Shown here piece after piece: positions 1 through 64,000 of a stretch of 64,000 bases of DNA; the first letter of the stretch is position 1, and every line of letters starts with the position of its first letter. Made by a program: the position numbers and the translations under genes. Origin of the DNA: Halanaerobium kushneri (GTDB lineage: Bacteria > Bacillota > Halanaerobiia > Halanaerobiales > Halanaerobiaceae); contig NZ_FTNC01000005.1 of the NCBI RefSeq assembly GCF_900156285.1, positions 1 through 64,000 on the forward strand, given 5' to 3'. The notes beneath the pieces are model-generated. The model ran no database searches and was not told where the DNA came from. It saw only the letters and a list, made by a program, of their open reading frames with translations.

Positions 1-40
1 AGATATATTAAAAGCAATAGTTGGGAGGTTGATCCAAGAT

Positions 41-274
41 ATGAAAGAAGAAAACTGGCAAGAAAATATGGAAATCCCATTCCATACCCCAGAAGACACA
101 GACAAAGAGTGGTATAAATACGAATGTCCTAAATGTGGGGAGGAAGATGAAGTTCCAGGCTATGTGATAGATGAGTTTGCAATGGGAAAAGATTTGAAAG
201 AGGGTGAGATGCCAGGAGTGGCATGTCCTGAATGTGGTGCGAAAATGAAGTTTAAATATACATTTGAAAGATAA
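41..274 (+). CDS. Small zinc-ribbon protein, function unknown
   Basis: A 77-residue acidic protein with two CPxC knuckles (Cys29/Cys32 and Cys62/Cys65) about 30 residues apart, the layout of a zinc ribbon that binds one Zn2+. No catalytic domain or membrane segment is visible. An in-frame TTG at 29 directly abuts the GGGAGG at 23-28, leaving no spacing, so the ATG at 41 is preferred although its 12-nt spacing is long. The gene stands alone before a terminator; its upstream partner, if any, lies outside the window. Similar ribbons occur as nucleic-acid or protein-binding modules, but I do not recognise the family. Confidence 0.7.
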   Translation: MKEENWQENMEIPFHTPEDTDKEWYKYECPKCGEEDEVPGYVIDEFAMGKDLKEGEMPGVACPECGAKMKFKYTFER

Positions 275-275
275 A

Positions 276-340
276 ACCCTACTAAAGAAATATTAATTAA
301 CTTCTATAGTAGGGTGGCCGTCAGGCCATTTTGTTCTTTA
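276..340 (+). terminator. Tandem hairpins ending the zinc-ribbon gene
   Basis: ACCCTACTA (276-284) pairs perfectly with TAGTAGGGT (307-315). A second short stem, TGGCC-GTCA-GGCCA (315-328), runs straight into TTTTGTTCTTT. The second hairpin plus T-tract looks like an intrinsic terminator. Confidence 0.6.
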
Positions 341-776
341 AATGTGAAAATATAAATTTAATTGGGCAGTTTTAATAATTTTTAGAATAATTTTTTATTT
401 TTTTAAGCTTTATATTTAGTAGAGAGTCAATTAAAGATAATTAAATCTTTAATACTTGTTTATCTGGCCATTTTATTACTTTAGATAGGTATTTCAAATT
501 TTTTGAGAAACTAGCAGAAGACAATCTTTGGGAGATAGGCAATCACAAATTTGTGAATTTTTTATTTATCAGACAATTGGAAAAAGTCCGAAATGTAGGC
601 AGGTATAATGGATTTTGTGGTGAAATAATATAATAGAGTACTGATGGTCTGACCATCAAACAATATTGCATAATATGGGGGTGAAGAAAATTAAGATAGC
701 AGAAAAATTTTATTAGAAAGTTTCTCCGAAATTAAAACTGAAAATTATATAAAGACAATTATATAAGGAGGAATTT
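341..776 (+). other. Long leader/intergenic region before lctP
   Basis: No credible gene. It holds a 9-bp dyad (ATTAAAGAT 430-438 with ATCTTTAAT 445-453) and a 14-bp palindrome TCACAAATTTGTGA (543-556) followed by a T-rich run, possibly a weak terminator. Two TATAAT boxes lie at 604-609 and 629-634, and the lactate-type operator at 643-657. A 13-codon open frame begins with ATG at 675 but has no SD of its own. Confidence 0.5.
643..657. promoter_or_regulatory. GntR/LldR-type operator before lctP
   Basis: GATGGTCTGACCATC is a perfect 15-bp palindrome with the TGGTCnGACCA core typical of FadR-subfamily GntR regulators of lactate or glycolate genes. It sits 8 bp after the TATAAT at 629-634, so a bound repressor would cover the start of transcription. 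The same core recurs at 2552-2564. No GntR gene lies in the window. Confidence 0.7.
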
Positions 777-2447
777 ATGTTAGCGCTTTTAGCTGCTTTA
801 CCTATTATTATTGTTGGAGTTTTAATGATTGGTTACATGTGGCCTGCAAGTAAGGCGATGCCTTTTGGCTGGCTTAGTGCTTTAATTATAGCCGGTATAG
901 GTTGGGGAATGCCGGTTAAATGGTTATCTGCAGCCACAATTGGAGGAGTAATCAATGCCCTTAGTATTTTACTAATAGTATTTGGAGCTTTACTTATTTT
1001 ACAGCTAATGAAAAAAAGCGGAGGAGTATATGGCATTTCTCATTCTATGACTTCAATTTCAGTCGATAGAAGAGTTCAGGTAATTATTATTGCCTGGTTA
1101 ATGGGATCATTTTTTGAAGGAGCAGCAGGTTTTGGGACACCTGCCGCAGTTGCGGCTCCACTATTAGTAGGTATGGGTTTTCCACCTTTGATTGCAGCAA
1201 CTTCTGCTCTGATTGCAGATAGTACAGCTGTAACTTTTGGTGCTGTAGGGGTACCTATTTGGGGTGGCTTTGCTGCTTTAGAAAACTTAATTGAGTTTCC
1301 AATCCAATCAATGGGAGTAAGTATCGAATTTAGTCAATTTTTACACAATATCGGTGCTTTTTCTGCCCTCTTACATTTTTTAGTTGGTTCATTTATTCCG
1401 TTGATTATTGTTTTATTAATGACCAGAATTGTAGATGGGTCTTTTAAAAAAGGTTTAGAAGTATTGCCGCTGGCATTATTTGGTGGTTTTATTTTCACAA
1501 TTTGTCAATTTTCAATAGCCTATTTTGTTGGACCAGAACTTCCATCTTTACTGGGATCATTAATTGCACTACCTGTCTTTATTTTTGCAGTCTCAAGAGG
1601 TTTTCTGGTACCTGACAAAAAGTGGGATTTTCCTGCTCATGATCAGTGGGATGAGAGCTGGGAAGGTGAGATTAAAGCTGGAGAACAGGATGTAGATGCT
1701 GCTCAAAAACAGGTTGGTACTTTTAAAGCCTGGTTACCATATGCTTTAATTGGATTAATTTTACTGGTAGGACGTCTGGAAATTTTTAATTTAACTCCAT
1801 TATTAAAAAGCTGGACAGTTGGCTGGACAAATATTTTTGGCACAGGTATTGGTAAAGTGATAACACCTTTTTATAATCCGGGTGTATTTCCCTTTATTTT
1901 TGTTGCCTTATTAATTCCCGCTTTACACGGTCTGGACAGTAGCAAAACAAAAGAAGCCTGGAAAGAAACCTTTAAGATGATTCAGCCAGCTGCAATTGCT
2001 CTATTCTTTGCTCTGGGAATGGTTTATATTATGATGAATTCCGGTGGAGCAACAGGAGAAGACTCGATGCTGCTTGTTATGGCCGAATTTGCAGCAGCAA
2101 CTCTGGGCTCAATTTGGTATTTAGTGGCTCCACTAGTTGGTATTTTAGGAGCCTTTATCTCTGGCAGTAATACTACTTCCGATATTATGTTTGGTCCTTT
2201 TCAGTATGGAACTGCAGTAGCTTCAGGTACAGCTGTTACTCCAACACTTGCTCTTCAGGCACTGGGGGGAGCGGCAGGTAATATGATCTGTATCCATAAT
2301 GTTGTGGCGGCAGCAACTACAGTTGGTCTGGTTGGTAAAGAAGGGTTAATAATTCGCAAGAACTTAGCGGTTTCGCTTTTTTATGGTTTAGCCGCTGGAG
2401 CCCTGGCCTGGATAATAACAATATTTTTTATGCCAGGTATATTTTAA
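777..2447 (+). CDS. lctP: Lactate permease, LctP family
   Basis: A 556-residue polytopic inner-membrane protein of the lactate permease family (TC 2.A.14), which imports lactate with a cation. Family signatures are plain: the [10 protein letters not shown] stretch near residues 114-123 followed by a Pro/Ala/Gly-rich helix, and near the C-terminus the [11 protein letters not shown] motif. Length matches E. coli LldP/GlcA. A strong AAGGAGG (765-771) precedes ATG 777. It heads a lactate-oxidation cluster (etfB, etfA, dehydrogenase, racemase), which supports lactate rather than glycolate as substrate. A GntR-type palindrome overlaps the presumed start of transcription. The cluster content resembles the lct operon of Acetobacterium woodii, where the permease is LctF. 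Confidence 0.93.
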
Positions 2448-2455
2448 CTTTAAAG

Positions 2456-2488
2456 CACTGCTGAGGGATAATTATGACCTCAGCAGTG
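2456..2488 (+). terminator. Hairpin after lctP (weak terminator or attenuator)
   Basis: CACTGCTGAGG (2456-2466) pairs with CCTCAGCAGTG (2478-2488), an 11-bp stem with an 11-nt loop. The following bases are not a clean T-tract, so it may stabilise the lctP message or terminate only partly. Confidence 0.55.
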
Positions 2489-2551
2489 TGATGATTTAAA
2501 TTTTTTGCAGGAAATTTAGAAATAATAGAGAATTATAATATTATGACTTTA

Positions 2552-2564
2552 ATGGTCTGACCAT
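2552..2564. promoter_or_regulatory. GntR/LldR-type operator before etfB
   Basis: ATGGTCTGACCAT is a perfect palindrome lying 12 bp after a TATAAT at 2534-2539. With its right flank it shares an 18-bp block (ATGGTCTGACCATCAAAC) with the site before lctP, so both units are probably controlled by one lactate-responsive regulator encoded elsewhere. Confidence 0.7.
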
Positions 2565-2599
2565 CAAACCAAAAGAATTTTTACAGGGAGGTAAAGAAA

Positions 2600-3433
2600 T
2601 TGAATATAGTTATTCCGATTAAACAGGTTCCAGAAACAAGTAATGTAAAAATGGACGAAGAGACAGGTACAATGAAGCGTGACGGGGTAGAAAGTATTAT
2701 TAATCCACTTGATCTTTATGCGATTGAAACAGGTATTCAGTTAAAAGAAGAATATGGTGGTAAGATTACGGTGATTACAATGGGCCCTCCAAGTGCTGAT
2801 AAAGCATTAAAAGAGGCAATAGCCATGGGTTGTGATGATGGTATTTTACTTTCCGGAAGAGAATTTGCCGGTTCAGATACCTGGGCCACCTCTTATGCTT
2901 TAGCGGAAGCTATCAAAGAAATTGAAGATGTTGATCTAATTTTAGCAGGAGAAAGAGCTACTGATGGTGATACAGGACAGGTTGGCCCTGGTATTGCATC
3001 CTGGCTTGATCTTACACTTTCAACCTATACTTCAAAAGTAGTAGATGTTAATTTGATTGACGAAGAAGTTGATTACACAACAGTTAAACAGGATTCAATC
3101 ATAGTTGAGAGAATGGTAGAAGATGGTTATGAAAAATTAGAACTGCCGCTGCCTGCTTTACTGACAGTTGTCAAGGAAATTTCCTTCCCGCGCCTACCTA
3201 CTTTAAGAGGAAAACAGCGCTCACGTAAGGTTGAAATTCCCCAGTGGAATTTAGAAAATCTTGATATGAACAAGGAATTTCTCGGACTGCAGGGTTCGCC
3301 AACCAGAGTGGTTAATATTGACCATCCCAAGGTGACCAGGGGTGGAACAATTCTTGATGTCAGAGAAGACGGTAATGTAGAAGAGGCAGTTTCTCAGTTA
3401 ATCGACTACTTAAAAGCAAAAGAATTAGTATAG
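2600..3433 (+). CDS. etfB: Electron-transfer flavoprotein beta subunit of a lactate dehydrogenase complex
   Basis: 277 residues, EtfB family. The N-terminus NIVIPIKQVPETS and the DGDTGQVGPGIAS loop (about residues 122-134) are typical of EtfB proteins, which bind a nucleotide or a second FAD. With EtfA and the FAD dehydrogenase just downstream it should pass electrons between lactate and NAD/ferredoxin, as LctB does in Acetobacterium woodii, where lactate oxidation is driven by flavin-based confurcation. That mechanism is inferred from the neighbours, not seen. The start is TTG at 2600, eight bases after GGGAGG (2586-2591). etfA follows 13 bp later. Confidence 0.92.
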   Translation: MNIVIPIKQVPETSNVKMDEETGTMKRDGVESIINPLDLYAIETGIQLKEEYGGKITVITMGPPSADKALKEAIAMGCDDGILLSGREFAGSDTWATSYALAEAIKEIEDVDLILAGERATDGDTGQVGPGIASWLDLTLSTYTSKVVDVNLIDEEVDYTTVKQDSIIVERMVEDGYEKLELPLPALLTVVKEISFPRLPTLRGKQRSRKVEIPQWNLENLDMNKEFLGLQGSPTRVVNIDHPKVTRGGTILDVREDGNVEEAVSQLIDYLKAKELV

Positions 3434-3446
3434 GGAGGTAATATAA

Positions 3447-4445
3447 ATGGACTATAATGGTGTATGGACACTGGGAGAAGCACGTGATGGTGAGATTAAA
3501 GAAGTTTCCTTTGAGTTATTGAGCAGAGGGCGCAAATTAGCAGATAAATTGGACGAAGAGCTGGTTTCATTAGTAATTGGTGATGGAATTACAGATCAAC
3601 AGGCAGAAGAATTGATAAAGAGTGGAGCAGATAAGGTATTATTAATGAACGCTCCTGCTCTAAAAGATTTTATAGTTGAAAACTACAGTAATGTAATAGA
3701 GGATTTAATTGAGGAATACAAACCAGAAATTATTCTGGCAGCAGCCACAACAATGGGAAGAACAGTTATGCCTTACATAGCTATTAAGACCGATGCCGGC
3801 CTAACAGCTGACTGTACAGAACTGGATATTGAAGAGGATACAGGCAACCTTCTGCAGACCAGACCGGCAATTGGTGGTAATATTTTGGCTACAATTAAAA
3901 CTCCAAATCACAGACCGCAGATGGCAACAGTCAGACCACATTCTACCAAAGCAGCTGAAAAAGATGAAAGCCGTACAGGTGAGATAGTGCATCTTAAATT
4001 TGATAGTTCACTTTTAGATGGCCGGGTTAAAAAACTTGGTTTCCGCAAAAATGAAGAAGATGCAGTCAATATTCAGGATGCAGATGTAGTAGCAGCTGGC
4101 GGAAAGGGACTCAAAAAAGGTGAAAACTTTGCTCTGATCAGAGAGCTTGCTGGTTATTTTGAGGGAGCAGTTGGAGCTTCGAGGGATGCAGTTGACCGGG
4201 ACTGGATTTCCTATCCCTATCAGGTAGGTTTAAGTGGTAAAACAGTTACCCCTAAACTTTACTTTGCAGTTGGTATTTCCGGTGCCATTCAGCATCTGGC
4301 AGGAATGAAAACTTCTGAAAACATAATTGCAATTAACGAAGATCCCGATGCAGATATATTTAAAGTATCAGATTTTGGCATAGTAGGCGATTTATTTGAA
4401 ATTGTACCTGAACTGAATAAGCAGCTGGCTGAGGAGGTAAAATAA
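3447..4445 (+). CDS. etfA: Electron-transfer flavoprotein alpha subunit
   Basis: 332 residues. The C-terminal half carries the Etf alpha FAD-binding region (VAAGGKGL, GASRDAVDRDW, then QVGLSGKTVTP and the AVGISGAIQHLAG stretch), which holds the mobile electron-shuttling FAD. The N-terminal half is the pseudo-nucleotide-binding domain. Some EtfA proteins of this functional class carry an extra N-terminal ferredoxin domain with Cys clusters; none is present here. GGGAGG lies 8 bp before the ATG. Its TAA stop overlaps the ATG of the dehydrogenase gene (TAATG at 4443-4447), indicating translational coupling within one complex. Confidence 0.92.
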   Translation: MDYNGVWTLGEARDGEIKEVSFELLSRGRKLADKLDEELVSLVIGDGITDQQAEELIKSGADKVLLMNAPALKDFIVENYSNVIEDLIEEYKPEIILAAATTMGRTVMPYIAIKTDAGLTADCTELDIEEDTGNLLQTRPAIGGNILATIKTPNHRPQMATVRPHSTKAAEKDESRTGEIVHLKFDSSLLDGRVKKLGFRKNEEDAVNIQDADVVAAGGKGLKKGENFALIRELAGYFEGAVGASRDAVDRDWISYPYQVGLSGKTVTPKLYFAVGISGAIQHLAGMKTSENIIAINEDPDADIFKVSDFGIVGDLFEIVPELNKQLAEEVK

Positions 4446-5863
4446 TGAAATATAATCCTGTAACTGAGGAAATTTTAGCAGAATTAAGAGAAATTGTTGG
4501 TGATAAAAATGTAATGACAGATGAAGAAAAAATAGAAGCTTATTCTCATGATGAAATACCGGCAGAACAGTATGCACACATGCCAGAGGTTGTTTTAACT
4601 CCAAATACAGCTGAAGAAATAGCAGCGGTTATGAAACTGGCCAATAGAGAGCTGATTCCGGTAACCCCTTCAGGAGCTCGCAGCGGACTCTCTGGTGGTG
4701 CAATACCTGAGCATGGAGGAATCGTAATTTCCGTAGAAAATATGGATGAGGTTGTAGAGATTGATTATGATAATTTAATGATGGTCTTAGAGCCGGGAGT
4801 AATTACCAATAATGTAAACGAAATGTTAGAAGAGAGCGGGCTTTTCTTTGCTGGTTATCCAATGAGTGTAGAAACCTGTTATCTTGGTGGTAATATTGCA
4901 GAAAACGCCGGTGGCGGTAAGGCTGTAAAATATGGTGTTACCGGCCGCTATGTGATGGGACTGGAAGTTGTGACTCCAACTGGCGAGATTGTGCAGCTGG
5001 GAGGTAAGCGGGTTAAAGATGTAACTGGTTATGATCTAAAACAGCTAATTGTTGGTTCTGAAGGTACCTTAGGTATAGTTACTAAAGCTATTATTAAACT
5101 CTTACCTAAACCAACTCAGAGAGTAGGACTTTTAGCTCTCTTTAAAGATGAGGCTACTGCTATTTCTACAGTACCAAAGATTATGACAGAAGGAAGGATA
5201 ATCCCAACCAGTATTGAATTTATGGATAAACTTTCTGTTAAAACTTCCTGTGAATACTTAAATGAACACCTTCCTTATCAGGAAGCAGGTGCTATGCTTT
5301 TAATAGAGGTTGATGGCAATAAAGAGGATATAGTTAATGCCGATAGCGAAACCATTGGAGAACTCTGTCTGGACAATGATGCGATCGAGGTTTATGTAGC
5401 AGATAATCATACAACCAGAGAGCGGATCTGGAGTGTGCGCCGAAATATTGCTGAGGCCTTTAAAGTTGTAAGTCCACATCAGAGTTTAGAAGATATTGTA
5501 GTTCCAACTGCTAATATTCCTAAACTGATGCCTTATTTAGATGATATCAGTGAAAAATATGAGATTAAGGTTCCCTGTTATGGTCATGCTGGTGACGGTA
5601 ATCTGCATGCTACTTTAGTTAAAAATCCTGATCATTCAATGGAAGAGTGGTTTGAGATTGAAGAAGAGGCGCTGGCAGATTTATATCAGGCAACCAAAGA
5701 GCTTGGTGGTACTTTAAGTGGTGAGCATGGTATTGGTTCCAAGCGTAAAAAGTATATGGAAATGATGATGAGTCCGGCCGAACTTAATTTAATGCGGGGC
5801 ATTAAAAAAGCTTTTGACCCAAATAATATTATGAATCCGGGTAAGATTTTTGATCTAGAGTAG
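4445..5863 (+). CDS. lctD: FAD-linked lactate dehydrogenase (LctD/GlcD-type)
   Basis: 472 residues of the vanillyl-alcohol-oxidase/GlcD flavoprotein family. The N-terminal FAD-binding domain shows the PSGARSGLSGGAIP pyrophosphate loop near residues 78-91. The C-terminal catalytic domain has GHAGDGNLHA and the SGEHGIG motif, the usual substrate and metal-binding histidines. It oxidises D-lactate (possibly glycolate) to pyruvate and passes electrons to the adjacent EtfAB. GGAGG precedes an ATG overlapping the etfA stop. Placement between etfA and larA makes D-lactate, produced by the racemase from L-lactate, the most likely substrate. The symbol follows Acetobacterium woodii. Confidence 0.9.
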   Translation: MKYNPVTEEILAELREIVGDKNVMTDEEKIEAYSHDEIPAEQYAHMPEVVLTPNTAEEIAAVMKLANRELIPVTPSGARSGLSGGAIPEHGGIVISVENMDEVVEIDYDNLMMVLEPGVITNNVNEMLEESGLFFAGYPMSVETCYLGGNIAENAGGGKAVKYGVTGRYVMGLEVVTPTGEIVQLGGKRVKDVTGYDLKQLIVGSEGTLGIVTKAIIKLLPKPTQRVGLLALFKDEATAISTVPKIMTEGRIIPTSIEFMDKLSVKTSCEYLNEHLPYQEAGAMLLIEVDGNKEDIVNADSETIGELCLDNDAIEVYVADNHTTRERIWSVRRNIAEAFKVVSPHQSLEDIVVPTANIPKLMPYLDDISEKYEIKVPCYGHAGDGNLHATLVKNPDHSMEEWFEIEEEALADLYQATKELGGTLSGEHGIGSKRKKYMEMMMSPAELNLMRGIKKAFDPNNIMNPGKIFDLE

Positions 5864-5918
5864 TTTACAAAAAGAACATCTTGATCTTCAGTGCAAATTT
5901 TTGAATCATCTAAAGCTC

Positions 5919-6014
5919 ATAAAAGTTAAAAATAAGGCTAGCTGGCCTATGGGACATCCTCTCACTTGACCAGTTTACAACCTCGTGTTGTTCAACCATA
6001 TTTTTAACTTTTAT
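5919..6014. other. Structured element: 16-bp outer stem enclosing two hairpins
   Basis: ATAAAAGTTAAAAATA (5919-5934) is the exact reverse complement of 5999-6014, 64 nt away. Inside are CTGGCC (5942-5947) facing GACCAG (5968-5973) with one mismatch, and a perfect ACAAC-CTCGT-GTTGT hairpin (5977-5991). The whole folds as a three-way junction. It lies between the lactate dehydrogenase and larA. I see no second copy in the window, no target-site duplication and no match to a riboswitch I know. It could be a structured leader or small RNA, or a palindromic mobile element. Confidence 0.6.
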
Positions 6015-6129
6015 TTGCTAAGATTCTTTTCAAAAAATTTGCTATTCAGTCAATATGAACTTTTTGTTAGAAGCAATTCTAAATTAAATATTGTTGAAAC
6101 TACAATTTATTAAGGAAGTGACTTTTATA

Positions 6130-7410
6130 ATGAAGCAGATTAAATTTCCTTTTGGAAGAGAGGAGTTAGCGTTAGAAGTAGAGGAAGATAGACTCAAGGG
6201 TGTTTTACTATCTCAGGCTCATAAATTTGAGGCAGATAAATCGGAAACTGAGATTGTAAAAGAGGCGATGGCTAATCCAATTGCAAGCAAAAAGCTTTCG
6301 GAGCTGGCCCGGGCTAAGAATGATATTGTAATTATTTCGAGCGATCACACCCGTCCTGTTCCCAGCCATATTACAATGCCTATAATTTTAGAAGAAATTA
6401 GAGAAACTGCTCCTGAAGCCAGAATTACAATTTTAGTGGCCACAGGTTTTCACCGGGCTTCAACTGATGAGGAGCTGAGAGATAAATATGGTGATGCAAT
6501 AGTTGAGAGTGTTAATATTGAAATGCATGACAGCCGTGATGAAGAGCAGATGATTAATCTGGGTAAGCTGCCTTCGGGTGGAGATATGCTTTTAAATAAA
6601 ACAGCAGTTGAGGCTGATCTTTTAGTGGCAGAAGGTTTTATTGAGCCCCACTTTTTTGCCGGATTTTCCGGTGGGCGTAAGAGTGTACTGCCTGGAGTGG
6701 CCAGCAAAACTACTGTTTTAGCCAATCACTGTGCAGAATTTATTGACAGTGAATATGCCAGAACTGGTAATTTAGAGGGCAACCCAATGCACAGGGATAT
6801 GCTCTATGCAGCTGAAGCAGCCGGACTTAAATTTATTTTAAATGTTGTTATTGATGCTGAAAAAAAGGTGATCAATGCATTTGCCGGCCATCGCGAAAAA
6901 GCGCATCTTAAAGGCACAAAATTTGTGGACTCCCTGGCTGGAGTGGATGCAGAGCCAGCTGATATTGTTATTACTACCAATGGGGGTTATCCACTTGATC
7001 AAAATATTTACCAGTCAGTAAAGGGAATGACAGCAGCTGAGGCTAGCTGTAAAGAAGGTGGAGTTATTATCATTGCTGCAGAATGCTCTGACGGTCATGG
7101 AGGAGAAGAATTTTACCGAACTTTTCGTGATGCAGATAGTGTGCAGCAGATTATGGATGATATTTTAGCCCGCGGCCGCAAGGAAACAGTTCCGGATCAG
7201 TGGGAAACTCAAATTTTAGCAAGAATAATGCTTAAATTTAAAGTGATTATGGTTACAGATCCTGAAAAGAGGAATATTGTCAGGGATATGGGGATGGATT
7301 GGGCTGAAGATCTGGAGCAGGCAGTAAAGAAGGCTGAATCTCTGCTGGCAAAGGAAAATCCCTCAATTACAGTAATTCCAGATGGAGTTTCAGTAATTGT
7401 TAGAAGTTAG
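6130..7410 (+). CDS. larA: Lactate racemase, nickel-pincer enzyme LarA
   Basis: 426 residues; interconverts D- and L-lactate in the cytoplasm using a nickel-pincer nucleotide cofactor. From the ATG at 6130, the residues known in Lactobacillus plantarum LarA fall at identical numbers: His108 (GFHR), His174 (EPHFFAGF), Lys184 (GGRKS, the cofactor attachment site) and His200 (LANH). This register is strong support for 6130 rather than the in-frame TTG at 6091, as is AAGGAAG 11 bp upstream. The DHTRP motif (72-76) is also present. Cofactor-building larB, larC and larE are not in the window and must be encoded elsewhere. The gene completes a lactate locus serving both isomers. Confidence 0.94.
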   Translation: MKQIKFPFGREELALEVEEDRLKGVLLSQAHKFEADKSETEIVKEAMANPIASKKLSELARAKNDIVIISSDHTRPVPSHITMPIILEEIRETAPEARITILVATGFHRASTDEELRDKYGDAIVESVNIEMHDSRDEEQMINLGKLPSGGDMLLNKTAVEADLLVAEGFIEPHFFAGFSGGRKSVLPGVASKTTVLANHCAEFIDSEYARTGNLEGNPMHRDMLYAAEAAGLKFILNVVIDAEKKVINAFAGHREKAHLKGTKFVDSLAGVDAEPADIVITTNGGYPLDQNIYQSVKGMTAAEASCKEGGVIIIAAECSDGHGGEEFYRTFRDADSVQQIMDDILARGRKETVPDQWETQILARIMLKFKVIMVTDPEKRNIVRDMGMDWAEDLEQAVKKAESLLAKENPSITVIPDGVSVIVRS

Positions 7411-7501
7411 ATTCAGCCATTTTTTCAAAACTAATTTTTAAAACTTAATATTTTAATCTGGCCAGGAAAGATCCTACTCAAATTTGAGGTTATACCATTA
7501 A

Positions 7502-7546
7502 AAAAGTAATTTTTCGGGGAGACCCGGATGTTAAGAAATTACTTTT
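7502..7546 (+). other. Bipartite hairpin after larA
   Basis: AAAAGTAATTT (7502-7512) pairs with AAATTACTTTT (7536-7546). The interior holds CGGG-GAGA-CCCG (7515-7526), a GNRA-type tetraloop stem. There is only a weak T-tract afterwards, so this may be a poor terminator of larA or a leader structure of the next operon. Confidence 0.5.
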
Positions 7547-7630
7547 CATAAACTTTAATTTCTGATATGATTAAAGCGAAAAGAGTTTATATTATCCTAA
7601 CAATAGCTTTTTATATTAGGAGGAACTTAT

Positions 7631-9529
7631 TTGCTTAAATTTGAAGTGGAAAAGCGACTGCGTTTTTTTTCGCTGATACTTTTCCTGGCCTTTATTTTAA
7701 AATATAATTATTTGATGCTGCATATATTTTATGCACCATCTCTGACAGCGCTGATAATTAGAAATTTATTTTTTATCATATTTTACTTAAAATTTGTTGA
7801 GCCTCTGCTTATTTCTAAAAAGATAAGACAGAGGTTGTTTTTGATGCTGATAATTTTTACTATTTTTGTTTTATCTAACCACTGGTATAACCGTTATTTT
7901 GGTAATTTTCTAAGTATCAGTGATATTTTTGCAGGAGAGGGAACCGGTCAATTTTCAATGTATGAGGTTTTATTTACTCATATTTTTAAATACTGGGATG
8001 TTATTTTTATTCTTGATATTGTGCTGCTTGGTATTACCGGCTTTAATTCTCTCCCGGATCTTAATCTAGTTAAGGACTGGGGTTTTTGGAAACTATCATT
8101 AAAAGAAATTCCCATCAAAAACACAACTGCTTTTGCGCTTATTATTTTACTATTACTGGTTCAGATAGTTGCAGGCAGTTATATAATGGGTGGCAAGAGC
8201 CCGGCAGAACTTTACCGATCAGGCAGCTCCTACTTAGCATCAGTTTATGGTATTTTACCATTATATACAATAGAGGCCTACAGTTATATAACCCGTGAGG
8301 AAGAAAAACCAAGACCGGAACTTAAAAATATTCCTTATTATAAAAAGCAAAGACAGCTCAGTGGGATCCAAAAACTTCCTGACAAAACAAATGTAATTCT
8401 AATTCAGGTGGAATCACTTGATGCAAAGGTTTTGGATTACAGCAAACAGGGAGAACAGATAACACCTTTTTTAAATAAGCTTAAAGATCAGAGTCTTTAT
8501 TTTGAAAATTTCTATGCTCAGAAAGTTAACGGTAGTTTTGATGCGGATTTATCAACTCTTACTTCTTTATATCCCGTTAATCGCAGTTATGTTTTTAGAG
8601 ATATTGATCTGAGTGCTTTTCAGTCTTTACCACTGCTGCTTAAGGAAAAAAATTATCAGACTCTTGCTTTTCACAATAATGATCGTAACTTTTTTAATCG
8701 GGCTGAAGCTTATCCAGATCTGGGCTTTGATCGTTTTTACAGTCAGAGATATTTTGAAGAAAATATCTACCCTGTACCTGAGGCGAGAGGACTGGGAGTC
8801 AATGATTATGATTATTTTAATCAGGCTGCAGAGATTATAAAAGAAAAAGCGGCAGCTGAGAAGCCATTTTTTGCTTATTTAATTTCACTAACCAGTCATA
8901 CTCCTTTTAATTTTTATCCGAAAACAGCTGTTAAAGAATTTGCTGGAGTAAAAAATAACCTGGTTCAGAATTATTTTAGATCAATTAATTTTACAGATGC
9001 TGCAATTGAAAACTTCGTTAATAAACTTAAAGAAGCCGGGATAATGAAAAATACTCTGCTTGTTATTTATGCTGATCATGAGTCTGAAATTAAATCTATA
9101 GAATATGAATCAGACAGTGATTTTACTCTCTGGCGGAATGTAAAAGTTCCTTATCATATTCCTCTGATTATTAAACATCCAGAGATTAAAAATAGGACAA
9201 TTAAGCGGGAAGGTACTACCACAGATATAGCCCCAACTGTACTTGATTTGCTTGGATATCAGGAATTACCCGATCAGTTTGTGGGCAGTTCATTATTTTT
9301 AGAAGAGGAAAATCCAATTTTATTTTTACACGAAACTCCACATCTGCTTAAAGATGGGCAGCTTTATATAAAAGAATTGGATCAAATAATTAAAGTGGGA
9401 CATTTAAAAAATCAGGAAAAAGAAATAACATTTTCTGAGGCAAAAATAAATGAAATAACAGAAATAATTGATTATATGCGCAGTATTTTTATGATTAATC
9501 AGGGTGAGATATTTAAGGAGGTGGAATAA
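7631..9529 (+). CDS. LtaS/OpgB-like phosphoglycerol transferase, membrane-bound sulfatase fold
   Basis: 632 residues: about five N-terminal membrane helices (residues ~12-184), then an extracytoplasmic alkaline-phosphatase/sulfatase domain from about 250. The metal ligand Glu261 (QVESLD) and the ADH pair near residue 480 are visible. Where LtaS has its catalytic Thr (TSDAE), this protein has Ser302 (GSFDAD). Such enzymes move glycerol phosphate from phosphatidylglycerol to lipoteichoic acid (LtaS) or to osmoregulated glucans (OpgB). In a diderm host the latter type of acceptor is plausible; the sequence does not decide. The start is TTG at 7631, eight bases after AGGAGGA. It overlaps the next gene, a glycerophosphodiesterase. 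Confidence 0.85.
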   Translation: MLKFEVEKRLRFFSLILFLAFILKYNYLMLHIFYAPSLTALIIRNLFFIIFYLKFVEPLLISKKIRQRLFLMLIIFTIFVLSNHWYNRYFGNFLSISDIFAGEGTGQFSMYEVLFTHIFKYWDVIFILDIVLLGITGFNSLPDLNLVKDWGFWKLSLKEIPIKNTTAFALIILLLLVQIVAGSYIMGGKSPAELYRSGSSYLASVYGILPLYTIEAYSYITREEEKPRPELKNIPYYKKQRQLSGIQKLPDKTNVILIQVESLDAKVLDYSKQGEQITPFLNKLKDQSLYFENFYAQKVNGSFDADLSTLTSLYPVNRSYVFRDIDLSAFQSLPLLLKEKNYQTLAFHNNDRNFFNRAEAYPDLGFDRFYSQRYFEENIYPVPEARGLGVNDYDYFNQAAEIIKEKAAAEKPFFAYLISLTSHTPFNFYPKTAVKEFAGVKNNLVQNYFRSINFTDAAIENFVNKLKEAGIMKNTLLVIYADHESEIKSIEYESDSDFTLWRNVKVPYHIPLIIKHPEIKNRTIKREGTTTDIAPTVLDLLGYQELPDQFVGSSLFLEEENPILFLHETPHLLKDGQLYIKELDQIIKVGHLKNQEKEITFSEAKINEITEIIDYMRSIFMINQGEIFKEVE

Positions 9530-10560
9530 TTAAATACTTTATAATTATTTCAACCATCATCTTAGTCTTTGCTTTTATATATTTTGAATTCTACTATTTA
9601 ATTAGACCATCAAAACTGGGAAAAAAAATTATTGAAAACTATAATTTTGATTATCCGGTTCTGATAGCTCATCGGGGTGCTTCTTATGCTGCGCCTGAAT
9701 CTACATTACCGGCAGTTAAAATAGCTTTGGAAAGTGGTGTGGATTATATAGAACTTGATGTCCAGAGAACCAAGGATGGCGAACTTGTTGTTTTTCATGA
9801 TACAAATCTTCTTCGATTAACAGATGCCAGAAAAGCTTTTCCTGACAAGAAAAATTATGAACTTAAAAATTTTACCCTGGCAGAATTGAAAAAATTGAAT
9901 TATGGTGCCTGGTTCAATGTCAAATATCCAGAACGGGCCCGGGATAGCTACAGTCAACTAACTATTTTAACTTTAGCTGAAGTTTTAGACTTTGTTGATC
10001 CGGTAAATACAGGGGTTGGACTCTTTCTGGAATTAAAAAGTCCTTATCTTTATGAAGAAATTGAAAAAGAAATTGTCGCTCTCCTGCAGAAAAAAGAAAT
10101 ATATGAGACTGCTGAAAAGAAACCTTATATATTATTTCTTTCTTTTTCTCCAGCAAGTTTAAAGCGGCTTTCAGAATTACGTCCGGAATCACCACGGATA
10201 CTTTTAACCAGGAGAAATTTTGTTTCTCCAAAACGCTGGCGAGGCTGGCTGGAAATAACAGAAGAAGTAGCAGCTGGGATTGGTCCCAAAGGACATGTCA
10301 GTTTTCCCTGGTATATCGGAGCTGCCCATAAAAAAGGGTTATTTGTTTTTCCTTATGTAATTAATCGTTCCTGGCAGCTGAAGATTTTTTCCTGGTTTAG
10401 TGCTGATGGTTATATTACTGATCGCCCTGAAATGCTGGCTGATTTTTACAATAGGGTGCAGGAATTTGGAGAAAGTGTGGGAGAACTGGGGGAAAATATA
10501 CTCGAAGAGGAAGAGGAAAAAAGTACTGATGATTCCAATCAGCAAAAAAAAAATAATTAA
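9529..10560 (+). CDS. Membrane-anchored glycerophosphodiester phosphodiesterase with probable ATT start
   Basis: 343 residues. An N-terminal hydrophobic anchor (residues 3-24) precedes a GDPD TIM barrel with the catalytic HRG at 48-50, an APEST motif close to the usual PENT, ELD metal ligands and FHD. These enzymes release glycerol-3-phosphate from glycerophosphodiesters. The frame is open from the end of the upstream gene, yet the first ATG/GTG/TTG codon is TTG 9727, which would remove the anchor and the HRG. An ideal AAGGAGG (9515-9521) sits 7 nt before ATT 9529, so ATT (or ATA 9526) is the likely start. ATT shares its first base with the upstream TAA. The pairing with a phosphoglycerol transferase suggests turnover of its products. 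Confidence 0.82.
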   Translation: MKYFIIISTIILVFAFIYFEFYYLIRPSKLGKKIIENYNFDYPVLIAHRGASYAAPESTLPAVKIALESGVDYIELDVQRTKDGELVVFHDTNLLRLTDARKAFPDKKNYELKNFTLAELKKLNYGAWFNVKYPERARDSYSQLTILTLAEVLDFVDPVNTGVGLFLELKSPYLYEEIEKEIVALLQKKEIYETAEKKPYILFLSFSPASLKRLSELRPESPRILLTRRNFVSPKRWRGWLEITEEVAAGIGPKGHVSFPWYIGAAHKKGLFVFPYVINRSWQLKIFSWFSADGYITDRPEMLADFYNRVQEFGESVGELGENILEEEEEKSTDDSNQQKKNN

Positions 10561-10597
10561 TTCCCCTATTTAATGGAATTATCCAAAAAGTTTATGA

Positions 10598-10640
10598 TAT
10601 AATTTAAATACTAGATATTTATAAAATGAAAACATTTTCA
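10598..10640 (+). promoter_or_regulatory. Possible promoter with cre-like site before the alcohol dehydrogenase
   Basis: TATAAT at 10598-10603 with a weak -35 (TGGAAT 10574-10579). Downstream, TGAAAACATTTTCA (10627-10640) has perfect TGAAAA/TTTTCA arms and matches the CcpA cre consensus except for one central base. A CcpA-type roadblock is possible but unproven. Confidence 0.35.
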
Positions 10641-10708
10641 AGCTTAATTTTATTATATGTTTAGTGAATAATAATTTGAATTTATTTAAAAATCAGGAGG
10701 GTTAAATT

Positions 10709-11875
10709 ATGCAGAATTTTACTTTTCAAAACACAACTAAAATAGTTTTTGGTCGGGATACAGAAGAAGAAGTGGGCCAATATACGGCAGAACATGGTTC
10801 CAAGGTGCTGCTGCATTATGGTGGAGGTAGTATAAAAAAATATGGAACCTATGATAAAGTGGTTGAATCACTCAAAAAAGCAGGAGTGGACTATGTAGAA
10901 CTGGGTGGAGTTGAACCCAATCCAAAACTTTCTCTGGTTAAGGAAGGGATTAAGCTGGCCCGGGAAGAAAATGTAGATTTTATCCTGGCAGTTGGTGGAG
11001 GTAGTGTTATTGACTCTGCTAAAGCAATTTCTGTTGGTTATTTTTATGATGGTGATGTCTGGGACTTCTTTACTAGAGAAGCTGAAATAACTGAGGCTCT
11101 GCCAATTGGAGTTGTTCTGACTATTCCTGCTGCTGGAAGTGAATCCAGTGGGGCTTCTGTTGTAACAAAAATGGATGGAATGTATAAACGAGATATTGGC
11201 TCTGATTTAATCAGACCTCAATTTGCAATTATGAATCCTGAAATAACATTTACTTTACCAAATTATCAGACAGCCTGTGGAGCTGTAGATATTATGGCTC
11301 ATATAATGGAAAGATATTTTACAAACACTGAGAATGTTGAGTTAACAGATAGATTATCAGAATCAGCTTTAAAAACTATTATTAAAAATGTGCCAGAAGT
11401 ACTGAAAAATAATGAGGATTATGCGGCCAGAGCTGAAGTAATGTGGACAGGAACAATTGCTCATAATAATTTGCTTGGCACTGGTAGAGAAGAAGACTGG
11501 TCTTCCCATGGAATTGAACATGAATTGAGTGGAATTTATGATGTTGCCCATGGTGCAGGCCTGGCAGTTGTTTTTCCGGCCTGGATGGAATATGTGTATC
11601 AGCATGATTTAGAAAGATTTGCTCAATTTGCGGTTCGAGTCTGGGATGTAGATCCTGATTTTAAAGATCTGGAATGGACTGCTCGTCAGGGAATTAAAAA
11701 GACCAGAGAATTCTTTAAGTCAATTGGAATGCCGGTTACCCTGGAAGGTCTTGATGTTCCAGCTGATCGACTCGAAGAAATGGCAGAAAAGGCAACAGAA
11801 AATGGACCAATCGGTAACTTTGTTAAATTAGATACAGAAGATGTTTTAAATATTTATAAAAGTGCATTAAAGTAA
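10709..11875 (+). CDS. Iron-containing alcohol dehydrogenase (butanol dehydrogenase/YqhD type)
   Basis: 388 residues, group III Fe-ADH. The nucleotide-binding GGGSVIDSAKAI motif lies at about 96-107. The C-terminal helical domain carries the metal-binding Asp and His residues (CGAVDIMAHIMERYF, HGIEHELSGIYDVAHGAGLAVV). It should reduce aldehydes to alcohols with NAD(P)H in the cytoplasm, disposing of reductant during sugar fermentation. CAGGAGG precedes the ATG by 8 bp. Only 17 bp separate it from the Mrp operon, so the antiporter genes may be co-transcribed with it. The precise aldehyde substrate cannot be read from sequence. Confidence 0.9.
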   Translation: MQNFTFQNTTKIVFGRDTEEEVGQYTAEHGSKVLLHYGGGSIKKYGTYDKVVESLKKAGVDYVELGGVEPNPKLSLVKEGIKLAREENVDFILAVGGGSVIDSAKAISVGYFYDGDVWDFFTREAEITEALPIGVVLTIPAAGSESSGASVVTKMDGMYKRDIGSDLIRPQFAIMNPEITFTLPNYQTACGAVDIMAHIMERYFTNTENVELTDRLSESALKTIIKNVPEVLKNNEDYAARAEVMWTGTIAHNNLLGTGREEDWSSHGIEHELSGIYDVAHGAGLAVVFPAWMEYVYQHDLERFAQFAVRVWDVDPDFKDLEWTARQGIKKTREFFKSIGMPVTLEGLDVPADRLEEMAEKATENGPIGNFVKLDTEDVLNIYKSALK

Positions 11876-11892
11876 TGGCTGGAGGTGCCTAA

Positions 11893-12399
11893 ATGCTGCA
11901 GAAAATATCTGCCTTTGTTTTTTTATTGATCGTCTGGTTTATCTTTGCAGGAAAAATAAGTGTTGATGTTTTAATAATAGGCAGTGCAGCTTCACTTCTG
12001 GTGACCCTTTTTTTTAGTGATATGTTATTCAGGGAAGTTCACCGTAGACTTCCCTGGTATCACTATTTACGTAAGCTGGCACTTATCTTATTATTTATTC
12101 CTGTGTTTTTTTATGAAGCAGTAACAGCTGCTTTAAAGGTTTCTAAACATGTTTTTGAAAAAAATCCTTCCTTTAATCCTGGAATTGTTAAAGTTAAGAC
12201 TGAACTTACCGATATTACAGGCCTGAGTTTACTGGCCAATCTCATTACACTGACTCCAGGGACATTAACTCTCGACTATGACAGAAGCGAAAAAGCTTAT
12301 TACATCCACTGGATTGATGTAGAAACAGTGGAAGAGGCGGAATTAAAAAAGAAAATAATTGCCCGTTTTGAGCGCTGGGTGGGAGTGATTTTTAGATGA
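11893..12399 (+). CDS. mnhE: Na+/H+ antiporter subunit MrpE
   Basis: 168 residues with two N-terminal membrane helices (about 4-45) and a third near 65-85, then a cytoplasmic tail with the conserved LANLITLTPGTLTLDYD stretch characteristic of MnhE. It is an accessory subunit of the Mrp complex in the inner membrane. First gene of a tightly packed nine-gene set in which most stops overlap the next start; here the TGA stop overlaps the ATG of mnhF. Confidence 0.9.
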   Translation: MLQKISAFVFLLIVWFIFAGKISVDVLIIGSAASLLVTLFFSDMLFREVHRRLPWYHYLRKLALILLFIPVFFYEAVTAALKVSKHVFEKNPSFNPGIVKVKTELTDITGLSLLANLITLTPGTLTLDYDRSEKAYYIHWIDVETVEEAELKKKIIARFERWVGVIFR

Positions 12400-12653
12400 T
12401 TATTGGACTTGCTATTTTTTTTACCATACTTTCGGTCATTGTATCCTACCGGGTGGTAGTTGGTCCTACCATTACTGATAGGTTAATTGGTGCTGATACA
12501 ATAGGAATTTTTATGTCTCTGGTAATGCTGATGATTGCTCTTGAATACGATATTTATCTTCTGGTTGATATTGTACTTGCCTATGCAGTCTTATTATTTA
12601 TTGATATGCTGATTTATGCTAAATATTTTGAGCACGGGGAGCTGTATAGATAA
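12396..12653 (+). CDS. mnhF: Na+/H+ antiporter subunit MrpF
   Basis: 85 residues, three membrane helices, with the VVGPTITDRLIGADTIG segment (about 22-38) that marks MnhF. Small membrane subunit required for assembly of the antiporter. Its ATG overlaps the mnhE stop (ATGA) and its TAA overlaps the mnhG ATG. Confidence 0.9.
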   Translation: MIIGLAIFFTILSVIVSYRVVVGPTITDRLIGADTIGIFMSLVMLMIALEYDIYLLVDIVLAYAVLLFIDMLIYAKYFEHGELYR

Positions 12654-12994
12654 TGCCAATTAGATTAATAATCTCATATTTTTTAATGGGAACCGGTTCT
12701 GCTTTTGCTGTGGTAACCGTACTTGGATTACTTCGTTTTCCTGATGTCTATACCCGAATTCATGCCGGAGCAGTAGTACTGACTATTTCTGCGGTGCTGG
12801 TGACAATGGGGACTGCAATTTATGTCTGGAACTTTTTTTTGAGTGCGAAAATCGTTCTAATCGGAATCTTTTTTCTTTTTTCTAATCCAATGGCAACTCA
12901 TGCAATCGCCCGGGCTTCTTATAAACGTCAGATTGCTTTACCAAAGGAGTATGAGATAGATGCCTATTCTGATTATTTAGGGAGAGATGACTAA
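12653..12994 (+). CDS. mnhG: Na+/H+ antiporter subunit MrpG
   Basis: 113 residues, three membrane helices, with the family motif LGLLRFPDVYTRIHAG (about 24-39) and the NPMATHAIARAS segment. MnhG is a small integral subunit of Mrp and of the related membrane-bound hydrogenases. Its stop and the next start overlap (TAATG at 12992-12996). Confidence 0.9.
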   Translation: MPIRLIISYFLMGTGSAFAVVTVLGLLRFPDVYTRIHAGAVVLTISAVLVTMGTAIYVWNFFLSAKIVLIGIFFLFSNPMATHAIARASYKRQIALPKEYEIDAYSDYLGRDD

Positions 12995-13236
12995 TGGCTG
13001 TACTGGAAGTTATTTTAGTAATTTTTTTAGTTTTTTCGGCTCTAATGGCTGTTCGCTTTGATGAAGAATTGATTTCTATAATTTTTTTATCTATTTTCTC
13101 CCTGATTTTAACAGCATTATATCTTTTGCATAAGGCTGCTGATGTAGCTCTGGCAGAGGCTGTAATTGGTGCTGGTTTGAATACAGCAATTTTTATGAGT
13201 GCAATCAGTCAGATAAGACACGGAGATTCTGACTGA
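12994..13236 (+). CDS. MbhD-like (DUF4040) subunit of the Mrp complex
   Basis: 80 residues, three hydrophobic helices, with the segment DVALAEAVIGAGLNTAIF (about 49-66) typical of the hydrogenase subunit MbhD/DUF4040 domain. In Bacillus-type Mrp this domain is part of the large MrpA C-terminus; here it is a separate small gene, as in archaeal and Thermotogae-type Mrp and Mbh clusters. This shows that the operon belongs to the split-MrpA group. Confidence 0.85.
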   Translation: MAVLEVILVIFLVFSALMAVRFDEELISIIFLSIFSLILTALYLLHKAADVALAEAVIGAGLNTAIFMSAISQIRHGDSD

Positions 13237-13250
13237 AAACACAGCCGGGG

Positions 13251-13979
13251 GTGGTGAATTTGAATAAACTAATAAAAAAAATAATGAGCTTATTTATTCT
13301 GGCTGGTGTAACTTATGCACTTTATCAAAACTTTTCTCTAATGCCTGAGTACCAGGGATTAAATGAAGGGCTTTCCAGTTATATTATTGAATCAGGACTA
13401 AATGATACTGGCTCACTTAATTTAATTACTGCTGTACTATATGATTATCGAGCTTTCGATTCTCTGGGGGAAAGTACTGTTATTTTTGGTGCAGTTAGTG
13501 GAATAGTTCTTATTTTATCCCGCAAAATGCTTCCTGTTTCTTCTAAGGGATTGTCATTTATTGTTAAAAGAACTTTAGGGATTATGACTCCTTTTATAGC
13601 ACTTTTTGGGCTTTATGTTATTACTCATGGTCATCTTACTCCTGGCGGAGGTTTTCAGGGAGGAGTAATACTGGCGGCAATTTCTATTATTTTTAGTATA
13701 GTATATGGTAGTGCCTTTGATTATCGCCGTTATAGTCCGCAAACTAAAACCGCTCTGGAAACAGGGGGAGCTATGATTTTTCTGGGACTGGGTTTGGCCG
13801 GAATTATTCTGGAGGGCGCATTTTTGCATAACCTTGGTTTTTTAACTGCCGAAACAGGGACTTTAATTTCTGCAGGTAGTATTCCCTATATAAACATTGG
13901 AGTAGGTTTTAAGGTTGGGGCAGGACTGGCTATTATTTTTTACAGTATGATTCAAAAAACTTTTGAGGAGGATTTTTAA
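13251..13979 (+). CDS. mnhB: Na+/H+ antiporter subunit MrpB with MbhE-like N-terminus
   Basis: 242 residues in two parts: an N-terminal segment with LITAVLYDYRAFDSLGES (about 58-75), which resembles MbhE and the end of MrpA, and a C-terminal MnhB domain with the HGHLTPGGGFQGG motif (about 125-137). This fusion supplies another piece of what is MrpA in Bacillus. The start is uncertain: GTG at 13251 sits inside the purine-rich GGGGGTGGTG, while TTG at 13260 has better SD spacing. Stop overlaps the mnhC start. Confidence 0.87.
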   Translation: MVNLNKLIKKIMSLFILAGVTYALYQNFSLMPEYQGLNEGLSSYIIESGLNDTGSLNLITAVLYDYRAFDSLGESTVIFGAVSGIVLILSRKMLPVSSKGLSFIVKRTLGIMTPFIALFGLYVITHGHLTPGGGFQGGVILAAISIIFSIVYGSAFDYRRYSPQTKTALETGGAMIFLGLGLAGIILEGAFLHNLGFLTAETGTLISAGSIPYINIGVGFKVGAGLAIIFYSMIQKTFEEDF

Positions 13980-14314
13980 TGTTTAATAATTTAATTTTTA
14001 TCATCCTCTTTATGCTTGGCTTTTATGCTCTGGTTATCAAAACTAATTTAATAAAAAATGTAATTGGATTAAATTTAATGGAAGCAGCTGTTTTCTTCTG
14101 GGTTATTTCATTTTCTGATATCGGAGGTAAAGTTTCCATTCATAAATTGGGAGAAGAAGTAACAAAGTTTAATGATCCTGTGCCTCAGGCCTTAACTTTA
14201 ACAGGTATAGTAATTGGTGCCAGTACTGCGGCTCTGCTTTTAACTTTAATAATAGAATTAAATAAATTTAGTGGAACAATAGACAGAGACCAATTAGAGG
14301 GGCTGAATGACTGA
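13979..14314 (+). CDS. mnhC: Na+/H+ antiporter subunit MrpC (NuoK-like)
   Basis: 111 residues, three membrane helices, homologous to complex I NuoK. It carries the conserved GLNLMEAAVFF segment with its membrane-embedded glutamate (about residue 37) and the DPVPQALTLTGIVIGASTAALLL signature. It forms part of the ion-translocating path next to the MrpD-type subunits. Stop and next start overlap (TGATG). Confidence 0.9.
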   Translation: MFNNLIFIILFMLGFYALVIKTNLIKNVIGLNLMEAAVFFWVISFSDIGGKVSIHKLGEEVTKFNDPVPQALTLTGIVIGASTAALLLTLIIELNKFSGTIDRDQLEGLND

Positions 14315-15849
14315 TGAGTTGGATGAACATTGAACTGATTTTGCTAATTGCTTTACCGGCTCTGACTGCAGTAATTATGTATTTCAGCAAATATTTTAAG
14401 CAGCGGCTTCGAAACTTTTTTGCAATTACAGGAGCTGGAATAGAACTTTATTTGATTTTTTCTTTATTTGTTGTAAATTATGAGGCTGTAAAAAAGTCTG
14501 ATTTTTTTCTCCAGTATACTATTGGTTATCAGAATACACCCTTTGTAATAAATTTTGCTATGGATAATTTGAGCCTGCTATTTTCGTTAATAGTGACTGG
14601 AGCTGTATTTTTAATTGTTATCTTCTCGACTCAGTATATCAGAGACAAAGAACATAGATATTTTGCTCTCTTTTTTCTGGTTCTGGCTGCAATCCAGGGC
14701 AGTATTCTGACTGCTGATCTTTTTACCCTGTATTTATTTATTGAGACAATTACCATTTTTACAACGCCCCTAATTTCTTTTAAGAAAACCGAGGAAACAA
14801 CCAGGGCAGCAATGCAGTATTTATTTTATGGGATTACCGGTGGGATCTTCTTTTTTATTTCCATGATCTTAATTTATTTTAAGCTGGGAACTCTTAAAAT
14901 GGCAGCAGTAGCTGAATCATTTTCTTTAATCTCAGCTCCAATGCAGCTTACAATTATAATTTTCTTTCTGCTGGCTTTAATTATTAAGCTGGGAATTTTC
15001 CCGATTCATTTCTGGCTGCCTCGAGCTCACAGTGCCTGTCCTGCCCCAATAAGTGCTCTGCTTTCGGGTGTGCTTTTAAAAGTTTATCTTTACATATTTA
15101 TGCGTTTATTCTGGACTATGATTTCCTTTGATTTTTTAGTTAATCTGCACCTTAATGCTTTTGTGCTTGATCTGGCCTTAGTTTCGAGTTTAATTGGCCA
15201 TATTTTTGCCCTGCAGGCTGATAACTTAAAGAAAATGCTTGCTTATTCAAGTATTGGTCATATTGGCATGATTCTGGCTGTGCTGATGCTAAACACCGAA
15301 GCCGCTTTTTACGGAGGACTTCTGCATATTATTGCTCATTTATTGATGAAATCCGGACTTTTTTTAAGCAGTGGTTATTTACTGCAGAGAACTCTTTCTC
15401 ATCACATAGATGATCTAAAAGGGATTGGTCATAAAAACAGACTGGTCTTTATTGCTTTTATTACTATCTGTCTGGGAACAATTGGTATGCCGCCTTTAAT
15501 AGGTTTTGTCAGCAAATGGTATGTGCTGCTTGCTTTTTTAAAAGCCAGGCATTTTTTTGGGGCATTTGTGGTTGGGGCAGGAAGTATAATTGCTCTTATC
15601 TATTATTTGCGCTATATCTCGCAGGCCTATGAGACAGTTAAATCTGAGAGTCTTAGTTTAAAGGAAGAATTTTTTTCACTAAGAGAAATTTTTAATTCGA
15701 CAAATATTATGAAAACCGTTATCTATATTTTTACCCTGCTGGTTATTTTCTTCGGGCTGAGTTATCAATTATTTGAATTACCAGTTAATACAGCTATTTT
15801 TGAACTATTAAATCCGCAGAAATATATTGAGCTTGTTCTGGGAGGTTGA
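14314..15849 (+). CDS. mnhD: MrpD-type antiporter subunit, copy 1
   Basis: 511 residues, about 14 membrane helices, family of NuoL/M/N and MrpA/D. The key charged residues are visible: the TM5 glutamate in YLFIETITIF (about 137-146), the TM7 lysine in IIKLGIFPIHFWLPRAHS with both family histidines, and the TM8 lysine in SGVLLKVYLY. It is a proton/sodium channel subunit. First of three consecutive MrpD paralogues; its C-terminus (KYIELVLGG) is nearly the same as that of copy 2, showing tandem duplication. Confidence 0.9.
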   Translation: MSWMNIELILLIALPALTAVIMYFSKYFKQRLRNFFAITGAGIELYLIFSLFVVNYEAVKKSDFFLQYTIGYQNTPFVINFAMDNLSLLFSLIVTGAVFLIVIFSTQYIRDKEHRYFALFFLVLAAIQGSILTADLFTLYLFIETITIFTTPLISFKKTEETTRAAMQYLFYGITGGIFFFISMILIYFKLGTLKMAAVAESFSLISAPMQLTIIIFFLLALIIKLGIFPIHFWLPRAHSACPAPISALLSGVLLKVYLYIFMRLFWTMISFDFLVNLHLNAFVLDLALVSSLIGHIFALQADNLKKMLAYSSIGHIGMILAVLMLNTEAAFYGGLLHIIAHLLMKSGLFLSSGYLLQRTLSHHIDDLKGIGHKNRLVFIAFITICLGTIGMPPLIGFVSKWYVLLAFLKARHFFGAFVVGAGSIIALIYYLRYISQAYETVKSESLSLKEEFFSLREIFNSTNIMKTVIYIFTLLVIFFGLSYQLFELPVNTAIFELLNPQKYIELVLGG

Positions 15850-15852
15850 TTA

Positions 15853-17385
15853 ATGGATATTAAAATTTTATTTTTGATTTTGGTACCTCTGGGTACAGCC
15901 TTTTTAATACCTTTTATCGATCTGATAAATGCTAAATTAAGGCGCTTTTTTGTTCTGCTGGGGATATTACTGGAATCATATTTAATTATAAGTATTATAA
16001 TAAATAATTATCAGAGCCTTAAAAGTGGTGATTTCTTCCTGCAGTATTATCTTGGAGGCTGGCAGCCACCTATTGGTATTTCTCTAGCGATGGATGCTCT
16101 AAGTCTTGTTTTTGCTGTGATTACAGCTTTGAGTCTTTTTCTGATTGTTATTTATTCGATTGGTTATATAGGTCATCATGAGGGGAAATATTATGTATTA
16201 TATTTTTTAATCGCTGCAGCCTCAATGGGCGCTATTTTAACAGCCGATATGTTTAATATTTATGTCTTTATCGAAATGCTAACTATTACTTCTGGAGCAC
16301 TAATTGGTTTTAAAAGAAGCCAGGAAGCAAGTGCTGCAGCAATTAAATATTTAATTTATAATGTTTTAGCAGGACTACTTTTTTTCCTGGGAGTACTGCT
16401 CATTTATTTTAATCTGGGAACCCTAAATATGGCAGATATTTCTCAGCATTTTGCCAGTCTGGAAAGTGGAATTCAGCTATTTATAACAGCTATTTTTCTA
16501 ACAGCTATTTTAATTAAAATGGGAGTTTTTCCCTTCTTATTCTGGCTACCCAAAAGTTATGATACTGCTCCATCACCGGTAACTGCTGTTTTATCAGGGG
16601 TACTTTCAAAAGTTTATCTTTATATTTTTATCAGGATTTTCTGGACAGTTATAGGTTTTAAAACTTTAGAAGCTTTGAATTTAAATATATTACTGCTTGA
16701 TCTGGCACTTTTTTCTTCATTTTTAGGTCATCTTTTTGCTCTGCAGTCAGATAATATTAAGCGGCTTTTAGGATATTCCAGCATAGGCCATATTGGGATG
16801 ATAACTGCGGTAATTATGCTTAATACAGAAGCTGGGTTTTATGGAGGTATTTTGCATATAATTAGTCATATGTTTATGAAGGCCGGCCTTTTTGTTGCCT
16901 GTGGTTATTTGCTTCAGTATACTCGCTCTCATGCCTATCGGGATTTTAAAGGGGTTGGGATTAGAAACCGCTCAGTTTTTGTTGCTTTTATTGCTCTGCT
17001 TTTAAGTATGATTGGGATGCCACCCCTGCTGGGTTTTGCCAGTAAATGGTATGTATTGATGGCTTTTTTAGAAGCACGTAGTTATTTTGGTGCTTTTATA
17101 GTTATTTTTGGAAGTCTGACAGCCGTAATTTATTATCTGCGTTATATTGCCAAGGGTTTTGAAGAAATCAAACTGACAGAAGATGATTTAAAAGAGGAAA
17201 TTTACAGCAGGCCCCTTTTATCTGTTCTTTACAGAGAAAAAATAGTCAGTTTTATTACTTATGCCTATACAGCAATAATTATTGGTTTTGGACTTGGGTT
17301 TAGATTTTTTGATTTACCGCTTAGAATGTCAATTGAAAGTGTAATGAATGTAGAAAGATATATAGAATTAGTACTGGGAGGTTAA
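15853..17385 (+). CDS. MrpD-type antiporter subunit, copy 2 (histidine-poor)
   Basis: 510 residues, paralogue of the preceding gene over the full length. The TM5 glutamate (YVFIEMLTI), TM7 lysine (LIKMGVFPF) and TM8 lysine (GVLSKVYLY) remain. The usual PxHxWLPxAHxxAP segment reads PFLFWLPKSYDTAP, losing both histidines that copies 1 and 3 keep. These histidines help relay protons in the family, so this copy may conduct with altered kinetics or ion preference. It starts 4 bp after copy 1 with GGGAGG as its SD. Confidence 0.88.
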   Translation: MDIKILFLILVPLGTAFLIPFIDLINAKLRRFFVLLGILLESYLIISIIINNYQSLKSGDFFLQYYLGGWQPPIGISLAMDALSLVFAVITALSLFLIVIYSIGYIGHHEGKYYVLYFLIAAASMGAILTADMFNIYVFIEMLTITSGALIGFKRSQEASAAAIKYLIYNVLAGLLFFLGVLLIYFNLGTLNMADISQHFASLESGIQLFITAIFLTAILIKMGVFPFLFWLPKSYDTAPSPVTAVLSGVLSKVYLYIFIRIFWTVIGFKTLEALNLNILLLDLALFSSFLGHLFALQSDNIKRLLGYSSIGHIGMITAVIMLNTEAGFYGGILHIISHMFMKAGLFVACGYLLQYTRSHAYRDFKGVGIRNRSVFVAFIALLLSMIGMPPLLGFASKWYVLMAFLEARSYFGAFIVIFGSLTAVIYYLRYIAKGFEEIKLTEDDLKEEIYSRPLLSVLYREKIVSFITYAYTAIIIGFGLGFRFFDLPLRMSIESVMNVERYIELVLGG

Positions 17386-17388
17386 ATT

Positions 17389-18930
17389 ATGGCTGTTATC
17401 TGGCAGCAGTTTCTGTCGAGTTTTCAATTTGATAGTTATTTTCCTCTGCTGGCTGAAGTAGGAGTTATTTTAACTCTGATGACAGCTCTGGCAGCCTGGA
17501 ATTATATAAAAGAAAATAAATTCTGGTATTATATTTTAACATTTGTGTATCTTTTAAGTTCGCTGGTTGTAATTCTTACAAATGACTGGTTCTTCTTTCT
17601 TTTTGGCTGGGAGATGGTAACTCTGGCTACAACCTTTATGCTGGCCTGGAGTGACTGGAAACTGGTTCGGCAGTATTTTGTAATTCAATTCAGCGGCAGC
17701 AGTATTCTTCTTTTTGGAGCTCTGGCAGCTAATGCATTTGGTTATGCAAAAATTGGAGCAATTAATTCTATACCTCTGCAGTTTTTATTGATTATGGGAA
17801 TTGGAATGAAGAGTGGTCTCTTTTTATTTCATTTCTGGCTGCCTCCAATTCATTCAGAAGCACCGGCACCTGTGAGTGCAATTTTGTCCGGCTGGGTTGT
17901 TAAACTGGGCTATATATTTTTGCTAAAGATTATTCCACTGGAGAAGGGCAATACCTTTCTATTTTTGTTGGGGCTGGCGATGGTTATTTATGCTGGCTGG
18001 CAGGCTCTGCGTTCTGCTGATTTGAAGATTATGCTGGCCTATTCTACAGTAAGTCAGCTGGGATTTATTGCTCTGGCCATTGGTACAGGTGGTAAATATG
18101 CTTTTTATGGAGCAGTATTACATATTATTGCCCATGGATTTGCAAAAACAACCTTATTTATCAGCAGCGGTATCTGGCAGAAAGAATACGGAAGCCGGAT
18201 TATTTATGATTTTAAAGATGCGATCAGCCGCAGGCCTGTAACCTCGGCAGCAGCAATTATGAGTCTTGCTTCCCTGGGAGCCGTAGTTTTCACAGCTGGA
18301 TATAAAAGTAAATACTTAATAAAGTCTGCTCAGACACCAGGTATCTTAGTGACAACAGTCTTCTTTTTACTCGGATTTTTAAGCTTTTTATATGCGGCTC
18401 GAGTTATTTATTGGATTTTTATAAAAGATCAGGATTATAGCAATTTTCTCAGTGATTTAAAACATGGATTTAACCACTATCAGATTTACACGGCAGATGT
18501 GCTGGCTTTGATTACCGGAACATTAGGGATTATAGTTGTCAGTTTTTGGCCGGAGATGCCAGCTGGTGTTTTAGCCAGCCTGGCAGATAAAGATTTTCAT
18601 CTGATCAGCGGTTTGAGGGATAGTTTAATTTATTTGGCTCTGGCTGCTTACCTTTTTGTTAATAATAATGGCTTTAAGATTAAAGTGAGGGATAATTTAT
18701 CTTTAGAAAATTATCTGCAGGCTTTTTTAAATTTTGTTTATGGTTTAAGCCGCAAAAGTGTTAAGTTTGATACAGAAAAGATTTTTGAAGCATTTTTCTA
18801 CAATGCTATCTTTAATGCTTCTAAAAAGCTGTATAATTTAGTCTATCAGGATTTTACTATACAGCTGCTTTGGATTCCAATTTTTATGACTGTGCTTTTA
18901 CTCTGGCAGCAGATTTATGCATATTTTTAA
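17389..18930 (+). CDS. MrpD/MrpA-type antiporter subunit, copy 3
   Basis: 513 residues, more distant from the other two. It keeps the acidic residue in FFLFGWEMVTLATT (about 66-79, WE as in NuoL/MrpA), the MKSGLFLFHFWLPPIHSEAPAPVSAIL segment and a TM8 lysine (WVVKLGYIF), followed by extra C-terminal helices. It may take the place of the MrpA N-terminal domain, which is otherwise absent here. Last gene of the operon. No hydrogenase or NADH-dehydrogenase subunits follow, so the complex looks like a stand-alone antiporter. Confidence 0.87.
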   Translation: MAVIWQQFLSSFQFDSYFPLLAEVGVILTLMTALAAWNYIKENKFWYYILTFVYLLSSLVVILTNDWFFFLFGWEMVTLATTFMLAWSDWKLVRQYFVIQFSGSSILLFGALAANAFGYAKIGAINSIPLQFLLIMGIGMKSGLFLFHFWLPPIHSEAPAPVSAILSGWVVKLGYIFLLKIIPLEKGNTFLFLLGLAMVIYAGWQALRSADLKIMLAYSTVSQLGFIALAIGTGGKYAFYGAVLHIIAHGFAKTTLFISSGIWQKEYGSRIIYDFKDAISRRPVTSAAAIMSLASLGAVVFTAGYKSKYLIKSAQTPGILVTTVFFLLGFLSFLYAARVIYWIFIKDQDYSNFLSDLKHGFNHYQIYTADVLALITGTLGIIVVSFWPEMPAGVLASLADKDFHLISGLRDSLIYLALAAYLFVNNNGFKIKVRDNLSLENYLQAFLNFVYGLSRKSVKFDTEKIFEAFFYNAIFNASKKLYNLVYQDFTIQLLWIPIFMTVLLLWQQIYAYF

Positions 18931-19010
18931 ATTTGACATTTTTAATTTAATAATGATATTCTTGCGTAAAGCAGAGCTGGGCCTGCTGCCGATTGGAGGA
19001 TGATTAATTA

Positions 19011-20225
19011 ATGAATGAACTAGATATAAGTCAAAAAATATTAAATAAAGCTGCAGAAATTGAGCCAAAAATAATTAAAATTAGACATCAGATTCATCAA
19101 AATCCTGAACTTTCCTTTCAAGAAAAGGAAACAGCAGCTTTAGCAGCAGCTGAAATGCATAAATTAGGATTTAAGGTTCGGAAAAATATTTTTGGAACTG
19201 GGGTTACAGCTACTTTTAAAAATTCTAATGCTGAAAACAGTAAAACACTTTTAATTCGGGCTGACATGGATGCACTGCCTGTGCTTGAAAAAAATGACCT
19301 TGAATATATTTCTAAGAATGAGGGAGTAATGCATGCCTGTGGTCATGATGGGCACACTGCAATTTTGATTGGTACAGCTGTGGTTTTAAAAGAGCTGGCT
19401 CAGGAGTTTGAAGGTAATCTCAAATTTTTATTTCAGCCGGGAGAGGAGACTTCAGGTGGAGCTGCAGGAATGATTAAAGAAGGAGTGCTTGAAAATCCCC
19501 AGGTCGATGCGGCATTGGGACTTCATCTCTGGGGTAGTACTGCTGAAGGTGTAGTGGAATATAAGAGTGGTCCTTTTATGGCTTCACCTGATCATTTTGA
19601 TTTAAAAATAATTGGCAAAGGAGGACATGCTGCCCGGCCTCATAACACTATAGATCCGATTCCAATTGGAGCTGAAATCATTTCTACTCTCCAAAAAATA
19701 GTCAGCCGCAGAGTTGACCCGCTGGAATCAGCAGTAATTTCTGTCTGTAATTTCGACTCAGGCAGCACCCATAATGTTATTCCAGATACAGCGGTTTTAA
19801 AAGCAACTGTTCGCTCTTTAAAACCTGAAATTAGAAAACAGCTGGCTGCTAACATTGAAAAAGTTATTAAAAATATCTGCGATATTTATGATGCAGATTA
19901 TGAGTTTGATTATGTTTTCGGTTATCCACCGGTAATAAATAATTCGGAGATGACAAAGTTATTGTCAGAATCAGCTGCCAAAGTTTTAGGTAAAGATCGG
20001 GTTCGTGAAAGAGAAAAAGCTGAAATGGGAGGCGAAGATTTTTCCTTTTTTGGTGAACAGGTTCCATCAGTATTTTATTTTTTAGGTATTGCTCCTGAGG
20101 GAGAAATTATTAACCATCACCAGGCTGATTTTAAATTTAATGATTCTGTTTTAAAAGATGGAGTAGCTGTAATGGCTCAAACTGCTCTCGATTTTTTCGC
20201 TAATTATCATAAACAGTCTCAATAA
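19011..20225 (+). CDS. M20-family amidohydrolase (N-acyl amino acid/hippurate hydrolase type)
   Basis: 404 residues, M20D subfamily with two metal sites. Visible motifs: DMDALP (85-90), HACGHDGH (108-115), the PGEETSGGA catalytic glutamates and, near the C-terminus, MGGEDFSFF. It hydrolyses the amide bond of N-acyl amino acids or related small amides in the cytoplasm; the true substrate is not evident. GGAGG at 18995-18999 precedes ATG 19011 by 11 nt. It follows the Mrp operon by 80 bp without an obvious terminator, so co-transcription is possible though not functionally implied. Confidence 0.88.
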   Translation: MNELDISQKILNKAAEIEPKIIKIRHQIHQNPELSFQEKETAALAAAEMHKLGFKVRKNIFGTGVTATFKNSNAENSKTLLIRADMDALPVLEKNDLEYISKNEGVMHACGHDGHTAILIGTAVVLKELAQEFEGNLKFLFQPGEETSGGAAGMIKEGVLENPQVDAALGLHLWGSTAEGVVEYKSGPFMASPDHFDLKIIGKGGHAARPHNTIDPIPIGAEIISTLQKIVSRRVDPLESAVISVCNFDSGSTHNVIPDTAVLKATVRSLKPEIRKQLAANIEKVIKNICDIYDADYEFDYVFGYPPVINNSEMTKLLSESAAKVLGKDRVREREKAEMGGEDFSFFGEQVPSVFYFLGIAPEGEIINHHQADFKFNDSVLKDGVAVMAQTALDFFANYHKQSQ

Positions 20226-20322
20226 TATAAATTAAAAATCTAAAAACCTCTGCCGGTAAGTAATTTATAGGTGGTTCTTTATTTTAAAATTGCTAAAAAA
20301 ATGGGGAATAAGGAGTGGTATA

Positions 20323-21255
20323 ATGAATAGCAATAAAACAATTTTAATAGTTGATGATAGCCAATTTAATATCCAAATTTTAAGTGATATTCTTCAAGAA
20401 AAATCATATAAAATTGCTTTAGCTAAAAGCGGAGAAATGGCATTAGAATTTGTTAAAGCTCAGAAGCCTGATTTAATTTTGCTTGATATTATGATGCCTG
20501 ATCTAAATGGTTTTGAAGTCTGTAAATCTCTAAAAAATAATCAAAAAACTGCAAATATTCCGATAATATTTATTAGTGGTCTTGATAAAAGTAAAGATAT
20601 AGTAAAAGGTTTTCAAGCTGGGGCGGTAGATTATATTGTTAAACCTTTTCAAAAAGAAGTAGTATTGGCTCGAGTAAATACTCATTTAAAATTAAACGAA
20701 ACTCAAAAAAAGTTAGAAAAAACAAATAATGAGTTAAAAAAATTATTAGATGAGGTAAAATATCTTTCTTTTCATGATGAGATGACCGATTTATATAACA
20801 GACGTTATTTTGAAAATGAGTTAGATAGATTGTCTAATTCACGTCAGCTTCCGATAACTATTTTTGTAGCTGATATAGATAGATTAAAATTTATTAATGA
20901 TAATTATGGTCATAATAAAGGTGATCAATATATTAAGGCGGCTGCAGATATTTTAAAAAGATCAACAAGAAGCGAAGATATTGTTGCTAGAATTGGTGGA
21001 GATGAATTTGCAATTATCTTAACTGAAAGTGGGTTTGAAGCAGCAAAGATTATTTTTGACAGAATAAGAGCTAATGTTATAGAATATAATAATAGAAATC
21101 AGCTTGTAGAAAGTTTGGAAATTTCAATTGGATTTTCAATAAAGGTCAAAGATGATGAAAATATTGATAATATATTTCAACAAGCAGATGAGATGATGTA
21201 TAATAATAAAGGAAAGAATACAACTTTAAAGAAATACAACTTTAGCAGTTATTAA
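20323..21255 (+). CDS. Response regulator with GGDEF output (PleD/WspR-like diguanylate cyclase)
   Basis: 310 residues. The receiver domain (1-120) has the acidic pocket Asp11/Asp12, phospho-acceptor Asp55 (LLDIMMPD) and the VKPF lysine. A short coiled linker (about 123-145) leads to a GGDEF domain with an intact GGDEF signature (225-229) and a complete product-inhibition site RSED (216-219), five residues upstream as usual. It should make c-di-GMP when phosphorylated. The start is ATG 20323 after AAGGAG; an upstream in-frame TTG lacks an SD. No partner histidine kinase is adjacent. The gene is more AT-rich than its neighbours. Confidence 0.92.
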   Translation: MNSNKTILIVDDSQFNIQILSDILQEKSYKIALAKSGEMALEFVKAQKPDLILLDIMMPDLNGFEVCKSLKNNQKTANIPIIFISGLDKSKDIVKGFQAGAVDYIVKPFQKEVVLARVNTHLKLNETQKKLEKTNNELKKLLDEVKYLSFHDEMTDLYNRRYFENELDRLSNSRQLPITIFVADIDRLKFINDNYGHNKGDQYIKAAADILKRSTRSEDIVARIGGDEFAIILTESGFEAAKIIFDRIRANVIEYNNRNQLVESLEISIGFSIKVKDDENIDNIFQQADEMMYNNKGKNTTLKKYNFSSY

Positions 21256-21296
21256 TTTTAAGTATTGAGTATCGAGTAGAATTGGAGGAAAAAAAG

Positions 21297-22511
21297 ATGA
21301 ATTATATAAAAAAATCAACTAAACTAGAAAATGTTTGTTATGATATTCGAGGACCTGTACTTAACGAAGCGACTCGATTAGAAGAAGAGGGTTATACTAT
21401 TTATAAGCTTAATCTAGGGAATACCGCTCCTTTTGGTTTAAATGCACCTGACGAAATTATTCATGATGTAATGTATAATTTAAAGAATTCTCAGGGTTAC
21501 TGTGATTCTCAGGGTATTTTTCCAGCCCGCAAAGCAGTAATGCAGTATTACCAGAAAAAAGGGATTATGGATGTAGAAATTAATGATATCTATATCGGTA
21601 ATGGGGTAAGTGAGTTAATAACTATGGCAATGCAGGGGCTGTTAAATAATGGAGATGAGGTTTTAATCCCAATGCCGGACTACCCACTCTGGACAGCCTC
21701 AGTTAATTTAGCTGGAGGTAAAGCCGTCCACTATATCTGTGATGAGCAGTCTAAATGGTATCCAGATTTGGATGATATAAGAGCTAAGGTTAATAAAAAG
21801 ACTAAAGCGATTGTAGTTATTAATCCTAATAATCCAACTGGTGCTAATTACCCAACTGAAATTTTAGAAGGTATTATAGAGATTGCTAAGGAAAATGAAC
21901 TAATTGTTTACAGTGATGAAATTTATGAGAAAATAACATATAATGGAGCTGAGCATACTTCAATTGCAACATTAACTGATGAGGTTTTAATTGTAACTTT
22001 TAGTGGGTTATCTAAATCCCATCGAGTTCCTGGCTTTAGAGCTGGCTGGATGATGCTTAGTGGTCAAAAATATCATGCTGAAAGTTATATTGAGGGTTTG
22101 AAAATTTTATCTTCAATGCGGCTCTGCAGCAATGTTCCTTCACAGCACGCAATTCAGACATCATTAGGCGGCTATCAAAGTATTGATGATCTAGTTCTGC
22201 CGGGTGGAAGACTTAAGGAACAGCGTGATCTAGCCTATAAACTTTTAATCGATATTCCTGGGATTAGCTGTGTCAAACCGGAAGCTGGACTTTATCTTTT
22301 TCCAAAAGTTGATACTGAAAGATTTAATATTACAAATGATGAGCGTTTTATTTTAGATTTTCTGATTCAGGAGAAGGTGCTTCTGGTCCAGGGCAGTGGT
22401 TTCAACTGGCCTCAGCCCGATCATTTTAGAATAGTATTTTTACCATCAGAAAAAGATCTAAAAATTGCTCTTGGTCGTTTAAAGAAATTTCTGAGCAGTT
22501 ATCAGCAGTAA
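21297..22511 (+). CDS. Class I PLP aminotransferase, AlaA-like
   Basis: 404 residues, fold-type I PLP enzyme. The PLP lysine lies in SGLSKSHRVPGFRAGW, and the NPNNPTGA and YSDEIYEKITY cofactor-binding motifs are present. The sequence NGVSELITMAMQGLLNNGDEVLIPMPDYPLW is typical of AlaA/YfbQ glutamate-pyruvate aminotransferases, so pyruvate/alanine is the likely pair. Alanine formation would be one way to dispose of pyruvate and ammonium in a fermenter. The start is ATG 21297, eight bases after GGAGG (21284-21288). Confidence 0.88.
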   Translation: MNYIKKSTKLENVCYDIRGPVLNEATRLEEEGYTIYKLNLGNTAPFGLNAPDEIIHDVMYNLKNSQGYCDSQGIFPARKAVMQYYQKKGIMDVEINDIYIGNGVSELITMAMQGLLNNGDEVLIPMPDYPLWTASVNLAGGKAVHYICDEQSKWYPDLDDIRAKVNKKTKAIVVINPNNPTGANYPTEILEGIIEIAKENELIVYSDEIYEKITYNGAEHTSIATLTDEVLIVTFSGLSKSHRVPGFRAGWMMLSGQKYHAESYIEGLKILSSMRLCSNVPSQHAIQTSLGGYQSIDDLVLPGGRLKEQRDLAYKLLIDIPGISCVKPEAGLYLFPKVDTERFNITNDERFILDFLIQEKVLLVQGSGFNWPQPDHFRIVFLPSEKDLKIALGRLKKFLSSYQQ

Positions 22512-22561
22512 GTTTAAAATAATTGGATTAAATAAAATAATAAATTAAGGGTTGATTTAAG

Positions 22562-23335
22562 TTGAAAAAGGCACTAATTTTTTTAACAATATTAACTGTA
22601 TTAATTTTAGCAGCTGTCGGCTGTAATCAGCAGCGGGGAGATGTCGTATATATTGAGCGAGTTATAGATGGTGATACTGTTGAAACTGCAGCTGGAGATT
22701 CAATCCGCCTCTTGGGAGTTGACACCCCTGAAATTGATTGGGAAAATAATCAGTCTGAGTTTTATGCTGAAGAGGCAAGAAAATTTACTATTGAAAATTT
22801 GACCGGGGAAAATGTAATTTTAGAATTTGATCAGGAGAAAGAAGATCATTATGGTCGGACTTTAGCTTATTTAATTCATGATGGAGAAAATTTTAACCAA
22901 AAACTGCTGGAAAATGGTTATGCCTCTTTAATGATCGTAGAGCCCAATGATTATTATGAAGCTGAATTTAAGCAGGCGGTAAAAAAAGCTAGAGCTTCCC
23001 GGCTTGGCATCTGGTCTCAGGTGCTGGAGCTTGAACGTGATTTACCCGTGATTTCTTTTCAGGAGGCAGCTTCATTTATTGGAGAAAGGGTAATTGTAGC
23101 TGGTAAGATTGTTAATACAGCAGCTGCAGATTCTATTAATTACCTAAATTTTTCTGATAACTATCAGGACACTCTTTCTTTAGTTATTTTTAATCATAAT
23201 TTAAATAAATTTGATTACCAACCTGCTGAATATATTTTAAATAAAAAAATTAAAGTTTTAGGCAAAATAGAACTCTATCAGGGGAGTCCACAAATTATTG
23301 TAGATGATCCACATGATATTTTAATTATTGATTAA
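22562..23335 (+). CDS. Lipoprotein thermonuclease (SNase-like) with OB-fold tail
   Basis: 257 residues. A lipoprotein signal peptide ends in LAAVGC with Cys21 as lipidation site. The SNase domain (about 29-138) shows DGDTVE, IRLLGVDTPEID and YGRTLAYL, holding the arginines, aspartates and glutamate of the staphylococcal nuclease active site, so Ca2+-dependent cleavage of extracellular nucleic acid is likely. A C-terminal ~100-residue domain resembles an OB fold of the YhcR type. Start TTG 22562. A strong terminator follows. It is probably exported and anchored to a membrane, for nutrient scavenging. Confidence 0.88.
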   Translation: MKKALIFLTILTVLILAAVGCNQQRGDVVYIERVIDGDTVETAAGDSIRLLGVDTPEIDWENNQSEFYAEEARKFTIENLTGENVILEFDQEKEDHYGRTLAYLIHDGENFNQKLLENGYASLMIVEPNDYYEAEFKQAVKKARASRLGIWSQVLELERDLPVISFQEAASFIGERVIVAGKIVNTAAADSINYLNFSDNYQDTLSLVIFNHNLNKFDYQPAEYILNKKIKVLGKIELYQGSPQIIVDDPHDILIID

Positions 23336-23372
23336 AGTCGTCCTGGGATGATAAAATTAAGATTAAATGTAG

Positions 23373-23404
23373 AACCCTCTAAGTTTAAACTTAGAGGGTT
23401 TTTT
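23373..23404 (+). terminator. Strong intrinsic terminator after the nuclease gene
   Basis: A perfect 28-bp inverted repeat (AACCCTCTAAGTTT at 23373-23386 with its complement at 23387-23400) is followed by TTTTTT. It lies between two convergent genes, but only the plus strand has a T-tract. Confidence 0.9.
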
Positions 23405-23412
23405 GCTGCTTG

Positions 23413-25347
23413 TTAAGCTGCAGCAGGTTTTGGTAGATCCTTATTTCTAAACTGTAGATATAAGACAATTCCGAGAAGTGAAAGACCAATTATATCTGAC
23501 TGCCAACCTGGAATTAATAGACCCAGAGAACTTCCCAGCAGTAAGATTCTTTCAATAATAGTTGTTTTTCTGTTTAAATATCCTAAAACAGCAGCTGCTA
23601 GCGAGAAAACTCCAATAATTGAACTTCCGGTAATTAAAATTACCTGAACAGCTGTAGTATTAATTAACAGCAAAGAGGGAGAATAGGCAAAGACAAAGGG
23701 CACCACAAAACCAGCAATTGCTAATCTAACAGCCGTTAAACCTGTTTTAAGTGGATTTGAGCCCGCTATACCAGCACCTGCATAGGCTGCCAGAGCAGCT
23801 GGTGGAGTTAAGTCTGCAACAACTCCAAAGTAAAGTACAAATAAATGAGCTGCTAAAATTGGAACTCCAAGTTGTGTTAAAGCTGGAGCAGCCATTGTTG
23901 CCAGTACAATATATGTAGCTGTTGTGGGCAAACCAGTTCCCAAAATAGTACAGGCAACCATAGTAAAGAATAAAGCCATAAATAAGTTGCCGTTGGCAAG
24001 TGCAACTGTCAGACTTGTAAATTTAAGGCCCAGTCCGGTTAAAGTTGTAACTCCAACTATAAAACCAACTGCTGCACAGGCGGCTGCCACACCAAGCGCA
24101 GAAATTGCACCTTCTCTTAAAGTATCAAGCAGATCCTGCAGACCCATTCGAGTATCTTTTTTAAGAAAACTTAAAGCATAAGAAACAATGATTCCTAAAA
24201 ATGCAGCTCTCAAAGGAGTATATCCTTTAAATAAGTAATAGAAAATAATGATCAAAGGAGCAATCATATGTCCTCTTGTTTTTAAGACTGTTAAGAATTT
24301 AGGTATTAAATCATCGCTCATTCCTTCTAAGCCCTGCTTTTTTGCCTCAAAGTGAACCATTAAACCTACTGTAATATAATAAAGAATCGCTGGTAAAATA
24401 GCCGCTTTGGCAATTGTCACATAAGGAACTCCAATAAATTCTGCCATAATAAAGGCTGCAGCTCCCATGATTGGGGGCATTATCTGACCACCTGTAGAAG
24501 CAGCTGCTTCTACAGCAGCTGCAAATTGGGAATTGTAACCAACCTTTTTCATAAGTGGAATTGTAAAAGATCCTGTAGTTACAGTATTAGCTACTGAACT
24601 TCCTGAAATTGAACCCATTAAACCACTGGAAACAACAGCTGCCTTTGCAGGTCCACCAGTTGTTCTACCGGTTAAAGAGAGGGCTAGATCAATGAATAAG
24701 TCACCAAGTCCTGTTCTTTTTGCAAAAGCTCCCAAAAGTAGGAATAAGAAAATATAGGTTGCGGATACTCCAAGTGGTATCCCAAAAATACCTTCAGTTG
24801 TAAAATACATATGACTTGCAATTCGAGACCAGGAATAACCTCGGTGGGCTAACATTCCCGGCATCTGCTGACCATAATGAGCATAAAGTAAAAATAGAAT
24901 TGAAATCACCGGCAGTTCCGGGCCTAAAGCACGTCTAGTACCCTCAAGTACTATAATGATTGCTAAAATAGCCATAAACTGATCCAGCTGTGTGTACATC
25001 CCGGCTCGATGAACCAGTGATTCATAATTAATTATTATATAAGATGAGATGGCAATACTAGCTAAAGCCAAAATCATATCAAAAGTTAATAACAATTTAT
25101 TTTCTTTTTTATGTTTTAAAGTTGGATATAAAAGAAAAATTAGTGTAAAAATAAAGCCAAGATGAACGGCTCTCTGTTTTAGGGCTAACAGCACTCCAAA
25201 CCCAGCAGTATAAAGATGAAACAAAGATAAAGTTACAGCAATTGTAGAAACTATAATTGCTGCTAAACCGGTATAATGCCGATAATCTGTAGTCGGGTCA
25301 TATTTTTTGAGTAATTCATCTTCCTGTAAATGTTCTTTTTCAGCCAT
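23413..25347 (-). CDS. TRAP transporter permease, fused 4TM/12TM (DctQ-DctM)
   Basis: 644 residues. The N-terminal third holds the small-subunit-like helices and the rest is a DctM-type large subunit with GSISGSSVANTVTTGSFTIPLMKK and the GTGLPTTATYIVLATM signature. Such fused permeases work with TAXI receptors, taking up organic acids (for example glutamate or C4-dicarboxylates) with Na+. A clean AAGGAGG lies 7 nt before the ATG. It is the last gene of a minus-strand operon: TAXI receptor, DUF1850 protein, permease. The substrate cannot be assigned from sequence. Confidence 0.93.
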   Translation of the reverse strand: MAEKEHLQEDELLKKYDPTTDYRHYTGLAAIIVSTIAVTLSLFHLYTAGFGVLLALKQRAVHLGFIFTLIFLLYPTLKHKKENKLLLTFDMILALASIAISSYIIINYESLVHRAGMYTQLDQFMAILAIIIVLEGTRRALGPELPVISILFLLYAHYGQQMPGMLAHRGYSWSRIASHMYFTTEGIFGIPLGVSATYIFLFLLLGAFAKRTGLGDLFIDLALSLTGRTTGGPAKAAVVSSGLMGSISGSSVANTVTTGSFTIPLMKKVGYNSQFAAAVEAAASTGGQIMPPIMGAAAFIMAEFIGVPYVTIAKAAILPAILYYITVGLMVHFEAKKQGLEGMSDDLIPKFLTVLKTRGHMIAPLIIIFYYLFKGYTPLRAAFLGIIVSYALSFLKKDTRMGLQDLLDTLREGAISALGVAAACAAVGFIVGVTTLTGLGLKFTSLTVALANGNLFMALFFTMVACTILGTGLPTTATYIVLATMAAPALTQLGVPILAAHLFVLYFGVVADLTPPAALAAYAGAGIAGSNPLKTGLTAVRLAIAGFVVPFVFAYSPSLLLINTTAVQVILITGSSIIGVFSLAAAVLGYLNRKTTIIERILLLGSSLGLLIPGWQSDIIGLSLLGIVLYLQFRNKDLPKPAAA

Positions 25348-25348
25348 T

Positions 25349-25879
25349 TTAATACCTCCTTAAGATAAAACTTAAATAGCTAAAAGCTGTAGTCTTAATC
25401 TGGAGCAGAGTTTCAGTTTCAACTTTTTCGTATAATTTAAATGTTTTATTATTAAAAATGAATTCATGTTGAGCATAGTCACTAACTCTGAGCATTATTT
25501 CCGGCAGCTGTTGATTAATATTTTCTATTATAAATTTACCATCTGCGGTTATATAATTTCCCTGCCCAGCTGAAGTGGGAAGCCCTGCTCCATAAGACTG
25601 ATATTCTGTTCCTGTCAGTAATATTTCTCCATTTTTTATTTCAAAGAATTCAATTACCGGTGTTTTCGCAACAGAATGTAGATATTTAATACTAAAATTA
25701 TCCCCATCTGTCAGCTTTTTTTCCCAGATGATTTTATCTGCTTGATAATCAATAATCTGAAGAGTATTAACCTTGAAGATAGAGAGTGAAATAATTAAAA
25801 TTAAAATTGATACTATAAGCAAAAAAAATTTAAATTTTTTGTTTTTATTCATAATAAATGAGAGCCGGGTATTTTTCAA
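25349..25879 (-). CDS. DUF1850 protein of a TAXI-TRAP operon
   Basis: 176 residues. One N-terminal membrane anchor is followed by an extracytoplasmic domain with the DUF1850 signature (DGDNFSIKYLHSVAKTPVIEFFEI, then TEYQSYGAGLP). DUF1850 genes are recurrent neighbours of TAXI-TRAP transporters; their role is unknown. The frame allows a TTG start at 25879, whose codon lies within a perfect 9-bp hairpin, or an ATG at 25852 beyond it. AAAGGAGG lies at 25890-25897. The gene sits 2 bp before the permease gene. Confidence 0.82.
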   Translation of the reverse strand: MKNTRLSFIMNKNKKFKFFLLIVSILILIISLSIFKVNTLQIIDYQADKIIWEKKLTDGDNFSIKYLHSVAKTPVIEFFEIKNGEILLTGTEYQSYGAGLPTSAGQGNYITADGKFIIENINQQLPEIMLRVSDYAQHEFIFNNKTFKLYEKVETETLLQIKTTAFSYLSFILRRY

Positions 25880-25886
25880 TACCCGG
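25865..25886 (-). promoter_or_regulatory. GAAA-tetraloop hairpin between SD and ATG of the DUF1850 gene
   Basis: On the minus strand CCGGGTATT-GAAA-AATACCCGG forms a perfect 9-bp stem capped by a GNRA tetraloop. It is placed directly after the SD (25890-25897) and contains the TTG at 25879. Folding would hide the TTG and bring the ATG at 25852 nearer to the SD, so it may set start choice or translation rate. Confidence 0.6.
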
Positions 25887-26048
25887 TTATCCTCCTTTAA
25901 GTAGATTTTAGAGGCTTGATATTATTTTTTAAAAGTTTCTACATATGATTTATGAAACTTTAAGCTTAGTCTAAAATCTAATTCTTAATCTCTAATTCTT
26001 AATCTTTAATTCTTATAATAATCTTAGTTCATTTATAGTCTTAATAAA

Positions 26049-27008
26049 TTACTTAACTTCATCATAATATTTCTGAGCACCAGGATGTAGTTCAACTGTC
26101 ATACCTGATTTAGCACCCTCTAAAGTAATGTCTCTAGCTCTATCATGAGCAGCAATTAGAGTGTCTCTATTTTCAAAAATTGCTTTAGTAATATTATATA
26201 CTACTTCTTCACTTAAACTTGATTCAGCAACTAAAATAGCCTTTAAAGCTACAGTTTGAATATCATTATCTAAACCATTGTAGGTTCCAGCCGGAACGGT
26301 AACTCCGGTTAAATAAGGATAACTTTCATTTAGTGAGGCAATATCTTCATCGCTGAAGTTTAATAAAGTAATATCCTGAGTTGCAGCAACATCCATTACA
26401 GCTGCAGTTGGAATACCGGCTGTTAAGAAAGCTGCATCAATCTGTCTATTCTTTAAACGACTTGCTGCTTCACCAAATGAGAGATAATCTTCTTGAATAT
26501 CGTCATAAGTTAAACCAAAGAAATTTAAGATTTGGTTTGCATTAGCTTCAGCACCACTACCAGGAGCACCAACGGCTACGCTTTTACCTTTAAGATCAGC
26601 AATACTTTTGATTCCTGCATCATTACGAACAATAATCTGAATTACTTCTGGATATAAAGAAGCAATACCGCTCATATTGTTAACCTGATTACCTTCAAAC
26701 TGTCTTTCTCCATTGACAGCATAGCTAGCAATATCATTCTGTAGAATTGCAAGTTCTACTTCCTGATTGTAAATTAAACGGGTGTTGGTTACTGAGGCTC
26801 CTGTTGATTGAGCAGAAGCGTTCATATCATCTATATTTTCATTTAAGACCTTGGCAATTGCACCACCAATTGGATAGTAGGTACCTGAGGTACCTCCGGT
26901 TGCAATTGAGAGGAAAGTGGTTTCCTGTGCAGAAACCATTCCACTAAGTAGAAGACTAAAAACAAGAACAGCACTTAAAATGAATAGAGTGTTTTTACTT
27001 TTTAACAT
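26049..27008 (-). CDS. TAXI-family TRAP transporter solute receptor
   Basis: 319 residues with a clear signal peptide (cleavage near VSA-QE, residue 27). The mature protein has the TAXI hallmark LSIATGGTSGTYYPIGGAIAKVLN and, later, GKSVAVGAPGSGAEANA, the ligand-clamp region of the immunogenic-protein/TAXI family. It should bind its ligand outside the inner membrane and hand it to the fused TRAP permease. It is first in the minus-strand operon, with AAGGGAG before the ATG. The ligand is unknown; glutamate and related acids are known for other members. Confidence 0.92.
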   Translation of the reverse strand: MLKSKNTLFILSAVLVFSLLLSGMVSAQETTFLSIATGGTSGTYYPIGGAIAKVLNENIDDMNASAQSTGASVTNTRLIYNQEVELAILQNDIASYAVNGERQFEGNQVNNMSGIASLYPEVIQIIVRNDAGIKSIADLKGKSVAVGAPGSGAEANANQILNFFGLTYDDIQEDYLSFGEAASRLKNRQIDAAFLTAGIPTAAVMDVAATQDITLLNFSDEDIASLNESYPYLTGVTVPAGTYNGLDNDIQTVALKAILVAESSLSEEVVYNITKAIFENRDTLIAAHDRARDITLEGAKSGMTVELHPGAQKYYDEVK

Positions 27009-27095
27009 AAATTATAACTTCTCCCTTCTTGTATTAAATTAAATTAATTTAATTCTTTAACACTTTACTATAGATATTTTTAGAATAAAGTGTTC

Positions 27096-27124
27096 CTATT
27101 TAATTTTACAACATTTGAGGTCAA
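27096..27124 (-). promoter_or_regulatory. Candidate promoter of the TAXI-TRAP operon
   Basis: Reading the minus strand, TTGACC (27119-27124) and AAATAG (27096-27101) are separated by 17 bp. The -10 is weak. Position, about 90 bp before the receptor gene, is right. Confidence 0.35.
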
Positions 27125-27207
27125 AAAGCAAGAATATAATTTCAGAAACAGGCGCTGATAGCTGTTATCTGGGGTAATTAAGGTCTTAATAAGTTATAGA
27201 TTTTATC

Positions 27208-27236
27208 GGCAGAAAGCTCGCTGGGTCTGCCCCGAG
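27208..27236 (+). other. Possible H-type pseudoknot
   Basis: GGCAGA (27208-27213) pairs with TCTGCC (27226-27231). Four loop bases, CTCG (27217-27220), are complementary to CGAG at 27233-27236 just past the stem. The element is upstream of the hyd promoter, so it would not be in that transcript; its function is unknown. Confidence 0.3.
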
Positions 27237-27290
27237 GAGCGTCAAAATACTTAAAATTAAAATAATTAAAAAATAAAATAACGTGAAAAC

Positions 27291-27319
27291 TTGAACAAGT
27301 TCCCAAAATGAGTTATAAT
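27291..27319 (+). promoter_or_regulatory. Promoter of the hyd maturation operon
   Basis: TTGAAC (27291-27296), 17-bp spacer, TATAAT (27314-27319): a near-consensus housekeeping promoter. The dyad AACTTG-AA-CAAGTT (27288-27301) straddles the -35 and is a good operator candidate. Confidence 0.7.
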
Positions 27320-27429
27320 TAATTAAAAGTTAATATCTGATCAGCTGGGTTAACTATCTGAAAGGATATCATATTTTAGCACTTCCTGAATTTAAGGAGA
27401 TTTCTGAGGATCAGGGGAGGGATCTTTCT

Positions 27430-27459
27430 ATGTCAAAATATATATATATATATATATAG
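27430..27459 (+). CDS. Possible nine-codon leader peptide in the hyd leader
   Basis: GGGGAGG (27414-27420) lies nine bases before ATG 27430. The frame reads MSKYIYIYI and then TAG, the Tyr-Ile repeats arising from a (TA)n tract (27438-27458). A good SD and spacing support translation, but chance is hard to exclude in so short a frame. Slippage in the TA tract would change its length. Confidence 0.35.
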   Translation: MSKYIYIYI

Positions 27460-27495
27460 GTACCAGGTACAAAAAGGCCTTTTTGTACCTGGTAC
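27460..27495. repeat. Perfect 36-bp palindrome with nested GTACC/GGTAC motifs
   Basis: Bases 27460-27477 and 27478-27495 are exact reverse complements. Each half holds an 11-bp near-palindrome (GTACCAGGTAC or GTACCTGGTAC) next to an A5 or T5 run. There is no terminal T-tract, so it is an unlikely terminator. It resembles the REP-like palindromes dispersed in some Firmicutes. Confidence 0.75.
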
Positions 27496-27530
27496 AAAAG
27501 AAATATATCACAACTAATGGAGGAACGAAG

Positions 27531-27788
27531 ATGAAGAAGAGAATTGGCTCAGTTGCTGTTGTTGTTGAACAAAGAGAAAAAGTAAGCAATCAGATAAATA
27601 AAATTTTAAGTAAAAATGCGGACTGTATAATTGGTCGGATGGGAATCCCTTCGGCTGAACACGGCTTATCAATGATCTCGTTAATAGTCGAGGGAACTTC
27701 AGATGAAATTGGAGCAATGACAGGTCAGCTGGGAAGTTTACCTGGAGTTAATTTAAAATCAGCCTTAACTTCAGTTGAAGTTAAGTAG
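27531..27788 (+). CDS. TM1266-type putative iron-only hydrogenase system regulator
   Basis: 85 residues of the TM1266 family, an ACT/NikR-like small domain (KKRIGSVAVVVEQREKVSNQINKIL, then IIGRMGIPSAEHGLSMISLIVEG). The family is named for its constant linkage to hydEFG and is presumed to regulate [FeFe]-hydrogenase genes; direct proof is lacking as far as I know. Start ATG 27531, seven bases after GGAGG; the frame extends upstream into the palindrome, but that part is not credible. It precedes hydG by 41 bp in the same operon. Confidence 0.88.
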   Translation: MKKRIGSVAVVVEQREKVSNQINKILSKNADCIIGRMGIPSAEHGLSMISLIVEGTSDEIGAMTGQLGSLPGVNLKSALTSVEVK

Positions 27789-27829
27789 AGATAAACTAAC
27801 GTACATGTAAAAAAATAGGAGGAAAAAAT

Positions 27830-29278
27830 ATGAGTGAAGTTAATTATTTTAAAGAGGAATTCGGAGAAAATTACAGAACTGAAATTTGTGATTATATAAC
27901 TGATGAAAAGATTGAGGATATTTTGGCTGCAGCTGAAGCACCAGATAAAAAAGAGGTTCAAAGAATTATAGATAAGGCGCTGGAGCTTAATGGAATTACA
28001 CCTCTAGAGGCGGCGACCTTATTACAAGTTGAGGATGAAAATTTAATTGATCAATTTTTGGAAGCAGCAAGAAAGGTCAAAGAAGAAATTTATGGGAAAA
28101 GGCTGGTTATTTTTGCTCCCCTATATTTTGCTAACCAATGTGTTAATAATTGCCTTTACTGCGGCTTTCGTAAAGATAATAATCAGCTTGATCGTAAAAA
28201 ATTATCCCAGCAGGAAATTCGAAATGAGGTTGAGGCGTTAGAAAGAGAAGGTCATAAAAGATTACTTGTTTTAACCGGTGAAGCACCAATTACTGATTTA
28301 GATTATGTTGTAGAGAGCATCAAAACTGCCTATGATGTTAAAACAGAAAATGGGGGAGAAATTAGAAGAATTAATGCTGAAATTGCTCCTTTAAGTACTG
28401 AAGATTTCAAAAAGCTGAAAGAATCTGAGATTGGAACATATACCTGTTTTCAGGAAACATATAACCGCAAACAATATGCTAAATTACATCCTTCAGGTCC
28501 TAAAAGTAATTTTGAATGGAGATTGTCGGTGATGGACAGAGCTCAGGAGGCGGGAATTGATGATGTAGGAATCGGAGCTTTGTTTGGACTTTATGATTAT
28601 AAATTTGATGTAATTGGAATGCTGCTTCACGCAGAGTATCTAGACAAAAAATGGGGTGTGGGACCACATACTGTTTCAGTACCAAGACTTAATCCTGCTT
28701 TAGGAACTCCTTTAGACGAAGTACCCTATCCTGTTTCAGATGCTGATTTTAGAAAATTAGTTGCTGTTTTAAGGTTGGCAGTTCCTTATACAGGTATGAT
28801 TTTATCAACCAGAGAAAGTACAGAAATGAGAAATGAATTATTTGAACATGGTGTTTCTCAAATTTCTGCTGGCTCCAGAACAACTCCTGGTGGTTATGAT
28901 AAAAAAGCTAAGAATAAAGAAGAGCTGGCCCAGTTTTCACTGCATGATTTGAGACCGATAGATGAAATAATTAGTGGAATTGCTGAAGATGGTTATATAC
29001 CTAGTTTCTGTACAGCCTGTTATCGCCTCGGTCGAACAGGTAAAGATTTTATGGATTTGGCTAAGCCTGGAAAAATCCAGGAATTCTGTCGTCCCAATGC
29101 AATGCTTACTTTTAAAGAATATTTACAGGATTATGGAACTGAAACAAGCCGCAAACATGGTAAACAATGTTTATCAGATTTAATGGATAGATTGGAAGCA
29201 GATAACCCCAAATTAGCAGCAAATATTGCTGATAAATTAGATGCAATTGCAGAGGGAGAGCACGATTTATATCTTTAG
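27830..29278 (+). CDS. hydG: [FeFe]-hydrogenase maturase HydG (radical SAM tyrosine lyase)
   Basis: 482 residues. The radical SAM cluster motif CVNNCLYC has Cys104, Cys108 and Cys111. The C-terminal auxiliary cluster motif CTAC plus 22 residues plus Cys (CX2CX22C) is complete. HydG splits tyrosine into p-cresol, CO and cyanide and builds the Fe(CO)2(CN) synthon of the H-cluster. Length and motifs are those of active HydG; ThiH lacks the C-terminal cluster. AGGAGG precedes the ATG. With hydF and hydE the full maturation set is present, but no hydrogenase structural gene lies in the window. Confidence 0.96.
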   Translation: MSEVNYFKEEFGENYRTEICDYITDEKIEDILAAAEAPDKKEVQRIIDKALELNGITPLEAATLLQVEDENLIDQFLEAARKVKEEIYGKRLVIFAPLYFANQCVNNCLYCGFRKDNNQLDRKKLSQQEIRNEVEALEREGHKRLLVLTGEAPITDLDYVVESIKTAYDVKTENGGEIRRINAEIAPLSTEDFKKLKESEIGTYTCFQETYNRKQYAKLHPSGPKSNFEWRLSVMDRAQEAGIDDVGIGALFGLYDYKFDVIGMLLHAEYLDKKWGVGPHTVSVPRLNPALGTPLDEVPYPVSDADFRKLVAVLRLAVPYTGMILSTRESTEMRNELFEHGVSQISAGSRTTPGGYDKKAKNKEELAQFSLHDLRPIDEIISGIAEDGYIPSFCTACYRLGRTGKDFMDLAKPGKIQEFCRPNAMLTFKEYLQDYGTETSRKHGKQCLSDLMDRLEADNPKLAANIADKLDAIAEGEHDLYL

Positions 29279-29370
29279 ATTTTAAGTTGTTACCATTTTA
29301 GAATAGTTAATATTTCAAGCATCAAATTCTGATCTGCTCCAAATTAAGATTAAAGAAGGGAGTAAGATTA

Positions 29371-29435
29371 TTGTTTCTATTTTACTGATGATTTTTAGTG
29401 TAACTAATTTCAAGTTAAGAAACTATTATAAATAA
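29371..29435 (+). other. Two overlapping minicistrons between hydG and hydF
   Basis: After GAAGGGAG (29355-29362) a TTG at 29371 opens a five-codon frame ending at TGA 29386-29388, whose last base begins an ATG (TGATG) for a 15-codon frame ending at 29435, just before the hydF SD. The coupled layout is suggestive, but the peptides are very short and could be chance. Confidence 0.25.
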
Positions 29436-29447
29436 GGAAGTGGAAAA

Positions 29448-30719
29448 ATGAATTCTACAGCCAAGGGAGATCGACCACATATCGCAGTTTTCGGTAGGCG
29501 GAATGTTGGTAAATCTTCGTTAATAAATAAACTGACTAATCAGAAGCTGGCCCTTGTTTCCAGCCAGCCGGGAACAACTACTGACCCTGTTTATAAAGCA
29601 ATGGAGCTGCTGCCAATTGGTCCTGTGATGATGATCGATACAGCGGGGATTGATGACCAGGGTGAGCTTGGAGAAATGAGGATCAAAAAGACCAAAGAAA
29701 TTATGCGCAAAACTGATCTGGCCCTGCTGGTTATTTCTGCGGTCCAGGGAGCAGGAGAATTTGAAGCTGATTTGATTAAAGAATTCAAAGAACGGGATAT
29801 TCCATTTATTGTGGTGCTGAATAAAATTGAGCTTTTGGAAACAGAAAGGGCTGAGCAGAGATCTGTTTTAAAGGAGCTTGATCAATTTTTAAAGAAATTC
29901 AAGCTCGAATTCATTAAAGCCAGTGCAGACCAGGAAATTAATATAGACTTAATTAGAGAAGTAATTGCAGAAGAGATGCCGGAAGACTGCAGCCGCCAGA
30001 CAATTATGGGAGATTTAATTAACACAGGTGATACTGTTGTTTTAGTGACTCCAATTGATAGTGCTGCTCCCAAGGGGAGACTAATTCTGCCTCAGGTACA
30101 GACAATTAGAGATATTCTGGATCATGACGCTGCTGCTCTTGTAACTAAAAAAACAAAGGTTAAATCAGAAATTGATAAATTAAAAAATCCTCCCAAAATT
30201 GTAGTTACTGATTCTCAGGCTTTTGAAACAGTTTCCAAAGAGGTAGCAGAAGAAATATTGCTGACAGGTTTTTCCGTTTTATTTGCACGTTATAAAGGTG
30301 ATCTGAAGACCTTTGTCCGGGGAGCAAAAGCAATGGAAAAATTAAAGGCCGGAGATAAAGTGCTGGTAGCTGAAGCCTGTACTCACAGACGTCAGCAGGA
30401 TGATATTGGGACAGTCAAAATACCAAATTGGATCCACAGTAAAATAAGCCCTGAAATTGAATTTGACCATGTTTCAGGTAGGGAATTTCCAGATAATCTG
30501 GAAGACTATACAGTGATTTTACACTGCGGCAGCTGCATGTTAAACCGTAAAGAAGTTCTATCACGGCTGAAGGAAGCAGAGGCTGCGGGGGTTCCGGTGA
30601 TTAATTATGGAATGGGTATTGCCTGGCTGCACGGGATTTTGGACCGAGCTCTGGAACCTTTTCCAGAAGCTTTAGAACTCTGGCACCAGGATCAAGAAAA
30701 AATTGTAGGAGTGATTTAG
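29448..30719 (+). CDS. hydF: [FeFe]-hydrogenase maturation GTPase HydF
   Basis: 423 residues: an N-terminal GTPase domain with the P-loop GRRNVGKSS (about 16-24), DTAGIDD and NKIE, a middle dimerisation region, and a C-terminal [4Fe-4S] domain with the HydF signature CxH (ACTHRRQQ) followed by HCGSC. HydF is the scaffold that accepts the 2Fe subcluster made with HydE and HydG and hands it to apo-hydrogenase. AAGGAAGTGG precedes the ATG. hydE begins immediately after its stop. Confidence 0.96.
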   Translation: MNSTAKGDRPHIAVFGRRNVGKSSLINKLTNQKLALVSSQPGTTTDPVYKAMELLPIGPVMMIDTAGIDDQGELGEMRIKKTKEIMRKTDLALLVISAVQGAGEFEADLIKEFKERDIPFIVVLNKIELLETERAEQRSVLKELDQFLKKFKLEFIKASADQEINIDLIREVIAEEMPEDCSRQTIMGDLINTGDTVVLVTPIDSAAPKGRLILPQVQTIRDILDHDAAALVTKKTKVKSEIDKLKNPPKIVVTDSQAFETVSKEVAEEILLTGFSVLFARYKGDLKTFVRGAKAMEKLKAGDKVLVAEACTHRRQQDDIGTVKIPNWIHSKISPEIEFDHVSGREFPDNLEDYTVILHCGSCMLNRKEVLSRLKEAEAAGVPVINYGMGIAWLHGILDRALEPFPEALELWHQDQEKIVGVI

Positions 30720-31763
30720 TTGAATCAGTTTGAAATCAAAAGAATAATTGATCAGGCATATGATAAAGCTCAATTAAATAAAGAGGATATTACTGCTATA
30801 TTGGCAGAAGATTTAGCCAATCTAGATTATTTATTACAAAAAGCAGATGAAAAGCGAGACGAAATTTGTGGTGATGAAGTACATTTAAGAGCTATTATAG
30901 AATTTTCCAGCTACTGTAAACAAAACTGTTATTATTGTGGATTGAGAAAAGATAACCAGCAGCTCAAACGCTATCAGTTAAAGTCAAAAGAAATTATTGA
31001 AACTGCTCAAATGGCGTCTGAATTGGGTTATCAAACAGTGGTTCTGCAGTCAGGAGAGGATGATTATCCTGCAGAAGAAATAGCTGAAATTATCAAAAAA
31101 ATTAAAAAGACTACAGCTATGGCAGTAACTCTGAGTTTGGGAGAAAGAGATTTTGAGGCTTATAAACTCTGGCGGGAGGCTGGGGCAGATCGATATCTTT
31201 TAAAACATGAAATAGCAGATAAAGTACTTTATCAAAAATATCATCCAGGAATGAGTTTTGAAAATAGAATTGAAAGTCTAAAATATTTAAAGGTTTTAGG
31301 TTATCAGATTGGAAGTGGAGTTATAATTGGTCTGCCGGATCAGACTCCGGCAATTCTGGCTGAAGATTTGCTGCTCTGTCAGGATTTAGAACTTGATATG
31401 ATTGGTTCAGGTCCTTTTATTCCCCATCAGCAGACACCGTTAAGAGGGAGTGAAAAAGGAACAGTCGAGATGACTTTAAAATTTACTGCTTTAAGCCGAC
31501 TTTTACTACCTTTAGCACATATTCCGGCGACAACTGCGCTGGGGACCATTGATGCTGAAGGGCGCCAAAAAGCTCTGCAGGCAGGAGCCAATGTAGTTAT
31601 GCCTAATGTAACAGATGGCAGATATCGAGAACAGTATCAGATTTATCCAGATAAAATATGTGTAAATGAAGAAGCAGGAGATTGTCGTCAGTGTATCGGC
31701 GGTATAATAGCTTCACTTGGTCGTTATGTAAGTCAGAATCAGGGTCACAGCTTAAGAGAGTAA
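30720..31763 (+). CDS. hydE: [FeFe]-hydrogenase maturase HydE (radical SAM)
   Basis: 347 residues. The radical SAM motif CKQNCYYC (Cys66, Cys70, Cys73) is followed by the GEDDYP and SLGERDFEAYKLWREAGADRYLLKHE segments typical of HydE. A non-essential C-terminal Cys pair (DCRQC) is also seen. HydE acts on the HydG product to help build the bridging dithiolate. Start TTG 30720 directly follows the hydF TAG, and AGGAG upstream fits. Last gene of the operon, ended by a shared terminator. Confidence 0.95.
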   Translation: MNQFEIKRIIDQAYDKAQLNKEDITAILAEDLANLDYLLQKADEKRDEICGDEVHLRAIIEFSSYCKQNCYYCGLRKDNQQLKRYQLKSKEIIETAQMASELGYQTVVLQSGEDDYPAEEIAEIIKKIKKTTAMAVTLSLGERDFEAYKLWREAGADRYLLKHEIADKVLYQKYHPGMSFENRIESLKYLKVLGYQIGSGVIIGLPDQTPAILAEDLLLCQDLELDMIGSGPFIPHQQTPLRGSEKGTVEMTLKFTALSRLLLPLAHIPATTALGTIDAEGRQKALQAGANVVMPNVTDGRYREQYQIYPDKICVNEEAGDCRQCIGGIIASLGRYVSQNQGHSLRE

Positions 31764-31785
31764 AAGTTAAATATTAATAAAAAAC

Positions 31786-31838
31786 AACTCCCAATTTAAA
31801 CTGCAGATTTAAAATTACTGCAGCTTGAGTTGGGAGTT
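31786..31838. terminator. Bidirectional terminator between hydE and sulP
   Basis: AACTCCCAA (31786-31794) pairs with TTGGGAGTT (31830-31838). A second nested stem joins CTGCAG at 31801-31806 and 31818-31823. A-rich and T-rich flanks on the two sides suit the convergent genes. Confidence 0.75.
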
Positions 31839-33535
31839 TAATTATTTTCATCTGATTCATTTTCCTTTTTTTCATGTTCATGTTCGCTGAAATCAAGAGC
31901 CTTATTTGTAGCTGCGAAATATTCGGTTTCAGATAGATAAATATTACCTTCACCTACTTTATCAGTCAGCCCAATTTTACGGAACATTTTAAGTAAACGC
32001 TCATTAACTCCAGTCAGCATAATCTCCCCACCATTTTCCTGAACCTGGTCTATAAATTCTTCTAAAACTTTAATAATTGTGATATCAATTCTTCTGACAT
32101 TTCTCAGCCTGATAATAAAATCTGTATTTGGTTCAAAAAATTCTTCCAGCTGATCTTTTAAATCATCAGCAGCACTAAAATGAACCGCCCCTTTGAGATC
32201 AACGACCCTTGCCTGTTGGGATGAGATTTCAGATTCATCAGCTTTTTTATGGTGGACATGGTGCAGATGATAACCCTGGTCATCGTCTTTTTTATCATAA
32301 TAGAGCATATCAATATCAGCTTTTTTTGAAATTTGTAAAACGACAACTAAAGAAACTAAAACACCAAAATAGATTGCCTGATCAATATTTGGCAGCACAA
32401 TTGTAGCAATAAAGGTTGAGCTGAAAATTAGAGCATCTCCTTTAGTAGTTTTTAAATTCCTAATTACTTCTTTGAAATCTAAAATGCCTATAGCTGCAGC
32501 TATAACTAGACCTGCTAAGACAGAAACTGGAATATAGGCTAGATAAGTTCTGAAAAATAAAATAAAAAACACAATAGAAATGGCAGAAAAAAATTGTGAA
32601 ACTCTGTGTTTGGCACCAGCACTCAAGTTGGCAAATGTCTTGGCAAAGGAAGAAGAAATGGCAAAGCCGCTAAAAAATGAAATAACCATATTGGTAATTC
32701 CCTGACTCTTAAACTCTCGATCAAAGTTGGGTTCCTCATCTGTTTTTAAAGCCAGAGACTGCAGTACAGCCATTGTCTGAATCAGTCCCAATAAGGCAAT
32801 AGAAAAGGCTTTAGTATAAACCTGACCGATTAGACCCCAGTCTAAACTTATCAGATGAAAATCTATAATTCTTTTCGGAATTTCTCCAACCAGTGGTATT
32901 GACTGATTAATTCCAGCTGTTGTAGTTAGGATAGTCATTAAGACTACTGTTATTAGATATTCCGGCAGTGATTTCTTGATTAGGGGTATCACAAAGATTA
33001 AAAATAAAGTTGCTGCCCCAACTGCTAAATTAAGATAATTGAGCTCGGAAATATTTGAAATAAACTGGGTGCTTTTGGTGATTACATTTGAACCACTGAC
33101 CCTGACCCCGGTGAAATTTTCTATTTGAGAAAATAGAATTAAAATAGCTGCTCCATGAGAAAGGGCGACAACAACAGGGTGTGAAATGTACTTTATTAAT
33201 TCACTGAGGTTAAAACTGACAAGTAAAAATTGGAATAAACCAATTAAAAAGGTCGTTAAAAATATGACCTGCAGATAATTTTCTCCCTGAAAATTATTTA
33301 AACTGCTGTAGAGAGCAACTGTGATCATATTGGTAGGACCTACAATTACATAAGAAGAAAAATTAAAAATAGAGGCAGTCAGCATCGAAAAAATAGAGGC
33401 GTAAATTCCGTAAATTGGATTAATTCCTAAAATTAAAGCATAGGCCATATTCTGCGGCAGAGCAATAGTAGCAGTGGTTAAACCGCTCAGCATATCCCCA
33501 CTGTATTTTTTAAACAATTTTTTTATATTTAGCAA
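31838..33535 (-). CDS. SulP-family anion transporter with STAS domain
   Basis: 565 residues. The N-terminal ~390 residues form the SulP membrane domain (early GLTTATIALPQNMAYALILGINPIYGIYAS, a typical SulP motif). A His-rich linker near residue 420 leads to a C-terminal STAS domain (about 440-545). SulP proteins move sulfate, bicarbonate or other anions, often with Na+ or H+. Substrate unknown. The start is a TTG whose complement is at 33533-33535, with GGGGTG 7 nt upstream on the minus strand. It converges on the hyd operon and is a single-gene unit. Confidence 0.9.
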   Translation of the reverse strand: MLNIKKLFKKYSGDMLSGLTTATIALPQNMAYALILGINPIYGIYASIFSMLTASIFNFSSYVIVGPTNMITVALYSSLNNFQGENYLQVIFLTTFLIGLFQFLLVSFNLSELIKYISHPVVVALSHGAAILILFSQIENFTGVRVSGSNVITKSTQFISNISELNYLNLAVGAATLFLIFVIPLIKKSLPEYLITVVLMTILTTTAGINQSIPLVGEIPKRIIDFHLISLDWGLIGQVYTKAFSIALLGLIQTMAVLQSLALKTDEEPNFDREFKSQGITNMVISFFSGFAISSSFAKTFANLSAGAKHRVSQFFSAISIVFFILFFRTYLAYIPVSVLAGLVIAAAIGILDFKEVIRNLKTTKGDALIFSSTFIATIVLPNIDQAIYFGVLVSLVVVLQISKKADIDMLYYDKKDDDQGYHLHHVHHKKADESEISSQQARVVDLKGAVHFSAADDLKDQLEEFFEPNTDFIIRLRNVRRIDITIIKVLEEFIDQVQENGGEIMLTGVNERLLKMFRKIGLTDKVGEGNIYLSETEYFAATNKALDFSEHEHEKKENESDENN

Positions 33536-33717
33536 GGTGGTTCACCCCAATTCTGGATTATATTTTTTTCTTTGCTTCTAGTTTAACAGGCCAGCCTAAA
33601 ACTTTCAATTGAAAAAGGAATTTTATAATTTAATTTTGCATAGGCAGAGAGCAGGATCAGTAAGCTGCAGCATCTAAAAACACAAGATAAAATTTATTGA
33701 AATATATTTTTAGATAC

Positions 33718-33746
33718 TTGAAAAATAAAATAAAATTTATTAAAAT
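33718..33746 (+). promoter_or_regulatory. Promoter of the SLC13-type transporter gene
   Basis: TTGAAA (33718-33723) and TAAAAT (33741-33746) are separated by exactly 17 bp in an AT-rich stretch, about 90 bp before the gene. Confidence 0.5.
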
Positions 33747-33834
33747 AAAATGAGAAATTCTGCTGCAAAAAAAACTAAAATAATTTAAAACGAAGCTGAT
33801 TAAAAAATATTGAATTTAATAGGAGGAGATGAAT

Positions 33835-35769
33835 ATGTTAACAAAAAATAATTATTTAACTGCAGTATTCATTTTGCTTATTCTATTATTTGTTTTTTTT
33901 CAACCATATTGTGTACAGGCACAAGAAAGTCAAAATAAGACAAATATTGAAGGTACACCAACTTTTAATCAAGGAATACTTATTATTATTTTATTAATAT
34001 TTTTGCTTTTAGTTATGTTTATATGGGAGCCGCTTCCAATAGGTGTTATATCTTTATGTATACCAGTTATTTTAATTATACTTGATTTTTGGACGAAGGT
34101 CTCAGTTGAGGATGCTTTATCAGGATTTAGTAATTCAGCGACAATTACAGTTATGGCAATGTTTGTAATTAGTAGGGGAATTCAAAATAGTGGAGCAATG
34201 CAATTTCTAGGAAATAAAATTATTAAATATACTGGTGATAATGAGAAAAAACAAGTGATTGCAATAAGTGGACTGACAGGTATTATTGCTGGTTTTATTA
34301 ATAACACTCCGACAGTTGCTACTTTTATACCTATGGTGACTGATTTAGCTAGAAAAACAAAAGTATCTCCCTCTAAATTGTTAATCCCACTCTCTTATGC
34401 TGCTATGCTGGGTGGTACATTAACTTTATTAGGGACATCCACTAATCTTTTAGGAAGTCAGGTATCTGCTCGCTTGATAAACCATCCTTTTTCCATGTTT
34501 GAATTCACAAAATTAGGGATAGTAGTATTTGTGGTGGGAATTTTATATTTAATAACAATTGGACACCGCTTAATACCCGAAAGAATTAGACATGATCTAA
34601 AAGATTATATAGAAGAATATGAGATAGAAAAATATTTAACTGAAATAAAAATAGCTGAAAATTCTCCTTTAATTGGACAGGATATAGGAGAATTATTGTC
34701 AAATAAGGGTAAGAATTTAGATATTATACAATTAAATCGCAATAATGAAAAATATATGGAACCTCTAGAATTAAAAACAATTAGGCCAAATGATCATTTG
34801 GTTATTAGAGCAGATTATGAAACTGTTTTAGAATTTGCAAAGATTAATGGGGTAATTATTCTACCAGAAATTAAAATTTCTCAGGCACAATTAGAAAACG
34901 AGATAACCGGGCAAAAAGTAATTGAATTAGTTATTCCTGATAACTCGTTTTTGAAAGGCAGGACTATAAATAATGTTAATTTCCTTAATCGTTATGATGC
35001 AAGTTTGCTTGCAATTAGACATGGAGGAGAAATTGCCCATACTGATATTAAAAATTTTTATTTGAGAGAAGGGGATGTTCTTCTATTACTGGCTGCTGAA
35101 AATACTATAGAAAGGCTAAAAGAAAATCAAAACTTTATAATAAGAGAAAGGGATGAAACAGAAACTATTGCTTATAAGCCTTTAGATATTATTTTATCAG
35201 TAGGAATCGCTTTTTCGATAATTATTTTGGCATCACTTAAAATATTGCCGATTCCGATTGCTACTTTAGCAGGTATTGCAGCAATGGTTATCTTAAAATT
35301 AATAGATCCACAGGAAATATATGATTCAATTAATTGGGAAGTTATTTTTCTTTTAGCGGGTTTAATACCACTAGGGGTTGCAATTGAGCAGACTGGAACT
35401 GCTAAGTTTATAGCTAATCAGATTTTAAATATTGCAGGATTTTTACCGGATATTATTGTTTTGGCGATATTTTATTATATGACTACATTACTTACAGATA
35501 TAATAAGTAATAATGCCACTGTGGTACTTATGATTCCGGTGGCAATAAATGCTGCAGATCAGATTGGAGCAAATCCTTTTGCCTTTGTTTTAGCAGTAAC
35601 ATTTGCTGCTAGTGCTTCGTTTGCGAGCCCGGTAGGCTACCAAACAAATTTAATGGTTTATGGACCGGGAGGTTATAAATTTAGGGATTATGTACTAGTA
35701 GGTGCACCCTTAGAAATAATAATGGCTGTTATAGTACCAATTGCTATTTCAATATTTTGGGGGTTATAA
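33835..35769 (+). CDS. SLC13/DASS-type permease with two TrkA-C (RCK_C) domains
   Basis: 644 residues. Membrane helices fill the N- and C-terminal parts (for example NNTPTVATFIPMVTDLA and LTDIISNNATVVLMIPVAI, the duplicated SNA/NNT-type motifs of the divalent-anion:Na+ symporter family). A cytoplasmic middle region (about residues 255-450) holds two TrkA-C modules. Such proteins import sulfate or dicarboxylates with Na+. ATG 33835 has better spacing (8 nt) from AGGAGG than ATG 33829. The gene is notably AT-rich with few CTG codons and is followed by an IS30-like scrap, so recent acquisition is possible. Confidence 0.88.
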   Translation: MLTKNNYLTAVFILLILLFVFFQPYCVQAQESQNKTNIEGTPTFNQGILIIILLIFLLLVMFIWEPLPIGVISLCIPVILIILDFWTKVSVEDALSGFSNSATITVMAMFVISRGIQNSGAMQFLGNKIIKYTGDNEKKQVIAISGLTGIIAGFINNTPTVATFIPMVTDLARKTKVSPSKLLIPLSYAAMLGGTLTLLGTSTNLLGSQVSARLINHPFSMFEFTKLGIVVFVVGILYLITIGHRLIPERIRHDLKDYIEEYEIEKYLTEIKIAENSPLIGQDIGELLSNKGKNLDIIQLNRNNEKYMEPLELKTIRPNDHLVIRADYETVLEFAKINGVIILPEIKISQAQLENEITGQKVIELVIPDNSFLKGRTINNVNFLNRYDASLLAIRHGGEIAHTDIKNFYLREGDVLLLLAAENTIERLKENQNFIIRERDETETIAYKPLDIILSVGIAFSIIILASLKILPIPIATLAGIAAMVILKLIDPQEIYDSINWEVIFLLAGLIPLGVAIEQTGTAKFIANQILNIAGFLPDIIVLAIFYYMTTLLTDIISNNATVVLMIPVAINAADQIGANPFAFVLAVTFAASASFASPVGYQTNLMVYGPGGYKFRDYVLVGAPLEIIMAVIVPIAISIFWGL

Positions 35770-35773
35770 AGCA

Positions 35774-35900
35774 TATAACTGTCATAGAACTACAGTAAGT
35801 CGAGAAATTAAGAAGGGCTTAATGTTCAAAAAATAAAGGTTATGAGCTGAAGCAGAAAATGAAAGAAAAAATGGTGCAGAATTATTAGATGGGGAACAGG
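35774..35900 (+). pseudogene. Degenerate IS30-like transposase fragment
   Basis: Bases 35774-35821 read YNCHRTTVSREIKKGL, close to the helix-turn-helix of IS30 transposases (TTISREIKR type). Further on, interrupted frames give AEAENERKN, resembling the next conserved IS30 segment. Stops and a frame change break it, and no terminal repeats are visible. It is a small relic between the SLC13 gene and the thiT promoter. Confidence 0.45.
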
Positions 35901-35936
35901 TTTTTCAGAACTAAGGAAAAAATATCAAAATCCCAT

Positions 35937-35965
35937 TTGATTAATCTCAATTTCTATTGTATAAT
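35937..35965 (+). promoter_or_regulatory. Promoter of the thiT riboswitch transcript
   Basis: TTGATT (35937-35942), 17-bp spacer, TATAAT (35960-35965). The start of transcription would be near 35972, about 40 nt before the riboswitch. Confidence 0.65.
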
Positions 35966-36010
35966 ACAGCTAGATAGAAATTTCTACATGACTAGATTTA
36001 AAAATTAAAG

Positions 36011-36090
36011 AACGGGGAGCCAAACTGGAAGCTGAGAGGATGAGCAATCATCGACCCACTACCTGATCCTGGTAATGCAGGCGTAGGTAA
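36011..36090 (+). ncRNA. TPP riboswitch (thi box) of thiT
   Basis: The aptamer shows the conserved GCTGAGAGG segment (36031-36039), then ACCTGATCCTGG and TAATGCAGGCGTAGG (36061-36087), the two halves of the thiamine pyrophosphate-binding core. It lies before thiT and a terminator, so TPP should turn thiT off. Confidence 0.92.
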
Positions 36091-36104
36091 AATAAAAAGA
36101 CCTT

Positions 36105-36144
36105 AAACCCTCCGGTTTGTTCCTCACAAATTAGGAGGGTTTTT
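36105..36144 (+). terminator. Riboswitch expression platform: terminator that contains the thiT SD
   Basis: AAACCCTCC (36105-36113) pairs with GGAGGGTTT (36134-36142), followed by more T. The descending arm GGAGGG is also the only SD of thiT (ATG 36148), so the same hairpin could both terminate transcription and mask ribosome binding. Confidence 0.85.
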
Positions 36145-36147
36145 ATT

Positions 36148-36678
36148 ATGCAGAATAAATTTTCAACAAGAATGCTGGCAGAAATTGGGGTGGCTGTTGC
36201 TCTTGCAGTTGTTTTAAATTTTCTTAAACTCTGGCGGATGCCGCAGGGTGGTTCAATAAGTTTAGAAATGCTGCCGATTTTAGTGATTGCTTTCCGCTGG
36301 GGAGTAGGAGCCGGAATGTTTAGTGGTCTGGCCTATGGACTGCTGCAGCTGATGTTTGGAGCTTATATAATTCATCCGATTCAGTTAATTATGGATTATC
36401 CTCTGCCTTATATGGTTTTGGGTGCAGCGGGTATGTTTAAGATCAGGAAAGACGAGATTATTAAGCCTCTTAAAATGTTCTGGGCAGTGGTAGTTGCCTC
36501 GGCCTTAAGGTTAATTGTTCACATTTTATCAGGAGTTATCTTTTTTGGCAGTTATGCACCTGAGGGTCAGAATGTCTGGGCCTATTCTACTATTTATAAT
36601 GCGACATTTTTGATTCCAACTACTATAATTACTTATATTGTGCTGATAATTGTAATGAAGGCACTAGAAAAAAAATAA
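36148..36678 (+). CDS. thiT: Thiamine ECF transporter substrate-binding subunit ThiT
   Basis: 176 residues, six hydrophobic helices, ThiT family. The signature region SLEMLPILVIAFRWGVGAGMFSGLAYGLLQ (about 38-67) and the LDYPLPY-like MDYPLPYMVLG match thiamine-binding ThiT. It works with the shared ECF-T and ATPase subunits, encoded elsewhere. Regulated by the TPP riboswitch just upstream. Stop at 36676-36678, followed by the repeat-rich spacer before the second riboswitch. Confidence 0.93.
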   Translation: MQNKFSTRMLAEIGVAVALAVVLNFLKLWRMPQGGSISLEMLPILVIAFRWGVGAGMFSGLAYGLLQLMFGAYIIHPIQLIMDYPLPYMVLGAAGMFKIRKDEIIKPLKMFWAVVVASALRLIVHILSGVIFFGSYAPEGQNVWAYSTIYNATFLIPTTIITYIVLIIVMKALEKK

Positions 36679-36815
36679 TGACGCACTCAATGCTAATGGT
36701 GTGATGCACTCAATGTGCTAAGGCAAATCTATTTATTTGCTATAAAAGAAAGCGAGTATGACGGGCTCGATGCCCTAATGCTGAGCTGACCATGCGTTTA
36801 TAAAAGAAAGCTCAG
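36679..36815 (+). repeat. Short imperfect direct repeats between the two TPP riboswitches
   Basis: Three copies of TGAYGSRCTCRATG occur at 36679-36692, 36702-36715 and 36759-36772, and an exact 13-bp repeat TATAAAAGAAAGC at 36741-36753 and 36799-36811. Several copies form small hairpins (GGGC-TCGAT-GCCC at 36763-36774; CTGAGCT 36781-36787 with AGCTCAG 36809-36815). Origin and role are unknown. Confidence 0.55.
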
Positions 36816-36833
36816 TACAATTTAATAAATGAA

Positions 36834-36914
36834 ACAGGGGAGCCCTTGGGCTGAGATAAAGCAGATGCTTTAACCCTTAGAACCTGATCTGGATAATACC
36901 AGCGAAGGGAGTTG
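36834..36914 (+). ncRNA. TPP riboswitch (thi box) of the thiC operon
   Basis: Near-consensus aptamer: CAGGGGAGCCC, GGGCTGAGA (36848-36856), then ACCCTTAGAACCTGATCTGG and ATAATACCAGCGAAGGGA up to 36910. It controls thiC-thiW-thiD-thiE-thiM together with the terminator at 36949-36983. No strong promoter is obvious right upstream, so it may be reached by readthrough from thiT. Confidence 0.96.
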
Positions 36915-36948
36915 TGGGGAGTGATTATTAATATGATTACTTTATTTT

Positions 36949-36984
36949 AAAACACAGTTTCCTTAATTGGGAGCTGTGTTTTTA
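36949..36984 (+). terminator. Riboswitch-controlled terminator before thiC
   Basis: AAAACACAG (36949-36957) pairs with CTGTGTTTT (36974-36982), running into T. A five-codon ATG frame (36933-36950) after GGGGAG (36916-36921) ends inside the 5' arm; ribosomes there could affect hairpin formation. Confidence 0.85.
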
Positions 36985-37058
36985 TTTTGCAATGATTTTT
37001 AAACTGATTTTTATATAATATTCTAAATTAATTTCAAAATTATAAGGAGCTGAGCAAA

Positions 37059-38345
37059 ATGACTCAAATGACAAAAGCAATTAATGGTGAAATAAGTAAA
37101 GAGATGAGGATGGCAGCAGCGGAGGAAGGGGTGGCTGCAGAATTTATTTGTCAAGGAATTGCTGCAGGAACTATTGTTATACCGGCAAATGTTAACCACA
37201 AAAATTTAAAGGCAAAGGCCTTTGGCAGAGGTTTAAAAACTAAGGTTAATGCTAACTTTGGTACTTCTGAAGATTATGATTCTATTGAAGCTGAGTTAAA
37301 AAAATTGGAGGCAGCAGTTAAAGCTGGAGCAGATGCAGTTATGGACCTCTCTACGGGAGATAAAATAAAAGAAACTAGAGCAGCTATACTAAAAAATGCT
37401 GAAGTTCCTGTCGGAACAGTCCCTATTTATCAAGCGGCTGTAGAAACAGTTAAGTCAGGACGGGGAATAATTGAGATGAAAGTTGAAGAATTATTTGAAG
37501 TGATTAAAGCTCAGGTTGAAGAAGGGGTAGATTTTATTACAGTCCACTGCGGCTTGACTTTAGAAACTCTAAGACATCTGGCGGCTGAAGGAAGAGTAAC
37601 CGATATTGTCAGCCGGGGTGGATCGTTTATGGCAGCCTGGATGCTCCATAATAATCAGGAAAATCCACTTTTTGAGTATTATGACCGCTTACTTGAAATC
37701 TGCTATAAAAACGATGTAACTTTAAGTCTTGGTGATGCTCTCCGTCCGGGCAGTCTGGCAGATGCTACAGATCGAGCTCAGATCCATGAACTTTTAGTTC
37801 TGGGTGAACTGGTAGATAGAGCTCGCGAGGCGGAAGTCCAGGTGATGGTGGAAGGACCAGGCCATGTACCCTATGATCAGATTGAAACAAATATCAAACT
37901 GCAGAAAGAACTCTGCAAAGAGGCTCCATTTTATGTGTTAGGACCTTTAGTTACAGATATTGCAGCTGGTTATGACCATATTACAGCAGCAATTGGCGGC
38001 ACAGCAGCGGCAGCGGCGGGGGCGGATTTCCTCTGTTATGTTACCCCGGCTGAACATATTGGCTTACCTGATATTGAAGATGTGCGGGAAGGAGTAATTG
38101 CCTGCAAAATTGCAGCTCATGCTGCAGATATTGCAAAAGGAGTTAAGGGGGCAAAGGAGAGAGATAATCAGATGGCAGCCGCCAGAAAAAAATTAGATTG
38201 GGAAAAGCAGATTGAGCTGGCCCTGGCGCCAGAAAAATTAAAAGAATCAAGAGCAGCCCACAACCAGACTTTAAAGGAAGAAGATGCCTGTACAATGTGT
38301 GGCTCTTATTGTGCGATGAAAATAGTAGATCAGCAGCTTAGTTAA
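37059..38345 (+). CDS. thiC: Phosphomethylpyrimidine synthase ThiC
   Basis: 428 residues, the short form of ThiC usual in anaerobes. It turns aminoimidazole ribotide into HMP-phosphate by non-canonical radical SAM chemistry. The C-terminal cluster motif CTMCGSYC (CX2CX4C) is present near residue 413, and the core motifs [22 protein letters not shown] and [16 protein letters not shown] are intact. AAGGAGC precedes the ATG. It is first in a five-gene thiamine operon. Confidence 0.96.
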
Positions 38346-38458
38346 ATAATATTTAAGTCCTGATTTAATAGAAGTCAAATAAGAACTTAGAAAAACTGAC
38401 GATGACTAAAACTAATTATCAAAATAAATATTAACTTAATTCTGAAAGGATGATTAGA

Positions 38459-38956
38459 ATGGATAATAAGAAATTGACCTTTTCGGCACTTTTAATTGCT
38501 CTGGGAACAATGACAGGACACTTAATCTATATTCCAGTGGGAGTGGCCAAAGCTTTTCCGGTCCAGCATTTAATTAACATTTTATCCGCTGTTTTACTGG
38601 GGCCTGCCTATACAGTTTGGAATGCTTTTGCAATTTCTCTGCTTAGAAATATGCTGGGAACCGGTTCTCTGCTGGCTTTTCCGGGCAGTATGATTGGGGC
38701 CTTAATAGCCGGTCTGCTTTATCAAAAGTTTAAATCTAAGGGGTGGGCTCTGGTGGGAGAGTTAATTGGAACAGGACTTCTGGGAGCAGTGGCTGCTTAT
38801 CCGATTGCCAGATTTTTGATGGGCAGCGGTTCCACAGTGTTTTTCTTTGTTATTCCTTTTTCTTTAAGTGCAGCTGGAGGGGCAGTGATTGCCTATTTAT
38901 TCTTAAAAGCAGTGGAAAAGGCAGACAGCCTATCATTTATTGAAGATTTAAATTAA
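38459..38956 (+). CDS. thiW: ECF transporter substrate-binding subunit ThiW (predicted thiazole uptake)
   Basis: 165 residues, about five membrane helices, ThiW family (TFSALLIALGTMTGHLIYIPVGVAKAFPVQHLINILSAVLLGP). ThiW is predicted from its regulon to import the thiazole moiety of thiamine with the shared ECF module. GAAAGGA (38444-38450) is 8 nt before ATG 38459; the in-frame ATG 38450 abuts the SD. Its place among thiC, thiD, thiE and thiM, without thiazole-synthesis genes, supports thiazole salvage. Confidence 0.88.
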   Translation: MDNKKLTFSALLIALGTMTGHLIYIPVGVAKAFPVQHLINILSAVLLGPAYTVWNAFAISLLRNMLGTGSLLAFPGSMIGALIAGLLYQKFKSKGWALVGELIGTGLLGAVAAYPIARFLMGSGSTVFFFVIPFSLSAAGGAVIAYLFLKAVEKADSLSFIEDLN

Positions 38957-39036
38957 TAATGAAGATAGAAAATTGACTGAATTAATTTTAAAGATTAGAG
39001 AATTGAAATTGGAGCAAGCAAAAGGAGCTGATTATA

Positions 39037-39867
39037 TTGAAGAAAGTCTTAACAATAGCTGGTTCTGACTCTGGTGGAGGAGCAGGGATCCAGGCTGATT
39101 TAAAAACAATGACAGTTCATCAAGTCTATGGAGCGTCAGTAATAACAGCAGTTACAGCTCAAAATACGTTGGGAGTACAGGGAGTAAAAACTTTAAGTGT
39201 TCAGGCGGTAATTTCTCAGCTGGATTCTGTTTTAAGAGATATAGAATTTTCTGCTTTAAAAACTGGTATGCTGGCCAACAGTCAGATTATTGAGCAGATA
39301 GCTGCAAAAATAAAAGAATATTCTCTGCCAAATCTGGTTGTTGATCCAGTAATGGTAGCTACAAGTGGTGACTTATTATTAAAAGAAGAAGCAGTTGAAA
39401 CATATAAAGAAAAACTCTTTCCGCTGGCGGAAATTATAACACCTAATCTATATGAGGCGAAAGTATTGGCAGGTGTAGAAACTGAAGAAAATAATGATCC
39501 GCAAGTTCTGGCAGAAAAGCTAATAACTTACGGCAGCAGCTGGGTGCTGATCAAGGGCGGTCACACAACTAAAAAGAGGTCAGCAAAAAAAGCAGTTGAT
39601 CTCCTTTATGACGGCAGCCAGTTCATAGAATTTGAAGCAGAACATATTCCTACAAATAATACTCATGGAACAGGCTGTACTCTTTCGGCAGCAGTTGCTT
39701 CAAATTTGGCTCGGGGAATGGACATGGAAAAAGCAGTGGGCCAAGCAAAGAAATTTATTACCGGGGCCATCAAAAATAATTTTCCTGTTGGCCAGGGTAA
39801 TAGCCCGGTCAATCATTTCTGGCGGCTTCAAAATCTGCAGCATAGTTCCAATCAGCAGTTTTCTTAA
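39037..39867 (+). CDS. thiD: HMP/HMP-phosphate kinase ThiD
   Basis: 276 residues, ribokinase-like fold. N-terminal LTIAGSDSGGGAGIQADLKTM and C-terminal NTHGTGCTLSAA (anion hole and catalytic aspartate region) are diagnostic for ThiD, which phosphorylates HMP and HMP-P to HMP-PP. Start TTG 39037 after AAAGGAG. Cytoplasmic; third gene of the thiamine operon. Confidence 0.95.
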   Translation: MKKVLTIAGSDSGGGAGIQADLKTMTVHQVYGASVITAVTAQNTLGVQGVKTLSVQAVISQLDSVLRDIEFSALKTGMLANSQIIEQIAAKIKEYSLPNLVVDPVMVATSGDLLLKEEAVETYKEKLFPLAEIITPNLYEAKVLAGVETEENNDPQVLAEKLITYGSSWVLIKGGHTTKKRSAKKAVDLLYDGSQFIEFEAEHIPTNNTHGTGCTLSAAVASNLARGMDMEKAVGQAKKFITGAIKNNFPVGQGNSPVNHFWRLQNLQHSSNQQFS

Positions 39868-39902
39868 GTTTATCTAGTCAAATAAGATATTAGGAGGTAA
39901 AA

Positions 39903-40601
39903 ATGCTAAACTGGGATCTTTATTTAATCACAGAAGAAAGTTTATCAGCTGGCAGAAAAACTATAGAAGTTGTGAAAGAAGCAGCTGCAGCTGGAGTTGA
40001 TGTAATTCAGCTGCGGGAGAAAAATTTGTCTCTGCGGGAAAAATTTAAGCTGGGACAGCAGATTAAAAAAATATGCAGTCGATATCAGATCACATTGATA
40101 GTCAATGATCGGCTTGACCTGGCTCTGGCTTTAGATGCAGATGGTGTGCATCTGGGGCAGAGCGACCTGCCTCTGCGGTCTGCCCGCAAAATTTTAGGTC
40201 CAAATAAGATTATTGGCCTTAGTGCCTGCCGGGATCAAGAAATCACTCAGGCTGAAGCTGATGGTGCAGATTATCTGGGAGTGGGAGCAATTTTTAAGAC
40301 TAAATCTAAGCAGCTCAATTCAGATAAAAATGGAATTGGTCTGCAGAGATTGGCTGAGATTAAAAAAAGAACTGATTTACCGCTGATAGCAATTGGAGGC
40401 CTGAATAAAAGCAATGCCCCACAGGTAATCAAAAGTGGGGCTGACTGTATTTCGGTAATTACAGCTCTGACAAAAGCGGAAAAGATAGAAAATGAAACTC
40501 GAGAATTTAAGCAAATAATCAAAAAAGCAAAATCTAAAAGGAGGGTCCTAAATTGTCAGCAGAAACTAGTCAAAATAGAAAAGAATATGCCGAAAGGTTA
40601 A
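39903..40601 (+). CDS. thiE: Thiamine-phosphate synthase ThiE
   Basis: 232 residues, TIM-barrel. It joins HMP-PP with thiazole phosphate to give thiamine phosphate. Motifs IQLREKN, LIVNDRLDLALALDADGVHLGQSDLP, GLSACRDQEI (normally GxSxH) and IAIGGLN are visible. It is about 20 residues longer than usual because its end overlaps thiM by 49 bp, and the extra tail is basic. TTAGGAGG precedes ATG 39903. Confidence 0.93.
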   Translation: MLNWDLYLITEESLSAGRKTIEVVKEAAAAGVDVIQLREKNLSLREKFKLGQQIKKICSRYQITLIVNDRLDLALALDADGVHLGQSDLPLRSARKILGPNKIIGLSACRDQEITQAEADGADYLGVGAIFKTKSKQLNSDKNGIGLQRLAEIKKRTDLPLIAIGGLNKSNAPQVIKSGADCISVITALTKAEKIENETREFKQIIKKAKSKRRVLNCQQKLVKIEKNMPKG

Positions 40602-41359
40602 AAAAGTTTAAAAAAATTATCAAAGCAGAAAAGCCTTTGATTCATCATATAACAAATAATGTGACAGTTAATGACTGTGCTAATATAACTTTAAACTGGG
40701 GCGCTCTGCCGGTGATGGCCCCAGCAGTAGAAGAATCAGCTCAGATGGTGGAAAATGCTTCATCTCTGGTTCTAAATCTGGGGACTATTTCTTCCTGTCA
40801 GCTTGAGTCAATGCTTAAAGCAGGTAAAAGAGCAAATGAACTAGGAATTCCAATAGTATTAGATCCCGTTGGAGTTGGAGCTACAAAGTTTAGAATTGAA
40901 GCAGCTCAAAAAATATTAGCTGAGCTAAAAATTTCAATAATTAAGGGCAATCAAGGTGAGATATCTTTCTTAGCCGGAAAAGAAGCTGAAGTTAGAGGTG
41001 TAGAGTCGATTGGTGAATACAAAAATACAGCTGAAGCTGCAGAAGAATTGGCCAAAAAGTTAGGAGCAGTTATTGTTGTCAGTTCTGAGATTGATTTGCT
41101 TAGTGATGGCCGCCAACTCTCTGAGATCAACAGAGGTCATCCTCTAATGGGAAAAGTTGTGGGCACAGGCTGTATGCTGGGGTCAACATTAGGTGTTTTT
41201 GCTGCTGCAGCAAAAAATTCCAATTTATCTTTATTTGAGGCAGCCCAAACAGCAGTTTATTATTATTCTCTAGCTGGGGAAAAGGCGGCAGAAAAGGAAT
41301 TAACTCCTGCTAAGTTTAAAATAGAATTTATGGATGCTATATATAAATTAAGATTTTGA
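40553..41359 (+). CDS. thiM: Hydroxyethylthiazole kinase ThiM
   Basis: 268 residues, ribokinase-like. It phosphorylates salvaged 4-methyl-5-hydroxyethylthiazole. The motifs PLIHHITNNVTVNDCANITL, IVLDPVGVGATKFR and VVGTGCMLGST are intact. Start TTG 40553 after AAGGAGG, inside the end of thiE. The presence of thiM with thiW, and the absence here of thiG, thiH or thiS, suggests that thiazole comes from outside the cell. Confidence 0.94.
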   Translation: MSAETSQNRKEYAERLKKFKKIIKAEKPLIHHITNNVTVNDCANITLNWGALPVMAPAVEESAQMVENASSLVLNLGTISSCQLESMLKAGKRANELGIPIVLDPVGVGATKFRIEAAQKILAELKISIIKGNQGEISFLAGKEAEVRGVESIGEYKNTAEAAEELAKKLGAVIVVSSEIDLLSDGRQLSEINRGHPLMGKVVGTGCMLGSTLGVFAAAAKNSNLSLFEAAQTAVYYYSLAGEKAAEKELTPAKFKIEFMDAIYKLRF

Positions 41360-41396
41360 TTTTAACTACTTTCTCTAAAAATATTATTTATTTTTG

Positions 41397-41424
41397 CAAA
41401 CGAATTTTATAATGTCAAATAAAT
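41397..41424. promoter_or_regulatory. Shared 28-bp element, iclR copy
   Basis: This stretch matches 42297-42324 at 23 of 28 positions, including an exact AATTTTATAAT core, and lies just upstream of the iclR -35. The second copy is in the promoter region of the next gene. It is the best candidate operator for the IclR protein. Confidence 0.55.
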
Positions 41425-41426
41425 GA

Positions 41427-41455
41427 TTGAAATTTCCGCCCCCAACTAATATAAT
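41427..41455 (+). promoter_or_regulatory. Promoter of the IclR-family regulator gene
   Basis: TTGAAA (41427-41432), 17-bp spacer, TATAAT (41450-41455), 39 bp before the preferred ATG. Confidence 0.65.
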
Positions 41456-41493
41456 AAATTGTGGTAAGATATTTTGGGAAGGGGATTATTGTA

Positions 41494-42246
41494 ATGGGAA
41501 AAAGAGTAATTAAGTCAGTTTTGCGAGCAACCAAAATTTTAGATTATATAGGCAATAATGAAAATGAAGTAAGATTAACGAAGATCAGTAATGATCTTGA
41601 AATAAATATGAGTACTTTACACAGTATCATTGCAACTTTAGAAAAAGCAGGCTATATAAGTCAAAATAGTAATAATCATAAATATTCTTTAGGCAAAAAG
41701 CTTTTTGAACTGGGAAAAGTTTATGAAGGAAAGATCTCTTTTACAGATCTTGCTAGACCTTTTTTGGAAAAATTAGCAGATAAATTTGACGAGACAGTTC
41801 AGCTGGGCGTCTTATCTGCTGACAAGGTACTTTATATTGATAAGGTAGAATCTAAACATAGTTTAAGGATGACCTGTCAGATGGGAAGCAAAGATGAACT
41901 TCATTCCAGTGCCACAGGTAAATTATTACTGGCTTATTTGGAAGAAAAAGAAGTAGATAGATTATTGAACAAGAAATTAGAAAAATATACTGAAAACACT
42001 ATAACTGAGCGTAAAAAATTAAAAAAAGAACTTGAAAAAATTGAGAAGCAGGGATTTGCTCTAGATAAAGAAGAATCAGAAATTGGTTTAAATTGTGCTG
42101 CTGCACCAGTAAAAGACAACTCTGGTAAAGTAATAGCAGCAATAGGAATCAGTACTCCTACGAGTAGAGTTTCTGAAGCTAAATTAATGGAAATTAAAGA
42201 TAATTTAATAAAAGAAGCTTCTGATTTATCAGATTTATTATCCTAA
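41494..42246 (+). CDS. IclR-family transcriptional regulator
   Basis: 250 residues. An N-terminal winged helix-turn-helix (about 5-65: VLRATKILDYIGNN, then LTKISNDLEINMSTLHSIIATLEKAGYI) precedes the IclR effector-binding domain (LGVLSADKVLYIDKVESKHSLRM, then SSATGKLLLAYLEE and a C-terminal GISTPTSR). ATG 41494 follows AAGGGG by 9 nt; an upstream in-frame GTG at 41461 has no SD. It precedes an iron-sulfur flavoprotein gene with its own promoter; a 28-bp element shared by both promoters suggests that it controls both genes, and perhaps the tungsten-enzyme genes further on. Confidence 0.9.
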   Translation: MGKRVIKSVLRATKILDYIGNNENEVRLTKISNDLEINMSTLHSIIATLEKAGYISQNSNNHKYSLGKKLFELGKVYEGKISFTDLARPFLEKLADKFDETVQLGVLSADKVLYIDKVESKHSLRMTCQMGSKDELHSSATGKLLLAYLEEKEVDRLLNKKLEKYTENTITERKKLKKELEKIEKQGFALDKEESEIGLNCAAAPVKDNSGKVIAAIGISTPTSRVSEAKLMEIKDNLIKEASDLSDLLS

Positions 42247-42254
42247 AAATTAGT

Positions 42255-42283
42255 TTGACAAAATTAAGTTATTCACATACAAT
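42255..42283 (+). promoter_or_regulatory. Promoter of the iron-sulfur flavoprotein gene
   Basis: TTGACA (42255-42260), 17-bp spacer, TACAAT (42278-42283). The second copy of the 28-bp element lies just downstream of the -10. Confidence 0.7.
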
Positions 42284-42296
42284 AATTTTACATTAA

Positions 42297-42326
42297 CAAA
42301 TTAATTTTATAATAGCAAATTAATTT
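42297..42326. promoter_or_regulatory. Shared 28-bp element, flavoprotein copy
   Basis: Matches the iclR element at 23 of 28 positions. CAAATTAATTT occurs twice here with a 19-nt period (42297-42307 and 42316-42326). Lying after the -10, it would be suited to repression. Confidence 0.55.
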
Positions 42327-42343
42327 CAAAGAGGGAGGATAAT

Positions 42344-42976
42344 ATGAAAGTAGTAGCTTTTAACGGCAGTCCCAACAGCGAGGGAAATACATATCATGCA
42401 ATCAAAATGGTGGCAGAAGAACTCGAAAATAAGGATATTAAAACGGAAATTATTCAGGTAGGTAATAAAGAAATCAGAGGTTGCCTTAGCTGTAATAAAT
42501 GTGTCAAAAACCAGAATGAAAAATGTATTATTGATGATCAGGTGAACGATTGGATTCAGAAGCTGAAAGAGTCTGATGGGATTATTATTGGCTCACCTGT
42601 TCATTATGCAGCAATTGCTGGAACAATGAAGTCATTTTTAGACAGAGCATTTTATGTAGCAAGTGTCAACGGCATGATGCTCAGACATAAGGTAGGTGCC
42701 CCTGTTGTTGCAGTTAGAAGATCAGGTGGAATGCCAACTTTTAATCAGCTTAGTAATTATATCAATTATTCGGAAATGATGATGCCTACATCTAATTACT
42801 GGAGTGTAATCCACGGTACGACCCCAGGCGAAGCAGAAAAGGATGAAGAAGGAAAACAGATTATGAGAATTTTAGGTAAGAACATGGCTTATCTGATGGA
42901 AGTTATGGAAAATGCCGAAGGTGAAGTTGAAGCACCAGAGGCGGAAAGAAAGAAATTAATGAACTTTATCAGATAA
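42344..42976 (+). CDS. Iron-sulfur flavoprotein / NADPH-dependent FMN reductase family
   Basis: 210 residues, flavodoxin-like fold with the FMN phosphate loop FNGSPNSEGNTYH (about 5-17) and SPVHYAAIAGTMKSFLDR. The compact Cys motif CLSCNKCVKNQNEKC (CX2CX2CX7C, residues about 47-61) matches iron-sulfur flavoproteins of anaerobes, which carry a [4Fe-4S] cluster and FMN and exchange electrons with ferredoxin. GGGAGG precedes the ATG. It is followed by a terminator. Its neighbours suggest an electron partner or oxidative-stress role near the tungsten aldehyde oxidoreductase; the actual function is unknown. Confidence 0.87.
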   Translation: MKVVAFNGSPNSEGNTYHAIKMVAEELENKDIKTEIIQVGNKEIRGCLSCNKCVKNQNEKCIIDDQVNDWIQKLKESDGIIIGSPVHYAAIAGTMKSFLDRAFYVASVNGMMLRHKVGAPVVAVRRSGGMPTFNQLSNYINYSEMMMPTSNYWSVIHGTTPGEAEKDEEGKQIMRILGKNMAYLMEVMENAEGEVEAPEAERKKLMNFIR

Positions 42977-42997
42977 ACACCGTTATTCATATCTTTT

Positions 42998-43036
42998 AAG
43001 GAAGAGCTTGCTTTAATCAGCAGGCTCCTTTTTTAT
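42998..43036 (+). terminator. Terminator after the iron-sulfur flavoprotein gene
   Basis: GAGCTTGC (43004-43011) pairs with GCAGGCTC (43020-43027) with one G-U pair, followed by CTTTTTTA. Confidence 0.8.
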
Positions 43037-43199
43037 TTCTTTTGCTGATTTTTGAGACTTGAATCATAATAATTAATTTTTACTTAATATTTTGAAAATA
43101 ATTTGCAAAAAATTTATTTTTGTGTTTAGATATAAATAATAGCTGATAGAATTGCTTTGATTTTATTTATTCAAAAATAATTAACTGGAGGCGGATTTA

Positions 43200-43241
43200 A
43201 TGTTCGAATTTATAAATAACAGTGAGCAGCGAGTAATCTGA
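43200..43241 (+). CDS. Possible 13-codon leader peptide before the radical SAM maturase
   Basis: GGAGG (43187-43191) is eight bases before ATG 43200, which reads MFEFINNSEQRVI and stops at TGA 43239-43241, 35 bp before the radical SAM gene. SD, spacing and start codon are as good as those of real genes here. It may be a leader peptide or a small protein; nothing in it suggests a function. Confidence 0.4.
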   Translation: MFEFINNSEQRVI

Positions 43242-43276
43242 TTTAAGTCTAATTTTAACAGAGAAAGGGGTAAATT

Positions 43277-44578
43277 ATGCAGTTTTTAATCAATAATCCA
43301 CAGTTCTGGCGCAGTGATGGGATTAATGAAAACCCGCCGGAAAAGTTTGAACTTAAATTAAAAGATGGTAAGCTGGAGCTGCCGACAGAAGTTAGAGCCA
43401 GACTGGGACTCAACACAGAAACAGAAGTTAGAATTAAATTTAATCAGAAGGGAATTTACATTGAAAGAGCAGATCCCAGGCTGACAAAAGTTTATATTGA
43501 GCCGACAAGTGACTGTAATTTAAACTGCAAAACCTGTGTCCGCCATTCCTGGGAGGAAAAGATGGGTTTTATGGAAATGGAAACCTATTATAAATTAATT
43601 GAAGAACTGAAAGACTTTAAGGGTCTAGAAAAAATTTCATTTTGGGGAATTGGGGAGCCGCTTTTTCATCCAGAGATTGCAGAGATGATTGAGCTGGCCT
43701 CAGAGCTGGGAGTAAAAACGCAAATGATTACAAATGGGCTGCTGCTCGATCAGAATAAAGCAGAAGCACTGCTTGAGGCCGGTCTGGACAGCCTGGTGGT
43801 TTCTGTTGATGGGACTTCTCCAGAAACTATGGCCGATATTCGTTCTGGAGCTGATTTGAAAACTGTAATTGAAAATGTGCAGAGATTTCGCAATCTGCGG
43901 GATAAAAAGCAGAAAAAATGTGAGATTGGAATTGAATATGTAATTATGAAATCAAATGTGGATGAATTAAAGGATCTGCGCAAGCTGGCCTTTAAAATGG
44001 GAGCTTCATTTATTTTTCTAACAAATCTCCTACCTTACACTGAAGATATGTCTGATGAAATATTATATTCATTTTCAATCAGCCGCTCCCAACCTGAAAT
44101 CAGAACTGAACACCGGCCGGAAATTTATCTGCCGCCAACGGATTTAAGAGAAGATATTATCCGTGATCTGGCTGCAGTAGGAGGTAAATCAAGTTCAATC
44201 AGTACGACTCAGGTACCATTTAATCCCCATCGCGGTTACTGTAAATTTGTAGAAGACGGCTCAATAGCAGTTAACTGGCAGGGAGAAATTAGTCCCTGTA
44301 TTGCGCTAATGCACAGTTATGACCTGTATGTCAGAGAACGGAAGAAACATATCAAAAAATATTCACTCGGAAATATTTCCGATGAGTCACTCTCAGCAAT
44401 CTGGAATCAGAAAGAATTTAGAGATTTTCGCAAAGAGCTTAAAGAATTTCCTTTTTCAGACTGTACCCAGTGTTCCGGCTGTGAGATGTCAAAAGAAAAT
44501 GAAGAAGATTGTCACGGTAATGAATTTCCGGTCTGTGGCGACTGCCTCTGGGCCAGGGGAGTTATTCAGTGTCCCTAA
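43277..44578 (+). CDS. Radical SAM/SPASM maturase of the tungsten oxidoreductase, with AbrB-like N-terminus
   Basis: 433 residues. The radical SAM motif CNLNCKTC has Cys80, Cys84 and Cys87, followed by WGIGEPLFHPEI. The C-terminal SPASM-like region is Cys-rich (GYCKFVEDG, SPCIALMH, DCTQCSGC, then DCHGNEFPVCGDCLW). Residues about 26-62 (LKDGKLELPTEVRARLGL and following) look like an AbrB/SpoVT swapped-hairpin domain, unusual on a radical SAM enzyme. Proteins of this type sit beside aldehyde ferredoxin oxidoreductases and are thought to modify the tungsten cofactor or the enzyme. It directly precedes the AOR gene. Confidence 0.87.
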   Translation: MQFLINNPQFWRSDGINENPPEKFELKLKDGKLELPTEVRARLGLNTETEVRIKFNQKGIYIERADPRLTKVYIEPTSDCNLNCKTCVRHSWEEKMGFMEMETYYKLIEELKDFKGLEKISFWGIGEPLFHPEIAEMIELASELGVKTQMITNGLLLDQNKAEALLEAGLDSLVVSVDGTSPETMADIRSGADLKTVIENVQRFRNLRDKKQKKCEIGIEYVIMKSNVDELKDLRKLAFKMGASFIFLTNLLPYTEDMSDEILYSFSISRSQPEIRTEHRPEIYLPPTDLREDIIRDLAAVGGKSSSISTTQVPFNPHRGYCKFVEDGSIAVNWQGEISPCIALMHSYDLYVRERKKHIKKYSLGNISDESLSAIWNQKEFRDFRKELKEFPFSDCTQCSGCEMSKENEEDCHGNEFPVCGDCLWARGVIQCP

Positions 44579-44634
44579 AAGTTAAGTTTTATCTAAAAAT
44601 AAATATTTTTCTAAAGATTAAGCAGGAATTTGGC

Positions 44635-44655
44635 TATTAATATTTAATATTAATA
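44635..44655. promoter_or_regulatory. AT-only inverted repeat before the Moco/Tuco RNA
   Basis: TATTAATATT and AATATTAATA (44635-44644 and 44646-44655) are exact complements around a single T. It lies just before the riboswitch candidate and may be an operator or promoter part. Confidence 0.4.
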
Positions 44656-44660
44656 ATATA

Positions 44661-44756
44661 CCTTCGAGTCTTTTTGCCTAAGGAATTTTCTATGGGAATT
44701 AGACCGCTGGGTTGAGGAATAAATGACTCAGCCTCCCGTGCTTGGAAAGAAGAGTA
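44661..44756 (+). ncRNA. Candidate Moco/Tuco riboswitch before the AOR gene
   Basis: The segment CTTCGAG (44662-44668), a GCTGGGT/ACTCAGC hairpin (44706-44712 with 44726-44732) and the 3' CCTCCCGTGCTTGGAAAG (44732-44749) recall the molybdenum/tungsten cofactor RNA motif (CTCCGTGCC...GGAAAG). Its place, directly before a tungsten enzyme gene, agrees. I recall the consensus only in outline, so the match needs a covariance-model test. Confidence 0.5.
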
Positions 44757-44777
44757 AATTTAAAGGAGGTATAATTA

Positions 44778-46583
44778 ATGGGAAAAATTTATGAGTACAA
44801 AGTTTTAAGAGTTGATTTGACAAACGAAGAAATTAAAACAGAAAAAATATCGGGTGAGCTTGTTAAAAACTATCTTGGGGGTAGAGGTCTGGCATCAAAG
44901 ATTTTATATGATGAGATTGATCCAAAAGTTGATCCCTTAAGTCCAGAAAATAAACTGATCTATGCAACTGGACTTTTAACCGGAACAGCTGCTTCTACTG
45001 GTGGCCGCTACATGGTTGTTACCAAAGGGCCTCTTACAGGGACTATAGCCAGCAGTAATTCAGGTGGATTTTTTGGAGCCGAGCTTAGATTTAGCGGCAA
45101 TGACATTATCATTTTTGAAGGTAAGGCCAGTCATCCAGTTTATCTTTCAATAATGGGAGATAAAGTTGAGCTCAAAGATGCTTCTGAAATCTGGGGTAAG
45201 CCGGTTTATGAGACCACTGATCTCCTGATTGAAGCAGCTGGTAATAAAAACGCAAGAGTCAGCTGTATTGGTCCGGCCGGTGAAAAGCTAGTTAAATTTG
45301 CCTCAATTATGAATGAAAAAGATAGAGCTGCCGGCAGAACCGGTGTTGGAGCAGTAATGGGTTCTAAAAATCTGAAGGCAGTTGTGGTTAAAGCTGATGA
45401 AAAACAGGTTGAATATTTTAAAGATGAAATGATGAAAGTTGTCAAAAAACAGACTAAAATACTGAAAGAAGATGGAGTAACAGGTGAGGGTTTACCTGCT
45501 TTAGGTACCAAAGTTCTAGACAATATTATTAATTCTACTGGGGCCTATCCAACTAAAAATTTCCAGTTTGCAATCTTTGAGGATGTGGATGAGGTTTCTG
45601 GAGAAGCACTGGTTGAAAAAGGATATCTGCAGTCAAATACTGGCTGTTATGGTTGTCCAATTCGCTGTGCCAGAAAGACAAAACTTCCCAATGGCCGCAG
45701 TGGAGAAGGTCCAGAATACGAAACAGGCTGGGCTTTTGGTGCAGACTGTGGAGTTAATGATCTAAATGCTATTTCAGAAGCAAATTTTATCTGTAATGAC
45801 CTTGGTCTGGATACAATTACAGCCGGTGCAACTATTGCCTGTGCCATGGAATTATATGAAAAAGGCTATATAGATAAAGATGAACTGGAAAATGGTCCTG
45901 AATTAAAATTTGGTTCTTCTGAGTCAATAATCTATTATACAGAAAAAATGGCTTACCGTGAAGGCTTTGGAGATCAGCTGGCGGAAGGTTCATACCGCCT
46001 GGCAGATTCTAAAGGACATCCTGAGCTTTCGATGAGTGTTAAAAAACAGGAGCTTCCTGCTTACGATCCTCGCGGTGTTCAGGGACATGGACTTAACTAT
46101 GTTACTTCAAACCGCGGTGGCTGTCATGTTAGAGGTTATATGATCTCACCTGAGGTTTTAGGGGTTCCAGAAAAGTTGGATCCACAGGAATTAGAAGGAA
46201 AGCCTAAGTGGGTTATGACCTTCCAGGATTTAACAGCTATCATTGATTCAATTGGAATGTGTCTTTTTACTTCCTTTGCTTTAGGACTTGATGACTACAG
46301 AGAAATAGTCAATGCAGGCACTCAGTTTGAGTACAGCTCAGAATCTCTGCTGGAAACCGGTGAACGAATTTATAACTTAGAGCGTCAGTTTAACTTAGAA
46401 GCAGGTATTTTACCTGAAGAAGATAAACTGCCAGCTCGCTTTGATGAGCCACTTCCAGATGGTCCACAAAAGGGTATCAGCACTAAATACAGAGAAATCT
46501 TACCTGAGTATTATGAAATTAGAGGCTGGCAGGAAGATGGTTGGATCAGTGAACAGAAACTAAAGGATATGAAAATTAAATAA
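44778..46583 (+). CDS. aor: Tungsten-containing aldehyde:ferredoxin oxidoreductase
   Basis: 601 residues, full-length AOR family. N-terminal bis-pterin-binding region (NYLGGRGLASKILYDEIDP, GRYMVVTKGPLTGTIASSNSGG, GRTGVGAVMGSKNLKA) and the [4Fe-4S] ligands CYGCPIRC (CX2CX3C, about 293-300) with a distant Cys in IGMCLF. It interconverts aldehydes and acids with ferredoxin in the cytoplasm. AAAGGAGG precedes the ATG. The adjacent radical SAM protein, MoaD-like and MoeB-like proteins would serve its tungstopterin cofactor. Paired with the iron alcohol dehydrogenase elsewhere in the window it could allow acid-to-alcohol conversion. Confidence 0.94.
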   Translation: MGKIYEYKVLRVDLTNEEIKTEKISGELVKNYLGGRGLASKILYDEIDPKVDPLSPENKLIYATGLLTGTAASTGGRYMVVTKGPLTGTIASSNSGGFFGAELRFSGNDIIIFEGKASHPVYLSIMGDKVELKDASEIWGKPVYETTDLLIEAAGNKNARVSCIGPAGEKLVKFASIMNEKDRAAGRTGVGAVMGSKNLKAVVVKADEKQVEYFKDEMMKVVKKQTKILKEDGVTGEGLPALGTKVLDNIINSTGAYPTKNFQFAIFEDVDEVSGEALVEKGYLQSNTGCYGCPIRCARKTKLPNGRSGEGPEYETGWAFGADCGVNDLNAISEANFICNDLGLDTITAGATIACAMELYEKGYIDKDELENGPELKFGSSESIIYYTEKMAYREGFGDQLAEGSYRLADSKGHPELSMSVKKQELPAYDPRGVQGHGLNYVTSNRGGCHVRGYMISPEVLGVPEKLDPQELEGKPKWVMTFQDLTAIIDSIGMCLFTSFALGLDDYREIVNAGTQFEYSSESLLETGERIYNLERQFNLEAGILPEEDKLPARFDEPLPDGPQKGISTKYREILPEYYEIRGWQEDGWISEQKLKDMKIK

Positions 46584-46659
46584 TAATATTGGCGGGGTAA
46601 ATAATTGGCTTTTAAAAAATATATTGCAGTTTAAGGTTATTCAATTTAGCCTCGTAAAT

Positions 46660-46689
46660 CCATCCAGTTCTCTGCCGGGAACTGGGTGG
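46660..46689 (+). other. Hairpin between aor and the moaD-like gene
   Basis: CCATCCAGTTC (46660-46670) pairs with GAACTGGGTGG (46679-46689), 11 bp with one G-U pair. Only AATTTTAATATT follows, so it is a weak terminator or a partial attenuator lowering expression of the cofactor genes. Confidence 0.55.
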
Positions 46690-46715
46690 AATTTTAATAT
46701 TAAAGGATGATAATT

Positions 46716-47000
46716 ATGACATTAAAAGTTAAATTTTATTCACTATTTAGAATTAATTTAAAAAGTGCAGGAACTGAATATAAATTGAACAGTAAAATTA
46801 CAATTGCAGAACTGATAAAAAAATTAGATCAGGATTATGATAATTATTTTACTCAAAAATTACTGGAGGAAGACCGGAGTATCTCACCCGGGGCGATTAT
46901 TCTGGTTAATGGTAAAAATATTATTCATCTAGATAAATTAGAGACAGAGATTACAAACAAGGATACAGTAACTCTATTTCCACCCTCAGCAGGAGGTTGA
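46716..47000 (+). CDS. MoaD/ThiS-family sulfur carrier protein
   Basis: 94 residues, beta-grasp ubiquitin-like fold (MTLKVKFYSLFRINL at the start) ending in FPPSAGG. The terminal Gly-Gly is the site of adenylation and thiocarboxylation. It would supply the dithiolene sulfur of the pterin cofactor for the upstream tungsten enzyme. ATG 46716 has proper spacing from AAAGGA; the in-frame ATG 46707 does not. It is followed immediately by its likely activating enzyme. Distinct from ThiS by context. Confidence 0.87.
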   Translation: MTLKVKFYSLFRINLKSAGTEYKLNSKITIAELIKKLDQDYDNYFTQKLLEEDRSISPGAIILVNGKNIIHLDKLETEITNKDTVTLFPPSAGG

Positions 47001-47002
47001 TT

Positions 47003-47674
47003 ATGAAGAATTATTTACAAAGACAGCAGGAATTATTTACAGATAAACAGCAGCAGAGGCTGGAAAAATTAAAAGTTATGATTGCTGGTGTTGGAGGTCT
47101 GGGGACAAATCAGGCTCTACAGCTGCAGCGGATTGGAGTTAAAAAAATATATCTTTATGATTATGATCAGGTGGAAATATCAAACTTAAATCGGCAGCTC
47201 TGTTATGGGAAAAATGATATTGGCCGTCCAAAAGTGGAGGCAGCAGCAGAGTTTTTAGGTAAATTTGAATTGGAAACTGAAGTTATTGGTATAAATGAAA
47301 GAATAAGTTTAGAAACTAAAATTCCCAATGATGTAGATATTATTTTTGATGGTCTTGATAATTTTGAGTCCCGCTTTATTTTGGATCAGCTGGCTGCAGA
47401 AAACAAACTGCCTTTTATCCATGCCGGGATAGAAGAGTTTTTTGCCCAGATCATGCTGGTGCTGCCTGAAAGCAGCTTGCGTCTAAAGGATGTTTTTGCC
47501 GGCAGTAAAAAGCAGAAGCTGCCTGCAGTTTTTTCCCCTGCTGTGACAGTGACTGCTTCCATTCAAGTGTTGGAAGCTCTAAAATATCTACTTGGTTTTG
47601 ATAATTATTTAAATAATCAGCTGCTGTACATTGACTTATTCAACAATCAGATAGAAAAAATTGACTTGAGTTAA
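47003..47674 (+). CDS. ThiF/MoeB-family adenylating enzyme
   Basis: 223 residues, E1-like. The ATP-binding GVGGLG (about 29-34) is followed by the YDYDQVEISNLNRQ motif with its conserved Asp and Arg, then DIGRPKVEAAAEFL. The Zn-binding CxxC pairs of classical MoeB are missing and the protein is some 25 residues short of typical MoeB, so it is a compact form. It should adenylate the Gly-Gly end of the upstream MoaD-like carrier. ATG 47003 is six bases from AGGAGG, which itself lies within the upstream gene. Confidence 0.87.
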   Translation: MKNYLQRQQELFTDKQQQRLEKLKVMIAGVGGLGTNQALQLQRIGVKKIYLYDYDQVEISNLNRQLCYGKNDIGRPKVEAAAEFLGKFELETEVIGINERISLETKIPNDVDIIFDGLDNFESRFILDQLAAENKLPFIHAGIEEFFAQIMLVLPESSLRLKDVFAGSKKQKLPAVFSPAVTVTASIQVLEALKYLLGFDNYLNNQLLYIDLFNNQIEKIDLS

Positions 47675-47765
47675 ATTAAAAATTCATATTTTAGTTATCT
47701 GATGTAATTTTTCTACTTGATAAAAATTGATTTCTCTGTTAGCCTTAATTTCAGGAGTTGATAAT

Positions 47766-48518
47766 ATGCAGACAGAAATATATCATTTATTTCATAGTGG
47801 GACAGCAGTTAGAGTAAAAGATAAATTATTTATTTTCGATTATTTTAAAGACGAGCCGCAGCAGGAAAAAGCAGTGACTAGTTCTTTAGAAAAAGGAGTC
47901 ATTCGTTCAGACAGCTTTAAAAATATAAAAGAAACTTATGTTTTTGTTTCTCACAGCCATCATGATCACTACAATCAGATAATTTTTGACTGGGGAGAAT
48001 ACTGTGATCAGATAAATTATATTTTAGCTGCTGAAGTTGCAGAGGAATCAGATCTGGAGAGCAAAGATAACCTTTACTTAATGGAAAAAGACGAAGAACT
48101 GAAGCTTGATCAGATAAATATTTCAAGTTATGGCAGTACAGATAAAGGTGTTTCATTTTTAGTTGAGCTTGATAATTTAACTATTTTTCATGCCGGGGAT
48201 TTAAACTGGTGGAAGTGGAAAAAGTTTAGCCCAAAGGTTCAAAAAAGAGAAGAAAGAGAATATAAAAGAGAAGTTGATAAGCTTAAGGGTAAACAAATTG
48301 ATATTGCCTTTGTGCCGGTTGACCCGAGATTAGAAGAAAACTTTTATCTGGCCGGAGAATATTTTATCAATCAGCTTAAACCAGCACTTTTTGTCCCCAT
48401 TCATTTTGCTGATAATTTTGATGTAACTAAATTTTTTCGAGATAGATTTAATTCAAATCAGACAAGAGTGGCCGAAATCACTGAATCTGGAGAGAAAATT
48501 CTTTATACAAGAAAATAG
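47766..48518 (+). CDS. Metallo-beta-lactamase-fold hydrolase
   Basis: 250 residues. HSHHDHYNQ (metal-binding HxHxDH), HAGDLN and the late HFAD histidine are the zinc-ligand motifs of the MBL fold, UlaG-like branch. The N-terminus (EIYHLFHSGTAVRVKDKLFIFDYFKDEP) is the usual first beta sheet. Substrate unknown. ATG 47766 follows GGAG by 8 nt. It is the last gene before the sugar cluster, possibly outside the tungsten-enzyme unit. Confidence 0.82.
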   Translation: MQTEIYHLFHSGTAVRVKDKLFIFDYFKDEPQQEKAVTSSLEKGVIRSDSFKNIKETYVFVSHSHHDHYNQIIFDWGEYCDQINYILAAEVAEESDLESKDNLYLMEKDEELKLDQINISSYGSTDKGVSFLVELDNLTIFHAGDLNWWKWKKFSPKVQKREEREYKREVDKLKGKQIDIAFVPVDPRLEENFYLAGEYFINQLKPALFVPIHFADNFDVTKFFRDRFNSNQTRVAEITESGEKILYTRK

Positions 48519-48564
48519 AATGAGTTAATTTAATGTTTTAATTAAGTAAATTTCAGAAATTAAC

Positions 48565-48593
48565 TTGACAAATAATTATCTAAATATTATACT
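48565..48593 (+). promoter_or_regulatory. Promoter of the first LacI-type regulator
   Basis: TTGACA (48565-48570), 17-bp spacer, TATACT (48588-48593). The second LacI gene has the same -35, spacer length and -10. Confidence 0.8.
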
Positions 48594-48610
48594 AAATTTA
48601 GATAAAGAAA

Positions 48611-48628
48611 AATGTAAAGGTTTACCCG
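48611..48628. promoter_or_regulatory. LacI-type operator O1
   Basis: AATGTAAAGGTTTACCCG differs in one base from the site at 48699-48716. It lies just after the presumed start of transcription. Confidence 0.7.
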
Positions 48629-48698
48629 AGCTTTTAATTCTGCAAAATAAAGTATTTTATAACTTGCTTGTAGTGGAAAAAGCAATTTTTTTATTGTC

Positions 48699-48724
48699 AA
48701 TGTAAACGTTTACCCGTTTACATT
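48699..48724. promoter_or_regulatory. LacI-type operator O2
   Basis: AATGTAAACGTTTACCCG (48699-48716) contains the perfect GTAAACGTTTAC palindrome, and the dyad AATGTAAAC/GTTTACATT spans 48699-48724. It is 88 bp from O1, so looping by a tetrameric LacI protein is possible. Confidence 0.75.
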
Positions 48725-48746
48725 ACAAGGATCTGGAGGTGTAAAT

Positions 48747-49757
48747 ATGGGTGTTACAATTAAAGATGTTGCCAAAAAAGCTGGAGTTTCTATTGCTTCT
48801 GTCTCTAGAGTAATTAATGACAGTAAGCCTGTAGCTCCAGAGACTAAAGAAAAAATACTTAAAGTAATTAAAGAAACGGGTTATAAACCAAATGCGATGG
48901 CCAGAGGTTTAAAGAAAAATGAATCTGGACTAATTGGTTTGATAACCCCTGATATGGAAAATGGTACTTTCGCTGAGCTGGTTAAGGGAATAGAAAGTGT
49001 TATTGAAAAAAATTCTATGAATTTAATAGTTTCTAACTCAAAAGGTGAGATTGAACGAGAATTAAGAGAGCTACATATTTTTAAAGAACAGCAGTTGGAT
49101 GGAATTATATTTTCAGGTGTTAAATTCACAAAAAAGCATAAAGAATATTTTGATAGGTATAAGGTTCCGACGGTTGTTGTTTCTCAGAAATTTCCTGGTT
49201 CTGGTTTACCTTATGTTGATATTGATAACTATAAAGCTGCCTATCAGGCCGTTGATTTTCTGATAAAAAATAATCACCAGCAAATTGCAATGGTTAGGGG
49301 TCCATTTTATGATAAATCAGCCGGTAAACAAAGGTATAATGGGTATTTTGAAGCTTTAAAAGATGCCGGCCTTAAAGTTAATTCTAGTTTTGTTAAAGAA
49401 GGTAATTTTACAATTAAAAGTGGCTATCAGGCTATGGAAAAGATTTTAAGTGAAAACGAAATGTTACCAACTGCAGTTTTTGCAGCTTCTGATAGAATGG
49501 CAATTGGGGTTTTAGACTGCTGTTTAGATAATAACCTTAAAGTACCTGAAGATATTTCAATAATTGGTTTTGATGATATAGAACTTGCTACAGTTGTAAG
49601 ACCAAAATTGACTACTGTTAGAGTGGATCACAGTAAATTAGGAGAAAAATCAGTTGAATTGCTGCTTAACAAAATTAAAAAGAATAAAGATAGTGAATCT
49701 TTTTATGAAGCAGATTTTGAAATTGTTGAAAGAGAAACAGTTAAAAAATTAACTTAG
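48747..49757 (+). CDS. LacI-family regulator of the first sugar ABC operon
   Basis: 336 residues. The N-terminal helix-turn-helix and hinge (TIKDVAKKAGVSIASVSRVINDSKPVAPETKEKILKVIKETGYKPNAMARGLK) lead to a periplasmic-binding-protein-like effector domain. TCTGGAGG precedes the ATG. Two near-identical GTAAAC-GTTTAC operators in its own leader point to autoregulation. Downstream lie a sugar ABC transporter and a GH32 enzyme, so the effector is probably sucrose, a fructo-oligosaccharide or their phosphates. Confidence 0.92.
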   Translation: MGVTIKDVAKKAGVSIASVSRVINDSKPVAPETKEKILKVIKETGYKPNAMARGLKKNESGLIGLITPDMENGTFAELVKGIESVIEKNSMNLIVSNSKGEIERELRELHIFKEQQLDGIIFSGVKFTKKHKEYFDRYKVPTVVVSQKFPGSGLPYVDIDNYKAAYQAVDFLIKNNHQQIAMVRGPFYDKSAGKQRYNGYFEALKDAGLKVNSSFVKEGNFTIKSGYQAMEKILSENEMLPTAVFAASDRMAIGVLDCCLDNNLKVPEDISIIGFDDIELATVVRPKLTTVRVDHSKLGEKSVELLLNKIKKNKDSESFYEADFEIVERETVKKLT

Positions 49758-49813
49758 TTTGAGAATAATAAGTTAAAAGTTTATGAGAAAATAGCAGTTA
49801 AAAAGATTTAATA

Positions 49814-49829
49814 TTGCTAATATTGGCAA
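49814..49829. promoter_or_regulatory. Imperfect 16-bp palindrome before the sugar-binding protein gene
   Basis: TTGCTAATATTGGCAA is palindromic except for one mismatched pair. It differs from both LacI operators and may be the site of another factor. Confidence 0.35.
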
Positions 49830-49942
49830 TGTTAATATATTTATCAAAGATAATCAATTAATATCTTGAGGAGGTGGATAAAAAAATAATTTATCAATTG
49901 TCTGACACTGGTAATTCTAAGATTAAATTAAAAAAGGGGGGA

Positions 49943-49958
49943 TGGGCTTGATAGCCCA
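49943..49958 (+). promoter_or_regulatory. Hairpin between SD and ATG of the sugar-binding protein gene
   Basis: TGGGCT-TGAT-AGCCCA forms right after the GGGGGG SD (49936-49941) and before ATG 49964. Unfolded, the spacing is 22 nt and too long; folded, it is effectively short. A short frame starting at ATG 49942 and ending at 49971 overlaps the real start. Confidence 0.5.
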
Positions 49959-49963
49959 CAATA

Positions 49964-51214
49964 ATGAGTAAAAAATTAGTTTTAGCTTTGACAATGATTT
50001 TAGTTTTAGCGATTTCTGCAGGTGTAATGGCACAGACAGAAATAACAGTCTGGTATCATTCAGGTAGAGGTGCAGAAAGAGCAGTTACTCAGGACCAGGT
50101 AAAGAGATTTAATGAAATGCAGGACGAAGTTTATGTAAACTTAGTTGAGCTTCCAGAAGGTAGCTATAATGAGCAGGTTCAGGCTGCAGCTGTAGCTAAT
50201 GACTTACCTGATGTACTTGACCTTGATGGTCCATATGTTGCTAACTATGCCTGGTCAGGATATTTACATCCACTAGAAGAATACATGAGCGAAGAAATGA
50301 AAAATGATTTCTTACCTTCAATTATGTCTCAGGGAACTTACAATGATCATGTATATGCATTATGAGCTTTTGATTCCGGCCTTTCATTCTGGGGAAATAG
50401 AAAGTATTTAGAGGCTGTTGATGCAAGAATTCCTACTTCTGTTGAAGATGCCTGGACCTATGATGAGTTTATGCAAATTGTAAAAGATTTACAGGCGCTT
50501 GATGAGGTAGAATATGCTCTTGATTTTAAGATGTTTGATGTTGGTGAATGGTATACTTATGGATTTTCACCATTTTTCCAGGCTTTTGGTGCTGATTTGA
50601 TTGATAGAGAAGCTAATCAGGCTGAAGGGACTTTAAATGGGGAAAAAGCGATTGAAGCTGGTAAATGGTTTAAGTCACTATTTGAAAATGGTTATGCAAA
50701 TCAGAATCCTCCGGGAGATACAGAGTTTATCAATGAAGTTGCAGCTTTATCCTGGACTGGACACTGGAATTATAACCCTTATACAGAAGCTTTAGGTGAA
50801 GATTTAGTATTATTACCTGCACCTAAGTTTGAAAAGCAGGCTACTGGTATGGGTTCCTGGGCCTGGAGTATAACCAATAACTCAGAAAATCCAGAAGCAG
50901 CCTGGAAATTCTTAGAGTTTGTACTTCAGCCAGAAAATATTGTTCAGATGACAGATGCCAATGGTGCTGTTCCTGCAAGATCATCTGCTGTTGCATTATC
51001 TGAACCATATAAAAAAGGTGGAGATCTAAATCTGTTTGTTGAACAGCTGGAAACTATTGCTGTTCCAAGACCAGTTACTCCTGCCTATCCAGTAATTACT
51101 GATGCTTTTACTACTGCTGTTGATAACTTTGTCAGTGGTGGAGATGTAAAAGAAGAACTGGATAATGCAGCTCAAGAAATTGATCAAGAATTTGAGTATC
51201 TAGGAATTAATTAA
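49964..51214 (+). pseudogene. Extracellular sugar-binding protein gene interrupted by an in-frame TGA
   Basis: A family 1 extracellular solute-binding protein of about 416 residues. A signal peptide (cleavage near VMA-QT) is followed by ITVWYHSGRGAERAVTQDQVKRFNE. Codon 134, TGA at 50363-50365, interrupts an otherwise continuous reading frame: HVYAL, stop, AFDSGLSFWGNRKYLEAV. Homologues typically have Gly at this place (ALGxFDSGL), so a single GGA-to-TGA change is the simplest reading. The rest is undamaged to 51214. Selenocysteine or reassignment is unlikely, since other genes here end in TGA. Without readthrough the product is a 133-residue fragment and the transporter lacks its receptor. 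It is followed by intact permeases. Confidence 0.85.
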
Positions 51215-51242
51215 GATAAAAATTCTGATTGGTGTTTATCAG

Positions 51243-51263
51243 CCGGGAGAAATCTTCTCCCGG
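51243..51263 (+). terminator. Attenuating hairpin after the sugar-binding protein gene
   Basis: CCGGGAGAA (51243-51251) pairs with TTCTCCCGG (51255-51263), followed by TTTCAATTT. Such partial terminators often keep binding-protein message in excess over permease message. Confidence 0.65.
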
Positions 51264-51318
51264 TTTCAATTTGAAAATGTAATCTATTATTTAACGTTTT
51301 TAATGAAAGGAGGATTTT

Positions 51319-52203
51319 ATGCTAAGAAATGATAAAAAGTCTATTACTACCTTTATGCTGCCGGCATCAATTTTATTATTAGTTTTTATGGTTTTACCTT
51401 TTTTAATGGCATTTGGACTGTCTTTTACCAACCAGCGTTTAATTGAAAGTCCCCGGGGAACTCAATTTGTTGGTTTAACTAATTATGTTCGGGCTCTTGG
51501 TGACAATCTTTTTAGAACCGGTCTTACAAATAATGCTATCTTTGTTCTGGTGGTTGTACCACTACAGACAGCTTTAGCACTGGCACTGGCGATTTTAGTA
51601 AATATAAAAGTTAAGGGTAATAAATTTTTTCGAGTAATATATTTTATACCAACTGTTACCACAATGGTTGTTGTGTCTGTAATCTGGAGTTTTTTATATC
51701 ATCCGGACGGACTAATTAATGGCTTTTTAACTTCTATTACTTTTGGCGCCTGGGATGGAATTGACTTTTTAAATAATACTACTACAGCCTTTCCTTCAAT
51801 TATGCTGATGTCGATGTGGCAGGGAGTTGGCTTCCAGATGCTGATCTTTTTAGCAGCCTTACAGGAAATACCGGATTCTTTTTACGAAGCCGCTGATATT
51901 GATGGTGCCAATACCTGGCAGCAGTTTTTATATATCACTTTACCACAGCTAAAAAATACTACAACTTTTGTTATTATTTCAACAACAATCCTGGCCTTTA
52001 GATTATTTACTCAGGTTTATGTAATGACAAATGGAGGACCACAGAATTCTACTTATACAGCAATGCTTCATATTTATAATATGGCCTTTAAGCGTTTAAA
52101 TATTGGCTATTCTTCGGCTCTAACAGTTATATTCTTTTTAATTATTTTAGTAATTTCAATTATTCAGAGAATTGCACTTAATGATACAGAAGAGGAGGTG
52201 TAG
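51319..52203 (+). CDS. Sugar ABC transporter permease (MalF type)
   Basis: 294 residues, six helices, family of CUT1 sugar permeases. The EAA loop EAADIDGANTWQQFLYITLPQLKN (about 192-215) is the contact for the ATPase. AAAGGAGG precedes the ATG. Pairs with the next gene; no ATPase gene is in this operon, so a shared MsmK-like ATPase must serve it. Its receptor gene carries the in-frame TGA. Confidence 0.92.
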   Translation: MLRNDKKSITTFMLPASILLLVFMVLPFLMAFGLSFTNQRLIESPRGTQFVGLTNYVRALGDNLFRTGLTNNAIFVLVVVPLQTALALALAILVNIKVKGNKFFRVIYFIPTVTTMVVVSVIWSFLYHPDGLINGFLTSITFGAWDGIDFLNNTTTAFPSIMLMSMWQGVGFQMLIFLAALQEIPDSFYEAADIDGANTWQQFLYITLPQLKNTTTFVIISTTILAFRLFTQVYVMTNGGPQNSTYTAMLHIYNMAFKRLNIGYSSALTVIFFLIILVISIIQRIALNDTEEEV

Positions 52204-52205
52204 TA

Positions 52206-53039
52206 ATGAAGTACAAGCAGAATAGAAAAATCTTTGCTTATCTTGCAATGATTGTATTAAGTATCTTTTTCATATTTCCTTTATTTTATATGATTTCAGT
52301 ATCTTTAAATCCGGATGAAACTGCAATTTTAAGAAATATGGCTTCAGTGAGAGCCTTTTTCCCGGGAGATCTCAGCCTTAAAAACTTTTTTGATGTATTT
52401 GACAGAATGCCATTTGCCAGGTTTTTATTTAACTCAACTTTTATTGTAAGTACTACAATTATAATTGGTCTGCTGGTCAACAGTATGATGGCATTTGCAC
52501 TGGCACGTCTGCGCTGGAAGGGGAGAGCTTTGATAGTTTCTGGTGTAGTAGCTTTAATGATTATTCCTTTTGAAGCAATAGCAGTTCCATTATTGCTGAT
52601 TACAAATAGATTGGGCTGGCTGGATAGCTATCATGTACAGATTATACCTTTTATAGCCAATCCACTATATATATTTCTGTTATTTCAGTTCTTTAAAAAT
52701 TTCCCATCTGAACTGGAAGAGGCTGCAATTATTGATGGTGCAAATTGGTTTGGAATCTACTGGCGGATTGCTCTGCCCCTATCAAAGCCTATTTTATCAA
52801 GTGTAGCAATTCTACACTTTCTGATGCAGTGGGGATCCTTTCTCTGGCCTTTGATGGTAACTAGAGGTCCGGAATATCGACCTTTAACAGTAGCCATGGA
52901 AGTATTCTTTGGTCAGTATCCGCGCAACTGGGGAGATATTATGGCTTTTGCAGCTATGATTACAATTCCTGTGTTATTATTATTCCTCTATTTGCAGGAT
53001 ACCTATGTTAATACTGTAGCCAGAAGTGGAATTAAATAA
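52206..53039 (+). CDS. Sugar ABC transporter permease (MalG type)
   Basis: 277 residues, six helices, CUT1 family, with the EAA loop EEAAIIDGANWFGIYWRIALPLSKP (about 175-199). It begins 3 bp after the stop of the first permease and uses GAGGAGG within that gene's end as its SD. Together the two form the membrane channel for a sugar, probably sucrose or a short fructan given the GH32 gene that follows. Confidence 0.92.
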   Translation: MKYKQNRKIFAYLAMIVLSIFFIFPLFYMISVSLNPDETAILRNMASVRAFFPGDLSLKNFFDVFDRMPFARFLFNSTFIVSTTIIIGLLVNSMMAFALARLRWKGRALIVSGVVALMIIPFEAIAVPLLLITNRLGWLDSYHVQIIPFIANPLYIFLLFQFFKNFPSELEEAAIIDGANWFGIYWRIALPLSKPILSSVAILHFLMQWGSFLWPLMVTRGPEYRPLTVAMEVFFGQYPRNWGDIMAFAAMITIPVLLLFLYLQDTYVNTVARSGIK

Positions 53040-53170
53040 GACAGATAAATCTTTATTTTCCAGAAAAATAATACTATAATGATTAGTGCTGAACAATAAG
53101 AAGCAGCTGGAATAAGATTTGATTTAAGATAAGTAAATTTAAGATTTGAATTTTGTAGGAGGCACAAATT

Positions 53171-54640
53171 ATGTTAGTAGATAATTTATATAAGGAAAAA
53201 TATAGACCCCAGTATCATTTTTCCCCGGCAAAAAATTGGTCCAATGATCCCAATGGTCTTGTCTTTTATCAGGGAGAATATCATCTTTTTTATCAGTATA
53301 ATCCCAATGATGTAATCTGGGGACCGATGCACTGGGGTCATGCTGTCAGCAAGGATTTAATCCACTGGGAGCATCTGCCGATAGCTCTGGAGCCAGATGA
53401 TGAACTGGGGATGATTTTTTCCGGTTCAGCTGTTGTAGATAAAAATGATTCAACTGGCTTTTTTGATGGGGGAGAAGGTCTGGTAGCAATTTATACCACT
53501 CATCTTGAACGGGAAAAGGGACCACTTCAGCAGCAGGCAATTGCCTATAGTAAAGACAAGGGCCGCAGCTGGACAAAATATGCGGGTAATCCTGTAATAA
53601 AAAATTATGGAGTAGCAGATTTTAGAGATCCCAAGGTTTTCTGGCACAAAGAAAGTCAAAAGTGGGTAATGATTGTTACCTGTGCTGACCGGGTTAGATT
53701 TTATAATTCTCCAGATTTAAAGGACTGGAATTATTTAAGTGAATTTGGTCAGGAGATAGGTATTCATGTTGATACCTGGGAGTGTCCGGATTTAATAAAA
53801 ATGCCGGTAGAAAAATCAGGGACTGCAGATGCTTCAGAAAATAAAGAAAAATGGATTTTAGAAGTCGGTGATATCCAGGGTGGTCAGTCTGGTGTAGCTG
53901 TTCAGTATTTTATTGGCGATTTTGACGGCAGAGAGTTTAAAAGTGATTATGACAGGAGTTTTTTTGTAGACCAGGGGCAGGATATTTATGCCCTGCAGAG
54001 CTGGTCTAACCTGCCTGATCAAAGAGAAATTTGGCTGGGCTGGATGAACAATATCGGCTACATGTCTAAAATACCGACAACAGGTTGGCGGGGAATGATG
54101 TCAATTCCCAGAGAACTATCTCTAAAAGATGATGGAGAGAGGATTAAGTTAATTCAAAAGCCGATAACCGAATTAAAGAATTTGAGAGAAAAATTTTATT
54201 CTGAAGTAAATACTGAACTTGAGGGTTCAAAAAAGATTGACTTTAAAGAACAGAGTTATGAAATTAAAGCAGAGCTTGACTTTAGTGATGCTGAAGAAGT
54301 TGTTTTTGCTCTGCATAAAAATGACAAGCAGGAATCATTACTTAAGCTGAATAAAAAGCAGAATAAAATTATAATTGATCTTAATAATTCTGGTAACACA
54401 GATTTTGATGAGACTTTCCTACTTGAAAAAGAAATAGATTATGATTTTAAAAAAGCAGTTGATTTAGATATTTTTATTGATCGTTCTTCTATGGAAGTTT
54501 TTTTGGATGATGGCGAGATTTCTATAACAGATCTTGTTTTTCCAGAGTTAGATTCAGAGGAGATAGAGATCAGAGTTTCTGGTGGAAAAGCTTATATAAA
54601 GAATTTAGAAGTTTATAAACTTAATTCTATCTGGGATTAA
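53171..54640 (+). CDS. GH32 beta-fructosidase, copy A
   Basis: 489 residues, five-bladed beta-propeller plus C-terminal beta-sandwich. Catalytic residues: nucleophile Asp26 in WSNDPNG, transition-state Asp153 in FRDPK, acid/base Glu204 in WECPD. No signal peptide, so it acts inside the cell on imported sucrose, sucrose-6-phosphate or fructo-oligosaccharides. GTAGGAGG precedes ATG 53171. It is a clear paralogue of the GH32 at 62255, with nearly identical first 30 residues. The exact substrate cannot be told from motifs. Confidence 0.93.
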   Translation: MLVDNLYKEKYRPQYHFSPAKNWSNDPNGLVFYQGEYHLFYQYNPNDVIWGPMHWGHAVSKDLIHWEHLPIALEPDDELGMIFSGSAVVDKNDSTGFFDGGEGLVAIYTTHLEREKGPLQQQAIAYSKDKGRSWTKYAGNPVIKNYGVADFRDPKVFWHKESQKWVMIVTCADRVRFYNSPDLKDWNYLSEFGQEIGIHVDTWECPDLIKMPVEKSGTADASENKEKWILEVGDIQGGQSGVAVQYFIGDFDGREFKSDYDRSFFVDQGQDIYALQSWSNLPDQREIWLGWMNNIGYMSKIPTTGWRGMMSIPRELSLKDDGERIKLIQKPITELKNLREKFYSEVNTELEGSKKIDFKEQSYEIKAELDFSDAEEVVFALHKNDKQESLLKLNKKQNKIIIDLNNSGNTDFDETFLLEKEIDYDFKKAVDLDIFIDRSSMEVFLDDGEISITDLVFPELDSEEIEIRVSGGKAYIKNLEVYKLNSIWD

Positions 54641-54674
54641 ATGAAATTAATAATTATTTAATGGATTATCATTC

Positions 54675-54712
54675 ACCCTGTATATACAAATTTATTTAAG
54701 TATATACAGGGT
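54675..54712. other. 13-bp inverted repeat after GH32 copy A
   Basis: ACCCTGTATATAC (54675-54687) is the exact complement of 54700-54712, with a 12-nt loop. No T-tract follows on either strand, so it is a transcript-end hairpin or weak terminator. Confidence 0.5.
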
Positions 54713-54750
54713 AATATCTATCGAAATGGCAAATTAATTTTAAAAATTGC

Positions 54751-54779
54751 TTGACAATTATAATTATTTAATTTATACT
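54751..54779 (+). promoter_or_regulatory. Promoter of the second LacI-type regulator
   Basis: TTGACA (54751-54756), 17-bp spacer, TATACT (54774-54779). Confidence 0.8.
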
Positions 54780-54812
54780 TAGAATGCGTTAAAAAAATAT
54801 TTTTTTAAAAAC

Positions 54813-54832
54813 TTTTGCACACGCGTTCAAAA
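54813..54832. promoter_or_regulatory. Operator of the second LacI regulator, gene-proximal copy
   Basis: TTTTGCACACGCGTTCAAAA lies just after the promoter. Its reverse complement differs by one base from the site at 55907-55926. Confidence 0.75.
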
Positions 54833-54880
54833 AATCAATTATAAGTTTATAATTTACATAAGTCTAATGAGGTGTTTTAG

Positions 54881-55888
54881 ATGACAACTATGAAGGATAT
54901 AGCTGAAAAAGCAGGAGTATCACGTTCTACAGTATCTAGAGTTATCAATGGTCATGATTCAGTAAAAGAAGAAAAAAGAAAAAAGATAATGAAAATAGTT
55001 GAGGAGTTAAATTTTAAGCCAAATAAAGTAGCCCAGAGTTTAGTCAGCAATAAATCTTATCTTATTGGTGTTATAGCTCCCAATATTTCCAACCCATTTT
55101 ACAGTGAAATTATTGAAGCACTAGAGATTGAAGCAAATAAAAAGGGATATAATATTATTGTCTGCAATTCTGGCGGAAATATAGAACGTGAGAAAAATTA
55201 TTTAGAAATATTATATGGCCGGCAGGTTGATGGTATAATTGTTATTCCTTCAGAATATAAACTGCCTCATTTTCAGGAACTAATAGATAATGATATTCCA
55301 GTTCTAACTTTAACAAAAAATATAAATAATTTTGATTCAGTTTTGGTTTCTCATCAAAATGGTGGCGCTGAAGTAGCCAGACATTTTATTGAAATGGGAC
55401 ATAAAAATATTGGTTATATTGGTCCCGTTCCAGATAAAGAAGGGAAATTACTTGGATTTAAAAATGAGCTAAAAAAACACTGCTTGGAAATTGAGTCTTC
55501 AAATTATATTGAATCTGATTTTGCAGGGCGTTCAGCTTCTCAGGTGGTTTATAAAGCTACAACAAAATATTTAAAAGAACATGATCTAAAAGCAACAGCT
55601 TTTTTTGTAGTTAATGATCTAGCAGCTTTTGGTGCAATACATGCTTTTTCTGATTTTGGCTTAAAAATCCCCGAAGATCTTTCAATTGTTGGATTTGATA
55701 ATACATTTTTTGCTGCAGAGAGCAGACCAACTTTAAGTTCTGTTGCTCAACCAATAGAAGAGATGGGAAAAGTTTCGATTGAGATATTACTTGACAAGAT
55801 TAATAATAAAGAGGAAAAATATTTTACAAAATTACTTGAGCCTTATTTAATTGTTAGAGATTCCAGTAGAATAAATAAAAAAAGCTGA
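54881..55888 (+). CDS. LacI-family regulator of the peptide-type ABC/GH32 operon
   Basis: 335 residues with a full LacI DNA-binding head (TMKDIAEKAGVSRSTVSRVINGHDSVKEEKRKKIMKIVEELNFKPNKVAQSL) and effector domain (IGVIAPNISNPFYSEIIEALEIEANKKG). It differs clearly from the first LacI in the recognition helix (SRSTVSR against SIASVSR), consistent with its distinct operator. Near-identical 20-bp operators flank the gene, before it and before the following transporter operon, so it should repress both. TGAGG precedes ATG 54881. Confidence 0.92.
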   Translation: MTTMKDIAEKAGVSRSTVSRVINGHDSVKEEKRKKIMKIVEELNFKPNKVAQSLVSNKSYLIGVIAPNISNPFYSEIIEALEIEANKKGYNIIVCNSGGNIEREKNYLEILYGRQVDGIIVIPSEYKLPHFQELIDNDIPVLTLTKNINNFDSVLVSHQNGGAEVARHFIEMGHKNIGYIGPVPDKEGKLLGFKNELKKHCLEIESSNYIESDFAGRSASQVVYKATTKYLKEHDLKATAFFVVNDLAAFGAIHAFSDFGLKIPEDLSIVGFDNTFFAAESRPTLSSVAQPIEEMGKVSIEILLDKINNKEEKYFTKLLEPYLIVRDSSRINKKS

Positions 55889-55906
55889 GTTATTTTTTTT
55901 GAAGAC

Positions 55907-55926
55907 TTTTGAACACGTGTGCAAAA
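55907..55926. promoter_or_regulatory. Operator of the second LacI regulator, transporter copy
   Basis: TTTTGAACACGTGTGCAAAA, 19 of 20 bases identical to the other copy when reverse-complemented. It stands between the regulator gene and the transporter operon. Confidence 0.75.
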
Positions 55927-55941
55927 AGTGTGGAGGTGATA

Positions 55942-55983
55942 TTGAAAATAGCTGAGTATTTGAAATTGTTAACTTTAAATTAA
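55942..55983 (+). CDS. Possible 13-codon leader peptide before the peptide-type ABC operon
   Basis: A consensus GGAGGTGAT (55932-55940) is followed by TTG 55942, giving MKIAEYLKLLTLN and TAA at 55981-55983. The SD is better than that of many real genes nearby. It ends 27 bp before the binding-protein gene. Translation is plausible; function is unknown. Confidence 0.35.
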   Translation: MKIAEYLKLLTLN

Positions 55984-56010
55984 TTTATTAAAAATTTTAG
56001 GAGGGAAATA

Positions 56011-57894
56011 ATGAGTAAAAAATTATTAGTTTATATGCTTTTAGCTTTAATATTATTGGTGTGTCAAACTGTTACAGCAGCAAATTTCAATCAGTCGCCT
56101 ATTCTGGATGAGAAAGTTGATAGTGGAGATTTACCGGAAATAGAAAATAGACTTCCAGCTCAACCTTTTGTTGTTCAAACTGGAACCCAGGTACCAGAAG
56201 AGTATTTAGATTATCAGATTGGTGAATATGGAGGTACACTTAATTTAGTTTCAGTAGAGGCAGGGATCCATGAATTGTTTTTAGGATTTGGAACCCCTAT
56301 CCTGAGGGCCCCAGGTCAAACGACAGAGGATCCTAAACCAGCAATTGTAAGTGAATACAAGCATAATGAAGATTATACAGAATTTGAATTTAAAATTCGC
56401 GAAGGATTAAAGTGGTCTGATGGAATAGAGGTAACAACTGAAGATGTCAGATTTGCTTTCGAAAATTTCTATGCTGATGAAGAAGTGGCTGAACAATTTC
56501 CCTCAATGTTAAAAGACCCAAATGATAACCCTGGTCAGCTGGAAGTAATTGATAAATATCGTTTTAAAATTAAATTTTCAGAAAGCTTCGGCTGGTTTGA
56601 AACACAACTAGCTTCCTGGATTACTGATTATACAAAAATTTTCAAACCTGCTCATTATTTAAAACAGTATCACAAAGATTTTACTCCTGTAGAAGAAATG
56701 CAGTCAGAAATTGACGAAGAAGGGCTAACAAGCTGGTCAGAATTATTAACCTTAAGAGATATTAATCACTGGGAGTTGTCTCAGCCATTTTCCATAGGAT
56801 CACCGGTACTTACGGCCTGGATGCCGGTCAATATTGATTCTAATGTAATGGAGTATCAAAGAAATCCTTATTACTGGAAAGTTGATCAGGAAGGAAACCA
56901 GCTGCCGTACATTGATAATATAAAAGTTGCTAAAGTTAATAAGCAGGAATCAATTGATATGAGAGTAATTTCTGGTAATGTTGACCTCCTTTCTCAAAGT
57001 GCAACTTTAAATAAAATGTCACTTTATAAAAAGAACGAAGAAAAGGGTAATTATAATACTGTACTTACTGGTTCTATAAATAATCCTCCACTTCTCTTTT
57101 TAAATCAGGATTATAATTATCAAAAAGAAGATAGTGTCTGGCAGAAATTAATGCAGGATCCAGAGAAGAGATTTTCTAAAGCTTTAGCCTTAGCCATTGA
57201 CTCTGAAGATGTAAATAACAGTATTTACTTTGGCCGCTATGGTAAAAAAGGCTTAACTGCAACTTATGATCCAGAAAAGGCAAGAGAATTATTAAATGAA
57301 ATTGGAATGGATAAATTTGATGATGAAGGTTACAGACTTGCACCAGATGGCAGTAAATTTGAGTTTGTGCTTTCAGTAACTGATCATGCTCCAGATATTG
57401 TGCCATTATCAGAACTTTTAAAACAGCATATTGAAGATATTGGAATTAGAACTTCAGTTGATCAGATGGGAATAGATTTATGGTGGCAGAGAAACTATAA
57501 TAATAAATTTATGGGTTCAATCCACTGGAATGATGGTCCAATCTGGTCTTCAGGTATTTCCGAAGATTATCTGCCTGATTTTAAAGGTTCCTGGGCTCCA
57601 GCTTCTTATGATAACTACCTTGAACTTGACGGCAGAACTCCACCAGAATATTTACAGGAGTTTTTCGACATTCATACTGCAAGAAAGAAGTATCCGGCAG
57701 AATCTAAAAAAGGTAAAGCGCTGTATAAAGAGTTGGAAAAGTGGTTTGATGACAATTTAGTTATGCTTTATCCTGTAGCAGATGTTACAAGTCCTAATAT
57801 TATTTCCAAGGATTTAGGAAATGTTCCCGCTGAAGGTTATCCATGGGGGCTTGATATTCCGAGAAACATGGATCAGTTATACTTTAAAAAGTAA
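56011..57894 (+). CDS. Family 5 extracellular solute-binding protein (peptide/oligosaccharide type)
   Basis: 627 residues with a signal peptide (cleavage near TAA-NF). The SBP family 5 core is visible: YTEFEFKIREGLKWSDGIEVTTEDVRFAFENFYADE (about 125-160) and YQRNPYYWKVD. Family 5 receptors carry peptides, but in Thermotogae and related anaerobes many bind oligosaccharides. Here the operon ends with a GH32 enzyme and is flanked by sugar regulators, so a fructo-oligosaccharide ligand is inferred. TTAGGAGGG precedes the ATG. Confidence 0.9.
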   Translation: MSKKLLVYMLLALILLVCQTVTAANFNQSPILDEKVDSGDLPEIENRLPAQPFVVQTGTQVPEEYLDYQIGEYGGTLNLVSVEAGIHELFLGFGTPILRAPGQTTEDPKPAIVSEYKHNEDYTEFEFKIREGLKWSDGIEVTTEDVRFAFENFYADEEVAEQFPSMLKDPNDNPGQLEVIDKYRFKIKFSESFGWFETQLASWITDYTKIFKPAHYLKQYHKDFTPVEEMQSEIDEEGLTSWSELLTLRDINHWELSQPFSIGSPVLTAWMPVNIDSNVMEYQRNPYYWKVDQEGNQLPYIDNIKVAKVNKQESIDMRVISGNVDLLSQSATLNKMSLYKKNEEKGNYNTVLTGSINNPPLLFLNQDYNYQKEDSVWQKLMQDPEKRFSKALALAIDSEDVNNSIYFGRYGKKGLTATYDPEKARELLNEIGMDKFDDEGYRLAPDGSKFEFVLSVTDHAPDIVPLSELLKQHIEDIGIRTSVDQMGIDLWWQRNYNNKFMGSIHWNDGPIWSSGISEDYLPDFKGSWAPASYDNYLELDGRTPPEYLQEFFDIHTARKKYPAESKKGKALYKELEKWFDDNLVMLYPVADVTSPNIISKDLGNVPAEGYPWGLDIPRNMDQLYFKK

Positions 57895-57909
57895 GTCAGT
57901 TAATATAAT

Positions 57910-57934
57910 AACAGTCAGGTTTTACCTGGCTGTT
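57910..57934 (+). terminator. Attenuating hairpin after the family 5 binding-protein gene
   Basis: AACAGTCAGGT (57910-57920) pairs with ACCTGGCTGTT (57924-57934), one G-U, three-base loop. It occupies the same place as the hairpin after the other binding-protein gene and probably has the same stoichiometric role. Confidence 0.6.
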
Positions 57935-57964
57935 ATTTAAAAAAATTAAAGAGGGGGAAAAAAG

Positions 57965-58951
57965 TTGGGTAATTATATTTTGCGTAGATTTTTAGTAATA
58001 GTTCCCTTGTTAATAGTGATTTCAGTTATTTCTTTTATTGTAGTTCAACTACCACCCGGAAGTTATGTTGAAACATATATTCAAAATTTAAAAAATCAGG
58101 GATATCAGCCTGATGAAAATGAAATAGAAAGACTTGAAAGCAGATATGGATTAAATCAGCCGGCCTATATCCAGTATTTTACCTGGATGAAAAACATGAT
58201 TTTTGAAGGTGATATGGGTAGATCTTTTGTTTATAAACAGCCGGTAAGCGAAATTATAGCAGAAAGAGCTCCGATGACGATTATGATTTCTCTGATGGCC
58301 ATACTGCTGCAGTGGATTGTGGCTGTTCCAATTGGAATATTTTCAGCCCGCTATCAGTATTCAATTTTTGATTATATTGTTACCTTTTTTGGATTTATCG
58401 GACTCGCTTTACCAAACTTTTTATTTGCACTTGTGTTAATGTATTTTGTCTATGTTCACACCGGTTGGGCTGTTGTTGGGATTTTTTCACCTGAATTTGT
58501 TGATGCATCCTGGTCATTTGCTAGAGTATTGGATATGCTAAAAAATCTCTGGATTCCACTGGTTGTAATCGCAACAGCTGGAACTGCAGGTTTAATCAGA
58601 ACCCTAAGAGGAACTCTGCTTGATGAATTAAAAAAACAGTATGTTACAACAGCCAGAGCAAAAGGAATGAAGGAAAGAAAATTGATTTTAAAGTATCCTG
58701 TTCGAGTTGCAATTAATCCTTTAATCAGTACAATCGGCTGGATGCTGCCGGCAATTGTTGGTGGAGAAGTTGTTGTATCTCAGGTTCTAAATCTGAAAAC
58801 ACTGGGACCGGTTTTACTGGGTTCAGTTCAAAGTGAAGATATGTACCTTGCCGGTGGAATAATTATGATTTTAAGTTCGCTGACTGTAATTGGTACTTTA
58901 TTATCTGATATTTTATTGGCCTGGGTAGATCCAAAAGTGCGTTATAAATAA
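57965..58951 (+). CDS. Peptide-type ABC transporter permease (DppB/OppB family)
   Basis: 328 residues, six helices. The N-terminus YILRRFLVIVPLLIVISVISFIVVQLPPGSY is characteristic of OppB/DppB, as is the late KAKGMKERK-like TTARAKGMKERKLILKYPVRVAINPLIS coupling loop. Start TTG 57965 after GAGGGGG. It forms the channel with the next gene. Confidence 0.92.
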   Translation: MGNYILRRFLVIVPLLIVISVISFIVVQLPPGSYVETYIQNLKNQGYQPDENEIERLESRYGLNQPAYIQYFTWMKNMIFEGDMGRSFVYKQPVSEIIAERAPMTIMISLMAILLQWIVAVPIGIFSARYQYSIFDYIVTFFGFIGLALPNFLFALVLMYFVYVHTGWAVVGIFSPEFVDASWSFARVLDMLKNLWIPLVVIATAGTAGLIRTLRGTLLDELKKQYVTTARAKGMKERKLILKYPVRVAINPLISTIGWMLPAIVGGEVVVSQVLNLKTLGPVLLGSVQSEDMYLAGGIIMILSSLTVIGTLLSDILLAWVDPKVRYK

Positions 58952-58970
58952 TTAAGAAAGGAGTGTTGAA

Positions 58971-60143
58971 ATGGCTGAATCTAAAGATTCTATACTTAAA
59001 AAAATAGGTAATTATATAAAAAATATTTTTTCAAAAAATAAAAAAGATAAGTATGAGCGACTTGAATATGCATCTCAAAGTCAGCTGATCTGGTATCGTT
59101 TTAAAAAACATAAACTGGCTGCATTTGGTTTAACCGTACTTGCAATTTTATATTTTACATCAATATTTGCTGGTTTTGTGGCTCCATATACTCATGTTGA
59201 AAGAATTGGTGATTATAAGTATGCTCCACCAACTGAAATTCATATGATCAGCGAAGAAAATGGTTTAAGAACCCCATTTGTTTACAGTTACAGCAAAGAA
59301 TTAGATCCCGAAACTTTTCAGTATGAATATGTGATAGATAAAAGTACAGAGTATTCCCTTAAATTATTTGTGGAATCAGAACCATATAAATTATTGGGTT
59401 TTATTCCAATGGAACATAAATTATTTGGAACTGGAGATAAAGATGCACCTGTATTTTTATTTGGAACAGACAATTTGAGCCGTGATATATTTTCCAGGAT
59501 TTTAATAGGTGGTCGTGTCTCACTATTTGTTGGTTTTGGTGGAGTTTTCTTAAGCTTTATTATTGGAAGTTTACTTGGTGGGATTTCTGGATATTTTGGT
59601 GGAGTTATTGATGAAATAATAATGAGGGCTGTTGAGTTATTGATGAGTATTCCAAAAATTCCTCTCTGGATTGCTTTTTCTGCAGCTGTTCCTAGGGACT
59701 GGACAGCAGTTCAAACCTATTTTGCAATAACTATGATTTTAGCTTTAGTTGGCTGGACCGGACTGGCCAGAGTTGTGCGAGGTAAACTAATGTCTTTAAA
59801 AAACGAACAGTTTGCAATGGCTGCAAGAGCTGCGGGGGCAAGTGACTTTAGAATTATCACCAAACATTTACTACCTGCATTTATCAGTTATTTAGTTGTT
59901 CACCTGACTTTAGCAATCCCTGGAATGATTTTAGGTGAGACTACACTCAGTTTTCTGGGTTTAGGTATTCAGCCACCTGCTGTCAGCTGGGGAACACTGC
60001 TGCAGGATGCACAGGATCTTACTGTATTAGCTGATTATCCCTGGCATTTGATTCCAACTGCGTTTGTAATTGTTACAGTATTGATGTTTAACTTTATTGG
60101 TGATGGTTTAAGAGATGCGGCAGATCCATATTCCAGCAAATAG
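58971..60143 (+). CDS. Peptide-type ABC transporter permease (DppC/OppC family)
   Basis: 390 residues, longer than usual OppC because of a large extracytoplasmic loop after the first helix (about residues 75-160). The core has LFGTDNLSRDIFSRILIGGRVSLFVG, AARAAGASDFRIITKHLLPA (coupling loop) and GETTLSFLGLGIQPPAVSWG, standard for the family. AAAGGAG precedes the ATG. Confidence 0.92.
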   Translation: MAESKDSILKKIGNYIKNIFSKNKKDKYERLEYASQSQLIWYRFKKHKLAAFGLTVLAILYFTSIFAGFVAPYTHVERIGDYKYAPPTEIHMISEENGLRTPFVYSYSKELDPETFQYEYVIDKSTEYSLKLFVESEPYKLLGFIPMEHKLFGTGDKDAPVFLFGTDNLSRDIFSRILIGGRVSLFVGFGGVFLSFIIGSLLGGISGYFGGVIDEIIMRAVELLMSIPKIPLWIAFSAAVPRDWTAVQTYFAITMILALVGWTGLARVVRGKLMSLKNEQFAMAARAAGASDFRIITKHLLPAFISYLVVHLTLAIPGMILGETTLSFLGLGIQPPAVSWGTLLQDAQDLTVLADYPWHLIPTAFVIVTVLMFNFIGDGLRDAADPYSSK

Positions 60144-60160
60144 AAAGGGGGAGATTAGTA

Positions 60161-61168
60161 ATGAATAAAGATGATAATATTTTAGAAATGAAAAATTTGA
60201 AAACACACTTTTTTACAGACCGCGGTACGGTAAAAGCTGTTGACGGAGTTAATTTGAATGTTAAAAAAGGAAAAACACTGGGAGTAATTGGAGAAAGTGG
60301 TTGTGGTAAGTCTGTAACTGCTCATTCTATTTTAAGATTAATTCCATCTCCTCCCGGTCAGATTGTTGATGGATCTATTAATTATCAGCAGAAAGATAAT
60401 AAGATTATAGATCTGGGAAAATTGGATGCGAGAGGAGATACTATCAGAAATATAAGGGGTAATGAGATTTCTATGATCTTTCAGGAGCCGATGACATCTT
60501 TTGGACCTCAATATACAATTGGTCATCAAATAATGGAAGCCATAATGATTCACAATCCTGAAATGGCAGAAGAAGAAGCGAAAAATAAAACAATCTATCT
60601 ATTAGATCAGGTAGGGATTCCAAAGGCAGAAGAAAGAGTAGACTCCTATCCCCATGAGTTTAGTGGAGGAATGCTGCAGAGAGCAATGATTGCAATGGCT
60701 CTTTCCTGTTCACCAAGACTATTAATTGCAGATGAACCAACAACAGCTCTAGATGTAACAGTTGAAGCTCAAATACTTGAATTATTAGAAGAACTTCAGG
60801 ATGAGACTGGAATGTCAATCATCATCATAACTCATAATCTGGCTGTTGTTTCAGAGGTAGCTGATCAAATTGCAGTAATGTATTTAGGTAGAGAGGTAGA
60901 ATTTGCAGATTCTGATCAGATTATTGATAATCCACTCCATCCCTATACTAGAGGCTTGTGGAATTCTATACCTTCTTTGGATGGGGAGTTAAAGGAGTTA
61001 AAACCGGTAAAAGGTACGGTTCCTGATCCTATCAATATTCCTGCTGGATGTCCTTTTGCAGATCGCTGTCCGGAAATGATAGCTGGTGTTTGTGATCAGG
61101 GTAATCCACCGGATAAAATTGAGGTGGAAGAAGGTCACTATGTTAGATGTTTTCTATATACTGAATAA
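60161..61168 (+). CDS. ABC transporter ATPase (DppD/OppD family)
   Basis: 335 residues. Walker A GESGCGKS (about 45-52), signature FSGGM and Walker B LLIADEPTTALDVT are intact. The C-terminal Opp-type cluster motif with conserved Cys (GCPFADRCPE, then VRCF) is present, a site for an iron-sulfur cluster in some OppD/OppF proteins. It energises the peptide-type transporter. AAGGGGGAG precedes the ATG. Confidence 0.93.
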   Translation: MNKDDNILEMKNLKTHFFTDRGTVKAVDGVNLNVKKGKTLGVIGESGCGKSVTAHSILRLIPSPPGQIVDGSINYQQKDNKIIDLGKLDARGDTIRNIRGNEISMIFQEPMTSFGPQYTIGHQIMEAIMIHNPEMAEEEAKNKTIYLLDQVGIPKAEERVDSYPHEFSGGMLQRAMIAMALSCSPRLLIADEPTTALDVTVEAQILELLEELQDETGMSIIIITHNLAVVSEVADQIAVMYLGREVEFADSDQIIDNPLHPYTRGLWNSIPSLDGELKELKPVKGTVPDPINIPAGCPFADRCPEMIAGVCDQGNPPDKIEVEEGHYVRCFLYTE

Positions 61169-61186
61169 GCGAAAGGAGGAAAATAA

Positions 61187-62203
61187 ATGCAGCAGGATAC
61201 ATTAGTAGAAATTAATGATTTAAAACAATATTTTGCTATTGAAAAGGGTATTTTTAATCGTAAAGTAGGTGAGATTAAAGCGGTTAATGGAGTCAGCCTG
61301 AAAATAAAGCAGCGAGAAACTTTAGGACTGGTTGGAGAAAGCGGTTGTGGTAAATCAACTTTAGGTAGGGCAGTTTTAAGGCTGCAGGAGCCAACTGCTG
61401 GTGATATTTATTTTAACCAGGAAGATGAAAAAGTTTCAGTGCTGGAGCTCAACAATAGAGATATGCGTAAGGTAAGAGCTAATATGCAGATGATTTTTCA
61501 GGATCCTTTTTCTTCTCTGAATGAAAGAATGACAGTAATGGATAATATTATTGAACCACTTGTAGTTAATAATATTGGAGATAAAGCCAGTAGAAAAAAA
61601 AGGGCTGGTGATTTACTGGAGCAGGTTGGTTTAAGAAGAGAATATTTAAGCCGTTATCCCCACAGTTTCAGTGGTGGACAGCGCCAACGGGTTGGAATAG
61701 CAAGAGCCCTATCAATCAAACCACAATTTATTGTAGCTGATGAACCGGTTTCTGCACTTGATGTTTCTGTCCAGGCTCAAATTTTAAATTTATTAAAGAA
61801 ATTACAGAAAGAAATGGATCTCACTTTTTTATTTATTTCTCATGATCTGGGGGTAATTCGTTACGTTTCTGATAGAATTGCTGTGATGTATATGGGTAAT
61901 ATTGTGGAAATTGGAGAAAGGGAAGAACTCTTAAGAAATCCCTATCATCCCTATACTGAGGCACTTTTATCAGCTGTTCCAAGACCAGGACAGAGGAGAA
62001 ACAGAATAGTACTCGAAGGTTCGACACCTGACCCTATTAATTTACCATCAGGATGTATTTTTAGAACCCGCTGTCCTTATGCGGAAAAGAAGTGTGCTGA
62101 GCAGAAACCAGAGTGGGAAAATGTTGAAGGTGAACATTTTGCTGCCTGCCATTTTAAAGATTCACTTGAATTAAAGGGAATTAAAAATAGAAAAAGAGCT
62201 TAG
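61187..62203 (+). CDS. ABC transporter ATPase (DppF/OppF family)
   Basis: 338 residues. Walker A GESGCGKST, signature FSGGQRQR and Walker B IVADEPVSALDVS are intact; C-terminal CIFRTRCPYAEKKC and CHF complete the Opp/Dpp cluster motif. Second ATPase of the heterodimer. AAAGGAGG precedes the ATG. The GH32 gene follows 51 bp later. Confidence 0.93.
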   Translation: MQQDTLVEINDLKQYFAIEKGIFNRKVGEIKAVNGVSLKIKQRETLGLVGESGCGKSTLGRAVLRLQEPTAGDIYFNQEDEKVSVLELNNRDMRKVRANMQMIFQDPFSSLNERMTVMDNIIEPLVVNNIGDKASRKKRAGDLLEQVGLRREYLSRYPHSFSGGQRQRVGIARALSIKPQFIVADEPVSALDVSVQAQILNLLKKLQKEMDLTFLFISHDLGVIRYVSDRIAVMYMGNIVEIGEREELLRNPYHPYTEALLSAVPRPGQRRNRIVLEGSTPDPINLPSGCIFRTRCPYAEKKCAEQKPEWENVEGEHFAACHFKDSLELKGIKNRKRA

Positions 62204-62254
62204 AAAATAAGATAGAAAGAATTTAGTATATTTAATATATGAAGGATGGATAAA

Positions 62255-63700
62255 ATGATTACAAATAATTTATATAAAGAAAAATATAGACCTCAGTATC
62301 ACTTTAGTCCAGAAAAAAATTGGTCAAATGATCCAAATGGGATGGTTTATTATCAGGGAGAATACCATCTTTTTTACCAGTACAATCCGGCAGATGTGGT
62401 CTGGGGGCCGATGCACTGGGGCCATGCTGTTAGTAAAGATTTAATTCACTGGGAGCATTTACCGATTGCTCTTGAGCCTGATGCTGATCTTGGGATGATT
62501 TTTTCCGGCTCTGCAGTTGTAGATAAAAATGATACAACTGGTTTTTTTGATGGTGGAAAGGGGCTTGTCGCTATTTATACCACTCATCTAGAGCGGGAAG
62601 AAAGTCCACTCCAGCAGCAGGCAATTGCCTATAGTAAAGATAATGGACGCAGCTGGACAAAGTATGAGGGTAATCCTGTTATCGAAAATTATGGGGTTGA
62701 AGATTTTCGTGACCCTAAAGTTTTCTGGCATCAGAAAAGTGAAAAATGGGTATTGGTTATTGCCTGTGATGATAGGGTAAGATTTTATAATTCTCCTGAT
62801 TTAAAAGAATGGAAATATTTAAGTGAATTTGGTTCTGAACTGGGAAGTCACGGCGGGGTCTGGGAATGTCCAGATTTATTTAGACTTTCAGTTGAAAATA
62901 GTAATCAGGAAAAATGGATTCTTCAGGTTGGAGATCAGGAAGGTGGAGAAGCAGGAGTTTCAACTCAGTATTTTATTGGTTATTTTGACGGTATAAGATT
63001 TGAAGCCGATGAAGAAAAAAGTCATAAAGTGGATTTTGGTCAGGATTTGTATGCTCTGCAGAGCTGGTCCAATATGCCAGATCAAAGGAGAGTATGGCTT
63101 GGCTGGATGAATAATATTGCCTATGCTGAAGACATCCCTACAGATGGTTGGAGAGGGATGATGTCAATTCCCCGAGAGCTTTCATTAAGAAATACTAAAG
63201 CTGGATTGAGACTTATTCAAAAGCCAGTAAAGGAACTGAATCAGCTTCGTGAAGAGTTTTATCATCAAGAAAATATTTTCCTGGAAGATGAACTTTCGAT
63301 TTCCTGTAATTCACAAAGTTATCAGCTTAAAGCAGAATTAGAAATAGATGATGAGAGTGATTTCAGTCTTTCATTACATAAAAAGGATGATCAGCAGTCA
63401 CTATTAAATTATGCTGGGAAAACAAATTCTTTTAGTCTGGATTTAAGTAAAACTGGATTAGTAGATTTTAATAAAAATTATTTAAAAGAGAAAAACATTA
63501 ATAGAATCAGCAGTAATAATATTTTATTAGATATTTTTGTTGATTATTCATCAATAGAGATCTTTATTGACGATGGAGAAATTTCAATTACTGATTTAGT
63601 TTTTCCAGAGAAAAATTCAAACGAGATTAAACTAAGTGTGAACAACTCTGAAATTAAAATAAACAAATTAAATATATTTGAAATGAACAGCATTTGGTAA
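62255..63700 (+). CDS. GH32 beta-fructosidase, copy B
   Basis: 481 residues, no signal peptide. Nucleophile Asp26 (WSNDPNG), FRDPK and WECPD motifs are intact. Paralogue of the GH32 at 53171: the N-terminal propeller is very similar while the C-terminal sandwich has diverged. ATG 62255 has good spacing (8 nt) from GAAGGA; the in-frame ATG 62246 abuts it. As the last gene of the peptide-type transporter operon, it probably cuts whatever that system imports, a fructosyl oligosaccharide. It precedes a PfkB sugar kinase. Confidence 0.92.
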   Translation: MITNNLYKEKYRPQYHFSPEKNWSNDPNGMVYYQGEYHLFYQYNPADVVWGPMHWGHAVSKDLIHWEHLPIALEPDADLGMIFSGSAVVDKNDTTGFFDGGKGLVAIYTTHLEREESPLQQQAIAYSKDNGRSWTKYEGNPVIENYGVEDFRDPKVFWHQKSEKWVLVIACDDRVRFYNSPDLKEWKYLSEFGSELGSHGGVWECPDLFRLSVENSNQEKWILQVGDQEGGEAGVSTQYFIGYFDGIRFEADEEKSHKVDFGQDLYALQSWSNMPDQRRVWLGWMNNIAYAEDIPTDGWRGMMSIPRELSLRNTKAGLRLIQKPVKELNQLREEFYHQENIFLEDELSISCNSQSYQLKAELEIDDESDFSLSLHKKDDQQSLLNYAGKTNSFSLDLSKTGLVDFNKNYLKEKNINRISSNNILLDIFVDYSSIEIFIDDGEISITDLVFPEKNSNEIKLSVNNSEIKINKLNIFEMNSIW

Positions 63701-63742
63701 ATTTATCAGTTAATAATTTTTTCCAAAGAGTCAAATCAGCAG

Positions 63743-63812
63743 AGAGCCATTTTTGTCTATTCTAAAAGCAGCTGGAACAAAAATTTCTTCCAGAAAATGT
63801 TGATTTGGCTCT
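63743..63812. other. Nested inverted repeats after GH32 copy B
   Basis: AGAGCCA (63743-63749) pairs with TGGCTCT (63806-63812), enclosing CTGGAA (63772-63777) and TTCCAG (63788-63793). An alternative pairing of CAAATCA (63732-63738) with TGATTTG (63801-63807) exists. A TATAAT at 63821-63826 follows and may be the -10 of the kinase gene. Confidence 0.4.
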
Positions 63813-63864
63813 ATTTATGTTATAATAAAGTAAATATTTTTCAATTTAATAAGGAGGATTTTCA

Positions 63865-64000
63865 ATGCAGGGAGTAATAACTTTAGGAGAAGCTTTAATT
63901 GATTTTACACCACTAGATGATCAGAATATGGACTTTCGCAAAAATCCAGGTGGAGCACCGGCCAATGTTGCTGTTGCTTTAAGCAGACTGGGAGTAGATA
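63865..64000 (+). CDS. PfkB-family sugar kinase, probable fructokinase (cut by window end)
   Basis: Only the first 45 codons are in the window. ITLGEALIDFTP and NPGGAPANVAVALSRLGVD are the N-terminal substrate-binding motifs of PfkB kinases, close to ScrK fructokinase. AAGGAGG precedes ATG 63865. Next to two GH32 genes, phosphorylation of released fructose is the likely role. Confidence 0.88.
   Translation, partial: MQGVITLGEALIDFTPLDDQNMDFRKNPGGAPANVAVALSRLGVD

Follow-up and report, generated by a model that had tools for sequence, protein, structure and literature searches.

An AUU codon conserved across Halanaerobium as the probable start of a membrane-anchored phosphodiesterase gene

Where does translation begin in a gene whose frame holds no canonical start codon ahead of its active site? 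The question is raised by a gene for a predicted glycerophosphodiester phosphodiesterase (GDPD) of Halanaerobium kushneri, which lies in the window, that is, the whole stretch of 64,000 nucleotides analysed here. The initial annotation of this DNA proposed initiation at an ATT codon, and comparison with relatives strongly supports that proposal.

The gene and its start site in H. kushneri

The features that bear on the question are the following, all of them on the forward strand:

7631-9529, forward: LtaS-like membrane protein of sulfatase fold (PF00884; Pfam Sulfatase, 163 bits), with a putative TTG start here; apparent operon partner
9515-9523, forward: extended Shine-Dalgarno (SD) sequence AAGGAGGTG, complementary over 9 nt to the 3' end of 16S rRNA
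9526-9528, forward: ATA codon adjoining ATT on its 5' side, a rival start with a 4-nt spacer; GTG in H. congolense
9527-9529, forward: TAA that ends the upstream gene and shares 1 nt with ATT (TAATT)
9529-9531, forward: ATT (AUU), probable start codon, with no canonical start before HRG, conserved in the genus and at the modal SD spacing
9529-10560, forward: gene for a putative membrane-anchored glycerophosphodiester phosphodiesterase (PF03009), 343 codons from ATT to stop
9535-9606, forward: hydrophobic N-terminal anchor, about YFIIISTIILVFAFIYFEFYYLI, read by eye from the translation and conserved in relatives
9670-9678, forward: catalytic HRG (H48 R49 G50), invariant in 21 aligned homologs and lost with a start at TTG 9727

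No stop interrupts the frame between a TAA at 9514-9516 and the stop at 10558-10560 (9517-10560), and its product is, as far as sequence can tell, a phosphodiesterase of the PF03009 family. The GDPD domain covers residues 48-301 (133.2 bits against a Pfam cut-off of 23.6), and the catalytic residues HR, E-x-D and H (H48, R49, E75, D77 and H90) are invariant among the 21 aligned homologs. The domain matches GlpQ-type glycerophosphodiester phosphodiesterases (PDB 5t91) over profile positions 44-304 (E 8e-48), from which the Halanaerobium protein differs by its predicted N-terminal membrane anchor and its probable non-canonical start.

As the initial annotation had stated, no in-frame ATG, GTG or TTG stands ahead of the HRG codons in the window, the first being TTG 9727. 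The perfect AAGGAGG that it had noticed 7 nt before ATT lies at 9515-9521, followed by TGGAATA and ATT 9529-9531, and the open frame does encode both an anchor, judged by eye, and the whole active site. This anchor would be part of the protein only if translation begins at or near ATT 9529. Substitutions in codons 2-47 relative to the homologs of related genomes are biased towards third positions (for example 5/1/16 and 7/1/14 at positions 1/2/3), which, together with the genus-wide ATT and its SD, argues that the 5' part of the frame is more than a chance opening.

The 3' end of 16S rRNA, GGCTGGATCACCTCCTTTCTA, was read in five Halanaerobium genomes and pairs with AAGGAGGTG over 9 nt; no match to it was found in the genome of the window, whose draft may lack that part. 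The region of the ribosome-binding site has no unusual structure (z -0.48) and no sign of an RNA switch. The 1-nt overlap with the upstream stop was absent from the initial annotation. As for the upstream gene itself, its protein scored 198.6 bits against the NCBIfam model for lipoteichoic acid synthase, far below the cut-off of 970, and is for this reason not given that name. The family names of the two neighbours suggest that, in the envelope, the pair may make and break glycerol-phosphate units.

Conservation of the start site in the genus and the order

The codon at this place in related genomes, which the initial annotation had named as a check, was compared in the genome of the window and 11 further Halanaerobium genomes (n=12), the sister genus (G013) and other families of the Halanaerobiales. 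Orthologs of the gene are present in 14 of the 14 Halanaerobiaceae genomes examined, including those of H. saccharolyticum, H. congolense, H. polyolivorans and H. salsuginis. Of the 12 Halanaerobium genomes, 11 carry ATT as the homologous codon and one (G002) carries ATC, ATG occurring in none, and the sister genus also has ATT. The genus shows GGAGGTGGAATA-ATT at this site, with minor differences, GGAGGTG being conserved upstream, and in G013 it reads GGAGGTGAATAAT-ATT, with GGAGG 8 nt before ATT and AAT directly preceding it. A more distant relative (G022) has GGAGGTGTTCAATA-ATT, but its start can be assigned with less confidence, an ATG standing between the anchor and HRG.

Position relative to the upstream stop is far less constant. 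Most species have the overlapping TAATT, G006 has TAA-ATT, with the two frames shared and separated by one TAA, and G013 has TAATATT, so that the geometry goes from a 1-nt overlap in the window and most of the genus to 0 nt in G006 and +1 nt in G013. Through all these shifts the distance from SD to ATT stays at 7-8 nt in Halanaerobium and G013, which argues for initiation placed by the SD. Among orthologous gene starts of two Halanaerobium genomes (G006 and G007), the commonest GGAGG-to-ATG spacer is likewise 7 nt (89/248) and a 4-nt spacer was counted in none (0/248), in a count whose preference for candidates with a spacer close to 8 somewhat favours the mode, and in which rimO may be a short-spacer ATG. 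The 7-nt spacer of GDPD is thus the modal SD-to-ATG spacer of the genus. Conservation of ATT would be weak evidence of a start if taken alone, since ATT is the commonest isoleucine codon in the compared genes (188/308); the case for AUU rests instead on the lack of alternative starts and on the position of the SD, not on the identity of the codon. A positive control is provided by infC, which in Halanaerobium genomes has a conserved ATC start in the same layout.

Canonical codons do occur near the GDPD start in relatives, none of them at homologous places. GTG or TTG lies within the anchor or just 5' of HRG in six genomes (G001, G004, G006, G007, G010 and G011), in which a shorter product is possible. 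In the family's second genus (G012) the upstream region differs and an ATG follows two codons later, and in other families, across the order and the class, the GDPD start is mostly ATG (e.g., G020, G023, G024, G026 and G027). In the protein tree Halanaerobium and G013, with their ATT forms, group together, with moderate support (84/82) under a midpoint root.

Altogether, AUU 9529 is very probably the initiation codon of the GDPD gene, and the conserved AUU start is almost certainly a real feature of the genus, neither a mutation nor a sequencing error. The alternative suggested at the outset, a mutated ATG, fails as a recent or local event, ATG being absent from all 12 Halanaerobium genomes; given the ATG of other families, it is likely that ATG gave way to ATT long ago in Halanaerobiaceae, which, with the grouping in the tree, would be the simplest history, although G012 has its ATG two codons away.

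Other readings of the junction

The nearest competitor is the adjoining ATA 9526, used alone or together with ATT. This codon is present in 10 of the 12 Halanaerobium genomes, and H. congolense (G005) carries GTG exactly there, giving GTG-ATT. Initiation at ATA would, however, entail the 4-nt spacer that none of the 248 counted GGAGG-ATG starts has, and in two genomes ATT is kept with no in-frame ATA beside it, TAA standing before ATT in G006 and AAT in G013, so that we consider this reading improbable. In H. congolense the GTG arose through two changes (GAA TAA to GAG TGA; L007:1498-1500) that are silent for the upstream gene.

It could also be supposed that the two genes form a single fusion, made by frameshifting or stop read-through, as their frames abut and in G006 are the same frame with one TAA between. 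The relation between the frames differs among species (-1 overlap, same frame, +1), and no single recoding event fits all of them, on which ground a frameshifted fusion is rejected; inspection by eye found no slippery site at the junction, and it is the SD and its spacing that are conserved instead of the frame relation. A fusion is accordingly very improbable. Less credible still is a start at TTG 9727, which opens the first frame that a mechanical caller limited to ATG, GTG and TTG would find and would yield a truncated product: such a start would cost the protein H48, R49 and the anchor, all of them invariant or conserved, while the codons 5' of it evolve as coding sequence. The same very low probability is given to the recent loss of an ATG by mutation, to a pseudogene and to an error of sequencing at 9531. 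The ATG of other families in the order might speak for these readings, but ATG is absent from this place in eleven independent congeneric genomes, every one of which keeps an unbroken frame.

Non-canonical starts and their possible role

With AUU 9529 as the preferred start, GDPD takes its place, by prediction, among genes with conserved non-canonical (AUH) starts, in which no canonical alternative exists, the codon is kept and an extended SD is well spaced. The initial annotation had described ATT starts as very rare outside infC, which is broadly right and yet incomplete, given the published cases of cvfC1, ccpN and sigR and, within the genus, the ATC of infC and the ATA of a panT-like gene. 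In Staphylococcus aureus, cvfC1 (AUU) and ccpN (AUA) resemble GDPD in having a conserved AUH start with an extended and well-spaced SD, kept across related species (PMC13009471). Their starts were mapped by ribosome profiling and reporters (PMC13009471), whereas that of GDPD is deduced from comparison; moreover, the GDPD start overlaps an upstream stop and its predicted product is a membrane-anchored enzyme. An AUH start with a strong SD is shared with infC, whose AUU or AUC serves IF3 autoregulation, but the GDPD product is not IF3, and any effect of this factor would be regulation in trans and not feedback. The GTC start of Streptomyces sigR (PMC5472188) is again genus-wide and non-canonical, with a AGGAGGTG-type ribosome-binding site in a gene other than infC; codon and gene class are different, and IF3 control has been shown for sigR and is only proposed for GDPD. 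Finally, the TAATG 1-nt overlaps at which termination-reinitiation takes place (PMC10666635) have the geometry of the GDPD junction, which differs by AUU in place of AUG and by a strong SD of its own. The putative AUU start of GDPD thus adds to the known class of conserved non-canonical starts with extended SDs.

How common such starts are was surveyed in 477 orthologous genes from a sample of two complete genomes of the genus (1.2 Mb each), by looking for genes whose only SD-supported start in both genomes is ATH or CTG, with opposite-strand shadow frames filtered. The survey is incomplete, as under the strict rule only 199 of the 477 genes showed, in both genomes, a canonical start backed by an SD. 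Run blind, it found six genes and recovered both infC (ATC) and GDPD (ATT); such starts are thus rare, with a share of no more than about 1% among the conserved genes of this two-genome sample. The infC gene (loci L031-L059) has ATC across most of the order and ATT in G021, and the site lacks any canonical start. Three further matches are located as follows:

C18:104584-105096 (L190) in the H. kushneri genome (G000), outside the window, and L100:13962-14477: ECF transporter S component (panT-like), adjoining a pan motif (RF01749)
G006 1726973-1729312, reverse, and G007 874319-876574, forward: ispH-like gene, whose sole SD-supported shared start is CTG, with a 10-nt SD match 8 nt before it
G006 369552-370091, forward, and G007 1242255-1242800, reverse: DNA-glycosylase-like gene with an SD-supported start ATA/ATT

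The ECF transporter S component starts with ATA in 12 of 12 Halanaerobium genomes and in G013, and with ATG in several other families; the pan motif beside it scores 43.3 bits, and the transporter is probably for pantothenate. The ispH-like gene possibly shares the trait with its CTG. Two matches were set aside, the DNA-glycosylase-like gene for its ambiguous start and rimO for an ATG directly before its ATT.

In the mechanism that we propose, initiator tRNA would read AUU 9529 as formyl-methionine, the codon being tolerated owing to the 9-nt SD AAGGAGGTG at the optimal distance of the genus. Ribosomes ending the LtaS-like gene would stop at the overlapping UAA (UAAUU) and could reinitiate in place, 1-nt stop/start overlaps being a standard coupling geometry (PMC10666635). 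The weak codon likely holds the phosphodiesterase low and substoichiometric to its LtaS-like operon partner, and likely renders it IF3-sensitive, IF3 being itself the product of a gene with an AUC start in the genus. In this line, yield in S. aureus is lowered where AUU or AUA serves as the start behind an extended SD (PMC13009471), IF3 represses non-canonical starts, one of them, the GTC of sigR, lying outside infC (PMC5472188), and re-initiation is inhibited by excess IF3, an effect that an SD moderates (PMC2268962). A study of reinitiation at non-canonical codons (PMC4648390) was set aside, as it concerns eukaryotic cells. Weak or regulated translation, which the initial annotation had also suggested, is plausible, and we regard coupling to the upstream gene and IF3 sensitivity, taken jointly, as about evenly balanced between true and false.

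A literature search on Halanaerobium start codons returned nothing relevant, and GDPD stands as a well-supported natural AUU start in a group where no start-site data were found. Gene callers restricted to ATG, GTG and TTG would truncate the enzyme past its active site in genomes that have no canonical codon, and its annotation is for this reason probably wrong in much of Halanaerobium. The GTG-ATT of H. congolense and the ATG of other families are natural variants that bear on the role of the weak codon. It may even be, although we hold this doubtful, that Halanaerobiaceae maintain a few conserved genes starting with AUH, and perhaps with CUG (infC AUC, gdpd AUU, panT-like AUA and perhaps ispH CUG) whose output is jointly tuned by IF3; if so, an envelope enzyme and vitamin uptake would track the state of the translation apparatus through the level of IF3.
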